Shown here: positions 1-45,469 of the stretch, piece after piece
How the letters are laid out: each line of letters opens with the position of its first letter
Position numbering within the stretch: the first letter of the stretch is position 1
Virus record (IMG/VR): IMGVR_UViG_3300038701_000522
Location: 1 to 45,469 of that record
DNA: 45,469 bases
Reading direction: 5' to 3' (one strand)
From: a virus
Notes under the pieces: model-generated
The model's database searches: none
What the model saw: the letters and a program-made list of their open reading frames with translations, nothing else
Told to the model about the DNA's origin: nothing
Translations under genes and position numbers: made by a program

Positions 1-1
1 T

Positions 2-127
2 AGGCACGTTGCTTATGGGCTGGCTACCGCCTATCATGAGACTGGTGCGCGGATGGTTCCGGTTCGTGAGGGCTTTGCGAAGACAGATGCGGGTGCAAGA
101 CGGGCCGTGCAGAGACTGGCTAAGAAA
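2..127 (+). repeat. Direct terminal repeat, left copy (circular-map overlap)
   Basis: Bases 2-127 are identical to 45344-45469 (126 bp). Base 1 is t, whereas the base before the right copy is c. Both copies lie inside the endolysin reading frame, and joining them restores one uninterrupted gene. This is what a circular or circularly permuted genome gives when a short-read assembler leaves a k-mer-sized overlap. A packaged terminal repeat inside an endolysin gene would be unusual. Confidence 0.95.
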
Positions 128-640
128 CGTGGGCCGAAATCAGCGGTTGCGAAATATGTTAGGCCGATACCTCCTTATGGCCATGTGTACTATGGCCGAG
201 GTCATGTGCAATTGACTTGGGCAGCTAACTATAAGGCCATGAGTGAAGTAGCAGGGGTTGATCTGTTTAAGAACCCCGATCTAATGCTCGATCCGATTAT
301 CTCCGCAAAGGTGCTTATCAGTGGCTTAATGGCGGGTACGTGGAATGGTAGCGGAAATGGCCTAGCTTTTTACATTAACGACGATAAGCTGGATTTACGA
401 AACGCTCGTCGTACAGTTAACATCACAGATAAGTGGCAATTGATCGGCCAGTATTATAACTCGTTTCACAAAGCGCTGCAAGTGGCAACAGTCAATGGCA
501 AGTTAAAGCGGAAGATGCCTGCACCCGTGCCTGCCCCTACGCCGCCGATCGATCATGTGCCAGTAGTGCCAGAAAAGAAAAAGGGTCTGGCTGAACTGTT
601 CGTCGACTTCATTGCAGCACTATTTGGGAAAGGTAAATGA
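2..640 (+). CDS. Endolysin, GH19 chitinase-like lysozyme (C-terminal 212 residues; gene crosses the circular join)
   Basis: This is the 3' part of the endolysin gene that begins at 45209. The reading frame enters the window open and joins the end fragment exactly through the 126-bp overlap, giving a 257-residue protein. The family degrades peptidoglycan. Just after the window start the protein reads YHETG, the usual setting of the catalytic Glu in GH19 enzymes, followed by PVREGF. Further on comes YYGRGHVQLTW with a following NY, the GH19 substrate-binding signature. The C-terminal tail is proline- and alanine-rich and ends in a short hydrophobic, basic segment. No signal peptide is visible, so release should need the holin that starts two bases after this stop codon. 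An ATG at 53 lies inside the family core and is not the start. The family assignment is confident; substrate specificity is inferred. Confidence 0.9.
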   Translation, partial: RHVAYGLATAYHETGARMVPVREGFAKTDAGARRAVQRLAKKRGPKSAVAKYVRPIPPYGHVYYGRGHVQLTWAANYKAMSEVAGVDLFKNPDLMLDPIISAKVLISGLMAGTWNGSGNGLAFYINDDKLDLRNARRTVNITDKWQLIGQYYNSFHKALQVATVNGKLKRKMPAPVPAPTPPIDHVPVVPEKKKGLAELFVDFIAALFGKGK

Positions 641-641
641 T

Positions 642-1172
642 ATGAGTATTTCAGGTGCAGTAGTATTGGAAGTGGCAACCTCACTGGGGATGCCGATTAT
701 CAAAAAGTTCCTCCGTAATAAGCTGGGCGATAAGGCTGGTGGTATCGGAGGTAAGATTGCGGACGGACTTGTGGACGCAGTTAGTAAACGTGTTGAAGCA
801 ACACACGGGCCTGTCGCTACGGGCGAGATTGTTCCTCCCAAAGTTATTGAAGAGGCCGTGACCTACGTTGAACAGAACGAGGCAGCGGATATCGTCGAAT
901 TGGAAGTGCGGTCTCAAGAAGCGGCTAATAAGCTTATGATAGCTGAGATGGAAAAGGGTCCGTGGTGGACCTGGGCTTGGCGACCTGGGATGATGCATCT
1001 TTTAGGTTTCCTCTGGTTCTGGGCATTGTTCGCGCAGAGTGTGGTTAACGCTTTTCTGACGGACAATCTACCTCCCGTTGATCTGGAAATGCTTTTCGCG
1101 GTAACAGGTTTATACATGACACTCTACTTAGGTGGACACACTGTTAAGAGCTTTATTAAGAAAAGAGGCTAG
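642..1172 (+). CDS. Holin, GTA_holin_3TM-like (176 aa)
   Basis: This membrane protein is expected to permeabilise the inner membrane and release the endolysin. The first 20 residues are hydrophobic. A soluble charged middle follows, and then the motif EKGPWWTWAWRPG leads into two strong membrane helices at roughly residues 115-135 and 145-165, with a basic KKRG tail. The tryptophan-rich segment followed by RPG is characteristic of the three-helix holins first named in gene transfer agents. The start at 642 is chosen because AAAGG lies just upstream; an in-frame ATG at 612 would overlap the endolysin. It follows the endolysin by one base and precedes another membrane gene, a standard lysis-cassette order. 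Confidence 0.8.
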   Translation: MSISGAVVLEVATSLGMPIIKKFLRNKLGDKAGGIGGKIADGLVDAVSKRVEATHGPVATGEIVPPKVIEEAVTYVEQNEAADIVELEVRSQEAANKLMIAEMEKGPWWTWAWRPGMMHLLGFLWFWALFAQSVVNAFLTDNLPPVDLEMLFAVTGLYMTLYLGGHTVKSFIKKRG

Positions 1173-1174
1173 TA

Positions 1175-1483
1175 ATGGAATACTTCGGCTATCTGACGTG
1201 GGAATTTGTAATAGTGCTGGGAATATCCGCAGCGCTTAAAATTGCTACCACAAAATTTGAGGGTATATTTCGCGCGTTGGTTAGTGCATGTACAGGGGTG
1301 TTGACAGCTATTGTCTTCACCCCTCTTGTTATCGATTATGCGGACTTCACGCCTGACAATTCAGCTTATATCATGGCGACTGGTTCGTTCTTAACAATCG
1401 CGGGGGAGAACTTTATCCGCGCTTTACAAACAATAACTCCAGAGAAAATACTGGAGAACATACTGAAAAGGTTAAGACCATGA
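1175..1483 (+). CDS. Small membrane protein of the lysis cassette (102 aa), possible second holin or antiholin
   Basis: Two or three hydrophobic segments are visible, at about residues 8-24, 33-55 and 65-85, separated by short charged loops. The C-terminus is basic (ENILKRLRP). The start ATG follows AAGAGG and lies two bases after the holin stop. The stop overlaps the next ATG as ATGA, so translation is probably coupled. Size, topology and position between a holin and a secreted protein suggest a role in lysis, for example as a second holin or a holin regulator. I recognise no specific family, and the role is inferred from context. Confidence 0.6.
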   Translation: MEYFGYLTWEFVIVLGISAALKIATTKFEGIFRALVSACTGVLTAIVFTPLVIDYADFTPDNSAYIMATGSFLTIAGENFIRALQTITPEKILENILKRLRP

Positions 1484-1947
1484 AAGCAATGGAGATGAAA
1501 AATCATATCACGCTATCGGTTAAGGCGTGGTGGATTATTATTTTGTGTGCAGGGTATTTGGTGGTTAATCCCATGAAGGTGGTGGATTTGATACCGGCCT
1601 CGGAATGGTTAGAGGTGGATAGCATCTTTGTCTATAATGGACCGCCGGATACTGACTATGTACTTATGGATGTGGACAGGGATATTAAGAGACCGTTCGC
1701 TGCGGACTGGATTGTGGAGTTGGAGGCGAAACGCGGGAACCGTTATGCACTGGTCTGTGCGCGTAGAGGATCGAATGATTATAGCACGGATGCAGTTCTA
1801 CCCGCACATTTATCTTTAAGTTGGTGGATGAACTCAGACACATGTATTATACCTAGTGGGACGTATCGTATTGTAACGCGCTGGGACCTCAACATCGGTT
1901 CAGGCAAGGTCGTGCGCAAGAAAAGCAATGACTTTAATATTCGTTGA
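1480..1947 (+). CDS. Secreted or membrane-anchored protein, last gene of the late operon (155 aa)
   Basis: An N-terminal segment at about residues 12-30 (AWWIIILCAGYLVV) looks like a signal anchor or signal peptide. The remaining 125 residues look like a beta-rich periplasmic domain with many Trp and Tyr residues. Two conserved-looking cysteines (LVCARRG and SDTCIIPSG) could form a disulfide. A similar pattern, with WW before the second Cys and a terminal SN-F-hydrophobic motif, is familiar from uncharacterised phage proteins near lysis genes. It could act at the outer membrane during lysis, but no lipobox or spanin pair is visible. The 3' end overlaps the convergent helicase gene by 14 bp. 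Confidence 0.6.
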   Translation: MKAMEMKNHITLSVKAWWIIILCAGYLVVNPMKVVDLIPASEWLEVDSIFVYNGPPDTDYVLMDVDRDIKRPFAADWIVELEAKRGNRYALVCARRGSNDYSTDAVLPAHLSLSWWMNSDTCIIPSGTYRIVTRWDLNIGSGKVVRKKSNDFNIR

Positions 1948-3145
1948 AAGCAGCTGACCCGATTGTATAAACGATCCCCTTACCGCTGACGTGTTTGGAT
2001 TTCAGCATCTCACTCTCCGTCATCGTTCTGATAATGGTCTCGATCTGATAGGACGGGACCTTATTTTGTAGGAAGCGCATCACGGCAGTCTTCGGCAATC
2101 CCTCGCCCTTCTTCTTAATCCCCCATGAGTGGACCAAGTGCCAGACGTCCTCGATAACCTTGTTGTCTGAGTTCTCGGCGGCCATGCTACGGAATATTTC
2201 AGGCATGTATTCTTCGGCTTCGATAAGCCATCCTAGTGCCGTGTTGAAATCATCTTCTTCAATTATCAATTCGTCGGAACGGGACGCGCTGGCAACCATC
2301 ATAAGCTTAAGCATATGGGCCGTGCGCCGCGTGTTGTAATTGAACAATTTGGGGTGCGTTGGTTGCGGTACACAATCGGCCATTTGCCACGCGTCAATCG
2401 CTTCTGCGGCCTCTTGTGTGAATTTCATACGGCCCGTTAATGCCGCGATCCCGCGCAAATCCTCTTTAAGATCAGCAAGCATCGCTTCGTTGTTTTCCAC
2501 TTCCGCGAATAAGGACTGCTTACGCATCTCGCTTGAGAACACTAAGATCACCCGTGACATAAAGCCGTGCGACCAGATACCCTCTGGCATACCTGAGTGA
2601 AGTTGTCCAGGTGTTGTGCCTGCGAGTAGATTAAGTTGTGGGCGTTGAACGGTGAATGTGTTCTTGCCATCGCCGCTTCTACGGGACTCCGAGTACGGGT
2701 GGCCATCATAGATATCTGTAAGCTTGCCCATCATCGGCGCATCGTATGCAGGGAGAAGAACTTGCAACTCGTTGGAACAAATCTTTAGCGAACAGAACTC
2801 CTCATTCTTGCCACCCGCCACAATGATGTTGCGCTTTGCCTCACGCAGGTCATCCACAAGAGAAGCGGACGTTACACTGGATGGGGCAACGTGGTGTTCG
2901 GGTAGGCTGGACCACATCTCATGAACCAACTTGGTGAGGGCGGTCTTGCCGACTCCAGGTGGTGAAATCAGGATCGTATACAGGTTAGGGTATAACATAG
3001 ATTGGCGCGTAAATACTCCTACGCGCCTTTCCAATGCTCCTGCAACTGTTGCTATAGCCGCCCATCGGCTGAAAATTTCTGGTGAGGTTCCATGACAAGA
3101 ATAGTTTATGAAAGTCTCAATCCATGATGCGCATTTACGGGCCAT
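1934..3145 (-). CDS. DUF3987-like replicative helicase/ATPase (403 aa)
   Basis: This looks like a RecA/AAA-type ATPase of the group usually annotated DUF3987, often the helicase half of phage primase-helicases. It has a Walker A motif SPPGVGKTAL near residue 62 and a hydrophobic strand ending in SNEL that could serve as Walker B. LLAGTTPGQL suggests a sensor, and MSRVILVF may supply an arginine finger. The C-terminal 80 residues look like a winged helix. At about 400 residues it is the ATPase part only; no primase domain is fused to it. Its ATG overlaps the polymerase stop (TAATG), so the two are translated together. It is the last gene of the leftward arm and probably unwinds DNA for the split polymerase. 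Confidence 0.7.
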   Translation of the reverse strand: MARKCASWIETFINYSCHGTSPEIFSRWAAIATVAGALERRVGVFTRQSMLYPNLYTILISPPGVGKTALTKLVHEMWSSLPEHHVAPSSVTSASLVDDLREAKRNIIVAGGKNEEFCSLKICSNELQVLLPAYDAPMMGKLTDIYDGHPYSESRRSGDGKNTFTVQRPQLNLLAGTTPGQLHSGMPEGIWSHGFMSRVILVFSSEMRKQSLFAEVENNEAMLADLKEDLRGIAALTGRMKFTQEAAEAIDAWQMADCVPQPTHPKLFNYNTRRTAHMLKLMMVASASRSDELIIEEDDFNTALGWLIEAEEYMPEIFRSMAAENSDNKVIEDVWHLVHSWGIKKKGEGLPKTAVMRFLQNKVPSYQIETIIRTMTESEMLKSKHVSGKGIVYTIGSAAFNEY

Positions 3146-4728
3146 TAAAGGTAGTCCTCAAGTCTTAGCTTTTTCTTCTTGTTCGGAATGGTTAGGCGTT
3201 TGCGTTTGTCGAGCTGACCTTTCCATTTGATGAGGCCGTCTGGATTGCCTCGAGGCGTACCGTCAAGATTGTATTCAACCTCACCCCAATTCCACCCGAT
3301 CTTAGCGTCGGCGGGTACGCTGAACTGTCTCCCGCCGACCAGTGGGATTTTGACTGGGAGGGTAGCCAATGCCCACGGAATTATAACCTCTTCTAACTCT
3401 TCAGGGTACTGGAAGAGGATTGAGTCATGCACCTGACATAGGAGTTGAATTGGCTTACCCGCTCGCCATAACTGCAACATGCCCTCGTTGATCTCGTCGG
3501 AAGTGAGGGATTGTGGTTCATATGCGATCGCGGGGCGGAGGACGTTTGGATCAGTCGCCCGTCCCCAAAACATTCTGTTCCTGCCCATGAGGGTTTCGAT
3601 CTGGAATGTTTCCTCGAGTTGCTTCTTGCGCAATTGATGCCATGCTGGGATGCAAGGGAACGCGCCGAAGTATCTCTCTTGGAACTCCTTAATGATAGAG
3701 ACTGGTGTCTTCGTGTGCATCGCCATTGTGTTCGGTGTGCCGAGGTAGTTTGTGCCGTGGCCTAGCTTCTTCGCCATCTGACGGTAGCTGTCTTGGCGAT
3801 AGAATAGTTGTTCAGCTACCAGACGGGCTTGGGCTAGATCGGACATGTCCTCGGGCCAGTCCAATTCATTCCATGTCATCTTCGCAACGGTTGTGTGAAG
3901 ATCACCGGACTCACAAGCGTCTAGGTAAGCGCCCGCAAACTCAGGGCCGTGTGACTCATAGAACAATTGCCAGCAGATCGCGCCAACGTTTCGGCTATCG
4001 CCCTGCTCCAGATCGATGTTGCAAAACTTCATACCCTTGTCTGCGACGAAACAATCACGTTCCTCACGGTCGATGTTCTGCATGTTCTTGCCAGTGCCGA
4101 AGTCGGAAAAGGAACTGGACATGCGGCCCGTGTTAGTTCCAGCTATGTTGTAGGAACATCTAAAGCGGTTGTCCTTATCGATTTCGGTTTCGAAGAACTG
4201 GCGTTTCTTATCGAGATTTCTAAGAGTGAGGATGGCGTTGCAGAAGAACTCCGCGTAGTAATATGAAGACAAACGCTCGAGGGCGTCTCGGTTTGTTGTT
4301 GGTGCCATGACTCCATGTGCGTTACGCTTGCGAATGGGTTTAAGATCGAGGTATTGCACACCGTAAAAGAGAAGCTTACACTGTGCTGGAGAATTGTAAT
4401 TAAAGTTTTCAAAACCGAATGCCTCGCATACTCGTTTCAGGATTGTGTTTACCTTAGAGATTTTTCCACGGATGCTGACGAGTGCCTTGTCCCGTGTGTT
4501 GGTATCGACGAGGATACCGCGAAGGTTCATCTCTAGGACTGGTGCGCGCAAGGCTAATGATAAGGCATAGGTCTTGCGCGATGATGGGGTTTGTTGTGCC
4601 TCGAGTGCGGTATGGATTTCGTGTGTGAGGCAACAGTCAAGGGCGTTATAGATTTGGTCCTTGGTATCTTGTGACGCGGCGGCAAGAGTGCGCTCGTCTA
4701 GGTCTGCGTTTTGGATAATGGTAGCCAT
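3145..4728 (-). CDS. Family A DNA polymerase, polymerase part (527 aa), including exonuclease motif III
   Basis: This gene carries the DNA synthesis domain of a PolA-type polymerase. Motif A is CNIDLEQGDSR (Asp near residue 239). Motif B is RQMAKKLGHGTNYLG (about 316-330), with the O-helix Lys and Tyr. Motif C is CQVHDSILF (HDS near 434-436). The N-terminus contains YNALDCCLTHEI at about residues 27-38, which matches exonuclease motif III (Tyr-x-x-x-Asp). Motifs I and II are absent here and occur in the separate gene at 6226-7218. The start at 4728 is chosen because GGAGG lies eight bases upstream; ATGs at 4752 and 4743 have no such site. The palm and fingers look intact, so the enzyme should be active. 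Exonuclease function would need assembly with the partner protein. Confidence 0.9.
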   Translation of the reverse strand: MATIIQNADLDERTLAAASQDTKDQIYNALDCCLTHEIHTALEAQQTPSSRKTYALSLALRAPVLEMNLRGILVDTNTRDKALVSIRGKISKVNTILKRVCEAFGFENFNYNSPAQCKLLFYGVQYLDLKPIRKRNAHGVMAPTTNRDALERLSSYYYAEFFCNAILTLRNLDKKRQFFETEIDKDNRFRCSYNIAGTNTGRMSSSFSDFGTGKNMQNIDREERDCFVADKGMKFCNIDLEQGDSRNVGAICWQLFYESHGPEFAGAYLDACESGDLHTTVAKMTWNELDWPEDMSDLAQARLVAEQLFYRQDSYRQMAKKLGHGTNYLGTPNTMAMHTKTPVSIIKEFQERYFGAFPCIPAWHQLRKKQLEETFQIETLMGRNRMFWGRATDPNVLRPAIAYEPQSLTSDEINEGMLQLWRAGKPIQLLCQVHDSILFQYPEELEEVIIPWALATLPVKIPLVGGRQFSVPADAKIGWNWGEVEYNLDGTPRGNPDGLIKWKGQLDKRKRLTIPNKKKKLRLEDYL

Positions 4729-4732
4729 TGGT

Positions 4733-4939
4733 TTAGCCTCCATGCTGTTCAAATAGTGTTAACACTGCGTTATGAGAAATACCGTACTTATCAATTATAC
4801 ATTCAAAATCTTCTGCGGTGTGTTTAGCTATATGATCATACTCCCAATATAATTTATTATGTGTCTGCATTGCTGCAATCTCTGCGTTGGCGCAGGCTGC
4901 TTGTGCGTTAATAAAAGCGGCGGCTTGTTCCGGTGTCAT
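4733..4939 (-). CDS. Hypothetical protein (68 aa) upstream of the polymerase
   Basis: This small soluble protein has an alanine-rich helical N-terminus (MTPEQAAAFINAQ) and a mixed C-terminal half. A longer open frame to 5137 exists, but its extra part lies over the DUF1937 gene in another frame and looks like random sequence. The ATG at 4939 overlaps the DUF1937 stop (ATGA) and has AAAGG upstream, which fixes the start. The final codons (HGG, stop) form the GGAGG site of the polymerase gene. It is co-transcribed with the replication genes. I recognise no family. Confidence 0.65.
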   Translation of the reverse strand: MTPEQAAAFINAQAACANAEIAAMQTHNKLYWEYDHIAKHTAEDFECIIDKYGISHNAVLTLFEQHGG

Positions 4940-5376
4940 AACTGATATCCTTTCCAAATAGCTGAGCAAACACTTTGCGTTTCGAATGTGCTTGAGTCTG
5001 ACGGGGCAATGTCCTTGTTGAAGTGAATGTTCTTGAGGATAAGGCGACCGATCTTGTCTGCGCGAATAACCTTGACCGTGGTGTGCGTTTCGATTGCCAG
5101 CTTTAATTCCATGATCACGCCCTTGGAAGCTTTCCACCCTGGCATATGATCCAGTAATACGATGTAGTCTGAATGCGTCAGCATGTGAGTGTTAAAATCT
5201 GCCCATGACTGCGCGTCTCCGTCCATGCAATCAAGGAACTGAACGCCATAGACGATCGGGGAAAAGACTGTGTACCCTTCTTTCATCAGCATGGTAGCGG
5301 CTTCCTTGTGCGCCTCAGCGCGTTCGGCTTCTACCTTTGGACTGATGTGTGAGTATGGTCCTGCTAAATATATCAT
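4936..5376 (-). CDS. DUF1937 protein, nucleoside 2-deoxyribosyltransferase-like fold (146 aa)
   Basis: The N-terminus MIYLAGPYSH is the typical opening of DUF1937 and of nucleoside deoxyribosyltransferase-like proteins, where the Gly-Pro-Tyr loop lines the nucleotide pocket. Further signatures are PIVYGVQFL, a Ser-Trp-Asp-like SWADFNTHM, and DYIVLLDHMPGWKASKG, where the Asp and the Trp-x-x-Ser-x-Gly are usually conserved. Related enzymes cleave or exchange N-glycosidic bonds of nucleosides, but DUF1937 members are mostly uncharacterised, so a nucleotide-salvage or base-modification role is inferred. GGGAGGG precedes the ATG. It lies between the two halves of the DNA polymerase. Confidence 0.75.
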   Translation of the reverse strand: MIYLAGPYSHISPKVEAERAEAHKEAATMLMKEGYTVFSPIVYGVQFLDCMDGDAQSWADFNTHMLTHSDYIVLLDHMPGWKASKGVIMELKLAIETHTTVKVIRADKIGRLILKNIHFNKDIAPSDSSTFETQSVCSAIWKGYQL

Positions 5377-5386
5377 GCGTCCCTCC

Positions 5387-5596
5387 CTATAGATCGTCTA
5401 AGTTAACTAGGTGCAGTCCATCTTGAACTACCGTCTGTACTTGGCCGTGGTGGATATCACAGCGCTCCCAAAATTCCATCCACTCAGAAGGCGGACAAGC
5501 TTTAGGACGTAACAACTTCAGTTTGTTGTTGAAGATAACACCGTCAGTTAAGACCTCAATGTCAAGCCCTTTTATATCGATATCTAATACTGGCAT
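5387..5596 (-). CDS. Hypothetical protein (69 aa)
   Basis: This is a small acidic protein with a beta-rich N-terminus (VLDIDIKGLDIEVL) and a Trp- and Cys-containing centre (PPSEWMEFWERCD). It is preceded by AGGAGG, one of the strongest ribosome-binding sites in the arm, which supports the start. It lies 10 bases upstream of the DUF1937 gene and downstream of a 29-codon membrane ORF. I recognise no family and cannot assign a function. Confidence 0.6.
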   Translation of the reverse strand: MPVLDIDIKGLDIEVLTDGVIFNNKLKLLRPKACPPSEWMEFWERCDIHHGQVQTVVQDGLHLVNLDDL

Positions 5597-5602
5597 GAGA
5601 AC

Positions 5603-5692
5603 CTACCTCCTAAATAAAACTGTGATAAAAACTGCGCCGCTAAAACCAAACGCGACTGATGAAAGAAATAAGCTAAATTCGTCTCTGGTCAT
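5603..5692 (-). CDS. Very small predicted membrane protein (29 aa)
   Basis: This short ORF fills most of the gap between its neighbours. It starts MTRDEFSLFL and continues with a single hydrophobic segment (SSVAFGFSGAVFITVLF) ending in RR. GGAGAG lies seven bases before the ATG, the start is one base after the stop of the upstream membrane gene, and the stop codon merges with the AGGAGG site of the next gene. Tight packing, a good ribosome-binding site and a clean single transmembrane helix with positive-inside ends support a real gene. Its function is unknown; a helper of the neighbouring membrane protein is one possibility. Confidence 0.5.
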   Translation of the reverse strand: MTRDEFSLFLSSVAFGFSGAVFITVLFRR

Positions 5693-5693
5693 C

Positions 5694-6224
5694 TCACTCT
5701 CCAATCAGGTTAATGGTAATAGTATTGTAGACTCCAACGATGTGTTTCCATACCCAGTTGAATACGTCCGTCAATAGATCGCCGACCACGTAGCCGATAA
5801 CTGATAGCGGCCATGCAATAATCCAGCTGAAGATGCGGTCTTTATTGTAAGCAGCGCGGGCTTGGTACGGGAAGTCATTGGACTCAAAGAACTGGATTGT
5901 ATCGGTGATGTGGGACTCGTCGCGCGCCAATTTAATTTGGTGTTTAATGTGATCAGACTTCATGTACATGATCCATTTGAACAGGGACCAGATACCGCCG
6001 CAAGCGAGATAGCTGAATGTTACCCATGCCGCCTCGAATGGATCGTTTGTGATAGCGTCGATCGGACCCGCATCATAAGCTATTAGCGCAATAAACGAAT
6101 AGACTATGAAACCAGCGACTGCCCAAAACGTTGTCTCTTGTGCAGTGGATAGTGTGCATAGCGCGATAAGTGCGAGGAATAAAATCCAAGGCATGAGGGC
6201 GAAAGCGAATAGTAGTTCTAACAT
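5694..6224 (-). CDS. Multi-pass membrane protein (176 aa) between the polymerase halves
   Basis: Hydrophobic stretches occur at about residues 3-25, 33-50, 66-88 and 130-165, so three or four membrane helices are likely. A charged central loop (KSDHIKHQIKLARDESH) separates them. AGGAGG precedes the start, and the upstream exonuclease gene stops one base before it. Most replication-cluster genes are soluble, so a polytopic membrane protein here is unexpected. Membrane anchoring of replication or superinfection exclusion are possible roles, but there is no direct evidence for either and I recognise no family. Confidence 0.65.
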   Translation of the reverse strand: MLELLFAFALMPWILFLALIALCTLSTAQETTFWAVAGFIVYSFIALIAYDAGPIDAITNDPFEAAWVTFSYLACGGIWSLFKWIMYMKSDHIKHQIKLARDESHITDTIQFFESNDFPYQARAAYNKDRIFSWIIAWPLSVIGYVVGDLLTDVFNWVWKHIVGVYNTITINLIGE

Positions 6225-6225
6225 C

Positions 6226-7218
6226 TTAATCCTCCTTTTTAGTTGTGTCTTTGTTGGCGCGCATGAACTTCCACTGTGGTTCGTTGGAATGAAGTGAACC
6301 GAGGAAGCCGAGGCCCTTTTCCATTTCGGGCTGTTGCGCGTGTTGCATTAGCATGGTGTCCTCGGTGGCGTTGGGTAGGGCGATCCCGTACTCTTGCCAG
6401 AGGTAAGCCATGTCGTAGTTAAAGTTTTGCCCTACAATCTTCTTCGCATTCAAGCACCAGTTGCGCACGTAACCCCAAGCCCGTACCTCCTCAGAATGAG
6501 AAGACCAATAGTTGCGGGATGGTTTCTCGCGAGTGTAGAATGGGACTACGATCGCGAATGAGGGATCGGTTGCGAAACCCACGTGAGTAATTTGTGGTGT
6601 CTTGGTTTCGATATCGACTGATAGCATGTCGCAGTTAAGGATGCGGTCATTGACGAGGCGCAGGTCCTCAAGGGTTGGGTCAATCCACAATTCACGCTGC
6701 GGTCTACGCACACCCGCGAACTCCTGTTCCTTACCGCATTTGGCAAAGTCCGCCTCGATGATTGGGCGGAGTTTGAAATCGGCTTGAACGGAACGGGCTG
6801 AGTATGTGGCAATGATCTTGCCGTACTCGGACTGGATCGGACTGCCGCGATACTTGCGCAGGGAACGTTCGCCTGTTAAAAGCCATAGAGGAAGCTGGCC
6901 CATGCCGATGATGAGGTTGGGCTGTTCTGTTTTGAGAAGGTCCAGCGTAGCGGTTAGGTCTTTGGCGTACTCGGCCTTGATGTACTTCTTACTCATGAGG
7001 GACTTGGACTGCGGGATGCCCTGAGACTGAGGACCAACGTACTTGAAGATAGATGAACCTGCCTCTTTAAAGATTGGGTGTACGAGGACTTCGTCAAGGT
7101 TAATACCCTGTCTCTCACAAAGCCCTCGTAGCATACGACCTGCACCATCCGATAATAGTTCACCGGACTGGTCATCCCCATTCGTCGTATGTTCAGTTAA
7201 GATGATAGCCTTACGCAT
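6226..7218 (-). CDS. UDG-like domain fused to 3'-5' exonuclease motifs I-II: exonuclease part of the split DNA polymerase (330 aa)
   Basis: Residues 1 to about 165 resemble the uracil-DNA glycosylase superfamily. There is a GDDQSGELLSDGAGRML segment aligned with the family's N-terminal loop, and IIGMGQLPLWLLTG with a following RG. The catalytic GE(G/A)PG-type loop is not recognisable, so this domain may be structural. From about residue 195 it becomes a DnaQ/PolA-type exonuclease: SVDIETKT (motif I, Asp and Glu near 202 and 204) and GQNFNYDMAYL (motif II, Asp near 269). The protein ends at KDTTKKED, before motif III, which sits in the polymerase gene at 3145-4728. The start at 7218 is preferred over 7239 because AGTGAG lies upstream. 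It overlaps the preceding gene by eight bases. Confidence 0.8.
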   Translation of the reverse strand: MRKAIILTEHTTNGDDQSGELLSDGAGRMLRGLCERQGINLDEVLVHPIFKEAGSSIFKYVGPQSQGIPQSKSLMSKKYIKAEYAKDLTATLDLLKTEQPNLIIGMGQLPLWLLTGERSLRKYRGSPIQSEYGKIIATYSARSVQADFKLRPIIEADFAKCGKEQEFAGVRRPQRELWIDPTLEDLRLVNDRILNCDMLSVDIETKTPQITHVGFATDPSFAIVVPFYTREKPSRNYWSSHSEEVRAWGYVRNWCLNAKKIVGQNFNYDMAYLWQEYGIALPNATEDTMLMQHAQQPEMEKGLGFLGSLHSNEPQWKFMRANKDTTKKED

Positions 7219-7579
7219 TAGACAACTCACTTTCGACATGAGTTAACACACTCATGACAGTTTCATAGCTGTGAGTATCATTGAAGACAACTAGTGCTTT
7301 TGTCTCGCGTGTACGCCCTGCGCCGATGTTACCGGTAGGCCAGTTCATTACACGGGCGATTGCTTTTGCATAGTCGTTAACAGCGTCTGCATGAACGTCA
7401 TCTGTGTTAAGCGCATACATGACCGCGCCGATCAGGCAAAAACATCGTGCGTTCGGAGACAATACTGAAACAGGGAAACCACTAACATCTTCGGCGTATA
7501 TGCCTTGAGTCCACTGCTCAGGGTTTTGAAACACTTGTAAGATACTTCGTGTTGTTTCTAGGTGTTTGTTCTTTGTCAT
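7211..7579 (-). CDS. DUF6197-like protein (122 aa)
   Basis: This is a small soluble protein with the pattern of phage DUF6197 members: an N-terminal helix, WTQGIYAEDVSG, then RCFCLIGAVMYAL and a C-terminal segment ending KALVVFNDTHSYETVM. The Trp and the Cys-x-x-Gly-Ala are the recognisable conserved points. No biochemical role is established for the family as far as I know. The start at 7579 is chosen because GAGG lies nine bases upstream; the ATG at 7594 has no site. It overlaps the following exonuclease gene. Confidence 0.6.
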   Translation of the reverse strand: MTKNKHLETTRSILQVFQNPEQWTQGIYAEDVSGFPVSVLSPNARCFCLIGAVMYALNTDDVHADAVNDYAKAIARVMNWPTGNIGAGRTRETKALVVFNDTHSYETVMSVLTHVESELSNA

Positions 7580-7624
7580 CTGGATAAACCTCATATGGTT
7601 GTTGACATCGTGTCGTTGTATGTA

Positions 7625-8953
7625 TCAGTCCTCGTACTTGTGCCACTTCTCAACGGCGGCCTCGTGAAAGCTTTCATCTCGTTCTAGGCCAAGGACTGAC
7701 TTAGCACCTGCGAGATGGGCAGCGCGTAGGGCGTTGCAGCTACCAGCGGTTGGGTCTAGCATTACAGTTGTTTCGTCCACATACATCTCCATAAAGTGCG
7801 ATAGCATATCGACGGGCTTTTCACTGACGTGCATTGTCTTTACGTTCGCGGCTGAGACTAGATTTGATTTCATCTTCGCGATAAAGCGATCACCTCGGAC
7901 ACAGTGGAATGCGGTTTCATATACACGGCGTGGCTGGCGCTTGGCATCGGGTGCGATACCCTTGTTGTCAGACTTCCACCAGACGAGCGGGAACGGGGAA
8001 ACTTTCCACCCCATTGCCTCAAGTAGTTCTTTTGTCTTCGCGTAGTAGTCCATGCTAAACCAGAAAATCATATGAGCGTTTGGTGCGACGATTTTGGGCA
8101 TCGCCTTCTTCAACGTACCAAGCAAGTCCCAGTATACATCGGCGCTATCCTCATACGAACCGTACTCGAAACGGGCGGACTGATCAGAGTCCTGAAAGTT
8201 CACGCCGTATGGAAAGTCGCAGTGGATAAGGTTGAATGGTTCCACAACCTCAACGGAGTCAAGCCAGTGTGCGAACTCCACGTTTAGAATTGGCGCACGG
8301 GCGAGCGGTTCGTCTGATACGGGCGCGGACTCTTCAAGCTCTTTTACTTCCGCAGTTGTCTTGACGGTTGGGACCTTCTCGCCCAGCATCTCGGCAAGCA
8401 TACGGTTAGCAAGGATTGCCTCGTCGCCTTTCTCGCGGTTGTTCTTGCGATCGATGATGGACAGGGCGACTGATGCTTTCGGCGCTTCGATAACTGCAGT
8501 ATTGCCTGAGTCGATTTCATCTGCGATAGATAACCAGCGCAAGCCCGTACGATAATCGATGTTGACCTCGACGCATGTTTTCTCTAGCGTCCAGTCCTCA
8601 TGTTTCTCTTGATACATGGCGTGGAGTTTCTTAAAGGCCGTGCATTGTTCCTGCCATGTTAGGTCGGTGCGCTTTAGGTTCTCTTCCATCTCGATGAGGT
8701 AAAGCTCGGAAGGCTCAAGTTCGTCCGTGTACTGGACAGCTACGGTTTCATGGCCCAGTTCTTTTACGGCGAGATAGCGGGACTCACCTGCAACCAGCAC
8801 ATTATCTCTTGTCACAACAAGCGGATTGATCAGGCCGATACGACGGATGGACTCGGTTAGCGCGTTGATCTCTTTAAACTCTTTGCGCTGTCTGTCATCG
8901 CGTTCGATTGTGATGGAGTCGAGTGGGAGGGAGGTGAATGTTCCGCTAGTCAT
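7625..8953 (-). CDS. ParB-like domain fused to a DNA N4/N6-methyltransferase (442 aa)
   Basis: Residues 1 to about 110 form a ParB/Srx-type domain, with VLVAGESRYLAV (box I, 52-63) and EENLKRTDLT (box II, 90-99). A ParB-type helix-turn-helix linker follows (TLEKTCVEVNIDYRTGLRWL). From about residue 220 an amino-methyltransferase begins: catalytic motif IV is DFPYG (246-250, a DPPY variant), HVSEKPVDML precedes the SAM-binding motif, and LDPTAGSCNALRAA (about 403-416) is motif I. Motif IV before motif I gives the beta-type order. It probably methylates phage DNA against restriction, with the ParB part giving DNA targeting. The start has only a weak upstream site (GAAAG). An intrinsic terminator separates it from the upstream ssDNA-binding candidate. 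No cognate nuclease is present. Confidence 0.85.
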   Translation of the reverse strand: MTSGTFTSLPLDSITIERDDRQRKEFKEINALTESIRRIGLINPLVVTRDNVLVAGESRYLAVKELGHETVAVQYTDELEPSELYLIEMEENLKRTDLTWQEQCTAFKKLHAMYQEKHEDWTLEKTCVEVNIDYRTGLRWLSIADEIDSGNTAVIEAPKASVALSIIDRKNNREKGDEAILANRMLAEMLGEKVPTVKTTAEVKELEESAPVSDEPLARAPILNVEFAHWLDSVEVVEPFNLIHCDFPYGVNFQDSDQSARFEYGSYEDSADVYWDLLGTLKKAMPKIVAPNAHMIFWFSMDYYAKTKELLEAMGWKVSPFPLVWWKSDNKGIAPDAKRQPRRVYETAFHCVRGDRFIAKMKSNLVSAANVKTMHVSEKPVDMLSHFMEMYVDETTVMLDPTAGSCNALRAAHLAGAKSVLGLERDESFHEAAVEKWHKYED

Positions 8954-8982
8954 TTACTAAATTCTTTCATTGGGTTAAGGTG

Positions 8983-9012
8983 AAAAGGAGAGGCCCCTAA
9001 GAAAGCCTCTCC
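8983..9012 (-). terminator. Intrinsic terminator on the leftward strand, after the DUF669-like gene
   Basis: A perfect 8-bp stem, GGAGAGGC (8987-8994) with GCCTCTCC (9005-9012), encloses a 10-base loop. Read leftward it is followed by TTTT (complement of 8983-8986). It lies 20 bases after the stop of the 9033-9497 gene and before the ParB-methyltransferase, so it probably reduces transcription of everything downstream. Confidence 0.75.
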
Positions 9013-9032
9013 CTATCCGGTACAGTGCTGGC

Positions 9033-9497
9033 TTAGTCAGCTGGCATTGTCTTACGGATTTCTTCGTACTGCTTTTCAGGATCGTCTTTGTCAGCGCGGT
9101 GACTAACTTCGGCCATCACCATGCAGCCCTTAGTTGCTTCAAGCAACTCTTTCAATGGGGCGTTTGGATCGACCTCAGCCTGACAATGATCAAGGCAGAA
9201 GACTTTAACGTCATGTAGTGTGCGAAGGAAGTTTGCTTCTTCTTCCTCGTTAAACATGAAGCGCTTTGATAGGACTTTACCAGCTGGATTACCGTACTCG
9301 GCCAACTCGTCTTCGTCCACTGTATCGCCAGCAGCCTGGCACTGTAGTGTAAAGTCAATTGTTTTCCACTTGCCGCCGCCCACAACGTCGCGAGCATACT
9401 TGGCAACTTTCCAAACGTATGGACCTTGCGGGATCAGAGGTGGTTTTTCAATTGTATCAATACCCTGATTTAGTACATCTTCAAAATTAATAGACAT
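9033..9497 (-). CDS. DUF669-like protein, probable ssDNA-binding protein (154 aa)
   Basis: The sequence follows the DUF669 pattern: PPLIPQGPYVWKVAKY, then GGGKWKTIDFTLQCQ, GKVLSKRFMF and a late conserved GCMVMAEVSHR. Such proteins sit beside Sak4-type ATPases and RecB-like nucleases in phage recombination cassettes and are generally taken as single-stranded DNA-binding proteins. The same neighbours occur here (Sak4-like gene 12 bases upstream). AAGGAG with good spacing fixes the start. A strong terminator directly follows, which fits a need for high, stoichiometric expression. The family call is moderately sure; DNA binding is inferred. Confidence 0.65.
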   Translation of the reverse strand: MSINFEDVLNQGIDTIEKPPLIPQGPYVWKVAKYARDVVGGGKWKTIDFTLQCQAAGDTVDEDELAEYGNPAGKVLSKRFMFNEEEEANFLRTLHDVKVFCLDHCQAEVDPNAPLKELLEATKGCMVMAEVSHRADKDDPEKQYEEIRKTMPAD

Positions 9498-9509
9498 AGA
9501 TATGTCTCC

Positions 9510-10304
9510 TTAGTTAGATTTAATCTGCTTGAATAGTTCGGCGAGACCGGTCTCGAGGGGCAGATCATTACCCTCAATATTAAGAGCGGCTGGGGATTTC
9601 AAATCGATTTCCGCAGTGCTCGTTAATCTGATTGTGCGCTTGATCTTATCGCCCGTGCCACTGGAACGAGACATGATAAGGTTATCAAAGTATGACCCGA
9701 TGATAGGGCCAAGTGCGCGGCCAACAGCGGAGGGGTAGGACTTACCGCCACCCGAACCATCGGCCTTAACTTCATCGCGTTTGATATGGGAGATGACGAT
9801 AACGTTTGTGTTAAAGTCGTCGCCTGTAATCATGGACAGGACATTTTCAATCGCTTCCTGTGCAGCGCGATATGTTTGTCGTTTGTCCTTAGCGCTTGGG
9901 TTCAAGCTATCGGTCCATGTGTAGGCCGATCCGCTAAGATGTGTTAGAGTGTCAAGGACGAAGATAGTTTTGTCGCCCCACTCCGCAGGTACAGTGCCAT
10001 CATCCCAGGTGTTAAGCGCTTTCATTGCGCCCACAAATGCCTTGGCGTTAACGGCTTTCAGGCCTTGGGAGGTTGATTTGAATGTATCGCGGAATGTCAT
10101 TGAGTCTACTTGGTCCATGCGGTCAGGACAATGTTTCTTAATCAACTCCTCAAGAATAGATAAGCCATTGTCCATATCTAAGATACGTAGATTATACCCT
10201 GCCTGTACCAAAGATACAAGCGCCCCCGTTTTGCCTGACCCGCTATCCCCGACGAGGATTAGCTTAACCAGCTTGGCTTTAGTTCTTTCAGATAATTTTA
10301 CCAT
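9510..10304 (-). CDS. Sak4-like RecA/RAD51-type ATPase, single-strand annealing or recombination (264 aa)
   Basis: The N-terminus has LILVGDSGSGKTGALVSL, a clear Walker A (about residues 19-26). TIFVLDTLTHLSGS is Walker B, and NVIVISHIKRDE suggests a sensor strand with conserved His. This is the pattern of phage AAA_24/Sak4 proteins, which promote annealing of complementary strands together with a partner ssDNA-binding protein. The start at 10304 is chosen because AGAGG lies just upstream. An ATG at 10340 overlaps the previous stop as ATGA and would add 12 residues, so it remains possible. It is flanked by the DUF669-like gene and, three genes upstream, a Cas4/RecB-like nuclease, a typical recombination set. 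Confidence 0.8.
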   Translation of the reverse strand: MVKLSERTKAKLVKLILVGDSGSGKTGALVSLVQAGYNLRILDMDNGLSILEELIKKHCPDRMDQVDSMTFRDTFKSTSQGLKAVNAKAFVGAMKALNTWDDGTVPAEWGDKTIFVLDTLTHLSGSAYTWTDSLNPSAKDKRQTYRAAQEAIENVLSMITGDDFNTNVIVISHIKRDEVKADGSGGGKSYPSAVGRALGPIIGSYFDNLIMSRSSGTGDKIKRTIRLTSTAEIDLKSPAALNIEGNDLPLETGLAELFKQIKSN

Positions 10305-10336
10305 GTTGCCTCTCTTAAAGATTTGGGTTGGGCGAC

Positions 10337-10618
10337 TCATCGCACGTTGATAAGTTCGTCGGATACAGCCTTGATAGCGGCGGCGTCCTCGGCGTCGGTG
10401 GTGATAGCAGGACCAGCCTCATTCATCGCCTGTGATAAGGCGCTTTTATTGCGCAGGTTTTCGCCCAAGAACTCACGCTTGATCTGGCTGCGAATACCTT
10501 TAAGCTTGGCGAGATTAGCTTCGCACTCGTTGATCGCGGCGTCGATGCCTCGGATATAAGTTGTGCTTGCGTCGAATACGCTGTTAAGCGCTTTGGAGTT
10601 TAATGGTGTGTTAGTCAT
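10337..10618 (-). CDS. Hypothetical helical protein (93 aa)
   Basis: This small protein is predicted to be mostly helical, with a heptad-like central stretch (IDAAINECEANLAKLKGI) that may form a coiled coil. Its ATG overlaps the upstream stop as ATGA with GAGGA upstream, and its own stop overlaps a possible Sak4 start. It is embedded in the recombination operon and could be an accessory factor. I recognise no family. Confidence 0.6.
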   Translation of the reverse strand: MTNTPLNSKALNSVFDASTTYIRGIDAAINECEANLAKLKGIRSQIKREFLGENLRNKSALSQAMNEAGPAITTDAEDAAAIKAVSDELINVR

Positions 10619-10872
10619 TCTGGATTTTCCTCTTCATTGTTTAGGAGTGCTATGCCTGTTGTATTGGGCGCACCCGTAGTAATTCCTCTTTGTTCAGTAC
10701 AGCTTTCTATAGCGCGGCGCAATTCAGAAGCCTTAACAATAATAGAGTCATTACCTATCCGTAACGATACCAGCTCAGTTGTTGTAAATGCTGTATTCTG
10801 ATTAGGGTGGCTTGTAACTGTTAGCGCTGTTTCCGTGTCATCCCAAGCGCCTAATACTGCGGTGATTTTCAT
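10615..10872 (-). CDS. Hypothetical protein (85 aa)
   Basis: The sequence is beta-rich (MKITAVLGAWDDTETALTV) with a central IIVKASELRRAI segment and an acidic tail (NNEEENPE). The start at 10872 follows GAGAGG directly; an upstream TTG at 10884 would lie in the previous gene's end and is not needed. It overlaps the next ORF by four bases. No known domain is recognised. Confidence 0.6.
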   Translation of the reverse strand: MKITAVLGAWDDTETALTVTSHPNQNTAFTTTELVSLRIGNDSIIVKASELRRAIESCTEQRGITTGAPNTTGIALLNNEEENPE

Positions 10873-10873
10873 T

Positions 10874-11824
10874 TTACCTCTCAATCAGCGGGTCCCAAAT
10901 GCGTTTCGTGAAATCGCCCTTCAGTATGTTAGGACGGATGGATGGATCGCGACCGCAGACTGAACGGAAAGGACAGCCTCCGTAGTTGCCGCATGACGCG
11001 AGGTTCATTGGGAAATATTTCTCCCGCGACAAATGCCTTGCCGTTTCGATAGTATACATTGTGTTGTCATACCATTCATTAAGCTGGCCTTGGGTGCGCA
11101 GGGTTGGACTCCGTGCGAACCGTGTGAATGTAGTCATGATCTGTGCGGCGTCAATTATCACGCCCTTGACAGGCATAGAAAAGATAATGCTGCCCGCGTA
11201 TGTATACATGGACATCTGGCCATCGGTTTTGAACTGCTCGAAATAGTACGGGGTTAGCGCAGTTGCCGTGGTCTTATTATCCGTGATGAAGGGTACGCCG
11301 TTCTCGAGGGTGAGGCGATCGAGGTGGCCAGTGAAAATCACGTCATTATCTACTGGCAACTTGTATGAATGCTCAACCGCTGCCTCGCCTTCTTCCGTTA
11401 CGTATGTTTCGAGGTTGTCGTCTTTGAACTCCTCAACATACCAGATCAGGGAACGGACTAGGCCTTCGCGAGACTTACCTTTTTCAGGTGCGCCGAAACG
11501 ATCCTTTGCTTCCCATGCAAGGCCGGTACCTGCAACGCGATTGCCTTCCTCGTCTTTGGCGTGATGCCAAGTTTCAGTCAGGGCTTCGAGAACCATTGTG
11601 TGTAGGGCCTCCTCATACGTCATACCCGTGACTCGGTTCTGGTGGAAGTGTTCTAGGCAAGATGCGAACCAGCCACCGAACAGGAGGTGAACGGATTTGG
11701 TGCGCGGCTGCCAGCCCATAACGATGTTATAATAATAGTATCTCATGCAGCGTTGTGCTGATGTGATTGAGGTAGCATCCCACGCGAACTGATCGCCTTG
11801 TTCTGTGAATGATGTGTTGATCAT
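10874..11824 (-). CDS. PD-(D/E)XK nuclease, Cas4/RecB-like, with a probable Fe-S cluster (316 aa)
   Basis: The active-site residues are in the expected order: GHLDR (Asp169), FITDNKTT (Asp182, Lys184) and a following Gln in DGQMSMYTY (Gln203). One cysteine near the N-terminus (Cys26 in AQRCMRYY) and three near the C-terminus (Cys278, Cys284 and Cys290 in a CGNYGGCPFRSVC segment) match the four ligands of the iron-sulfur cluster in AddB/Cas4-type nucleases. The enzyme probably resects DNA ends to give single strands for the Sak4/DUF669 partners. Its ATG overlaps the upstream stop (ATGA). Length and motifs look complete. Confidence 0.85.
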   Translation of the reverse strand: MINTSFTEQGDQFAWDATSITSAQRCMRYYYYNIVMGWQPRTKSVHLLFGGWFASCLEHFHQNRVTGMTYEEALHTMVLEALTETWHHAKDEEGNRVAGTGLAWEAKDRFGAPEKGKSREGLVRSLIWYVEEFKDDNLETYVTEEGEAAVEHSYKLPVDNDVIFTGHLDRLTLENGVPFITDNKTTATALTPYYFEQFKTDGQMSMYTYAGSIIFSMPVKGVIIDAAQIMTTFTRFARSPTLRTQGQLNEWYDNTMYTIETARHLSREKYFPMNLASCGNYGGCPFRSVCGRDPSIRPNILKGDFTKRIWDPLIER

Positions 11825-12048
11825 AGGTCGCCCATGAGTTTATCAAGGTCAAGTTCACCCATAACTTTTGCAGTGTCATCCTTAACTTTGGGCGCGGCTG
11901 CTTTACGGGCGGTTGGTTTCTTGCCAGCCTTTTCGTCTTCTTTAAACTCTTGGCGGCGTGCGCGGAATACATCTACGATTGTACTGATGTCTTGCTCAGA
12001 AAGTTGTAGAGGATCACGGGCGAATAGTTCTGCTAAGTCAGTGCTCAT
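11821..12048 (-). CDS. Hypothetical charged protein (75 aa)
   Basis: An N-terminal helical part (MSTDLAELFARDPLQLSEQD) is followed by a Lys/Ala-rich linker (GKKPTARKAAAPKVK) and a short acidic C-terminal helix (MGELDLDKLMGDL). The basic linker with an acidic tip resembles small DNA- or SSB-interacting phage proteins, but this is only a compositional hint. It is coupled by ATGA overlaps to both neighbours, the nuclease and the ribbon-helix-helix gene. Confidence 0.55.
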   Translation of the reverse strand: MSTDLAELFARDPLQLSEQDISTIVDVFRARRQEFKEDEKAGKKPTARKAAAPKVKDDTAKVMGELDLDKLMGDL

Positions 12049-12257
12049 TTCAATACCTCGTCCGTATCGACATCAACTTTAGCAGCTGGTACTTCGCGTT
12101 CGGCGCGATCAACTACTTGTGAAATAATATTGCGAATAACCTTGGCGGCTTTCGTGCGAGGGAATAGTGCCTCGAGTTTGGCGTAGTCACCTGCGCGCAA
12201 ATTCAACGTGTGCTTTTGTAGCTGTTCACGTTCTTCAGTCGGTTGGTTCTCTGTCAT
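12045..12257 (-). CDS. Probable ribbon-helix-helix DNA-binding protein (70 aa)
   Basis: The segment KHTLNLRAGDYAKLEALFP, followed by KAAKVIRNIISQVVD, has the strand-helix-helix spacing of CopG/Arc-type regulators, in which the strand contacts the DNA major groove. The N-terminal 20 residues are polar and probably disordered. GGGAG lies upstream of the ATG at 12257; an earlier TTG at 12281 falls in the previous gene. It could autoregulate the recombination operon, although no operator is identified nearby. The fold assignment is moderate. Confidence 0.6.
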   Translation of the reverse strand: MTENQPTEEREQLQKHTLNLRAGDYAKLEALFPRTKAAKVIRNIISQVVDRAEREVPAAKVDVDTDEVLK

Positions 12258-12489
12258 CGGGTTCTCCCTCGGTGTTGACAATGTATACTACTTGCGGATC
12301 GGCGGTGCTGAGGATTGATATGTTTTCGATATCGTTCTTCTTCATGACGTCGTAAGCAGTGTTTAGGAAAAGAGACTTGGGACCAGTGAACTCAACTTTA
12401 GTGCCCACTGGTTCCGTCTGAGCCAGCAACATGATTTGATGCAACTCATTTCTCAGTTCTAAACGAGCGCGTTTACTCGCTTGACTCAT
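12235..12489 (-). CDS. Hypothetical protein (84 aa)
   Basis: The N-terminus is basic and helical (MSQASKRARLELRNELHQI), and the rest alternates beta strands and turns, ending in an acidic tail (GEPDDREPTD). The ATG at 12489 lies inside the end of the HIRAN gene, with a weak GGGA site. A longer frame to 12546 would overlap that gene more and is disfavoured. The stop overlaps the ribbon-helix-helix gene by 23 bases. The function is unknown. Confidence 0.5.
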   Translation of the reverse strand: MSQASKRARLELRNELHQIMLLAQTEPVGTKVEFTGPKSLFLNTAYDVMKKNDIENISILSTADPQVVYIVNTEGEPDDREPTD

Positions 12490-12793
12490 GTTCGGTTTCC
12501 CGTTCGGTGTCAGTGTTTGCATCAGGGATAATGTAGACAATCTCAACCATGTCGCTGCCTTCGTATTTGCAGGAGATGATTTCTTTGTCGAAGATTTCAG
12601 CGGCGAACTCTTTGCCCACGTATGCGATGTGCTCGCCTCGGGCGTGTGCCATTACAGCGTTAGAGTCGTAAGGATTTTCTGGTTCAGGGATAAGGTCAAT
12701 AGCCTCATCGAACTCAAGGGAATTGTAGATCGCTTTTGCTGAAGCGGGGCGGAAATGGTTTCCGCGTAGTGGGGCGGTGATTGTAAGTTTCAT
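12473..12793 (-). CDS. HIRAN-domain protein (106 aa)
   Basis: The core ITAPLRGNHFRP, LIPEPENPYDSNAVMAH and IAYVGKEFA matches the HIRAN signature: the EPxNPxDxxAV motif followed by a Gly/Ala-Tyr-Val strand. HIRAN domains bind 3' ends of single-stranded DNA and are found in fork-remodelling enzymes such as HLTF, and as stand-alone phage and bacterial proteins. Here it stands alone, so it may guide replication or recombination factors to damaged forks. The start at 12793 is set by AGAGG upstream; the longer frame to 12883 would run through the terminator hairpin. It is the first gene after that terminator. Confidence 0.8.
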   Translation of the reverse strand: MKLTITAPLRGNHFRPASAKAIYNSLEFDEAIDLIPEPENPYDSNAVMAHARGEHIAYVGKEFAAEIFDKEIISCKYEGSDMVEIVYIIPDANTDTERETEHESSE

Positions 12794-12820
12794 GATAGCC
12801 TCTGGATTAGCTGTTGAAAT

Positions 12821-12860
12821 AAAAAGGAGGGAAGAGAATGTTGTGTGAACTCTTCCCTCC
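12821..12860 (-). terminator. Strong intrinsic terminator on the leftward strand
   Basis: A perfect 11-bp stem, GGAGGGAAGAG (12826-12836) with CTCTTCCCTCC (12850-12860), has a 13-base loop. Leftward it is followed by five T residues (complement of 12821-12825). It ends the single-gene unit 12923-13402, which has its own promoter. Downstream genes would need read-through. Confidence 0.85.
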
Positions 12861-12922
12861 AGGTGGGCTGACCCTCCATACAAGATCAGCCGTGGGAGAA
12901 ACAGGAAAGGATTAAGAACCTG

Positions 12923-13402
12923 TTAGCCCAAGTCGATCTCGGTTGACTCGATAAGCTTGGCTTGGCTAGACAAGCGAGCCTTAGCAGCCTTGCGGATGAC
13001 CTCGCCCTCAGCCAACTGTGCAGCAGCAGCTTCGAATTTCTCTTTCGAAACATCGCCTTCGCCTTCGCCAACTTTGCGACCTGATGCTTTGATCTTAGCG
13101 CGCAATGCCTCTTTCGCGATTTTCAATGACTCTTTTTCGATTGGGTCAAGTTTCGCAGCGCCTTCACGTGCAGCAGTAAATTCGTAACTGCCGTCATACT
13201 CAGCAACAAGCGCGGTTGCTTCATCAAGCTTGCCTTCGTCAAGAAGGGGTTTGATTTTCTTGGCTGTGTTATTGCGGACGTTTTCGGTACGAGTCTGGTT
13301 AAGCACGTTAGCTTCCAACTCGGTTAGTGTGTGACCAGCTGCGTATGGTTGTGAGATGTTGAACACGGCACCTGCAATTGTGGCTTCTTTAGTATTAGAC
13401 AT
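12923..13402 (-). CDS. Conserved phage protein of unknown function with its own promoter and terminator (159 aa)
   Basis: The N-terminus is distinctive: SNTKEATIAGAVFNISQPYA, then HTLTELEANVLNQTRTENV. The second half is rich in Lys, Glu and Ala and probably helical (KASGRKVGEGEGDVSKEKF). Similar openings (QPYAAGHTL, LNQT-ENVRNN) are familiar from uncharacterised phage proteins. The gene lies alone between a near-consensus promoter (13456-13483) and a strong terminator (12821-12860), which suggests high expression, as for a nucleoid-like or ssDNA-associated protein. The role is not known. The start is preceded by GAAAGAAG. Confidence 0.7.
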   Translation of the reverse strand: MSNTKEATIAGAVFNISQPYAAGHTLTELEANVLNQTRTENVRNNTAKKIKPLLDEGKLDEATALVAEYDGSYEFTAAREGAAKLDPIEKESLKIAKEALRAKIKASGRKVGEGEGDVSKEKFEAAAAQLAEGEVIRKAAKARLSSQAKLIESTEIDLG

Positions 13403-13455
13403 TTTAAACTTCTTTCGTTTGGATTAAAATTAATGTTTCATTAACAACGCGTTCC

Positions 13456-13483
13456 ATTATATATGAACTCTGGTGGATTGCAA
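13456..13483 (-). promoter_or_regulatory. Leftward sigma-70-type promoter for the 12923-13402 gene
   Basis: Read leftward, TTGCAA (13483-13478) is followed by a 16-base spacer and a perfect TATAAT (13461-13456). It lies about 55 bases before the start codon at 13402, in the only sizeable gap of this part of the arm (13403-13532). A short inverted repeat GACAC-G-GTGTC (13512-13522) lies 30 bases upstream and might be an operator. Confidence 0.75.
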
Positions 13484-13532
13484 CCCCCATTTTGCAGTTA
13501 ATATGTATTACGACACGGTGTCAATAGCCATA

Positions 13533-13769
13533 TCATGCTGCATCAAAGGCTTTCATAATCTCAGCCTCGTATAGGGCTTGGGCCAAGACGAAGGCACTTA
13601 CAAGCGTGAAGGTTGTGCCGAGAGTAGTTGATGCGTGTTCACTTGTCCGCCAGCACACTTCGTATATATCCTTCTTGTTTCTTTCGATGTAATACTTCTG
13701 TTCGAGTATGCCAGTGGTTGTCCATAAACCACGTGGGTGGGTCTTCCATAATAGTTTCTTAAATTTCAC
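13533..13769 (-). CDS. Hypothetical protein (78 aa), GTG start
   Basis: The protein begins with a basic segment (KFKKLLWKTHPRG), has a Tyr-rich centre (YYIERNKKDIYEVCW) and ends with a hydrophobic helix (FTLVSAFVLAQALYEAE). No ATG is available at the N-terminus; a GTG at 13769 inside the end of the preceding gene is the likely start. The last helix could be membrane-associated or a packing helix. It is the last gene before the promoter gap at 13403-13532. I recognise no family. Confidence 0.5.
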   Translation of the reverse strand: MKFKKLLWKTHPRGLWTTTGILEQKYYIERNKKDIYEVCWRTSEHASTTLGTTFTLVSAFVLAQALYEAEIMKAFDAA

Positions 13770-14013
13770 TGATCTGATTCCAATTCTGGTTAGAGTCTAG
13801 GCGTGGGTTAAGCGCGTAGCTGAGGTTCTTGGTGATCCCGTCCACCTTAACGACCTTGCCGACGAGGGCCTGACGATTGCCCGCGTATGTGCTAAAGCCT
13901 CTTACGAGTAGATCGACGGATGCGGTCGTGCCATCTCCAAACTCCACCTCATACATTGTGGTGATTGGGGAATAGGAGATGACTTTGAACCGTTTGTAAT
14001 TACGGCTTGGCAT
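13759..14013 (-). CDS. Hypothetical beta-rich protein (84 aa)
   Basis: Alternating hydrophobic residues (FKVISYSPITTMYEVEFGDG, then TASVDLLVRGF) suggest a small beta barrel, and the VGKVVKVDG turn resembles Tudor/KOW-like folds, though weakly. The ATG at 14013 is inside the end of the helicase gene; a GTG at 14022 is an alternative. The stop overlaps the start of the next gene. The function is unknown. Confidence 0.5.
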   Translation of the reverse strand: MPSRNYKRFKVISYSPITTMYEVEFGDGTTASVDLLVRGFSTYAGNRQALVGKVVKVDGITKNLSYALNPRLDSNQNWNQISEI

Positions 14014-15583
14014 ATGGATCACTCGAACGGAGGTCTTCCTCGGACAGGCCCATTGCTATAGCTTCCTCGGAAAGGGCCAGACCAGCTGCTTCCGCCATTG
14101 CCATATCCGCTTCCATACTGCTCAGGTCCGTCATGTCTGATGGCTGTCGTTCGGGCGAACTGATATAGATGAGGGAAGACTTCGCGCGAGTCTGCATGAC
14201 GTACATCAGGTTGTCATCCTGTCCGTCGCCTTCCACGTCTAGCAGGTTCTTATCGAGGAAGAACACCTCGTCGAACTCAAGGCCCTTAGACTTGTGGCCT
14301 GTCATCAACTTAATGGAACCCGCGCTGGAAAAGAACTTAGCCATGTTGCGCAGGGCTTCTTTAAGTGTGTCGCCGTTCTGGAGGAAAGCCATGATGCAAT
14401 CGTACTCGTCTTGCGCACGGTTCTTCGACTTCAGTTTCTTGCGGCGTTCCCGCCACCAGTCTGGCATCACGTCCTCGATAATGTACTTGGTTGGGGTATC
14501 GCCCTTGCCAAGCTTTTTCATAAGGCGCGTGAGGTTCGCTTGAATGTCATTACCGATGTACTCGCACGGACGACCCGCTTTGAGAAGGGCCATTGCCAGT
14601 GTGATAAGCGGTGCGTTGTTACGGCAGAGGATCGCGCAAGCATCGGGCAGATCATCGAACTCCCATTCGGGACCGTAGAAATCCACCTTGCCTTCGATAG
14701 CCCAATCTGCGTACTGCATCTGAGGTGCCCGCCACCGTGCCTCCTTAACAATCTCTTGTGCGCAACGGAATGAGATTGTAAGTTCGAACTCCTTCATGTT
14801 GAACTCTTTCTTGAGGACTTCCATTGAAGAAGAGAGGGCACCTCGGAAACCGTAGATTGCTTGGCGGGAGTCGCCCACGGCAATGATCCGCTTCTTAACC
14901 ATCTTTGAGATGAGGCGGTGATTTAGTTCGGACAAGTCCTGCGCCTCGTCGACAAGGACGATTGGGTATTTCGGGAGGCGACAAGTGAAGATTGCTGGCA
15001 TATAGATTTGATCGTCGAAATCGATAATGCCCTCAAAGGATTGTTTGATCAGAGTGAGGACCACGTTCTTAATCACGCGCTGTTCAAGGGCGGTGTAGTT
15101 GAAATCGAGGGTTGGCCAGAACTCGTCATCGCTGAGGACGGGCTTCGCGTTTGAATAGTGGCCATCTGGAACCCAGCCGTAAGTACGGGCAGCGCGACAT
15201 GCGGCGTTAAGTTCGGACATGACCTCGAATAGCACAGCCTTGTTCTTATCATTTTGCGCGTTGATCTCGGTGGATAAGACATCGTGTAGTTTGCCCTTGT
15301 TCAGGTGGAGGCGCTTACCAATCTGCTGGCCCCATGCGCGATGACCTGCGGAGTTAAGGGTGGAACAGTTACAAAGCGAAGGCATACGGGTGGCCGCTTC
15401 CTCGGCAATGGATTTGTTAAAGGCGAGGAAGATCATGGATTGCTTCTTCAAAGCCTGCGCGATCAGGACGAGGGTCGAAGTCTTGGCCGCCCCCGCGAGG
15501 GCTTGGACCAGAAGATTGTCGTCAGTGGAGGTGGCGGCGGAAACGATTGCTTCCTGTTCTGCGGTTGGTTTGAACTCAGTCAT
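14000..15583 (-). CDS. UvrD/Rep-like superfamily 1 DNA helicase (527 aa)
   Basis: This is an ATP-driven DNA helicase, probably 3'-5', of the UvrD/PcrA group. The Q motif is PTAEQEAI. Walker A is ALAGAAKTST (about residues 28-37), with Ala-Ala in place of the usual Gly-Ser/Thr-Gly before Lys-Thr. Walker B is VLVDEAQDL (about 210-217). Motif III is GDSRQAIYGFRGA, and motif V is TGHKSKGLEFDEVF, near residue 435. The protein is shorter than UvrD (about 720 aa), suggesting reduced 1B/2B domains, as in many phage helicases. AAAGGA upstream sets the ATG at 15583. It probably supports replication or recombination beside the Sak4 cassette. Confidence 0.9.
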   Translation of the reverse strand: MTEFKPTAEQEAIVSAATSTDDNLLVQALAGAAKTSTLVLIAQALKKQSMIFLAFNKSIAEEAATRMPSLCNCSTLNSAGHRAWGQQIGKRLHLNKGKLHDVLSTEINAQNDKNKAVLFEVMSELNAACRAARTYGWVPDGHYSNAKPVLSDDEFWPTLDFNYTALEQRVIKNVVLTLIKQSFEGIIDFDDQIYMPAIFTCRLPKYPIVLVDEAQDLSELNHRLISKMVKKRIIAVGDSRQAIYGFRGALSSSMEVLKKEFNMKEFELTISFRCAQEIVKEARWRAPQMQYADWAIEGKVDFYGPEWEFDDLPDACAILCRNNAPLITLAMALLKAGRPCEYIGNDIQANLTRLMKKLGKGDTPTKYIIEDVMPDWWRERRKKLKSKNRAQDEYDCIMAFLQNGDTLKEALRNMAKFFSSAGSIKLMTGHKSKGLEFDEVFFLDKNLLDVEGDGQDDNLMYVMQTRAKSSLIYISSPERQPSDMTDLSSMEADMAMAEAAGLALSEEAIAMGLSEEDLRSSDPYAKP

Positions 15584-15998
15584 TCTGTTTTCCTTTTGGT
15601 AGGGCGGCTGCATATTCTGCAACCTGTGTTAATGTGTTTTTTGGGTCATGGCGCAGGATGAGGAGGAGGCCGAGGATTTTCACTGCAAAGTGGAAGACTG
15701 ATCCTCTGGCTACATCGCGGTATGCGGTACAGATTTTATCCTCGAGGTCACTACTCTTATTATTCTGTGCATAGCTGTGGGCGAGGGCCTCGAGTAGGCC
15801 AAGGTCTACTTTCGTTGCGCCGAGATAGGTAAGGGCGATACCTAACGAGGCACCAAGCGAGTTGTGAATAGGGGAGCCTCGGAGTCCCACGTCGATAAGT
15901 GGCCGATACATTTCAAGCTTCATTACCGACTCATCATCGGTGGCGAGTCCTATTTGTGCGCCAGCCGCCATCTTAGCTGCGATTTCATTATATTCCAT
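15576..15998 (-). CDS. Hypothetical helical protein (140 aa)
   Basis: This is mostly helical, with a Gly/Ala-rich centre (SLGASLGIALTYLGATKVD) and a C-terminal hydrophobic helix (HFAVKILGLLLILRH) that may be amphipathic or membrane-associated. Its ATG overlaps the upstream stop as TAATG, and its stop overlaps the helicase start by eight bases. The neighbouring 15998-16366 gene has a similar size and a similar hydrophobic helix, so the two might be partners. No family is recognised. Confidence 0.55.
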   Translation of the reverse strand: MEYNEIAAKMAAGAQIGLATDDESVMKLEMYRPLIDVGLRGSPIHNSLGASLGIALTYLGATKVDLGLLEALAHSYAQNNKSSDLEDKICTAYRDVARGSVFHFAVKILGLLLILRHDPKNTLTQVAEYAAALPKGKQND

Positions 15999-16366
15999 TA
16001 GTGTATCTTTCTTGATAACATGATTGACGTTCCAGTGACCATCTTTAGAACTTCTTTCGAAGCGGCCTGAAGAATAGTCATGCGCGGAACAGATTTAAGT
16101 GAACGTTCGGCCTGACGGTAGAAGCCCTGATAGATAAGGGCGATCAGGACAGTGATGCCGATCATCGCATCCCGCACCTGCATATCGGGATCGTCGTTAT
16201 AGACTGCATCCGTCATTTGTTCGGCGAGGTCAGGGTTATACGCGGGACCGTCCTCCAGAGAGGTGTTAACAAGTTCCTCGCAGACTTGGTAAAGCTCAGG
16301 ATTTCTTTCCACCACCTTCATCATTGGAGATGGTTTCAAATTCTGATAGAAACTCTTCGAGTTCAT
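15998..16366 (-). CDS. Hypothetical protein (122 aa)
   Basis: A polar N-terminal half rich in Pro, Asn and Asp (NPELYQVCEELV, then YNPDLAEQMTDAVYND) precedes a hydrophobic helix (DAMIGITVLIALIYQGF) and a basic C-terminus. GGAAG precedes the ATG, which overlaps the upstream gene by 71 bases. A second start near 16324 would shorten the overlap but lacks a site. It is a possible partner of the next gene (15576-15998). The function is unknown. Confidence 0.5.
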   Translation of the reverse strand: MNSKSFYQNLKPSPMMKVVERNPELYQVCEELVNTSLEDGPAYNPDLAEQMTDAVYNDDPDMQVRDAMIGITVLIALIYQGFYRQAERSLKSVPRMTILQAASKEVLKMVTGTSIMLSRKIH

Positions 16367-16688
16367 TGTCTTCTTCCACTTCAGTAGTTTCGCCGCCTAT
16401 GATAAGCGTTCCGGCGATGTTTGCATTAGATGATATTTTAACCGTGCTGCTACCTTTTGTCAAGGAGAAGACGAGGTCGTCGTAAAGAGATGTGCCCTGT
16501 TCAGGTGGCACGTCCCGTTCCCGCGCATCGATCTTGCGGAGGGCTACGCGAAAGTTATTGGCCCGTTGCCTCCATCGGACTGCGTTGGAATAAGAGGGGA
16601 GGGTGTACTCCGCCTCCCGCTTTTCCGTTGCAATTACTTGTTCGAGTAACAATTCAATGTCGCGATACTGTGCTACGCTGATAACCAT
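16296..16688 (-). CDS. Hypothetical protein (130 aa)
   Basis: An N-terminal coiled, Arg- and Glu-rich half (YRDIELLLEQVIATEKREAE) is followed by a beta segment (TVKISSNANIAGTLIIGG) and an acidic C-terminal tail (VEEDNELEEFLSEFE). The ATG overlaps the ligase stop as TAATG, so the gene is translationally coupled to the ligase. Acidic tails of this type are common in proteins that bind basic partners or SSB, but nothing more specific can be said. Confidence 0.5.
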   Translation of the reverse strand: MVISVAQYRDIELLLEQVIATEKREAEYTLPSYSNAVRWRQRANNFRVALRKIDARERDVPPEQGTSLYDDLVFSLTKGSSTVKISSNANIAGTLIIGGETTEVEEDNELEEFLSEFETISNDEGGGKKS

Positions 16689-17533
16689 TAGTCATACCTC
16701 CATCCAAGAAAGACGGGCTGGCGCGGTTTACCTTTTGATCCCCAGCCCTTATATTTAATTGTACATTTACGCCCGATGAACTCGGACTTGTTTTTCCAAA
16801 TCTCGTGGGCAAGAGCGTGAGAGAAGCCTGTGCCCACCTTGAACTCGATCCCGCTCATGCGGAGTTGGAGTGATCCCATTGCGTCCTCGGGGACAAGGTT
16901 CTCGGCGTGTGAACTGCGCTTGGCGTAACCACGTTCATCGAGGTATTGGGCATTGTCGTTTTTATAGCGCTGGTTAACGCCGAGGACGATTGCCTCATCT
17001 CGGAACTCGCGGGTGTAACGGGCGAGGTAGTTTTCGCGCGGGGTCGATCGGCCCTGTTTGTATGGGCCTTGTGGGTTGCGGAGGACGAGGCCCTCCAATT
17101 CCTGTTCTAGCACTTCTTCTTCGTAAGCTTTCAAATCGGCCATGTCGTTTATCAGGCGCATTGGGACAACACGGCAGAATGAGGGCAGGTCTAGTTTAAG
17201 CAACGCATTGATCCGTTCCGTATACGTGCCCTCGTGGAAATAGTCGAAGATGTGATAGGTGAAGTCAGGTTGCCCGTGTTGCGACATGACTGCGGATTGC
17301 GTTGCTTGGAAACCTCCAGGTACAATCAATTCCCCATCAAGACCGAGGGGCGTTTCCGTCTCCTCGAAGCTTGCGCGGATGTGGTCGTTCGGGATGAACT
17401 TGCGCGAACGAGTTAGAAGGCCCTTGGACTGGTGCATGGCACGAACGCCATCGTACTTGGGAGTCGCGACGAGTGGCCATTTCACCTTGTCGGGATCGAA
17501 GTTGTTTGCGCAGAGTGGGTTAAAGCTGATCAT
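16688..17533 (-). CDS. ATP-dependent DNA ligase (281 aa)
   Basis: This enzyme seals nicks using ATP through a Lys-AMP intermediate. The nucleotidyltransferase motifs are visible: motif I TPKYDGVRA with Lys26 as the adenylated residue, LDGELIV (motif Ia/II region), YHIFDYF (motif III, near residue 95), ELEGLVLR (motif IV, near 146), and CTIKYKGWG near the C-terminus (motif V). At 281 residues it is a minimal ligase, a catalytic core plus OB domain without an N-terminal DNA-binding domain, as is common in phages. AAAGG precedes the start, which overlaps the upstream ATPase gene by 14 bases. It probably joins Okazaki fragments. Confidence 0.9.
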   Translation of the reverse strand: MISFNPLCANNFDPDKVKWPLVATPKYDGVRAMHQSKGLLTRSRKFIPNDHIRASFEETETPLGLDGELIVPGGFQATQSAVMSQHGQPDFTYHIFDYFHEGTYTERINALLKLDLPSFCRVVPMRLINDMADLKAYEEEVLEQELEGLVLRNPQGPYKQGRSTPRENYLARYTREFRDEAIVLGVNQRYKNDNAQYLDERGYAKRSSHAENLVPEDAMGSLQLRMSGIEFKVGTGFSHALAHEIWKNKSEFIGRKCTIKYKGWGSKGKPRQPVFLGWRYD

Positions 17534-18866
17534 GATTAATGCCTTTCATTTTGTTGGTGGCCTCGGTTAGGTCTTGTTCGTTGATCGGGAGCATGTGGCC
17601 GTTCTCAGCCGCCCATCGTTCGATTGCGTTAATTTCCTCGAGGCGTGCGGTAAGGGCGTGCATGAGGTGAGATTGGAATGACCTCGTTTCGTCATGGAAG
17701 CCGTAGACTTTATGCAGGACCTCCTCGAGAAGGACCGCGTTAAGGAAAGTCTGGCCGCGATTAAAGACCTCTTCGGCGAGGTAAATCTTTTTAGTGTCGG
17801 ACCTGTAATAGCCCATGACATCAACGCCCAAGGTTTTCTGCACGACGATCTCTTCTCGTTCGATATCATAGCAGAAGGACTGAAGTAGGTTGATAGCCCT
17901 GCCTAGCATATCGCGATTGCCTTCGAGTGACTCGTGACGTTTCGAGGCTAGATAGAAATCGTAGCTATCCATTAATGAGTCGTAGTACATGCCACCGCCT
18001 AGGTCACGGCGCGTGCGCAAGACTTCATAGACCTCGATTGGAACACGCAAATCGGTATGAGCCTCTTTCTTTAACTCAGCGCTTGCTAAGCTTTTTAACT
18101 CGGCCATCATTATAGTCAGTGGAAGGAAGTCCATGTTTTTAACGTACTGTATGAAGAACCGCCACTGATCTAGGGAGAATGATAAAGTGGTGTTACGTAC
18201 GGCCTGTTCATAAGCGAACATCCCCTTAACCATACGGTCCTCGGATAACATGCCAGCCTTGTTAACGTTAACGGTCAGGCCGTGGTCGCCTAATATAGTG
18301 GCGCGGATGCCATTGACGTAAAGGTATGGGGAGACAGTCGGTAAGAACTCAATGGCCCCGACCTTGGTTACATCCCTGCCCATTGTCACAAGGTCGAAGA
18401 AGATTGTTTCCCGTTCCCTGATTACGCAAGTATTATACGCCGCGCCTCGGATAGCGATATGCACGATGTCATGCTGAGGGTGAAGGTTTTCGGCTGTGCA
18501 ATAGTTTCCGCCCTCGTCCCGCATGTTGGACTCGATCTCGCGCAAGGCCATCCAGAGTTCCCAATCCTTGCCGAGGTCTGTGGTGAACGGAAGGACGATA
18601 GGCTCGCCTTCGCTTGTCGGCTCTAGGACAAGTTCCTTAAACTCTTGGCCGCGAAATGTGGTTGGGCGAGACTCGACGGTCCATGCGTTTCCCGCGCCGT
18701 CTGAAATATGAATGTCGCAGTCATAGCGCTTTAGAGTGGCGATTGCGTACTTGAGGCCCGTACCGAAATAGCCGATCGCGCCCTCGCTGGTCTTAGCGTT
18801 CATGCCCATTACTGTAAGGGCGCGGAGGTCAAGTGTGCCTGAGTTGGAATAGATATGGAATGTCAT
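17520..18866 (-). CDS. GHKL-type ATP-binding protein with permuted motif order and an EExxH tail (448 aa)
   Basis: Two Bergerat-fold signatures are visible. IGYFGTGLKYAI (residues 31-42) matches the Gly-rich lid, and REIESNMRDEGG (109-120) matches the N-box Glu-x3-Asn-x2-Asp (Glu110, Asn114, Asp117). In GyrB, Hsp90, MutL and histidine kinases the N-box comes first; here the lid precedes it. The middle is beta-rich (EFLPTVSPYLYVNGIRATI). The C-terminal part holds LLEEVLHKVYGFHDETR (about 379-395), resembling an HExxH-type metal site in which the first His is Glu. Similar proteins are known from other phages only as ATP-binding proteins. AAAGG upstream and an ATGA overlap fix the start. Its biochemical role is unknown. 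Confidence 0.65.
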   Translation of the reverse strand: MTFHIYSNSGTLDLRALTVMGMNAKTSEGAIGYFGTGLKYAIATLKRYDCDIHISDGAGNAWTVESRPTTFRGQEFKELVLEPTSEGEPIVLPFTTDLGKDWELWMALREIESNMRDEGGNYCTAENLHPQHDIVHIAIRGAAYNTCVIRERETIFFDLVTMGRDVTKVGAIEFLPTVSPYLYVNGIRATILGDHGLTVNVNKAGMLSEDRMVKGMFAYEQAVRNTTLSFSLDQWRFFIQYVKNMDFLPLTIMMAELKSLASAELKKEAHTDLRVPIEVYEVLRTRRDLGGGMYYDSLMDSYDFYLASKRHESLEGNRDMLGRAINLLQSFCYDIEREEIVVQKTLGVDVMGYYRSDTKKIYLAEEVFNRGQTFLNAVLLEEVLHKVYGFHDETRSFQSHLMHALTARLEEINAIERWAAENGHMLPINEQDLTEATNKMKGINHDQL

Positions 18867-19222
18867 AGGAATACCTTTATAATTGTAGTGATGCAGTATG
18901 CACTGACTAGGTTGAAGGGAAGGTTAATGAGGATGAATGCGAAAAGGGTTGCGCAATAAGCACGGGCCTCCTCTTGGTAATCGGCGAGTAACGAATGCGA
19001 CTGAAACAAAGCATCCTGCCGCGCCTTCTTCGCCATTTCGTAGTGAGTTTTTGTGGGCGCCTTGTGGGATAACTGTAGCAGGGCGTGATAGTTCTTATGC
19101 ATTTTTACGTACAGTTTACGGAACTGATCACGCTTGTATTTGTGCAAGGCCAAACGGCGCGCGAACTGGTCCTCGCCAATCGCGCCGAAAAAGGCGAACT
19201 TGAGCATGTGGAGGAGTTTCAT
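18863..19222 (-). CDS. Small membrane-anchored protein with a coiled cytoplasmic part (119 aa)
   Basis: A long charged helical region (ARRLALHKYKRDQFRKLYVK, then KKARQDALFQSHSLLAD) precedes a C-terminal hydrophobic segment at about residues 90-115 (FAFILINLPFNLVSAYCI). This suggests a tail-anchored or hairpin membrane protein. GAGGAAAGG precedes the ATG, which overlaps the upstream stop (ATGA). It may attach neighbouring early proteins to the membrane, but that is inference only. Confidence 0.6.
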   Translation of the reverse strand: MKLLHMLKFAFFGAIGEDQFARRLALHKYKRDQFRKLYVKMHKNYHALLQLSHKAPTKTHYEMAKKARQDALFQSHSLLADYQEEARAYCATLFAFILINLPFNLVSAYCITTIIKVFL

Positions 19223-19473
19223 AAGCCTTTCCTCGCTTTCTCTTTACGCTGCTCGTTGTAGTCTTCCTTACTCATTGCAACCTGAATGGTTTGATCGAGG
19301 GGAACGGGCTGGTAACTGAAAATGCGATACCCTGCGAAACCTTTCTTGGCGCACAATTTCTTGCCGACAGTGCGCAAGTTATCAATGGTTGCATCGCCCT
19401 TGATATCCGCACTAAAATCGTCCTCGGTAAATTTGGTCGCTTCGGACCAGTTATAGAATTTAATCTTATACAT
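19219..19473 (-). CDS. Hypothetical protein (84 aa)
   Basis: This is a compact alpha/beta protein beginning MYKIKFYNWSEATKF. The central DATIDNLRTVGKKLCAKKGF and the beta strand GYRIFSYQPV precede a basic C-terminal helix (YNEQRKEKARKGL). GGAG before 19473 sets the start; the longer frame to 19578 runs through the upstream gene. The basic tail might bind nucleic acid. No family is recognised. Confidence 0.6.
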   Translation of the reverse strand: MYKIKFYNWSEATKFTEDDFSADIKGDATIDNLRTVGKKLCAKKGFAGYRIFSYQPVPLDQTIQVAMSKEDYNEQRKEKARKGL

Positions 19474-19774
19474 CGTATTGCTCCGTGATGTTTTCAGATA
19501 CGTTAAGTTCACGCGTGTCCATGACAGACTCGTATTGAAGAGTGCCGCCGAATATACGAATGAGGTTGTCCGCGTCATCTTTCATAATGCGCTGAAGACG
19601 TTCGCCTCGTGCGTAATCAGTGCGCGGGCTGTCTTCATTGTAACGCGCATAAATCTTGCCATCGACTGACAAGACATAGTTTCGATAGGTGCGGTAGCCG
19701 CCATGACGTTGTGAACCTGTGTCGCGATGACGACGGATTATGAGGGTGTGGGCCATTTTAACTGGGTGTTTCAT
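19466..19774 (-). CDS. Hypothetical basic protein (102 aa)
   Basis: The N-terminal half is Arg- and Tyr-rich (TLIIRRHRDTGSQRHGGYRT), followed by VLSVDGKIYARYNED and an acidic C-terminus. The basic, aromatic beginning suggests nucleic-acid or nucleotide contact. AGAGAG precedes the ATG at 19774, which overlaps the upstream stop as ATGA; an ATG at 19756 is an alternative. It is part of the early small-gene cluster, and its function is unknown. Confidence 0.55.
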   Translation of the reverse strand: MKHPVKMAHTLIIRRHRDTGSQRHGGYRTYRNYVLSVDGKIYARYNEDSPRTDYARGERLQRIMKDDADNLIRIFGGTLQYESVMDTRELNVSENITEQYDV

Positions 19775-20145
19775 TTTGCTAACTCTCTTAGTGCTAGTGT
19801 TGCGGTGTAAAGCTGGTCATAGACAAACGTTGCATTTTGAGTCGAAGGCCCGTCTGTAACGTGGTTAGTGTCGAAGCCAATCCAGAGGTGATTTTCCGCA
19901 ATCATTGCAAACGTCCATCCCTCGTGAATTGGTACGCGATTGTACAGATCAACTAACAGGCTGTCCAGCGGAATGCGGATATACCCGTTTACTTGTCCGC
20001 GAACGCACTCCAGAATAAGAGCGCGGAAACCGTGCAACTCAAGACTATCGACGAGATGCCATTCAGAACTGCTATCCAATACCAAGAATTTTTCCACCCT
20101 GTCCATGATTTCAATCTCCGTTATAATTTTAATCGTTTTTACCAT
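19771..20145 (-). CDS. Hypothetical beta-rich protein (124 aa)
   Basis: It begins MVKTIKIITEIEIMDRVEKF and continues with alternating strands (LVLDSSSEWHLVDSL, then GYIRIPLDSLLVDL). A second region, GWTFAMIAENHLWIGFDTNH, is aromatic-rich. GCGAGG upstream fixes the start at 20145 rather than 20199, whose extra part overlaps a small gene in another frame. The first seven bases overlap that 52-residue gene. No family is recognised. Confidence 0.55.
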   Translation of the reverse strand: MVKTIKIITEIEIMDRVEKFLVLDSSSEWHLVDSLELHGFRALILECVRGQVNGYIRIPLDSLLVDLYNRVPIHEGWTFAMIAENHLWIGFDTNHVTDGPSTQNATFVYDQLYTATLALRELAK

Positions 20146-20297
20146 TTGAACCTCGCCCATGCTGGCTGGCCAGTTTCTTTTTCGTAGGCGAGTAACCATT
20201 TCCGCGCCTCCTCGGTTTTTGCGTGGTGCAATTCGTTCTCGCTCACGAACCAGACCTTTAGCACGCGCCCGAAATATGTGTATACCTCAATCTTCAT
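20139..20297 (-). CDS. Small early protein (52 aa)
   Basis: This ORF opens with MKIEVYTYFGRVLKVWFV and closes with TGQPAWARFKW. AAAGGA lies seven bases before the ATG, its start overlaps the stop of the preceding gene and its stop overlaps the next start, so it fills an otherwise empty 140-base gap. The sequence is Trp- and Lys-rich and compact. It is probably a host-directed early protein judging by its neighbourhood; no family is recognised. Confidence 0.65.
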   Translation of the reverse strand: MKIEVYTYFGRVLKVWFVSENELHHAKTEEARKWLLAYEKETGQPAWARFKW

Positions 20298-20823
20298 CGC
20301 GCAATCCTTTCAGGAATTCTACCTCTTTTCGCGCAGCCGCTTGCCATCTATTTGTCCAAACCTCATTTGGATAATGCAGCCAAACGTCACGTATTTCTTT
20401 TGCCTCGTGATACGGCGAACCGTGGCAACCAAGGCGGCCTGTCTTTTTCGCGACTGGACAATCTTTACAGTCGTCTTTAAGGTATAACCGACATAGGCCG
20501 CATTTGTCCGAACCGATATTTGCCTCGTGTGGACTGGTTGCCGCTGCGTTCTCTTCCCAGTGTTCAATTGAACTTTCAAGCGCGTTTTTGGCCGGCCAAA
20601 GGATTAAATCCTCTTCAAGCTTTGCGATATGCTTATTTGTGAGTCGGCGAAATTGTCCACGCCGAACATTCACTGGTTCTTCGTCATCGTCCCATCTCAG
20701 GTAGGCATTGCTAACTGCGTAAGGCGTGATACTCGGAACCATTACAAACTCGTCGGATCGTTCGCACTGAACCGCGTGTTTCCAGTATTTAATTTGTTGT
20801 TGTAATTCCCATTGGCCTATCAT
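20287..20823 (-). CDS. Cysteine-cluster protein, possible metal-binding early protein (178 aa)
   Basis: The C-terminal half contains a group of cysteines (CGLC, then CKDCPV, then LGCHGSPY) within about 40 residues. The spacing suggests a zinc or Fe-S site, and a similar Cys-x-x-Cys-to-Gly-Cys pattern with a nearby SPY is frequent in uncharacterised phage proteins. The N-terminal half is acidic and helical (KLEEDLILWPAKNALESSI). AGGTGG precedes the start, which overlaps the upstream stop (ATGA). Metal binding is inferred; the function is unknown. Confidence 0.6.
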   Translation of the reverse strand: MIGQWELQQQIKYWKHAVQCERSDEFVMVPSITPYAVSNAYLRWDDDEEPVNVRRGQFRRLTNKHIAKLEEDLILWPAKNALESSIEHWEENAAATSPHEANIGSDKCGLCRLYLKDDCKDCPVAKKTGRLGCHGSPYHEAKEIRDVWLHYPNEVWTNRWQAAARKEVEFLKGLRDED

Positions 20824-21065
20824 TTGACCACCTGTTTAATTTTCAATTGCCCGCGATCATAAACGAGGCAAGTCGCGGGACCGTAGCACTCATGCACCAC
20901 GTAACTCTGCCCACGAGTATCATGGACAAGATCGCCCATAACGGGCAAGGCTGGCGTTTGCGAGAACTGGCGCGGATCATCCTCTGCGATTTTCAGGGCG
21001 GTTGCACCAATGATAAGCGCGCCAATTACTCCCGCGCCGATGTAAACTTTCTGTGTATATGTCAT
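20820..21065 (-). CDS. Small membrane or secreted protein (81 aa)
   Basis: An N-terminal hydrophobic segment, VYIGAGVIGALIIGATALKI (about residues 7-26), is preceded by MTYTQK and followed by a soluble domain with two cysteines (HECYGPATCLVY) that could form a disulfide. It is likely anchored in the inner membrane with the C-terminal part in the periplasm. Such early membrane proteins are often superinfection-exclusion factors, but there is no direct evidence. It follows the upstream stop by two bases. Confidence 0.6.
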   Translation of the reverse strand: MTYTQKVYIGAGVIGALIIGATALKIAEDDPRQFSQTPALPVMGDLVHDTRGQSYVVHECYGPATCLVYDRGQLKIKQVVK

Positions 21066-21067
21066 TT

Positions 21068-21319
21068 TCAGTCTTCTTTCGTAGTATATGGATAGCGAAT
21101 TAACGCTTTAAACTCGTCATCGTTTATCAGGTTATTTCTGTGCAGTACTCCCGCAAGTATGCCGATAACATTCGCTGCTGTTGCAAGATTGCCCTCAAGC
21201 GACTCTATCCGCCCTCCGCTATCATCATATGCGATTATATGCTCAATCGCCTCGGCCATCGCTATTTCTGTATTATCTCGCAGTCGCGGCGGCATGTAGG
21301 AATATGTGATTATTTTCAT
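21068..21319 (-). CDS. Hypothetical early protein (83 aa)
   Basis: It starts MKIITYSYMPPRLRDN, then has an acidic helical middle (EIAMAEAIEHIIAYDD) and a C-terminal region ending YPYTTKED. GGAGA upstream sets the start at 21319; a longer frame to 21355 crosses a hairpin. The ribosome-binding site lies inside one copy of the repeated motif CTAGATGGGTCTCCG (21322-21336). No family is recognised. Confidence 0.6.
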   Translation of the reverse strand: MKIITYSYMPPRLRDNTEIAMAEAIEHIIAYDDSGGRIESLEGNLATAANVIGILAGVLHRNNLINDDEFKALIRYPYTTKED

Positions 21320-21321
21320 AG

Positions 21322-21336
21322 CTAGATGGGTCTCCG
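21322..21336. repeat. Repeated motif, copy A
   Basis: CTAGATGGGTCTCCG is identical to 24253-24267 and shares its first 13 bases with 21701-21713. In the leftward orientation it reads CGGAGACCCATCTAG and supplies the GGAGA ribosome-binding site of the 21068-21319 gene. A degenerate copy, TGGATCTCCGTT, lies at 21559-21570. Confidence 0.7.
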
Positions 21337-21343
21337 TTGGTAT

Positions 21344-21368
21344 GGGAGGCCACAATCGCGCGCCTCCC
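21344..21368 (-). other. Hairpin between two early genes
   Basis: GGGAGGC (21344-21350) pairs with GCCTCCC (21362-21368) over an 11-base loop. Leftward there is no T run, so it is not a normal intrinsic terminator. It lies just after the 45-residue gene and before the copy A motif, and could stabilise the mRNA or act as a processing site. Confidence 0.45.
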
Positions 21369-21377
21369 GTTTATTTA

Positions 21378-21515
21378 TCACGCCTCAAACAAATGCCAAA
21401 TTACTTGTTTAAGCGCCTTCTTCACCGCCTTTTTAGCGCTTTTCGCCTTGACGTGAATAACCAACGCCTCTTCTTGCGCCCCGTGTTTCAGTACAATTTT
21501 ATATGTTCTTTTCAT
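21378..21515 (-). CDS. Small basic early protein (45 aa)
   Basis: This ORF reads MKRTYKIVLKHGAQ, a beta strand, and then a Lys/Ala-rich helix (HVKAKSAKKAVKKALKQV) ending IWHLFEA. GAGG lies seven bases before the ATG. The strand-then-basic-helix pattern suggests a nucleic-acid-binding or host-enzyme-binding early protein. It is the first clear gene after the leftward promoter at 21768-21796, with a leader of about 245 bases. No family is recognised. Confidence 0.65.
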   Translation of the reverse strand: MKRTYKIVLKHGAQEEALVIHVKAKSAKKAVKKALKQVIWHLFEA

Positions 21516-21700
21516 TTATAACCTCATTGCTTTAATCTGGCCGCGCCTCTGTGCCACTTGGATCTCCGTTAGGGTGGGCGCGGGACCGTTTTAAGGGTGA
21601 GGCGCAACAACAAAAACTCTATGATTGTCATTACTTGCCCCGCGCTCCATCATTCATCAATCTAATTCATCATCTTTCCTCCCGTTGTTTACCCACGCGA

Positions 21701-21713
21701 CTAGATGGGTCTC
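21701..21713. repeat. Repeated motif, copy C
   Basis: CTAGATGGGTCTC is identical to the first 13 bases of the copies at 21322 and 24253. It lies about 55 bases downstream of the leftward promoter at 21768-21796, in the untranslated leader, and not directly before a start codon. Confidence 0.7.
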
Positions 21714-21767
21714 AGTTCTAATGCGCGCAACCTCGCCGCTATCGTCTTATTTTGGGCGCGTGCGCTT

Positions 21768-21796
21768 ATTATATCAAGACTGGGCCATATCCGCAA
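21768..21796 (-). promoter_or_regulatory. Leftward early promoter
   Basis: Leftward, TTGCGG (21796-21791) is followed by a 17-base spacer and a perfect TATAAT (21773-21768). Transcription would start near 21761 and run through the early genes from 21515 leftward. The same TTGCGG hexamer with a 17-base spacer occurs in the rightward candidate at 23363-23391. Confidence 0.75.
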
Positions 21797-21826
21797 GCGT
21801 CCCATGTCACCTCATATTTCTCGCGT

Positions 21827-21994
21827 GCTGTATTACATCAACCCACGTTATATGGGGTGAAGGTATGGCTTAAACCTCCCCTTTTATGGTGGTAAATTCT
21901 TAAAAAAAAAAATTATTAAACTGACCAAATAAAAAACGTTACTACCCCTCCGCCATACAAGTGGTGTCTATAACGTGGGTCCACGTAATACAGC
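21827..21994. repeat. Long imperfect inverted repeat around an A-rich core
   Basis: The left arm is GCTGTATTAC-ATCA-ACCCACGTTATA (21827-21852). The right arm 21969-21994 is its inverse complement except for the four central bases. On the same symmetry axis, GTATGGC (21863-21869) pairs with GCCATAC (21952-21958). The 116-base centre includes an A-run near 21902-21912 and AT-rich flanks. The arrangement could form a cruciform or bind a dimeric initiator or repressor at both arms. Confidence 0.75.
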
Positions 21995-22015
21995 CTACCA
22001 AAGATATCAGGTGAT

Positions 22016-22048
22016 ACGGACGGACGGAAACGGGAAACGGGACGGACG
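22016..22048. repeat. ACGG-rich iteron-like tract
   Basis: ACGG occurs three times in tandem, followed by two copies of AAACGGG and then ACGGACG. Further ACGGAC copies occur near 22113 and 22149. Short tandem repeats beside an AT-rich inverted repeat are typical of initiator-binding sites, which is the basis for the origin suggestion. Confidence 0.6.
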
Positions 22049-22157
22049 CATGGAAAGATAAATCGTCACACGCCGCCCACGTTAACGCGTAACGCGCATG
22101 AAAGAAAAAGACGGACAATCATACCCGCCAAACATTCGCGCCCACGTACGGACAAAT

Positions 22158-22196
22158 AAAAACGGCCCGTAAATCAATCAAGACTCACGGGCCGTT
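22158..22196 (-). terminator. Strong intrinsic terminator on the leftward strand
   Basis: The 10-bp stem AACGGCCCGT (22161-22170) with ACGGGCCGTT (22187-22196) has a 16-base loop and is followed leftward by a T run (complement of 22158-22162) and further TTT. It ends the single-gene unit 22216-22683 and shields the control region from that transcript. Confidence 0.85.
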
Positions 22197-22215
22197 GTTC
22201 TGCTATCAGTCGTGT

Positions 22216-22683
22216 TTAGATATCAATCGCGATATCCAACTCCGCGACTTGTTTCGCGGCGTCATCGTCAATCTTTTTGCGGGCAAGTGCAACCTTTTCG
22301 ACGGTTTCTTTTTGCGCATCGTTCAACTTGGCGAAGATATCATCAAGATACTTGTTGCGATCTTCCGCGTTTTTGTATCCATCCGTTTTGTTAACTTGAT
22401 CGCGGATGATGTTACGGCGGTATTTTTGCAACGGATCAGCGGCGCGAGTTGTACGTTGAATTGTACCGTCCTTAATATCTTGCAACGCATTGGCAACGAT
22501 ACGCGCCTTTTCATCGTCGCTTTTACCGCCAGTTTTGTCATTCACAAAACGTTGGAATCCATATTGAAAAATTTTCACCGCCGCTTTTGGGTGAATGTCC
22601 GCAAGTTTCATTTGCGATACTTTGCCACCAACAACGCACTCAACTACGTCCGCGTCAAATTCAATTGTAATTGTCTTAGTCAT
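22216..22683 (-). CDS. Monocistronic early protein of unknown function (155 aa)
   Basis: This is a soluble, charged protein. A beta N-terminus (MTKTITIEFDADVVECVVGG) precedes a helical body (AAVKIFQYGFQRFVNDKTGG) and a coiled-coil-like C-terminus (KVALARKKIDDDAAKQVAEL). AAAAGGA precedes the start. It has its own near-consensus promoter (22720-22747) and its own terminator (22158-22196), so it is probably one of the most abundant early proteins. Candidate roles are host transcription takeover or DNA binding at the adjacent control region. I recognise no family. Confidence 0.7.
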   Translation of the reverse strand: MTKTITIEFDADVVECVVGGKVSQMKLADIHPKAAVKIFQYGFQRFVNDKTGGKSDDEKARIVANALQDIKDGTIQRTTRAADPLQKYRRNIIRDQVNKTDGYKNAEDRNKYLDDIFAKLNDAQKETVEKVALARKKIDDDAAKQVAELDIAIDI

Positions 22684-22719
22684 AACATTTAATCCTTTTC
22701 GTTTCTGTTAATATGGAGC

Positions 22720-22747
22720 ATTCTATCACACTTTACGCGTATGTCAA
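22720..22747 (-). promoter_or_regulatory. Leftward sigma-70-type promoter for the 22216-22683 gene
   Basis: Leftward, a perfect TTGACA (22747-22742) is followed by a 16-base spacer and TAGAAT (22725-22720). Transcription would start about 30 bases before the ATG at 22683. The -35 part overlaps the 3' end of the 22733-22888 gene. Confidence 0.8.
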
Positions 22748-22888
22748 CTCATCATCTAAAATAAATAAATAATCTTCGATCACACTTACATTGCAACCGT
22801 ACTCACGCCATTCATCCGCCAATAGTTGCGCATCTATTTCTTGAGTCCGTTCGGCGGCAATCTTGCCATCTATAACTACATAAAACAT
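22733..22888 (-). CDS. Small early protein (51 aa)
   Basis: It begins MFYVVIDGKIAAERT, continues ADEWREYGCNVSVIEDY and ends LDDELTYA. GAGGGA upstream fixes the ATG at 22888; the longer frame to 22939 overlaps the upstream gene. The beta-alpha-beta pattern is compact and acidic. It is the second gene behind the leftmost-reading early promoter at 23121-23149, so it is probably among the first genes expressed. No family is recognised. Confidence 0.6.
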   Translation of the reverse strand: MFYVVIDGKIAAERTQEIDAQLLADEWREYGCNVSVIEDYLFILDDELTYA

Positions 22889-22899
22889 TTTATAATCCC

Positions 22900-23091
22900 T
22901 CAATCGTTTCTGTTTATTGCCGCCCATAATGAGCCGCAATCGTTTAGTAAGACATCATAACCGTTATCGCAATTAAATAAGTAACGATCTTCAGTATCGA
23001 TAAAAAGAAAACCTTTAACTTTAACGGCTCGTGTGATCCAAAGTCTATACGCCGCCTGTGCTTCAATGATTGCTTTTTGTCTGTTAGTCAT
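22900..23091 (-). CDS. Small early protein (63 aa), first gene of the leftward arm
   Basis: A helical N-terminus (MTNRQKAIIEAQAAYRLW) is followed by FLFIDTEDRYLFNCDNGYD and a short C-terminal helix. AAAGG lies seven bases before the ATG at 23091; an earlier start in the same frame lacks a site. It is directly behind the promoter at 23121-23149. Position and size suggest an immediate-early host-takeover protein; the function is unknown. Confidence 0.6.
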   Translation of the reverse strand: MTNRQKAIIEAQAAYRLWITRAVKVKGFLFIDTEDRYLFNCDNGYDVLLNDCGSLWAAINRND

Positions 23092-23120
23092 AAGTAAACC
23101 TTTCGTTCTAAGATGCAATC

Positions 23121-23149
23121 ACTCTACCTCAGCCTGTTGCCCATGTCAA
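23121..23149 (-). promoter_or_regulatory. Leftward immediate-early promoter
   Basis: Leftward, a perfect TTGACA (23149-23144) is followed by a 17-base spacer and TAGAGT (23126-23121). The start site would fall near 23114, about 22 bases before the ATG at 23091. It lies in the divergent region between the two arms. Confidence 0.75.
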
Positions 23150-23240
23150 ACATTATTTTCAGCCGTCACTGCATGATGAGTTTTCTATGCTACTGGCCGC
23201 ATTCAGTAGAGGCGTTTCGACGGGACCGCCCCCGCCCTGC

Positions 23241-23250
23241 CCTGGCCAGG
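23241..23250. promoter_or_regulatory. GC-rich palindrome in the divergent region
   Basis: CCTGGCCAGG is a perfect 10-base palindrome inside a GC-rich patch of the divergent promoter region 23092-23414. It could be a regulator-binding site, but there is no second copy to support this. Confidence 0.3.
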
Positions 23251-23317
23251 ACCTTTCAAAATTCTGTGCAAATTTCAGCCCATTGCTTTTCTCTTACCCC
23301 CAGCCATAGCCATACAT

Positions 23318-23330
23318 TGACATAATGTCA
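23318..23330. promoter_or_regulatory. Operator-like palindrome overlapping a TTGACA box
   Basis: TGACAT-A-ATGTCA is a perfect 13-base palindrome. Its left half overlaps TTGACA (23317-23322), which has a TACTTT 15 bases downstream (23338-23343), a suboptimal spacing for a rightward promoter. A dimeric regulator bound here would cover that -35 box and lie 33 bases upstream of the second rightward candidate. Confidence 0.5.
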
Positions 23331-23362
23331 CGAGCCATACTTTGCCGCGCGAAAATTCGGCC

Positions 23363-23391
23363 TTGCGGTCCCGCGCCTACTATGCTAATGT
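23363..23391 (+). promoter_or_regulatory. Candidate rightward late promoter
   Basis: TTGCGG (23363-23368), a 17-base spacer and TAATGT (23386-23391) precede the small terminase start at 23415. The -35 hexamer and spacer equal those of the leftward promoter at 21768-21796, but the -10 box is weaker. It is the best placed candidate for the whole late arm. Confidence 0.45.
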
Positions 23392-23414
23392 GCAGGGAAC
23401 GAAAGGAGTATGGC

Positions 23415-24005
23415 ATGAACCTCGGACTTGAAATAGCAATGGCAGCGCGCGGACGTAAAAGCGTCGAGTCTGTTGTCATTACCTCTCACCGCCCGCTCAC
23501 AGAAGAGGATGCGTACGCACTCATGGAGTCAGATGAAAAGACCACAGCGCCCAACCACCGGAAGCGACTCCGCACTCGCCACCATGAGGCCGCACGTTTG
23601 ATGGCCGAGGGCAAGAGCGATACTGAGATCAATCTCTTCACAGGTCTGCAGCCGTCCACCATTTCCGTGCTGCGTAAGGACCCCGCGTTTAAAGAGCTGG
23701 TCGCCCACTACAACACAGTCCGCGACGAGAAGTTCGAAACTACGCACGAACGTCTTGCTGCCCTCGGCACCGACGCCATTGAGGTGATCCACGACCGCCT
23801 CGACGAAAAACCCGAGGACTTTGACAACGATCAGCTCATCGGTATCATCAAGACTACAACCGATCGGACTGGTTACGGCCCGTCCAGCAAACAACAGGTA
23901 AACGTCAACATCGGGATCGCGGACAAGTTGCAGCGCGCTCGTGAGGCCATTACCGCCCGTAAAACCCTTAACCTTGGAGCAGAAGATGTCACAAAGCTTG
24001 ATTAA
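23415..24005 (+). CDS. Small terminase subunit (196 aa)
   Basis: This protein probably recognises phage DNA and loads the large terminase. A helix-turn-helix is visible at about residues 60-95 (AARLMAEGKSDTEINLFTGL, then STISVLRKDPAF). A long helical region follows (HERLAALGTDAIEVIHDRLD), typical of the oligomerisation domain in phage small terminases of this type. The sequence DRTGYGP before the C-terminal segment is also usual. AAAGGAG precedes the ATG at 23415; an earlier ATG at 23325 would cross the promoter. It is the first gene of the late arm and overlaps the next by 20 bases. Confidence 0.8.
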   Translation: MNLGLEIAMAARGRKSVESVVITSHRPLTEEDAYALMESDEKTTAPNHRKRLRTRHHEAARLMAEGKSDTEINLFTGLQPSTISVLRKDPAFKELVAHYNTVRDEKFETTHERLAALGTDAIEVIHDRLDEKPEDFDNDQLIGIIKTTTDRTGYGPSSKQQVNVNIGIADKLQRAREAITARKTLNLGAEDVTKLD

Positions 24006-24321
24006 CATGGCGAAGACGCCAGAGCAGCTGAAAGAGGAGTCCGAACCGTTTAAGCACGAGCCGGACAAATACCCGTGGGGCCTCGAACTGCACCTCGGCA
24101 AGGATGAGCTGGAAAAACTCGGGATCACCGATCTTCCTCCTGTCGGCACGGAGTTCTCAGTAGTTGCGGCCTCCGTTGTCGAGCGCGTCTCTGCCTCTTC
24201 CACCGGCGAGGGCGAGCATAAGTCGATGACTCTGCAAATTACTGAACTGGCACTAGATGGGTCTCCGGCCAAGCAATCCGCCGAAGAACAGGCCGCTTCT
24301 CTCTTCCCTTCTAAGGACTAA
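23986..24321 (+). CDS. Capsid-staple-like small protein (111 aa)
   Basis: The central pattern KYPWGLELHLGKDELEKLG, then PVGTEFSVVAASVVERVSAS, resembles the capsid staple or cement proteins described in siphoviruses such as YSD1: a (Y/W)GL-x-(I/L) strand, a Leu-x-Lys-Leu-Gly turn and a small beta barrel. The N-terminus (MSQSLINMAKTPEQLKEESE) would be an extended arm. If correct it reinforces the capsid lattice. Lying between the terminase subunits is unusual for a head protein but seen in some phages. GGAG precedes the start. The assignment rests on pattern resemblance only. Confidence 0.5.
   Translation: MSQSLINMAKTPEQLKEESEPFKHEPDKYPWGLELHLGKDELEKLGITDLPPVGTEFSVVAASVVERVSASSTGEGEHKSMTLQITELALDGSPAKQSAEEQAASLFPSKD
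24253..24267. repeat. Repeated motif, copy D (inside a coding region)
   Basis: CTAGATGGGTCTCCG is identical to 21322-21336. Here it lies inside the capsid-staple-like gene and encodes part of LDGSPA, so its conservation cannot be explained by a ribosome-binding role on this strand. Confidence 0.7.
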
Positions 24322-24323
24322 GC

Positions 24324-25802
24324 ATGTACGATGAGGTCATTGAAGATTTGGCGCTTTACGCCTCCGATCCACTCGGTTTCGTCTATTGGGCGTTTCCTTG
24401 GGGCGAGGGCGAACTGCGCGAATATCCCAACGGTCCTGAAGAGTGGCAGGTCGATATCCTCACGCGCCTCGGCAAGGGCCTACTCACCATAGACAAGGCC
24501 ATCCAGATCGCGGTTAAGTCTGGCCACGGTATCGGCAAGTCCGCTCTGGTCTCATGGATCATCCTCTGGGCTATGTCCACATTCGAAGATACCCGAGGCG
24601 TGGTCACGGCCAACACCGAGAACCAGCTCAAAACCAAGACATGGGTTGAGGTCGCTACATGGTATCGCCGCTTCATCGCCAAGGAGCTGTTCAAGATGAC
24701 AGCCACCGCCCTGTTCTCGTCCGATCCCGCTCACGAGCGCACATGGCGCATCGATATGGTTCCGTGGTCCATCAAGAACACTGAGGCCTTCGCCGGTATG
24801 CACAACCAAGGCAAGCGTATTCTAGTGGTGTTCGATGAGGCCTCCGCAATCGAGGACATGATCTGGGAGGTTACCGAGGGCGCCCTTACCGATAAGAACA
24901 CTCAAATCATCTGGTGCTGCTTCGGCAACCCTACTAAGAACTCAGGCCGCTTCCGCGAATGCCATGAGGGCGGTAAATTCGAGAAACGTTGGGACTCACT
25001 AACCGTTGACTCCCGCCTAGTCTCATTCACGAACAAGGCTCAGATAAACGCATGGATCGAAGATTACGGCGAGGACTCCGACTTCGTTCGCTATCGTGTT
25101 AAAGGCCTGTTCCCACGTCAGGATGAGAACAGTTTCATTTCATTAGAGTTGGCTCGCGAGGCCGAAAATCGGGACACCTATATTGACAAAAGTCTCCCTA
25201 TCATTCTAGGTGTAGACGTTGCGCGCTTTGGTACGAATAACACAGTTATTTATGCCCGCCAAGGCCGCAACGCCCGAGACCTCCCAATCCTTTCCTTTAA
25301 CGGACTGGACACAATGGAGGTCGCTTCCGAGATTATCAAACTATTCAATCAATTAAATGCTACAATGGTGTTTATTGATGAAGGCGGAGTTGGAGGCGGT
25401 GTTCTGGATCGCTGTCGCCAGCTTCGTCTACCCTGTCGCGGAGTACACTTCGGTGGTAAACCCTCCAACACAAACCTTGAGCGCGGGATCAAGTACAAGA
25501 ACAAGCGTACTGAAATGTACGGCGAACTTCGAGACTGGCTTAAGGATGGCGCGATACCCAAGCGCGTTCGCGGAATGGAGATTGACCTCGCTGAGGAAAT
25601 GTCCGGCCCAACATACTCAATGAATGAGAACGACGAGATTGTCCTCGAGCGTAAAGAGACGATGGCCCGCCGTGGCCTTCCTTCCCCTGACGTATCCGAT
25701 GCCCTCGCCCTCACATTCGCCTACCCTGTTCTCGGACGAGGTACCGTTAAAACTTCAACCGTCGCAAAATCATACGACCCTTATAAACTGGAAAGAGCCT
25801 AA
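24324..25802 (+). CDS. Large terminase subunit, ATPase plus nuclease (492 aa)
   Basis: This is the DNA-packaging motor. The ATPase domain has Walker A SGHGIGKSALV (about residues 66-76) and Walker B ILVVFDEASA (Asp171, Glu172), with a coupling motif near CCFGNPTKN. The nuclease domain (RNase H-like) has GVDVARFG (Asp298), VFIDEGGVGGG (Asp352) and LPSPDVSDALALTF near the C-terminus for the third acidic residue. Length and motifs are complete. The start is two bases after the previous stop. Codons end mostly in C or G, unlike the more A/T-rich scaffold and capsid region further on. Confidence 0.95.
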   Translation: MYDEVIEDLALYASDPLGFVYWAFPWGEGELREYPNGPEEWQVDILTRLGKGLLTIDKAIQIAVKSGHGIGKSALVSWIILWAMSTFEDTRGVVTANTENQLKTKTWVEVATWYRRFIAKELFKMTATALFSSDPAHERTWRIDMVPWSIKNTEAFAGMHNQGKRILVVFDEASAIEDMIWEVTEGALTDKNTQIIWCCFGNPTKNSGRFRECHEGGKFEKRWDSLTVDSRLVSFTNKAQINAWIEDYGEDSDFVRYRVKGLFPRQDENSFISLELAREAENRDTYIDKSLPIILGVDVARFGTNNTVIYARQGRNARDLPILSFNGLDTMEVASEIIKLFNQLNATMVFIDEGGVGGGVLDRCRQLRLPCRGVHFGGKPSNTNLERGIKYKNKRTEMYGELRDWLKDGAIPKRVRGMEIDLAEEMSGPTYSMNENDEIVLERKETMARRGLPSPDVSDALALTFAYPVLGRGTVKTSTVAKSYDPYKLERA

Positions 25803-25803
25803 C

Positions 25804-25995
25804 ATGAAATCATCTGCCGCTGCGCCAGTCGCACCACCGCCACCACCTAACGCACCAACTCAAGCCAAGGCCCGCGATGACGTCCTTGCTGCGGGTAACA
25901 CCTCACAACCACGAGGCCGTAATTCCCTGATCAACACATCGCGTACAGGTCTGAAGAAGAAAAACAACAAGACATCGCTCCTCGGAGGACAATAA
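25804..25995 (+). CDS. Small proline-rich protein between terminase and portal (63 aa)
   Basis: It starts MKSSAAAPVAPPPPPNAPT and ends in a basic segment (TGLKKKNNKTSLLGGQ). The Pro/Ala-rich opening and the SLLGG ending look like a disordered tether. Comparable small genes at this position, with a NSLxI-like motif, are common in podoviruses with epsilon15-type heads and may be minor head proteins. GGAAAGAG precedes the start, two bases after the terminase stop. The function is unknown. Confidence 0.65.
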   Translation: MKSSAAAPVAPPPPPNAPTQAKARDDVLAAGNTSQPRGRNSLINTSRTGLKKKNNKTSLLGGQ

Positions 25996-25996
25996 C

Positions 25997-27661
25997 ATGA
26001 AAGTCTCTGCCAGTTTTAAAAAGCGTATTAACGCGTCTATGAAGTCGCTGAAGAATACGCGCGAGTCCCACTGGAACCACTGGCGGGACTTAGCAGACTA
26101 TTACCTACCCCGCCGCTACAAAAGCCTCATGACCAATCAAGAGTCACAGAGCAAAAACGTAAGCGGACGGAACCCGCGCATCCTAGACGCGGCAGGAACA
26201 CGCGCAGCTAAAGTCCTTGCCGCTGGTATGATGAACGGCATCACATCTCCGTCCCGCCCTTGGTTTAAGTTGCGCGTACCTGGCGTGGACCCTGACAACA
26301 TTGGGGTCGCTACATGGATTGAACAGGTCGAGTCTCTCATGATGACCACTATGGCCGAGTCCAATTTCTATAACGCGCTCGCAGTGATGTACCTTGACCT
26401 CGCCATCTTTGGTTCTGCAGCTACTCTGATCTATGAAGATGATGAGTCCGTGATCCGCTGCTACAACCCAACGCTAGGCGATTTCTATTTCTCGAATTCT
26501 TCCCGCCTCGCAGTGGACACATTCGCCCGTAAGCTCAGCATGAACGAACGCCAAATCCGCTCCCGTTTCCCGAACGGTAAAGACGCATGGCCTAATCTCA
26601 TGCGGAACTCCGAGGAGGACATGGCGCGAGAACTTGGTTCCAACCACACTGTCTGCCACCTAATCGAGCCCATTACGAAGAAAATTCCTGGGGTCCCATC
26701 CTCGCGCAAATTCGTAGAATACTATTGGATTGAGGGCGAAACATCAGACGCGATCCTCGAACGTAAGTCCTACGACGAACTACCTGGCATGTTCCCGCGT
26801 TGGGACGTAAACGGTAATGATGCATACGGCGTATCTCCAGCTATGGAAGCGCTCGGCGATGTGATCCAGCTTCAGCACGAAACCCTGCAAAAGGCCAAGG
26901 GCTTGGACATGATGATCTCGCCGCCAATGAACGCGGGTATCGAACTCCAGTCCAACGACATCGCGATGGTTCCTAATGGCATCACGTTTGTCTCAGACGT
27001 GCGCAGTTCCGGCCTATCTCCTGTCCACAACGTCAATCTCCCATTGGGTGAACTGACCGCCGACATTCAAGAGGTGGCTTCACGCATCCGCGAAACATTC
27101 CACAACCCACTCTTCAACATGATCTCTCAGCTTGACACCGTTCGTTCTGCAACCGAGATTGATGCGCGCCGTGAAGAGAAACTTGTTCTACTCGGACCAG
27201 TGCTGGAACGTTTCGAAAACGAGGCCCTAGACCCTTCCATCAACCGCATCTTCGGTATCATGAGTCGCCGTGGAATGATACCGCCTGCTCCTGAAGCTTT
27301 GGCCGGAGTTGAGTTGGAAATCCAGTACGTCTCCATCCTCGCTGTTGCGCAGAAGGCAATCGCTACTGCTCCATCCGAACGCTTCGTTCAGTTCGTGGGC
27401 AACCTTGCTGCCGTCAATCCAGCTGTCCTCGACATTGTTGATTTCGATAACCTCGCCCGCGACTACGCTCGTAACATCGGGGTCTCCGCGAAAAGCTTGG
27501 CCGAGCAAGAGACAATTGAACAGACTCGCGCGGCTCGGGCCGAGCAGCAACAAATGGCACAAGCAGCTGAACTCGCTCCGGCTGGTGCGCAAGCCGCTAA
27601 GGTCGCTAGTGAGACGGAAATCGGAGGAGGCCGTAGCGTTCTGAATGAATTACTAGGGTGA
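25997..27661 (+). CDS. Portal protein, head-to-tail connecting type (554 aa)
   Basis: This forms the dodecameric ring through which DNA enters and leaves. The N-terminus HWRDLADYYLPRRYK, then RILDAAGTRAAKVLAAGMMN and a following SPSRPWFKL, are hallmarks of the T7/epsilon15 head-tail connector family. Further typical points are the predicted stem and wing regions, GVSPAMEALGDVIQLQ and TEIDARREEKLVLLGPVL. The C-terminus is a Gln/Ala-rich helix (EQQQMAQAAELAPAGAQ), as in the barrel of related portals. GGAGG precedes the ATG. It appears full length. Confidence 0.95.
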   Translation: MKVSASFKKRINASMKSLKNTRESHWNHWRDLADYYLPRRYKSLMTNQESQSKNVSGRNPRILDAAGTRAAKVLAAGMMNGITSPSRPWFKLRVPGVDPDNIGVATWIEQVESLMMTTMAESNFYNALAVMYLDLAIFGSAATLIYEDDESVIRCYNPTLGDFYFSNSSRLAVDTFARKLSMNERQIRSRFPNGKDAWPNLMRNSEEDMARELGSNHTVCHLIEPITKKIPGVPSSRKFVEYYWIEGETSDAILERKSYDELPGMFPRWDVNGNDAYGVSPAMEALGDVIQLQHETLQKAKGLDMMISPPMNAGIELQSNDIAMVPNGITFVSDVRSSGLSPVHNVNLPLGELTADIQEVASRIRETFHNPLFNMISQLDTVRSATEIDARREEKLVLLGPVLERFENEALDPSINRIFGIMSRRGMIPPAPEALAGVELEIQYVSILAVAQKAIATAPSERFVQFVGNLAAVNPAVLDIVDFDNLARDYARNIGVSAKSLAEQETIEQTRAARAEQQQMAQAAELAPAGAQAAKVASETEIGGGRSVLNELLG

Positions 27662-27680
27662 TATGGCGCGACATTTCCCC

Positions 27681-27709
27681 TTGCAAAATGAAACCGCTTA
27701 GGATAATAT
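27681..27709 (+). promoter_or_regulatory. Candidate promoter before the scaffold-capsid genes
   Basis: TTGCAA (27681-27686), a 17-base spacer and TAATAT (27704-27709) lie in the only gap between portal and scaffold. If used, the transcript would begin near 27716, downstream of the ATG at 27708, which would favour the ATG at 27726 for the next gene. The -35 hexamer equals that of the promoter at 13456-13483. Confidence 0.4.
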
Positions 27710-28010
27710 GAGAGGCACTAGGCATATGTACGAGAAGGAAGAAGAGATAGGTCGCCAAAATCAACTACGGTTGACTAAAATGGACGAGCTAGACCAAAGA
27801 CTCATTAGCCAAATAATGAGTACTCCACAAGGCAGGGAGTGGATGTGGAATATCCTTGCCCTAACCAAGCTGAATATAAATGCGATGAAAGCAGATGACC
27901 GCTCAACCGCATTCACACTCGGCGAACAAAACATAGGATTGCAGCTTCAAGCTAAAATTCTGAAACACGCGCCTGCAGAATGGATACTGGCGCAACAAGA
28001 GAGGAAGTAA
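27708..28010 (+). CDS. Bbp19-like head-region protein (100 aa; 94 aa if started at 27726)
   Basis: The segment LISQIMSTPQGREWMWNILA, followed by STAFTLGEQNIGLQLQAKI, matches the pattern of BPP-1 Bbp19-type proteins, which are small helical proteins encoded between portal and scaffold. Their exact role is not established. Two starts are possible: 27708 with AGG five bases upstream, or 27726 with AGAGG ten bases upstream. The stop is two bases before the scaffold start. The family resemblance is moderate. Confidence 0.6.
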   Translation: MRGTRHMYEKEEEIGRQNQLRLTKMDELDQRLISQIMSTPQGREWMWNILALTKLNINAMKADDRSTAFTLGEQNIGLQLQAKILKHAPAEWILAQQERK

Positions 28011-28012
28011 AA

Positions 28013-28633
28013 ATGGTAGATGAAATCGAAGAAACAAACGAAGAGACTGTTGAAGAAACAACTGAAGAGCAGTCCAATGACACTGAGCAATCTAATGAAG
28101 ATGAGACTCCTAAAGGAGACGAAAGCTCAGATAAGGGCGAGGGCGACAAAGAAGAAGGCCCTGTAGAAATCGACTTCGAAGCCATGGAGTTGCCTGAGGG
28201 CACAGAATTAACAGATGTTGATAAGGAACTCCTAGGCGAGCTTATCAACTTCGATGGAACTCCTGAGGAACGCGCTAGCAAGTTGATTGCTATTTCTCAG
28301 GATATGCAGCAGAAGCAAGCTGACGCTACTATGGAGCAGTGGATGAATACCCGCCAAGAATGGGTTAATGAGGCCAAGGCTGACAAGGAGTTCGGTGGTG
28401 AAGCTTTTGATGCAAACCTGTTGGAGATCGACAAGGTTGTGGAAAAATATGGTTCTGCGGAGCTACGTGAGGTGTTCGACGCCACGGGCGCTGGGGACAA
28501 TCCACATGTCATTCGATTCCTGCATAAGATTGCGCAAGATATTGGTGAAGGACTCCCCGCAGGTGGGGACACCGTTGAAAACACAGAGGCGGACAGAGCA
28601 TCCTTAATGTTCCCCTCAGCAAACAAGGACTAG
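28013..28633 (+). CDS. Capsid scaffolding protein (206 aa)
   Basis: The first 60 residues are extremely acidic (DEIEETNEETVEETTEEQSN), followed by a helical, Gln- and Lys-containing region (KLIAISQDMQQKQADATMEQ) and a short C-terminal basic ending (FPSANKD). Strong acidity, helicity, size and position directly before the major capsid gene are typical of phage scaffolds that guide procapsid assembly. GAGGAAG precedes the ATG at 28013. An in-frame ATG at 27980 lies in the previous gene. No protease domain is visible. Confidence 0.8.
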   Translation: MVDEIEETNEETVEETTEEQSNDTEQSNEDETPKGDESSDKGEGDKEEGPVEIDFEAMELPEGTELTDVDKELLGELINFDGTPEERASKLIAISQDMQQKQADATMEQWMNTRQEWVNEAKADKEFGGEAFDANLLEIDKVVEKYGSAELREVFDATGAGDNPHVIRFLHKIAQDIGEGLPAGGDTVENTEADRASLMFPSANKD

Positions 28634-28637
28634 CTAA

Positions 28638-29648
28638 ATGGCTACAAAGTCAGCAAATAATCCTACGCTGCTTGATCTAGCGCAAGCGTCGGACGAAGCC
28701 GGTAACATCACAAGTGTTGCCGAAATTCTAACCGAAACTAACCCCGCTCTGGAAGAGATGACTGTCGTTGAAGGCAACCTTCTCACAGGGCATCGTTCAT
28801 CAGTTCGTACAGGTCTACCCGTTCCTACATGGCGTAAAATGTACGGTGGTGTTCAGCCCACTAAAGGCACAACAACTCAGGTCACCGACTCTTGCGGTAA
28901 CTTGGAAGCGTATGCCGAAGTGGACAAAGACCTTGCCGATCTTAACGGCAATACTGCAGCCTTCCGCCTACTTGAAGATCGCGCTCACATCGAGGGCATG
29001 AACCAAGAAATGGCAGAGACGCTGTTCTATGGCAACGAAACTTCTGAGCCTGAAGCGTTCACTGGTTTCGCACCACGCTATAACACTGTCAACACTGCGA
29101 ACGCGCAAAACGCTCGTAACGTAATTGATGGTGGTGGTACAGGTTCCGACAACGCATCTATCTGGATCGTGTGTTGGTCTCCAATGACAGCATTTGGTAT
29201 TGTGCCGAAAGGCTCAAAAGCCGGTCTTATGCAAAAAGACCTCGGCGAAGTTACCATTGAAGATGCTGATGGCGCAGGTGGCCGTATGCAGGGCTATCGT
29301 TCTCACTATAAATGGCAGCTTGGCCTTGTGGTTAAAGACTGGCGTTATGTGGTTCGTATCCCGAACATCGATCGTTCTCTGCTGAACGAAGATGCATCAG
29401 GTTCAAGTGCAGACTTGACAAGCTTGATGTTCCAAGGACTACGCTCAATCCCTAACATGAAAATGGGCCGCTGTTCAATCTACCTCGACAAAGATGTTGA
29501 GACTAAGTTGATGCAGCAATTGTCTAACAAGACGAGCTCGTCTACCCTGAAAACAGAGAATGTTGGTGGTACAATGGTAACTTCATACCAAGGTATCCCT
29601 CTACGGCAGACTGCTGTATTGGAAGCCAATGAAGCTCGTGTAGTGTAA
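28638..29648 (+). CDS. Major capsid protein, epsilon15 gp7 / BPP-1-like (336 aa)
   Basis: This is the main shell protein, expected to have the HK97 fold. The opening NPTLLDLAQASDEAGNITSV, then GHRSSVRTGLPVPTWRKMYG and DSCGNLEAYAEVDKDLADL, are hallmark segments of the epsilon15/BPP-1 capsid family (GP7-like). The later LLEDRAHIEGMNQEMAETLF and GFAPRYNT are equally typical. Length is normal and there is no processed N-terminal scaffold domain, consistent with a separate scaffold gene upstream. It starts four bases after the scaffold stop. Confidence 0.9.
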   Translation: MATKSANNPTLLDLAQASDEAGNITSVAEILTETNPALEEMTVVEGNLLTGHRSSVRTGLPVPTWRKMYGGVQPTKGTTTQVTDSCGNLEAYAEVDKDLADLNGNTAAFRLLEDRAHIEGMNQEMAETLFYGNETSEPEAFTGFAPRYNTVNTANAQNARNVIDGGGTGSDNASIWIVCWSPMTAFGIVPKGSKAGLMQKDLGEVTIEDADGAGGRMQGYRSHYKWQLGLVVKDWRYVVRIPNIDRSLLNEDASGSSADLTSLMFQGLRSIPNMKMGRCSIYLDKDVETKLMQQLSNKTSSSTLKTENVGGTMVTSYQGIPLRQTAVLEANEARVV

Positions 29649-29663
29649 AAAGGAGAACACACT

Positions 29664-30113
29664 ATGATTATCGACTCACTATCAGAGTTCTGCGACAATG
29701 AGGCCGTTGGTGGCTCAACAGGTCGCCGACTCGTTGGAGATGTTGTTCCTCTTGGCTCAGCAGTTCCTAACCTTGGCATCGGTGCTCAAATGTACCTTGT
29801 CATCCGTGTATCAGCGGCATTCACTTCTGCCGGTTCTGCGACTGTAGACTTTGAATTTAGTTCAGATGCTGCGGCTGCTATCGCCACAGACGGCTCCGCA
29901 ACGGTACACGCCTCAACAGGTGCTATCGCGCTGACAGACCTTGACGCTATTGGTGATACAATTGCGATCTTGCCTCTGCCAGCTCGTGCCACTTACGAGG
30001 ATTATCTTGGTATTGTCGCCAATGTTGGGACAGCTGCTCTTACAGCTGGTAGCGTGGATGCATTCATCACACCTACTCCTGACAATTGGAAAGCGTATCC
30101 AGGAGCTAAATAA
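29664..30113 (+). CDS. Capsid cement protein, Bbp16-like (149 aa)
   Basis: This beta-rich, Ala/Gly/Thr-rich protein has MYLVIRVSAAFTSAGSATVD, then YLGIVANVGTAALTAGSVDA and a final Trp-x-x-Tyr-Pro segment. The pattern matches BPP-1 Bbp16, a jellyroll-type cement protein that decorates the capsid. Its place directly after the major capsid gene agrees. AAAGGAG precedes the start. Stability function is inferred from the family. Confidence 0.75.
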   Translation: MIIDSLSEFCDNEAVGGSTGRRLVGDVVPLGSAVPNLGIGAQMYLVIRVSAAFTSAGSATVDFEFSSDAAAAIATDGSATVHASTGAIALTDLDAIGDTIAILPLPARATYEDYLGIVANVGTAALTAGSVDAFITPTPDNWKAYPGAK

Positions 30114-30331
30114 TGGCTAAAGTCGAGCTTTTAAAGACGGCTTTCGTTGATGGTGTCAGGCATAAGCCTGGCATCTACGACGAGTTGCCAAAGGGTTACG
30201 ACCCTAAATCGCCAGGTGCTTACCGCAAGGTTGAGGACGATGGCACTCCAATCTCCGACACGGAGAAAGCAAAAGATGCCGCCCCGATGACAACTAAGGG
30301 CGACACTAAGAAGACCGCTGTAAAACTGTAG
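30113..30331 (+). CDS. Hypothetical small head-region protein (72 aa)
   Basis: The N-terminal half (AKVELLKTAFVDGVRHKPG) could form a beta hairpin, and the C-terminal half is polar, Lys- and Asp-rich and probably disordered (KAKDAAPMTTKGDTKKTAVK). The ATG overlaps the cement stop as TAATG. Comparable small genes lie between cement and adaptor genes in related podoviruses. The function is unknown. Confidence 0.6.
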   Translation: MAKVELLKTAFVDGVRHKPGIYDELPKGYDPKSPGAYRKVEDDGTPISDTEKAKDAAPMTTKGDTKKTAVKL

Positions 30332-30340
30332 GATAAGCAA

Positions 30341-31018
30341 ATGGCACAGGACGTTACATCCATCTACAACTTAGCATTAAGTAATGCTGGCATTAATGTT
30401 ACTGTATCCAATCCTGCGGAGAGGTCTCCTGAGGCGGAGAAGTGTAGGCTACATTATGACACGGTTCGCGATTACGTTTTCGGAATGGCACACTGGCCCG
30501 AGCTAAAAGCATATAGCCGGTTAGCCCTGACGAGTACGCGTAACGAAAATGTGGATTGGGTTAATACCGATCCAGAACCTGGTTATAAGTACGCCTACGC
30601 TTTTCCTTCCGACTGCGTGCATCCGCGCCACCTCAGCGACTATTCCCGCTTTACCACAGGTACGGACGGATCAACACGCCAAATCTTTACTAACGAAGAA
30701 AAAGCAATTCTATTTTATTCTGCGCGCAAGACTGACCCATCTTTATGGTCGAACAGTCTGTACACCGCAGTCCACACAGCGCTTTCCGCTGCTATCGTAG
30801 CGCAGCTAACGGGCAAGAACACACGCGTTAAACTGCTGAATGAACGGGCTAACTCTACTATCGCTGCTGTTCGTGCGGTATCGGCCCGTGAGGATCAGCA
30901 AGTAATGACATCTATCCCAACCTGGATTTCAGCCCGTGGCTATACAGATGCCAACCGCACACGCTATATCTACCCAATGAATGAACTATTGATTAACGTC
31001 GGAGTCCCTGTTAAATGA
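30341..31018 (+). CDS. Tail tubular protein A, portal adaptor, T7 gp11-like (225 aa)
   Basis: This protein should form the ring under the portal. The opening SIYNLALSNAGI, then PEAEKCRLHYDTVRDYVFGM with a following W, is the usual beginning of gp11-like adaptors. A beta-rich middle (YAYAFPSDCVHP) and a helical end (AALSAAIVAQLTG, then LLNERANSTIAAVRAV) complete the known fold order. It overlaps the next gene by four bases (ATGA). It is full length. Confidence 0.85.
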   Translation: MAQDVTSIYNLALSNAGINVTVSNPAERSPEAEKCRLHYDTVRDYVFGMAHWPELKAYSRLALTSTRNENVDWVNTDPEPGYKYAYAFPSDCVHPRHLSDYSRFTTGTDGSTRQIFTNEEKAILFYSARKTDPSLWSNSLYTAVHTALSAAIVAQLTGKNTRVKLLNERANSTIAAVRAVSAREDQQVMTSIPTWISARGYTDANRTRYIYPMNELLINVGVPVK

Positions 31019-33804
31019 GCGATGACCTAATTCAATTTGCCTTCACGTCAGGCGAACAATCACCTAAGCTGGCTTTCCGTGCTGATTTCGAGAAGTACGG
31101 TTTTGGCCTTGCACGCGCACATAACTGGTATGTGGATTTTCACGGCGGCCTTAACACTCGACCTGGATTTGAGGTTAACGAGGTCATCGAGAACATTGAG
31201 GGCGGTGTCCGCTTCATGAAGTTTCAGTTCTCAAACGACACTGAAAACAGTTACGTTATTATCCTGACTGATGGTAAAATTCGGTTCGCGCAGGACGGCC
31301 AGTACATCACTGAAACCACGGTTGATCTGAGTTCGCAATCGGCCTCATCTCCATACACAATCACAACCACAGGAGCGCACGGTTACACAACTGGTGACAT
31401 GGTTAAAGGCACACTGCTTGGGAATGAGAAACGCAGCTTCTACGTGGACGTCCTGAGCGCAACAACATTCAATGTGCGCGACAGCGTGTCAAACGACTAT
31501 GTTTATTTCGGTGCTATTATCCCATCAAGTGCGGGCTTCAATCGCGTATACACACTGGCCAATCCTTATGCCGTGGCAGACTTCGCTAAAATCCGCGAGT
31601 ACAATATCCGTGATACCGTCCGCCTCACACACCCAAGCTATCCGATCAAGAACTTGGTCCGTAGTGCTCACGCATCATGGACCATTACAGACGAGACTAT
31701 TTCCGGTTCTGGTACTCGCCCAAGCTCTCTTAGCTCCGCCGCTAGTGGCGCAGGTACGGCGGGTTGTATCTATGCGGTAACTGCGGTATTTGCGGATGGT
31801 ACAGAGTCCGTTCCGTCCAACCTTTTGTTTGTCACTAACATTGTGGACTTCACCTCAACGGCAGGTTATGTTCGTGTTAACTGGGCTAACGTAACAGGCG
31901 CAATCGGCTATCGCGTTTACCGCTCCCTCGTCCTTTCGCAGAGTTCTGAGCTTTCTGCGTCGCAGGATCTCGGTTATCTTGGCGAAGCTTTAGCCACTCA
32001 ATTCCACGACAACAACATTGTTCCTGATTTCACCTCATCCTTCCCAGTGAACTATAACCCGTTTGCTAATGAGGCTATCACGCACGTTGACATGGTTACC
32101 ACTGGCACAGGGTACACAAACGCTAGCACCGTCTCCATTTCCACAGCGACTGGTTCGGGCTTTGTCGCTTATCCAATCGTGAATGCTGGTGGTAACGTAG
32201 TGGGCATTAAAATTCTGAACGGCGGGTCGGGCTATAAAACAACTGACACCATCACAGTATCGGGCGGTACGGGCGCGACCTTCTCCCTGACTGTAAGCGA
32301 AGCCACCGGCAATTATCCTGCCATCTCTAACATCATTCAGCAGCGCCAAATCTACGCCGCAACCGAGAACGGCCCTCTAACCATTTACGGCTCTAAGCCA
32401 GGTGCATTCTCGAACTTCGATGTATCAACTGTTTCGAACGCATCGGACGCATATGAGTTTATCGTGGATAGCGAAACGATCGCGCCTCTACGCCACATCG
32501 TCCATATGCGCGGTGGTATGTTGCTATTGACTGGTGCAGGTATCTGGCTCCTATCCGGCGGTAACGACTCATTCGCCATCACATCGCAAACAAACTTCGC
32601 CGATCCTCAGACTCGCTTTGGCGTTGCCGATCTGCCTCCGATCACAATCGACTCCAACCTCCTATATGTGACGGATAAGGAAAGCACTGCTCGTCTCCTT
32701 TCCTACTCGGAGTTCTCAAAGGTATACGGCGGTCGTGATATGTCAATCCTCAGTTCTCACCTGTTCACACAAGATAATCCAATCGTGAACTGGGCATACC
32801 AAGAAACACCAAACCGCCTGATTTACTGCACACGTCAGGACGGTTCCGCGCTTATCTTCACATTGGAGATTGAGCAGAACATCTATGCTTGGACGCCTAT
32901 CTCCACAAAAGGTAAGTTCAAGCAGTTCACTAACGTACAAGAGAATGTAAAGGATAAACTATATGCGGCGGTCGAGCGAGTTATCAATGGGCGAACAGTT
33001 GGCTTCCTTGAGTCTATGTCCGACTACGACATCGAGGTCGACGAAGACAACATCTGTCTGGACTGCTCCGTTATGCAAGAACCGGCTGCGGGAACTGACG
33101 CAATCACAATCTCCGCAACGACAGGTGACGTAACAATCACTGCGGATAGTGCAATCTTCAGTGCAACTAATATCGGCCATATCCTTCGCGCAGGTGGTGG
33201 TAAGATCGTCATCACAGGTCACACCTCAAACACAGTTCTAACCGGTTCCGTGGTTCGCGACATAACGCAGATCGCCTTTGAAGAGACTGTTCCCGCGAAG
33301 AACCTGGCTGGCGAATGGACGATTGGTCCAGAGAGCACAACAATTTCCAACCTGCATCACCTCGAGGGCGAGACGGTAACTATCCTCGCCGATGGTAATG
33401 TGGTAAAAGATTTGACTGTTAGTAGCGGTCAAGTAACCCTTCCCAACGCCGCCTCCAAAACTGTCGTCGGGATCGGGTATGAATGCATTGGGCAAAATCT
33501 TCCGCTCACTGTAGATGGCGCAGTAATTCAAGCACGACGTAAAGATGTTATCGGACTGGCCCTTAAGGTAAATAAGACGAGAGGACTGGAATATGGCACT
33601 TCACTTGATAACCTGTATGAGATCAAAGAGAGGACCAATGAGGCTATGGGAACGGCGATTGCTCTTAGGACAACTACTGACTATGTTGCTGTTACTTCAG
33701 GTATGAATAAGGATGGTCAAACGTACTTCGTCCAGCGAAACCCACTCCCTGCCCGTGTATTGGGCCTCGTTACAACCATGGAGATCGGGGATGATCCTGA
33801 TTAG
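31015..33804 (+). CDS. Tail tubular protein B, tail nozzle, T7 gp12-like (929 aa)
   Basis: This large beta-rich protein is expected to form the hexameric tail nozzle. The start (FTSGEQSPKLAFRADFEKYG, then GGLNTRPGFEV) is the standard opening of gp12-like nozzle proteins. Later segments such as GGMLLLTGAGIWLLSGG and YVTDKESTARLLSYSEFS belong to the propeller-like platform. One inserted region (TAVFADGTESVPSNLLFV) reads like a fibronectin-type domain. Repeated Thr/Ala/Asp-rich strands near residues 700-760 suggest another inserted beta domain. It is coupled to the adaptor by ATGA. Confidence 0.85.
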   Translation: MSDDLIQFAFTSGEQSPKLAFRADFEKYGFGLARAHNWYVDFHGGLNTRPGFEVNEVIENIEGGVRFMKFQFSNDTENSYVIILTDGKIRFAQDGQYITETTVDLSSQSASSPYTITTTGAHGYTTGDMVKGTLLGNEKRSFYVDVLSATTFNVRDSVSNDYVYFGAIIPSSAGFNRVYTLANPYAVADFAKIREYNIRDTVRLTHPSYPIKNLVRSAHASWTITDETISGSGTRPSSLSSAASGAGTAGCIYAVTAVFADGTESVPSNLLFVTNIVDFTSTAGYVRVNWANVTGAIGYRVYRSLVLSQSSELSASQDLGYLGEALATQFHDNNIVPDFTSSFPVNYNPFANEAITHVDMVTTGTGYTNASTVSISTATGSGFVAYPIVNAGGNVVGIKILNGGSGYKTTDTITVSGGTGATFSLTVSEATGNYPAISNIIQQRQIYAATENGPLTIYGSKPGAFSNFDVSTVSNASDAYEFIVDSETIAPLRHIVHMRGGMLLLTGAGIWLLSGGNDSFAITSQTNFADPQTRFGVADLPPITIDSNLLYVTDKESTARLLSYSEFSKVYGGRDMSILSSHLFTQDNPIVNWAYQETPNRLIYCTRQDGSALIFTLEIEQNIYAWTPISTKGKFKQFTNVQENVKDKLYAAVERVINGRTVGFLESMSDYDIEVDEDNICLDCSVMQEPAAGTDAITISATTGDVTITADSAIFSATNIGHILRAGGGKIVITGHTSNTVLTGSVVRDITQIAFEETVPAKNLAGEWTIGPESTTISNLHHLEGETVTILADGNVVKDLTVSSGQVTLPNAASKTVVGIGYECIGQNLPLTVDGAVIQARRKDVIGLALKVNKTRGLEYGTSLDNLYEIKERTNEAMGTAIALRTTTDYVAVTSGMNKDGQTYFVQRNPLPARVLGLVTTMEIGDDPD

Positions 33805-34189
33805 AGACGTAGACTTGATGTCGAAAGAACTAGAGAAGGCTTTCGATGATATTGAAGAACTAACTGGCGCAAGACCAAAGATTACGCCGAAGGCAACAAA
33901 AAGGTTATGGGTTATATTCGACAACGCAGAACCAGTTTTCCTCTGCGGGATGTCCCAACACAGTTTAGTAGGCCAGCCAGTTTTCTGGTTCATGCCTTGT
34001 AAAAGATTTATGGCTAAGCCTTTGCGTTATATGAAGGCGATTAAGTTTCTGTTGCCGATGGTGAAAGAGAATTACCCCTCTTTCCGTGTTGAAGTAGCAG
34101 AGGATAACGAAACAAATATTCGGTTTGTTGAGGCGTATGGATTTAAATATTCCCACACCACCGAGAATATGAAAGTTTATGAGGTGTAA
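33791..34189 (+). CDS. GNAT-like protein, T7 gp13-type position (132 aa)
   Basis: The sequence has an alpha/beta pattern with RLWVIFDNAEPVFLCG, HSLVGQPVFWFMPCKRF and a C-terminal RVEVAEDNETNIRFVEAYGF. The last segment resembles the N-x-x-A-x-x-(F/Y)-(Y)-x-x-x-GF end of GNAT acetyltransferases. Proteins of this type lie between tail tube and ejection genes in T7-like phages, where gp13 is needed for virion assembly. Acetyltransferase activity is not established. GGAG precedes the ATG at 33791, which overlaps the nozzle gene by 14 bases. Confidence 0.65.
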   Translation: MILIRDVDLMSKELEKAFDDIEELTGARPKITPKATKRLWVIFDNAEPVFLCGMSQHSLVGQPVFWFMPCKRFMAKPLRYMKAIKFLLPMVKENYPSFRVEVAEDNETNIRFVEAYGFKYSHTTENMKVYEV

Positions 34190-34191
34190 TT

Positions 34192-34737
34192 ATGGCAGGA
34201 ATTGGTGCAGCCGCTTCCGTCCTTAGTTCCGTTGTTGGAGCTGCGGGCGCGATTATGCAAGCATCCGCTGCGGCGAGTGCGGCTAAGTATCAGGCTCAAG
34301 TTGCGGAGATGAATGCACAGATTTCGCGTGACAATGCTGAGCGGGAAATGCAAGTTGCGCAGCTGGAACAGCAACGTAAAGATCAGGACAACGCCGCATT
34401 GCTTGGTGAACAGGTCGCTATTCAGGGCGCGTCTGGTCTGGCGCTGGGCGGTAAGTCTCAGATGCTAACAAGGAAAAGTGCGAAGCAATTATCTCGCGCC
34501 GACTCCTTTGCAGTACGTTATGCGGGTGAGCTGAACAAGTATAACCATCTCGTAGAAGCGAGCAATCAAACGGCCAATGCTGAACTGAAACGAATGGAAG
34601 CATCTGCGGCCAGCACCGCCGGTTTCTTCAATGCATTCGGCTCGCTTATGGGAGCGGCTTCCGCGTTCGGACCTCGAAACACTACCCGATCATATAACCC
34701 TGTTCCAGTGCAGAGACAAGGACTGTTAGCAATATGA
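34192..34737 (+). CDS. Internal virion (ejection) protein, T7 gp14-like (181 aa)
   Basis: The N-terminus is a Gly/Ala-rich hydrophobic segment (GIGAAASVLSSVVGAAGAIM). A long Ala/Gln/Glu helical region follows (QVAEMNAQISRDNAEREMQ), then the characteristic GLALGGKSQMLTRKSA turn and a second helix. The C-terminus is Pro-rich. This is the usual layout of gp14-like proteins, which insert in the outer membrane during ejection. The gene overlaps the next by four bases. Confidence 0.8.
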   Translation: MAGIGAAASVLSSVVGAAGAIMQASAAASAAKYQAQVAEMNAQISRDNAEREMQVAQLEQQRKDQDNAALLGEQVAIQGASGLALGGKSQMLTRKSAKQLSRADSFAVRYAGELNKYNHLVEASNQTANAELKRMEASAASTAGFFNAFGSLMGAASAFGPRNTTRSYNPVPVQRQGLLAI

Positions 34738-37700
34738 AAATTCCATCACCGACTACAACTAGTGTTGGCATCTCTAACACTCCTCTTGCACACTTTAACG
34801 TGTCAGCCGCTACGCCGGAAGCATTCGGTGCAGGGATTGGCCGCGCTATGCAGAACTTCGCTGGCGCCATTGGCAAGATGGGTGCAGGGTATGACGCGCG
34901 TCAACAGAAGGTTAAGACCACTGACGGGCTGGTAGAATTGCAGGAATTCAATACCAAGCTGCAAACCACGTTAATCGAAAATCGTCGTGAGACTGATCCC
35001 GCGCAAAGCAATCATTTCGAGATCAGTGAAGCCGTGATCACTAACATGACGAATGAGTTCATCTCAGGTCTTGATCCTTCGATCCAAGAAAGTTTCCGTG
35101 CACGGGCTGGGGCCATAGCCGAAACCGCAAAGCTTAACGAGTTTAAGTTTGGCCTCGAGCAGGAAGATGCCTTCTTCACCGACGCAATTGGTGAAGCGCA
35201 TAATACTGCCGTGGTCGGTTTCGGTGAAGGGAACTGGTCTCGCGAAGAAGCTAAGAAGCATGTGATGGAAGTTATCCTGAACACGGACCTTAGCGAACTA
35301 GACAAAGCTGAGGCCGCGTACAAGCTTGATCTTGAATTATCCTCAATAGACTATAAACAATCCGTCAAGGCGGAGATGGAGCTTAATCACTCTGAGGCAC
35401 CTGAACAAGCGCTAAACATCATCCGCGCTACTGAGGGTTTCCGCACTAACGCCTACGCTGACACCCGCGCAAGTACAGGCCAATTTGAGTCATGGCGTGT
35501 TGGTTACGGCTCCGATACAGTCGTTCGCGATGACGGGCGTATTGAAAAGGTTACGCAAAATACTGTCATCACGAAAGCGGATGCGGAACGGACTCTGATC
35601 TACCGCCTTGATAATGAGTTCATTCCGCGCGTAAAGACGCAAATCAGCGCCGCTACATATGACGGAATGCCTAACTCAGTTAAAGGCGTTCTTGCTTCCC
35701 TCGCATGGAACTATGGCTCGCTTCCTAACTCAGTGGTGAAGGCCGCGAAGTCTGGCGATTTAAACGCGCTGAGCGACGCCATCTCTGTTCTGGACTCTAA
35801 CCCCGAACGACGCCAGCAAGAGGCTGCAATTGTCGCTAAGGCCGCAATGGGCTACTCTGCGCCAGACTATAATAAAGTTAAGCTGGGACAGGACGCGCAA
35901 GGTTATTGGACCGCGCCAAACGTCACCTACGAGTTGGGAGGTAAGACGCGATCTAAACCTGTATCACAAGATTACGTGGCTAAAATCTCCGCTACAATGG
36001 CAATGGTTGATCCGAATGTGGGCATTAAGATTACATCAGGCGCTCAGCCAATGAAAGGCGAAAAGGATGCTCAAGGGCGTCCACTTAAGCGTACTGGCTC
36101 CACTCGCCATGACCACGACGGATCAGGTGTTGGACACACTTCTGACTTCGTGCTGACGCGGAACGGTAAAGACGTTCGACCTGGAGATGATCCTGAACTA
36201 TACGCCCGTACTATTGAAGCGATGGCGGCGGCAGGGTTTACTGGTATCGGACACTATGGCTGGGGCATCCACGTTGGCGGCGGTTCACCCGCGTTTTGGG
36301 GACCGTCTAAGAGTGCAGATACGGCCAATGCTGACTTCAAAGCCGCTTATGACCGAGGCCGCAGTCGAGCTATCAATGGCATCGACACGGACCCGCGTTT
36401 CTCCCTTGTCACACTGGAACAACGCAGGGCGCACCGTGAGGATGCGGCTAAGGAAATTGCTGGCGCACAGGCTGCGGAATTGGCTGCGGCTAAGGCTGAG
36501 AAAGATGCGGCGATTAACGCGCTGCGGTTTGGTATCTCGGACGGAACAGCTGGGCGTGCAGAAATCGAAGCGGCGCGGGCCTCGGGTATTCTGAGTGAGT
36601 TCACCGACTACGATAAAGTCATGAACGACCTGAACTCTAAAGACGCCGAGGACAGTGATTATAATTCATACGTACAAAAGGCTACGGATGGCGGTTTCTT
36701 CACACAGGACTCAGCCGACGATAAGAACGGGGCCAACGCCTTCATTAAGAAATCGGGTATCCTTCAGGGCGTACAAGAACAGGACGAAGAGGTCGCACAA
36801 CAAGCTATCGCCCTCGCAGAGCAACAGCAATTCATCGCACCTAACCTCATGTCACAGCTTAACGCGATGGCAGCTAGTAACGATTATGAAGCTTCCAAGT
36901 ACGCTTATGAGATGTTGGCTGAGCTTGCCGATCGTGCGCCTGAACAGGTTGAACTTCTAACCACGGATGACGAGTACCGACGTCTAAACGAATGGCGCGA
37001 GAACCAAGCTATCCTAACACCAGAACAGGCCGAAGCCGCGTTTAAAAATGCACGTGATCCTGACAAGCGTATGGTTAGCGAGGCTCGCACGAAAGAGGCG
37101 GAACGGCTGCTTAAGGAAGATTATGGTACTGAGTTTGTCAAGGATCATATTGACGGGCTGTACTACTTCAATCCTGATCACGATGGCACTGCGCCTATCA
37201 CACAGATCGCCCTGTACGATGAGTTCTCGGCTGAGTTTAAGAAAGCCTATCAAACCGTACTTGATCCAGACAAGGCCGCTGCGATCGCCTTAAAACAGAT
37301 TGAACGGAATTGGGCGAAGACTGAGGTCGGTATGCCTGTCTTCATGAAACACCCGCCCTCAAAATATTACCCGTCAGTCGATGGTAGCTTCGAATGGATG
37401 AATGAGTCCATCCGTAAAGACTTTGAACTATTCGGCGATATCCAATATCAATTGGTTAGCGATAAACAGACTGCGCAGGAAGTGGACGCGCACCGCAAAA
37501 ATACATCTGGCGATCTTCCATCTTACCGCGTTGTCACTGTCATTGATGGCGTGTTGACATATGAAGAGGACAGATGGCGGGGCGAGATCACTGATGAGTT
37601 CTTAAAGAAGCGTTCGGCTATCATTGAACGTAATGCGACTGAAGAACGCATGATCGAACGACAGAAAGAACTACAGCAGATGAAGACCAGCCCGTTCGTA

Positions 37701-37829
37701 CAACCTGGCCGCACGTTCCCGCCTGAACTTGACGAGGAGTTGGATCAGCTAAATGTTCAAGTCGAGGCGTTGCGCCGTAAAATCCAAAAGCGTAAACTGA
37801 AACAGAAGTCACCAAGAGGGGCTAGATAA
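34734..37829 (+). CDS. Internal virion protein with GH24 lysozyme and M15-like peptidase domains (1031 aa)
   Basis: This large ejection protein appears to carry two cell-wall-cleaving domains. At about residues 226-370 there is a T4-type lysozyme pattern: NIIRATEGFRTNAYAD with Glu234 and Asp243 spaced nine apart as in T4 lysozyme, then WRVGYGSD. At about 405-525 there is an M15_3-like peptidase: KITSGAQP, RHDHDGSGVGHTSDFVL (candidate zinc ligands His459/461 and Asp471) and GFTGIGHYGWGIHVGGG (His513). The remaining 500 residues are helical, Ala- and Glu-rich, as in T7 gp15/gp16-like proteins. It probably cuts glycan and peptide during DNA entry. Domain calls come from motifs only. Confidence 0.8.
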   Translation: MKIPSPTTTSVGISNTPLAHFNVSAATPEAFGAGIGRAMQNFAGAIGKMGAGYDARQQKVKTTDGLVELQEFNTKLQTTLIENRRETDPAQSNHFEISEAVITNMTNEFISGLDPSIQESFRARAGAIAETAKLNEFKFGLEQEDAFFTDAIGEAHNTAVVGFGEGNWSREEAKKHVMEVILNTDLSELDKAEAAYKLDLELSSIDYKQSVKAEMELNHSEAPEQALNIIRATEGFRTNAYADTRASTGQFESWRVGYGSDTVVRDDGRIEKVTQNTVITKADAERTLIYRLDNEFIPRVKTQISAATYDGMPNSVKGVLASLAWNYGSLPNSVVKAAKSGDLNALSDAISVLDSNPERRQQEAAIVAKAAMGYSAPDYNKVKLGQDAQGYWTAPNVTYELGGKTRSKPVSQDYVAKISATMAMVDPNVGIKITSGAQPMKGEKDAQGRPLKRTGSTRHDHDGSGVGHTSDFVLTRNGKDVRPGDDPELYARTIEAMAAAGFTGIGHYGWGIHVGGGSPAFWGPSKSADTANADFKAAYDRGRSRAINGIDTDPRFSLVTLEQRRAHREDAAKEIAGAQAAELAAAKAEKDAAINALRFGISDGTAGRAEIEAARASGILSEFTDYDKVMNDLNSKDAEDSDYNSYVQKATDGGFFTQDSADDKNGANAFIKKSGILQGVQEQDEEVAQQAIALAEQQQFIAPNLMSQLNAMAASNDYEASKYAYEMLAELADRAPEQVELLTTDDEYRRLNEWRENQAILTPEQAEAAFKNARDPDKRMVSEARTKEAERLLKEDYGTEFVKDHIDGLYYFNPDHDGTAPITQIALYDEFSAEFKKAYQTVLDPDKAAAIALKQIERNWAKTEVGMPVFMKHPPSKYYPSVDGSFEWMNESIRKDFELFGDIQYQLVSDKQTAQEVDAHRKNTSGDLPSYRVVTVIDGVLTYEEDRWRGEITDEFLKKRSAIIERNATEERMIERQKELQQMKTSPFVQPGRTFPPELDEELDQLNVQVEALRRKIQKRKLKQKSPRGAR

Positions 37830-40800
37830 TGGCACGTATCCCACATAGAGTAACACCAAACGCTCCCGCAGCTATCGCACCTCCAGCGGCTCCAAAGGCT
37901 AGCACATTCGACGAGGTTGTGGGTGCGGCGATCCGTTCTGAAAACGATATCTACAATGTATGGGCTGGCTCTACGCAACCTGTGTTTAAACCTGATCCAG
38001 ATTTCTCCCTATCCGAGGCCTTGGCCAAGCATCCTAACTTCATCCTTAACCCGAACAAGTCTCTGAACGAGGTGGAAAGCGCGGAAGAATTCGATTACGT
38101 GCTAGGGCGTATTGCTAAGGAACGCGAGGACCAGCAAACTATTTCTCGTGCGGGGTGGCCTGGCTATGCGGCGGCTATTGCGTCCAGTATTGTTAGCCCA
38201 ACCTCATTCATTCCGCTGATTGGTCAAGCACGTGGGGCGAGAGCTTTTGCCGTTGGTGCGGGTTACGGCCTGTTGGGTGCAGGTCTGCAAGAGGGCGCGC
38301 TACAAGCTAACCAAGTGGATCGGTCTGGCACAGAAACAGGTCTTGCGATTGGTACTAGTGTAGTCATTGGCTCATTGTTGGGCGGATGGGTCGGACGTCT
38401 CTCCAAAGCGGAGAAGGAAGCGCTTGAGCGGGGTATGGCTTATGACAGCGTGTCGTCGCCCATACCAACCTCCCCAATCGCGGCCCCCGATCAGCCCTCA
38501 TATAAATTCGTATCGCCAGAGACCCAAGAGGTATCGGGTCGTTATGCTGAGGCCGTTGTTCGTTCTGATGTGGACGAGGGCGTGTTGAAAGCGCGATACG
38601 ACGAGATTGCTGATACGGTGAGACAGAACTTGCCTGAGCTGGATGCGCGCCTCACGGAAGCGACCAAACGACTGGAAGCGGCCAACACTAAGATCGCAGC
38701 GTTTGAGAAGATGGATATTAGCGAGGTATCGGAGACTGTCGCTAAGCGTAACAACCCTGAACTATTCGCAGCGCGGGACCGCATTCTCCGTTCTAAAGAG
38801 GTTCTACAAAAGGAGATCGACGAACAGAAGTTTGGTGCTAAGGAGCGGGCTGATGCTAAGGCTGCGTCTGCTACTGGTAAGCGTAAGAAGATTGCACAGA
38901 AGGCTGCTGATGAAATCGCGGTTGAAGAGACGCCCGAGACATTGCGCCTACGCCAGCGCCTGTTGCAGGAAGACTTCAAGTTGCGCGATCTGGCCGAGGA
39001 GATTTCAGAAGAACTGCGTCTCGCCAAAGCTAAGGCTGAGGGCTTCAATCCCAAGAAACTATACAAGGCCGCTAAACAAGCACAGGCCGCACGATCCGCT
39101 GCATTAGCCCAATTAGAGGACGTAATCTTTGAACAGCCTGAGTGGGCCGATATCCTCAAGAATGGCCAGAAAGAAACAGATGATTTAACTTCGCTCGCTC
39201 AGGATACGTCGCCTGAGTTTGAGCGCTCCACCGATGCCTTTGGATCGTCGCGTGGAGTGGCGGGTGGCGCGGCTTCCTCTCAGTCCCCACCCGCCGGTAA
39301 ACTCAAGGGACCGCAAATCCCAGGCCTTGTCAAGCTTAGCCCTGTGACGCGCCAATTGCAGAATAAGACTCTTGAAACGGCCCGTCACTTCATGGCGCAA
39401 CTGAGTACGGCAGGTCTTCGCCTCGCGGAAAACGTAAAAGGCGTAGCGTCTAGCGTAGGCGGAACCGTGGAGCAACGTATTAAAATCCACCATAAGAAAC
39501 TCTATGATGGGTTAAGTATGCTGGATGATCAATATGTAGCATGGCGGACTGAGCTTAATAAGGGCCGTGGACCTAAGTCGAGGAAGGAGTTCAACACTGA
39601 GGTCTCTCGTGCAATGCGTCAGGGCGGAGAGTTCAAAGGGAGTAAAGCGGCTCGTATGGCAGCGGATCGCCTTCGCAGTGAATTCTACACGCCCCTATTC
39701 GAAGAGGCTAAGAACGTTGGAATGTTTGACAATCTACCTGAAGGACTGGTAGGAGATGAGGAGTATCTAAATCGTGTTTTCCGTAATGAGGTTATTGAGC
39801 AGAAGTTCCCTGAATTTGTGGAAAAGCTGGCTGACAACTATCAGCAAAAGCTTGAGGCCGATATCGCAAAACGAGTCAATAAAATGCGCCAAACTGAAGA
39901 CGACCTCAACTTTGAGAAACAGGCCTTCGACGCACCCGATACACTTGAACTTCGTGCCCAATATGAAAAGGCCATCAGCTCAGAGAACAAGAAGATCAGG
40001 ACTCAGGCCAAACGCCGTACCAAGATATTGGACCAGGTGGAAGAAGTCAAAGCAAAGAAGACAGTCAATGCGCGGATGAAAGCGATTGATGAGGCTATTC
40101 TTGGTAACAAATTAACAACCTCAGATGAACTACGATTGATGGGAGTAGAAGATGCGGATTTCGATCTTAACAAGTTTGACACGGGTACTGCAGCGATGGA
40201 CCGCGCAAAAGAAACCGCGCATAAAATCCTCGGAACCTATAACCGTTTACCAGCCCGTGATATCCTCGTCGAGGAGAGAGGAGCTGAATTACGCCGCGTT
40301 CTTAACATCAACTCCACCGAGATCGAAGAGTTCCTTGAGAACGACATTGAAATACTCATGTCGAGATATCTTCGGACGCTTGGGCCGGATATCGAACTCA
40401 CACGTAAGCTAGGCGATAGCACAGGTACACAATGGTTTGAGCGCCTGACTGAAGAGTACGAAAAGAAGATGGCGGATACTCCTGTTGGTCAGCGCGATCA
40501 GATCAATAAAGATTTCGAAAGCGCTAAACACGATATCAGCGCAGTCATCTCACGGCTTCGTCACACATGGGGTATCCCTGATAATCCAACAGGTGCAGCC
40601 GCTCGCCTTACACGCGTAGCAATGAACATCAATACCCTGCGTTTTATGGGTTCGGTAATGATCAGTTCCATTCCCGATCTGGCCCGTCCAGTCTTCCGTT
40701 ACGGCCTCGTGAGTACTTTCCGCGACGGCTTCATTCCGCTCATCTCCAACTTCCGTACCGTGAAACTTTCCATGCACGAAGCTAAAATGGCAGGGACCGC

Positions 40801-41821
40801 GCTTGACGTCTTGCTACACACGCGGGCTGCGCAGATGGCCGATATCATGGATGACTACGGGCGCGGGACAGGCGTTGAACGGGCGCTGAACTATGGCGCT
40901 AACCGTATGGGTGCTCCGTTAGTCGGTGGCTTCGACGTATGGAACTCCGCGCTTAAACAGTTCTCGTCCGTTGTGGCGAATGCGGAACTGGTACGCGGCC
41001 TCGAGGTCATGGCCAAGGGCGGTAAGAACATTGATAAGGTGAGGGAGAAACTTGCGTCGGTCGGTATCAATCCAGAATTGGCCCAACGCATGTGGGCGGA
41101 GATCGACTCGGCGAACGGGGGCGGAGGGCAGGTGAATGGCGTCTGGCTACCCAATACTGAAAAGTGGACAGACCAAGACGCCCTCCGCGCTTACCGTGCC
41201 GCACTCGTGAGTGAGATTGATGATACCATTATCACACCTGGAGTTGAACGCCCGCTATGGATGGACTCATCCTCATTGGCGTTTAAACTAATAGGCCAAT
41301 TCAGATCGTTTACTATGTCTAGTACTCAGAAAGTGGTGATGGCAGGTATGCAACAGCGCGATATGGCTGTGGTCAATGGTATTCTAGTTTCGCTTGCATT
41401 TGGCGCGCTTTCGTATTATATTAGGGCACAACTAATCGGCGGTAAATACAAGGAAAGTATGGAAAATGCCTCAATTGCAGAGTGGGCAGACAACGCATTA
41501 TACAACTCGGGTCTCCTTGGTATTTTCGCTGAGGCACAAGCAATCGGTTCAAAATTTCCCGCCACTTCACCATACGCAACGTTTGCGGGTAGGCCGGTCA
41601 AAAACCGCACGGGGCAAGGTATTATATCAGACGTCATGGGACCAAGCTTTGACTTGGCCGATACGTCCCTCAGAGTAGCTATGGGCGCAGATGAACCCAC
41701 GGATGCAACTGTTAGTCAATCCAGAAAGTTGTTACCCTATCAAAATTTATGGTGGTTACGATCACTGTTTACTGAAATTGAGGAAGCAGTCAAAGACGGC
41801 GTTCCTGACTCACGGAGATAA
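37829..41821 (+). CDS. Large internal virion protein, T7 gp16-like (1330 aa)
   Basis: This is a very long helical protein. It begins with a basic, Pro/Ala-rich tail, then has hydrophobic Gly/Ala-rich segments near residues 110-190 (YAAAIASSIVSPTSFIPLIG, then GLAIGTSVVIGSLLGGWVGR) that could insert in a membrane. A long coiled-coil stretch follows at about 250-460, a Ser/Gly/Pro linker near 465-495 and more helices. The C-terminal part has further hydrophobic pieces (VVNGILVSLAFGALSYYI). Size, position and layout match the gp16-type ejection protein that forms the periplasmic conduit. No transglycosylase signature is seen here; wall cleavage lies in the upstream protein. Confidence 0.75.
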   Translation: MARIPHRVTPNAPAAIAPPAAPKASTFDEVVGAAIRSENDIYNVWAGSTQPVFKPDPDFSLSEALAKHPNFILNPNKSLNEVESAEEFDYVLGRIAKEREDQQTISRAGWPGYAAAIASSIVSPTSFIPLIGQARGARAFAVGAGYGLLGAGLQEGALQANQVDRSGTETGLAIGTSVVIGSLLGGWVGRLSKAEKEALERGMAYDSVSSPIPTSPIAAPDQPSYKFVSPETQEVSGRYAEAVVRSDVDEGVLKARYDEIADTVRQNLPELDARLTEATKRLEAANTKIAAFEKMDISEVSETVAKRNNPELFAARDRILRSKEVLQKEIDEQKFGAKERADAKAASATGKRKKIAQKAADEIAVEETPETLRLRQRLLQEDFKLRDLAEEISEELRLAKAKAEGFNPKKLYKAAKQAQAARSAALAQLEDVIFEQPEWADILKNGQKETDDLTSLAQDTSPEFERSTDAFGSSRGVAGGAASSQSPPAGKLKGPQIPGLVKLSPVTRQLQNKTLETARHFMAQLSTAGLRLAENVKGVASSVGGTVEQRIKIHHKKLYDGLSMLDDQYVAWRTELNKGRGPKSRKEFNTEVSRAMRQGGEFKGSKAARMAADRLRSEFYTPLFEEAKNVGMFDNLPEGLVGDEEYLNRVFRNEVIEQKFPEFVEKLADNYQQKLEADIAKRVNKMRQTEDDLNFEKQAFDAPDTLELRAQYEKAISSENKKIRTQAKRRTKILDQVEEVKAKKTVNARMKAIDEAILGNKLTTSDELRLMGVEDADFDLNKFDTGTAAMDRAKETAHKILGTYNRLPARDILVEERGAELRRVLNINSTEIEEFLENDIEILMSRYLRTLGPDIELTRKLGDSTGTQWFERLTEEYEKKMADTPVGQRDQINKDFESAKHDISAVISRLRHTWGIPDNPTGAAARLTRVAMNINTLRFMGSVMISSIPDLARPVFRYGLVSTFRDGFIPLISNFRTVKLSMHEAKMAGTALDVLLHTRAAQMADIMDDYGRGTGVERALNYGANRMGAPLVGGFDVWNSALKQFSSVVANAELVRGLEVMAKGGKNIDKVREKLASVGINPELAQRMWAEIDSANGGGGQVNGVWLPNTEKWTDQDALRAYRAALVSEIDDTIITPGVERPLWMDSSSLAFKLIGQFRSFTMSSTQKVVMAGMQQRDMAVVNGILVSLAFGALSYYIRAQLIGGKYKESMENASIAEWADNALYNSGLLGIFAEAQAIGSKFPATSPYATFAGRPVKNRTGQGIISDVMGPSFDLADTSLRVAMGADEPTDATVSQSRKLLPYQNLWWLRSLFTEIEEAVKDGVPDSRR

Positions 41822-41823
41822 AA

Positions 41824-44469
41824 ATGACTATTTCATCCACCACAAACGTAGCGATTGCCACAGGTAATGGATCGACTACGGTTTTCCCGTACACGTTTCG
41901 GATTGATGACGCTGATGAGTTGGTGGTTACACTACTGACTATCGCGGATAATACAGAAGAAGTGCTGACCGCATCGCAATACTCTGTAACAGGGATTGGT
42001 GATGATGCGGGCGGTACAGTTACATATACAGATGATAGCGCGCAACCACTCGCCGCAACTAAGAAGCTTATCATCGAGCGGATTGTGCCGTTGGATCAGC
42101 AAACAACTCTGAACAACCAAGGTGGTTTCTACCCCGAAACAGTTGAGCAGCAGCTGGATCGCGTGGTTATGCAAGTGCAGCAGGTAGCGGAAAAATCTGA
42201 TCGCGCAATCACTGTTCCGACTGGTGTGACACTTACGGATTACGATACGTTCTATACTAACCTTTATAATGTGGCGGCAATCACGACTGAGATTGTTGGG
42301 GTGCATGGAAACGCCGCGAACATTACTACGGTGGCAGGGTTAGATACTGAGATAACAGCACTAAGTCCAGTGGTATCACACATTGAGACGCTAGGCCCGA
42401 TCGCTGCAAATATTACTACAGTGGCTGGACTTGAAACGGAAATCGGTGAGATTTCTACAAACCTGACTGCCGTGCAGAACGCATCTGCAAACGCGCTGGC
42501 CGCTGCTGCTAGTGCTGCTGAGGCACTGGTTTCGGCACAGAACGCACAGAGCTCAGACACGGCAAGTTATGTCACGCTAGGAAATGACGATACTTCCATT
42601 CACGCAGGTGTTGAAAGCTTTAATACCAGCACAGGTACAGGCAATGTTGGCCTAGGCTATCGTACTGGTTATGCTTCTACAACTTCTGTATGGAATGTGG
42701 CAATTGGTGCGTATACTTTAGATGCAATAACTACAGGAAGCCGTAACGTTGCTGTTGGTGCTAGTGCTTTAGGAGCTAATATCACTGGTAGTAATTCTGT
42801 AGCTGTTGGCAACAATTCCTTAGAAACTCACACAGGGGGTTCGGTAACCGCAGTTGGCTATCGTACTGGTCAATACGCAACAACTGCGCATTCTATGACA
42901 TTGATGGGTTATGATGCGGGTAGACAGATTACCACTGGTACAGGTAACTCTGCATTTGGACATTCCGCTCTATCAGCAGCAACAACAGGGACGGAAAACT
43001 CTGTGTTTGGTGCAAATGCTGGCGACGCACTAACAACAGGTTCTAGTAACTCTTTAGTAGGCCATGCGGCTGGTGGTGCGTTAACGACAGGTTATGGCAA
43101 TGTGGCAATGGGGATGACAGCCCTTCACGAGAACTCCATTGGCGGATACAACATAGCAATTGGTCAAGGTGCACTATATAGTTTTACAGGTACTGGAAAT
43201 ATTGGTGTTGGTTACAATGCGCTTTACGCTTGTACCACTGGTGTGAACAACATTGGTATAGGCTATACAGCGGCAACATCGGCTACAACGGCAAGTAATA
43301 TTACTGCTATAGGTAATTATTCTTTGGATGCGTGTACAACAGGCGCAAACAATACCGCTGTTGGTCCAAGCACCTTAACGGCAAACACCACAGGCCAACA
43401 AAATACAGCGGTAGGTGTAAGCGCGGGCACAAGTAATACGACAGGAAGTTATGGCACATTTGTAGGTGTAAGTGCTGGCAATAATCAAACAACTGCTGTG
43501 CATAATACATTTATAGGTTTCCAGACTGGCTATTATTCAACCACGTCAGGCCATAACACTGCTGTCGGTTCTTGGTCGTTTCACCTGAACACTACAGGCG
43601 CAAACAATTCTGCCTTTGGCTATCGCGCACTACATAATAATACTACGGGCTATAACAACGAAGCATTCGGTTATCAGTCTTTGCACAATAGTACGACTGG
43701 TCATCACAATCAGGCGATAGGTTTAAGTGCACTGTACGCTAATACGACTGGTTATCAGAACGTGGCCTTGGGAGCACAAACGCTTACCAACAATACAACA
43801 GGTGTTAATAATACGGTAGTAGGTTTTCAGTCGTGCTATTATAACACAGTAGGCAACGAACTAACCGCAATTGGTTTCCAATGCTTACATAGTGTTACAG
43901 GTAGTAGTAATACTGGTATGGGCCTTCATGCGGGGGTTAATGTTACAACAGGTGCATACAATACCGTAATAGGCCGTGGTGCTGGTGCAAACATTACTAC
44001 AGGCTCAAATAATGTTGTCATCGGCTACGCGTCTGGAGCTTCATCCGCGACTGTAAGTAACGAGTTTACATTAGGCAGTGGCTCGATCTCATCATTACGT
44101 TGTCAACAAACTTCCATCACCGCGTTATCAGATGGGCGCGACAAGAAAGACAAGCGTGATTTAGAGTTTGGCTTGGATTTTCTCAATCAGACTAAACCTG
44201 TTTCGTTTACTTGGGACGTTCGTGACCCAGAGGAAAACGATGCAAGACAAGGTAAGCGTCGAGCTGGCTTCATTGCGCAGGACTTGAAAGAGTTAAACGA
44301 TGCGACAGAGGGTGTGCTTGATCTGGTTTACGAAAGTAATCCTGAAAAGCTTGAAGCTAAGTATGGTAACCTACTCCCCGTAATGGTCAAAGCTATTCAA
44401 GAGTTGTCTAATAAGGTGGACGCGCTAGAAGAGCAAAATGAATACCTCAAACATAAGTTAGGAATGTAA
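41824..44469 (+). CDS. Tail fibre with 17-residue repeats and S74 self-cleaving chaperone (881 aa)
   Basis: Residues 1-135 (SSTTNVAIATGNGSTTVFPY, then LIIERIVPLDQQTTLNNQGG) form the common podoviral tail-attachment domain. A helical Ala-rich stalk at about 195-245 follows. Residues about 267-745 are roughly 28 repeats of 17 residues with the consensus TTGxxNxAxGxxALxxN, predicted to form a beta helix. From Ser769 (ALSDGRDKKDKR) comes a peptidase S74 intramolecular chaperone of 113 residues, ending in a coiled coil (NKVDALEEQNEYLKHKL). Autocleavage before Ser769 should release the chaperone after trimerisation. The repeats probably present the receptor-binding surface. It follows the gp16-like gene by two bases. 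Confidence 0.9.
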   Translation: MTISSTTNVAIATGNGSTTVFPYTFRIDDADELVVTLLTIADNTEEVLTASQYSVTGIGDDAGGTVTYTDDSAQPLAATKKLIIERIVPLDQQTTLNNQGGFYPETVEQQLDRVVMQVQQVAEKSDRAITVPTGVTLTDYDTFYTNLYNVAAITTEIVGVHGNAANITTVAGLDTEITALSPVVSHIETLGPIAANITTVAGLETEIGEISTNLTAVQNASANALAAAASAAEALVSAQNAQSSDTASYVTLGNDDTSIHAGVESFNTSTGTGNVGLGYRTGYASTTSVWNVAIGAYTLDAITTGSRNVAVGASALGANITGSNSVAVGNNSLETHTGGSVTAVGYRTGQYATTAHSMTLMGYDAGRQITTGTGNSAFGHSALSAATTGTENSVFGANAGDALTTGSSNSLVGHAAGGALTTGYGNVAMGMTALHENSIGGYNIAIGQGALYSFTGTGNIGVGYNALYACTTGVNNIGIGYTAATSATTASNITAIGNYSLDACTTGANNTAVGPSTLTANTTGQQNTAVGVSAGTSNTTGSYGTFVGVSAGNNQTTAVHNTFIGFQTGYYSTTSGHNTAVGSWSFHLNTTGANNSAFGYRALHNNTTGYNNEAFGYQSLHNSTTGHHNQAIGLSALYANTTGYQNVALGAQTLTNNTTGVNNTVVGFQSCYYNTVGNELTAIGFQCLHSVTGSSNTGMGLHAGVNVTTGAYNTVIGRGAGANITTGSNNVVIGYASGASSATVSNEFTLGSGSISSLRCQQTSITALSDGRDKKDKRDLEFGLDFLNQTKPVSFTWDVRDPEENDARQGKRRAGFIAQDLKELNDATEGVLDLVYESNPEKLEAKYGNLLPVMVKAIQELSNKVDALEEQNEYLKHKLGM
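42622..44060 (+). repeat. Tandem 51-bp coding repeats of the tail fibre
   Basis: About 28 diverged units encode 17 residues each, most clearly in the second half, where TTG recurs every 17 residues (for example around 43640-43810). Units share ACNACNGGN-type starts for Thr-Thr-Gly, but the DNA is well diverged. Codons here are more A/T-rich than in the terminase and portal genes. Confidence 0.8.
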
Positions 44470-44470
44470 A

Positions 44471-44959
44471 ATGACAGAAGAACAGTTGACAAATATTCAC
44501 TCGGCAATGCTGGATAGTGTAGACGTGATTGATGGCGTGATCGCGGGAACACAGTATTCGCCTGACCCGCAATCAGCTATCGTTAATAATCAGCGCCACT
44601 TACAACTCATGATAGGCCGTCATGATTTCGGAGATCGCGATTTCACTGAGATTAATCGTGTGCTGGCGATTGATGCGGATACTGTGGAGATTACTCCATA
44701 TGTGGACCAAGCAGATGTGTACGCTGCACGGCAGGCACGAACAATTGAGGCGCGTGATTTCATGGACCGCTTTACTCCTCAAGAAAAACTAGACATTGTG
44801 GGATTGACGCAATCTAGTGCGCAGGTAAAACTTTGGTATGACGAGGCACTTGCGGGTCGTGTTTGGCTAGATCATCCTGATGTGGATGCAGGGCTAAGTG
44901 CAGTTGTTGCTTTAGGTAAACTTACCGCCGAGCGTAAAGCGGAAATCATAGGTGTATAA
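44471..44959 (+). CDS. Hypothetical protein after the tail fibre (162 aa)
   Basis: This is a soluble, acidic, mixed alpha/beta protein. It opens TEEQLTNIHSAMLDSVDVID, has HLQLMIGRHDFGDRDFTEIN and a helical end (PDVDAGLSAVVALGKLTAER). Genes directly behind S74 fibres often encode fibre assembly factors or small tail components, which is the only functional hint. The ATG is two bases after the fibre stop; the stop overlaps the next start as TAATG. No family is recognised. Confidence 0.6.
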   Translation: MTEEQLTNIHSAMLDSVDVIDGVIAGTQYSPDPQSAIVNNQRHLQLMIGRHDFGDRDFTEINRVLAIDADTVEITPYVDQADVYAARQARTIEARDFMDRFTPQEKLDIVGLTQSSAQVKLWYDEALAGRVWLDHPDVDAGLSAVVALGKLTAERKAEIIGV

Positions 44960-45216
44960 TGCTACCCGATAATGTATGCACTCGTTGGATTAACGGCTGG
45001 CCCACTTGGATGGGCGGCACTGAGGACGAGTGGCTGCATTGTTGTGTTGCGCATGACGCAGTGGAAAAGAGCCTCGAGGGTGACCTTGCTCTGGGCCGCT
45101 GCGTTGCAGAAGTATCCCCTACTATGGCAGGGGTGATGGTGGCAGGGGTGGTGGTAATTGGACCCGCATTCCTGTGGATTAGAAAACGTTTAAGAGAGAG
45201 GAAACGTAATGGATAA
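44959..45216 (+). CDS. Small membrane protein with a CCxxHD motif, phospholipase A2-like (85 aa)
   Basis: The N-terminal part contains DEWLHCCVAHDAVE with Cys28-Cys29 and His32-Asp33, resembling the CCxxHD active-site helix of phospholipase A2, where His activates water and Asp binds calcium. A further Cys (GRCVAEV, Cys48) could pair with one of them. A C-terminal transmembrane segment at about residues 57-74 (AGVMVAGVVVIGPAFLW) is followed by a basic tail (RKRLRERKRNG). No typical calcium loop (YGCYCG) is seen, so activity is uncertain. It lies just before the endolysin and overlaps it by eight bases, which suggests a role in membrane disruption at lysis. Confidence 0.65.
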   Translation: MLPDNVCTRWINGWPTWMGGTEDEWLHCCVAHDAVEKSLEGDLALGRCVAEVSPTMAGVMVAGVVVIGPAFLWIRKRLRERKRNG

Positions 45217-45469
45217 AAGTAAATTTTACACTGAATTGAGAAAGAAAAGTTCCGGAGTATTTGGGACAAGCCTATCCGTAAAACAAGTTGCGGGTATGGA
45301 AGGACTACTGGAAGCGGCGATGCAGCAAGATGTCGTGGATATCAGGCACGTTGCTTATGGGCTGGCTACCGCCTATCATGAGACTGGTGCGCGGATGGTT
45401 CCGGTTCGTGAGGGCTTTGCGAAGACAGATGCGGGTGCAAGACGGGCCGTGCAGAGACTGGCTAAGAAA
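45209..45469 (+). CDS. Endolysin, N-terminal part (87 codons; continues at the window start)
   Basis: This is the start of the GH19-like endolysin whose remaining part is at 2-640. The ATG at 45209 follows GAGAGAGG and lies inside the end of the previous gene. The first residues (MDKSKFYTELRKKSSGVFG, then VKQVAGMEGLLEAA) are soluble and show no signal peptide. ATAYHETGARMVPVREGF contains the catalytic-Glu segment. The fragment from 45344 onward duplicates bases 2-127 of the window. Taken together the protein has 257 residues. Confidence 0.9.
   Translation, partial: MDKSKFYTELRKKSSGVFGTSLSVKQVAGMEGLLEAAMQQDVVDIRHVAYGLATAYHETGARMVPVREGFAKTDAGARRAVQRLAKK
45344..45469 (+). repeat. Direct terminal repeat, right copy (circular-map overlap)
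   Basis: This is identical to bases 2-127. It marks the point where the circular map was opened, inside the endolysin gene. One base further out the two ends differ (c here, t at position 1). Confidence 0.95.

What the first reader, a model, noticed from the sequence alone, without database searches (positions are those of the whole stretch)
3145..7218. DNA polymerase split inside its 3'-5' exonuclease domain
Exonuclease motif I (SVDIETKT) and motif II (GQNFNYDMAYL) are in the 330-residue protein at 6226-7218, which ends just before motif III. Motif III (YNALDCCLTHEI) is at residues 27-38 of the polymerase protein at 3145-4728. The three motifs form one metal site, so a working proofreading site would have to be built from two polypeptides. 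Five other genes, including a polytopic membrane protein and DUF1937, lie in the roughly 1.5 kb between. No intein or homing endonuclease signature is seen at the break.
Basis: partly seen in the sequence, partly recalled or inferred. Interest (0 to 1): 0.75.

Follow-up and report, generated by a model that had tools for sequence, protein, structure and literature searches.

The report
Phage polymerase split inside proofreading site
In this phage, and in a whole lineage of more than 150 related environmental phages, the replication DNA polymerase is encoded as two separate proteins cut inside the proofreading active site, and the catalytic residues are kept on both sides of the cut, so the two proteins very likely have to join to build the site.

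Summary
It stops before motif III, which opens the 527-aa polymerase protein (Y27, D31). Five small genes lie between.

It is not a private accident. I found about 160 phage loci with the same break, including cultured Caulobacter phage Kuura (31-36% identity), and 79 fused relatives. On a polymerase tree all split forms lie on one side of a single branch (SH-aLRT 100); no re-fused member appeared. Motif I D/E and motif III Y/D are invariant wherever present; motif II has two exceptions. The attached UDG motifs decay. No second PolA- or DnaQ-type exonuclease was detected in 30 long phage records. The window exo half models well alone (pLDDT 91) except its tail. A relative whose genes are separated by one in-frame stop models as one Klenow-like enzyme (pLDDT 92, pTM 0.90), the break in a loop.

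Best explanation: a two-subunit family A polymerase with a composite DEDDy exonuclease site. Association and activity are inferred, not shown. Split phage polymerases are known; no description of this break was found.

The parts
6226..7218 (-). Exo half: UDG-like domain plus the motif I and II part of the PolA 3'-5' exonuclease (330 aa)
6724..7218 (-). UDG-superfamily-like N-terminal domain, residues 1-165; family motifs (GEAPG, HP) degenerate here
6598..6621 (-). Exonuclease motif I, SVDIETKT, D202 and E204
6400..6432 (-). Exonuclease motif II, GQNFNYDMAYL, D269
6229..6273 (-). Invariant W316-K317 and the conserved tail; residues 322-330 disordered in the isolated model
5694..6224 (-). Intervening gene: 176-aa membrane protein, no family
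5605..5691 (-). Intervening 29-aa ORF
5387..5596 (-). Intervening 69-aa gene (homologue between the halves in L007)
4936..5376 (-). Intervening DUF1937/DUF4406 nucleoside-deoxyribosyltransferase-like gene; same family lies between the halves in 41 loci
4733..4939 (-). Intervening 68-aa ORF
3145..4728 (-). Polymerase half: exonuclease motif III helix, thumb, palm and fingers of a family A polymerase (527 aa); GGAGG upstream of its ATG
4651..4728 (-). N-terminal extension (MATIIQNADL...), recurrent M-x-x-I-I-x-T pattern in relatives
4615..4650 (-). Exonuclease motif III, YNALDCCLTHEI, Y27 and D31
1934..3145 (-). Neighbour: DUF3987 primase/helicase-like gene, next to the polymerase half also in other members

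Best explanation
The two genes encode subunits of one phage replicative family A DNA polymerase. The exo subunit supplies a UDG-like domain and the exonuclease core with metal ligands D202, E204, D269. The pol subunit supplies the motif III helix (Y27, D31), thumb, palm and fingers. When they associate, the motif III helix docks on the exo core and completes a DEDDy proofreading site; the conserved exo-half tail and pol-half N-terminus, which have no counterpart in the fused relatives examined, are the likely docking elements. The split arose once, in a loop between the invariant WK and motif III, and has been kept. Shown: anatomy, conservation, one branch between split and fused forms, complementary coverage of the PolI models. 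Inferred: physical association, activity, docking, direction of the change.
For: Split recurs in 111 distinct same-strand pairs plus L241, L242 and 48 more. Motif I D and E 120/120, motif II N and D 121/121 in exo halves; motif III Y and D 117/117 in pol halves with that end present. The exo region has 18 near-invariant columns, the UDG region of the same protein 6, with UDG motif residues only 78-93% kept: an internal control. One branch separates split from fused, SH-aLRT 100, 1 change, 0 of 500 shuffles as low. No second exonuclease detected in 30 records; in L022 the PF01612 match runs across the stop codon, positions 22-173. Window exo half pLDDT 91.2, tail about 43; L022 tandem pLDDT 92.4, pTM 0.90, junction about 40, best PDB match full-length Klenow, TM 0.77 by target. 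dN/dS under 0.15 where computable. Precedent that split phage replication enzymes reassemble: Aeh1 NrdA, phage 25 43A/43B (PMC2988022).
Against: No experiment and no true two-chain prediction; the tandem model is of a relative, is forced to be one chain, and its alignment contains fused homologues. Inter-subunit covariation is weak (0.15 of top pairs at the expected interface against a mean of 0.08 and a maximum of 0.13 in shuffled pairings). Two exceptions in motif II in the last batch: L302 D to E, L300 N to G. dS is saturated, so dN/dS is only indicative.
Confidence: 0.86

Rival explanations
1. The exonuclease is dead: the break inactivated proofreading and the halves are remnants, the pol half working alone as an exo-minus polymerase.
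For: Precedent: phage divPolA1 keeps the polymerase but has all three exonuclease aspartates replaced (PMC11348598).
Against: Catalytic residues are essentially invariant on both sides over proteins down to about 31% identity, while the UDG motifs of the same protein decay.
Confidence: 0.05
2. The exo half is a self-sufficient nuclease acting in trans, with the acidic C-terminal tail replacing motif III.
For: The tail ends in conserved acidic residues; the half folds confidently alone.
Against: The tail is disordered in the model and variable in length (8-18 residues); this reading leaves the invariant Y and D at the start of the pol half unexplained.
Confidence: 0.06
3. The two genes are joined after all: trans-splicing, split intein, ribosomal bypass or stop readthrough gives one polypeptide.
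For: Intein-like insertions occur inside pol halves of three relatives; a split intein with homing endonuclease interrupts PolB in phage MIJ3 (PMC6892783); three relatives have both halves in one frame around a stop.
Against: Only 8-18 residues follow WK and roughly 22-40 precede motif III, too short for split-intein halves; gaps commonly run to 1 kb or more with genes inside, and frames usually differ; the pol half has its own SD-preceded start here and ATGA/TAATG overlaps in relatives.
Confidence: 0.03

Closest known systems
Fused UDG-exo-pol family A polymerases (Microcystis phage Mel-JY34, Desulfofustis phages; PHROG 17)
   Same: Same domain order and motifs, about 25-30% identity, other side of one branch of the tree
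   Different: One polypeptide; about 17-22 residues link WK to motif III, without the terminal extensions
Split PolA of OM43 phages MEP401/MEP402 (PMC10580990), and of Vibrio phage VS-ABTNL-3
   Same: Phage PolA encoded by two genes with a small gene between
   Different: The break lies within PF00476; the exonuclease stays in one protein
T4-like gp43A/gp43B of Aeromonas phages 25 and 44RR
   Same: Split replicative polymerase; phage 25 halves co-purify and have polymerase activity (PMC2988022)
   Different: Family B; in 44RR the exonuclease domain is whole in one protein and the break is in the DNA_pol_B domain
Split NrdA of Aeromonas phage Aeh1 (PMC2988022)
   Same: Essential phage enzyme split at a functionally critical region, fully active as two chains
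   Different: Ribonucleotide reductase with the mobE homing endonuclease at the break; here HNH-like genes occur in only a few gaps

Membership tests
Family A DNA polymerase (PF00476) | Palm motifs A and C with catalytic aspartates | tested here: met
   PF00476 E 9.6e-27; D239 in 114 of 115 and D435 in 110 of 111 relatives with the column filled, departures only in broken or cut members L059 and L009
DEDDy 3'-5' exonuclease (PF01612) | Motifs I (DxE), II (Nx3D) and III (Yx3D) | tested here: met
   All present, but across two polypeptides
DEDDy 3'-5' exonuclease (PF01612) | All motifs in one chain | tested here: not met
   Exo halves stop at profile position about 123-130 of 173
DEDDy 3'-5' exonuclease (PF01612) | Exonuclease activity | not testable with these tools
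   Needs biochemistry
UDG superfamily (PF03167) | Fold and catalytic motifs (GEAPG-type, HP-type) | tested here: inconclusive
   Fold matches UDG structures and 45 of 49 relatives hit PF03167, but the window's own motifs read TEHTT and SARS
Intein-interrupted or split-intein gene | Intein halves at the break | tested here: not met
   No room at either terminus; intein-like insertions found only elsewhere
Homing-endonuclease gene fission | Homing endonuclease gene at the break | tested here: not met
   None in the window; HNH-like ORFs in about 6 of 96 gaps with ORFs

The most novel reading that the evidence does not exclude
The split is kept because it makes proofreading separable: the pol half can replicate without exonuclease, and the phage sets its mutation rate, or its response to damaged or uracil-containing DNA, through the amount or binding of the UDG-exo subunit.
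Probability: 0.15. Interest if true: 0.85.

Novelty: new variant of a known kind. Interest (0 to 1): 0.66.

Why it matters
The proofreading exonuclease of family A polymerases is a textbook single-chain active site. Here a large phage lineage appears to have run it as a two-protein site for a long evolutionary time without going back. That gives a natural split-enzyme system for asking how an active site survives fission, whether proofreading can be dosed separately from synthesis, and why re-fusion is not seen. A cultured member (Caulobacter phage Kuura, PMC9959647) makes it testable; its exo half is annotated 'hypothetical protein'.

Tried and rejected
The genome-contig scan gave only two split members, in MAG contigs (Phycisphaerae, Acidobacteria bins), so hosts remain unclear. 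Megablast of window 1-25000 against named phages: no match. Covariation between halves: weak. dN/dS: dS saturated. L062/L142 has the two genes on opposite strands, but on a 5.8-kb contig, so a misassembly is possible. L148 (4.75-kb gap, exo half cut by the contig end) and L059 (broken) are not relied on. ExnV1 (7r0t), a stand-alone exonuclease hit, is judged by its authors to be a truncated gene (PMC9629493). Literature searches for this break found nothing, but the library holds open-access papers only.

Full report
Observation. On the minus strand the order is exo half (7218-6226), a 176-aa membrane protein, a 29-aa ORF, a 69-aa gene, a DUF1937 gene, a 68-aa ORF, pol half (4728-3145), DUF3987 primase/helicase-like gene. 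Motif I (D202, E204) and II (D269) are in the exo half; motif III (Y27, D31) opens the pol half. The pol half has GGAGG upstream of its ATG. Pfam and NCBIfam PolI models are covered by the two proteins as complementary pieces.

An extra domain. The first ~165 residues of the exo half are UDG-superfamily-like: PHROG 17 DNA polymerase matches from residue 8, relatives hit PF03167, and the AlphaFold2 model (pLDDT 91.2) matches UDG structures and, at the top, the phiLo family A polymerase 9qhs. In the window the UDG motifs are degenerate, so this domain may be structural here.

Distribution. Caulobacter phage Kuura has the same break. Scans of viral contigs gave 111 distinct same-strand split pairs, with gaps from overlapping genes to (bar one) under 1.7 kb. 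A scan with fused relatives gave 79 fused forms in all and, with the genome scan, two more split ones. A scan seeded with the deepest split members gave 48 further split pairs and no fused ones. A tree of 56 split and 25 fused polymerase regions puts all split forms on one side of one branch, SH-aLRT 100, needing one change (quick method, LG+G4; two long fused branches are flagged). The direction, fused to split, is inferred from the wide occurrence of single-chain PolA. The scans keep only the best 80 hits each, so absence of re-fusion is a statement about this sample.

Constraint. In the first set motif I D and E are 120/120, motif II N and D 121/121, motif III Y and D 117/117 where the end is present. 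In the last batch all 50 pol halves have Yx3D; among exo halves, two are cut short, one has D to E in motif II (L302) and one N to G (L300). The exo region has 18 near-invariant columns against 6 in the UDG region. Every exo half ends 8-18 residues after an invariant WK, often with T-[ILV]-K-[KR]-[DE]-[DE], and pol halves start with an M-x-x-I-I-x-T pattern; fused relatives have a short linker there instead. No second PF01612 or PF00929 exonuclease was detected in 30 long records, although PF01612 failed to reach the known exo half in 10 of them.

Structure. The tandem from L022, whose genes are separated by a single in-frame TAA (read as Q for the model), gives pLDDT 92.4 and pTM 0.90; residues 312-319 at the junction are below 50 and the motif III helix (336-361) is confident. 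Its best PDB matches are full-length Klenow structures. This shows that the two parts are compatible with one Klenow-like fold; being one chain, it does not show that separate chains bind.

Gap genes. The gap holds varied small genes: DUF1937/DUF4406-like in 41 loci, DUF7768-like in 11, HNH-like in about 6. In 14 loci the genes abut or their frames overlap, several by ATGA or TAATG. So the site tolerates cargo, and homing endonucleases are a possible but unproven cause of the fission.

Conclusion. A two-subunit PolA with a composite DEDDy site is the best reading (0.86). Split phage polymerases are known in family A (break in the polymerase domain, PMC10580990) and family B (PMC2988022), but the breaks checked here leave the exonuclease whole. 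I found no description of a lineage-wide break inside the exonuclease site; the search was limited to open-access papers.

Noticed in passing
L009 4575-6419, L016 7303-9753, L061 7780-10191: Pol halves carry ~290-aa intein-like insertions (start C, end TGN before S/T) at three different palm sites; no Pfam intein match, only a weak LAGLIDADG_3 hit in L009
   Followed up: partly
L002 2909-6043 and L229 3923-6607: PolA split in the polymerase domain (in Vibrio phage VS-ABTNL-3 with a 184-aa gene between the parts), like the published MEP401 case
   Followed up: partly
L062 (= L142): Exo and pol halves lie on opposite strands of a 5.8-kb contig; real rearrangement or misassembly
   Followed up: no
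L302, L300: The only motif II departures seen in exo halves: D to E and N to G
   Followed up: no
window 6724-7218: UDG-like domain fused to the exonuclease half, with degenerate motifs in this phage but kept in most relatives
   Followed up: partly
window 7625-8953: ParB N-terminal domain fused to an N6/N4 DNA methylase; similar methylase genes lie just upstream of the exo half in L007, L008, L009 and L010
   Followed up: partly
L235 679-3380: A relative of the fused group whose frame is broken at a third place, before exonuclease motif II; may be a frameshift
   Followed up: no
window 41824-44469: Repetitive tail-fibre-like protein ending in a Peptidase_S74 intramolecular chaperone domain
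   Followed up: no
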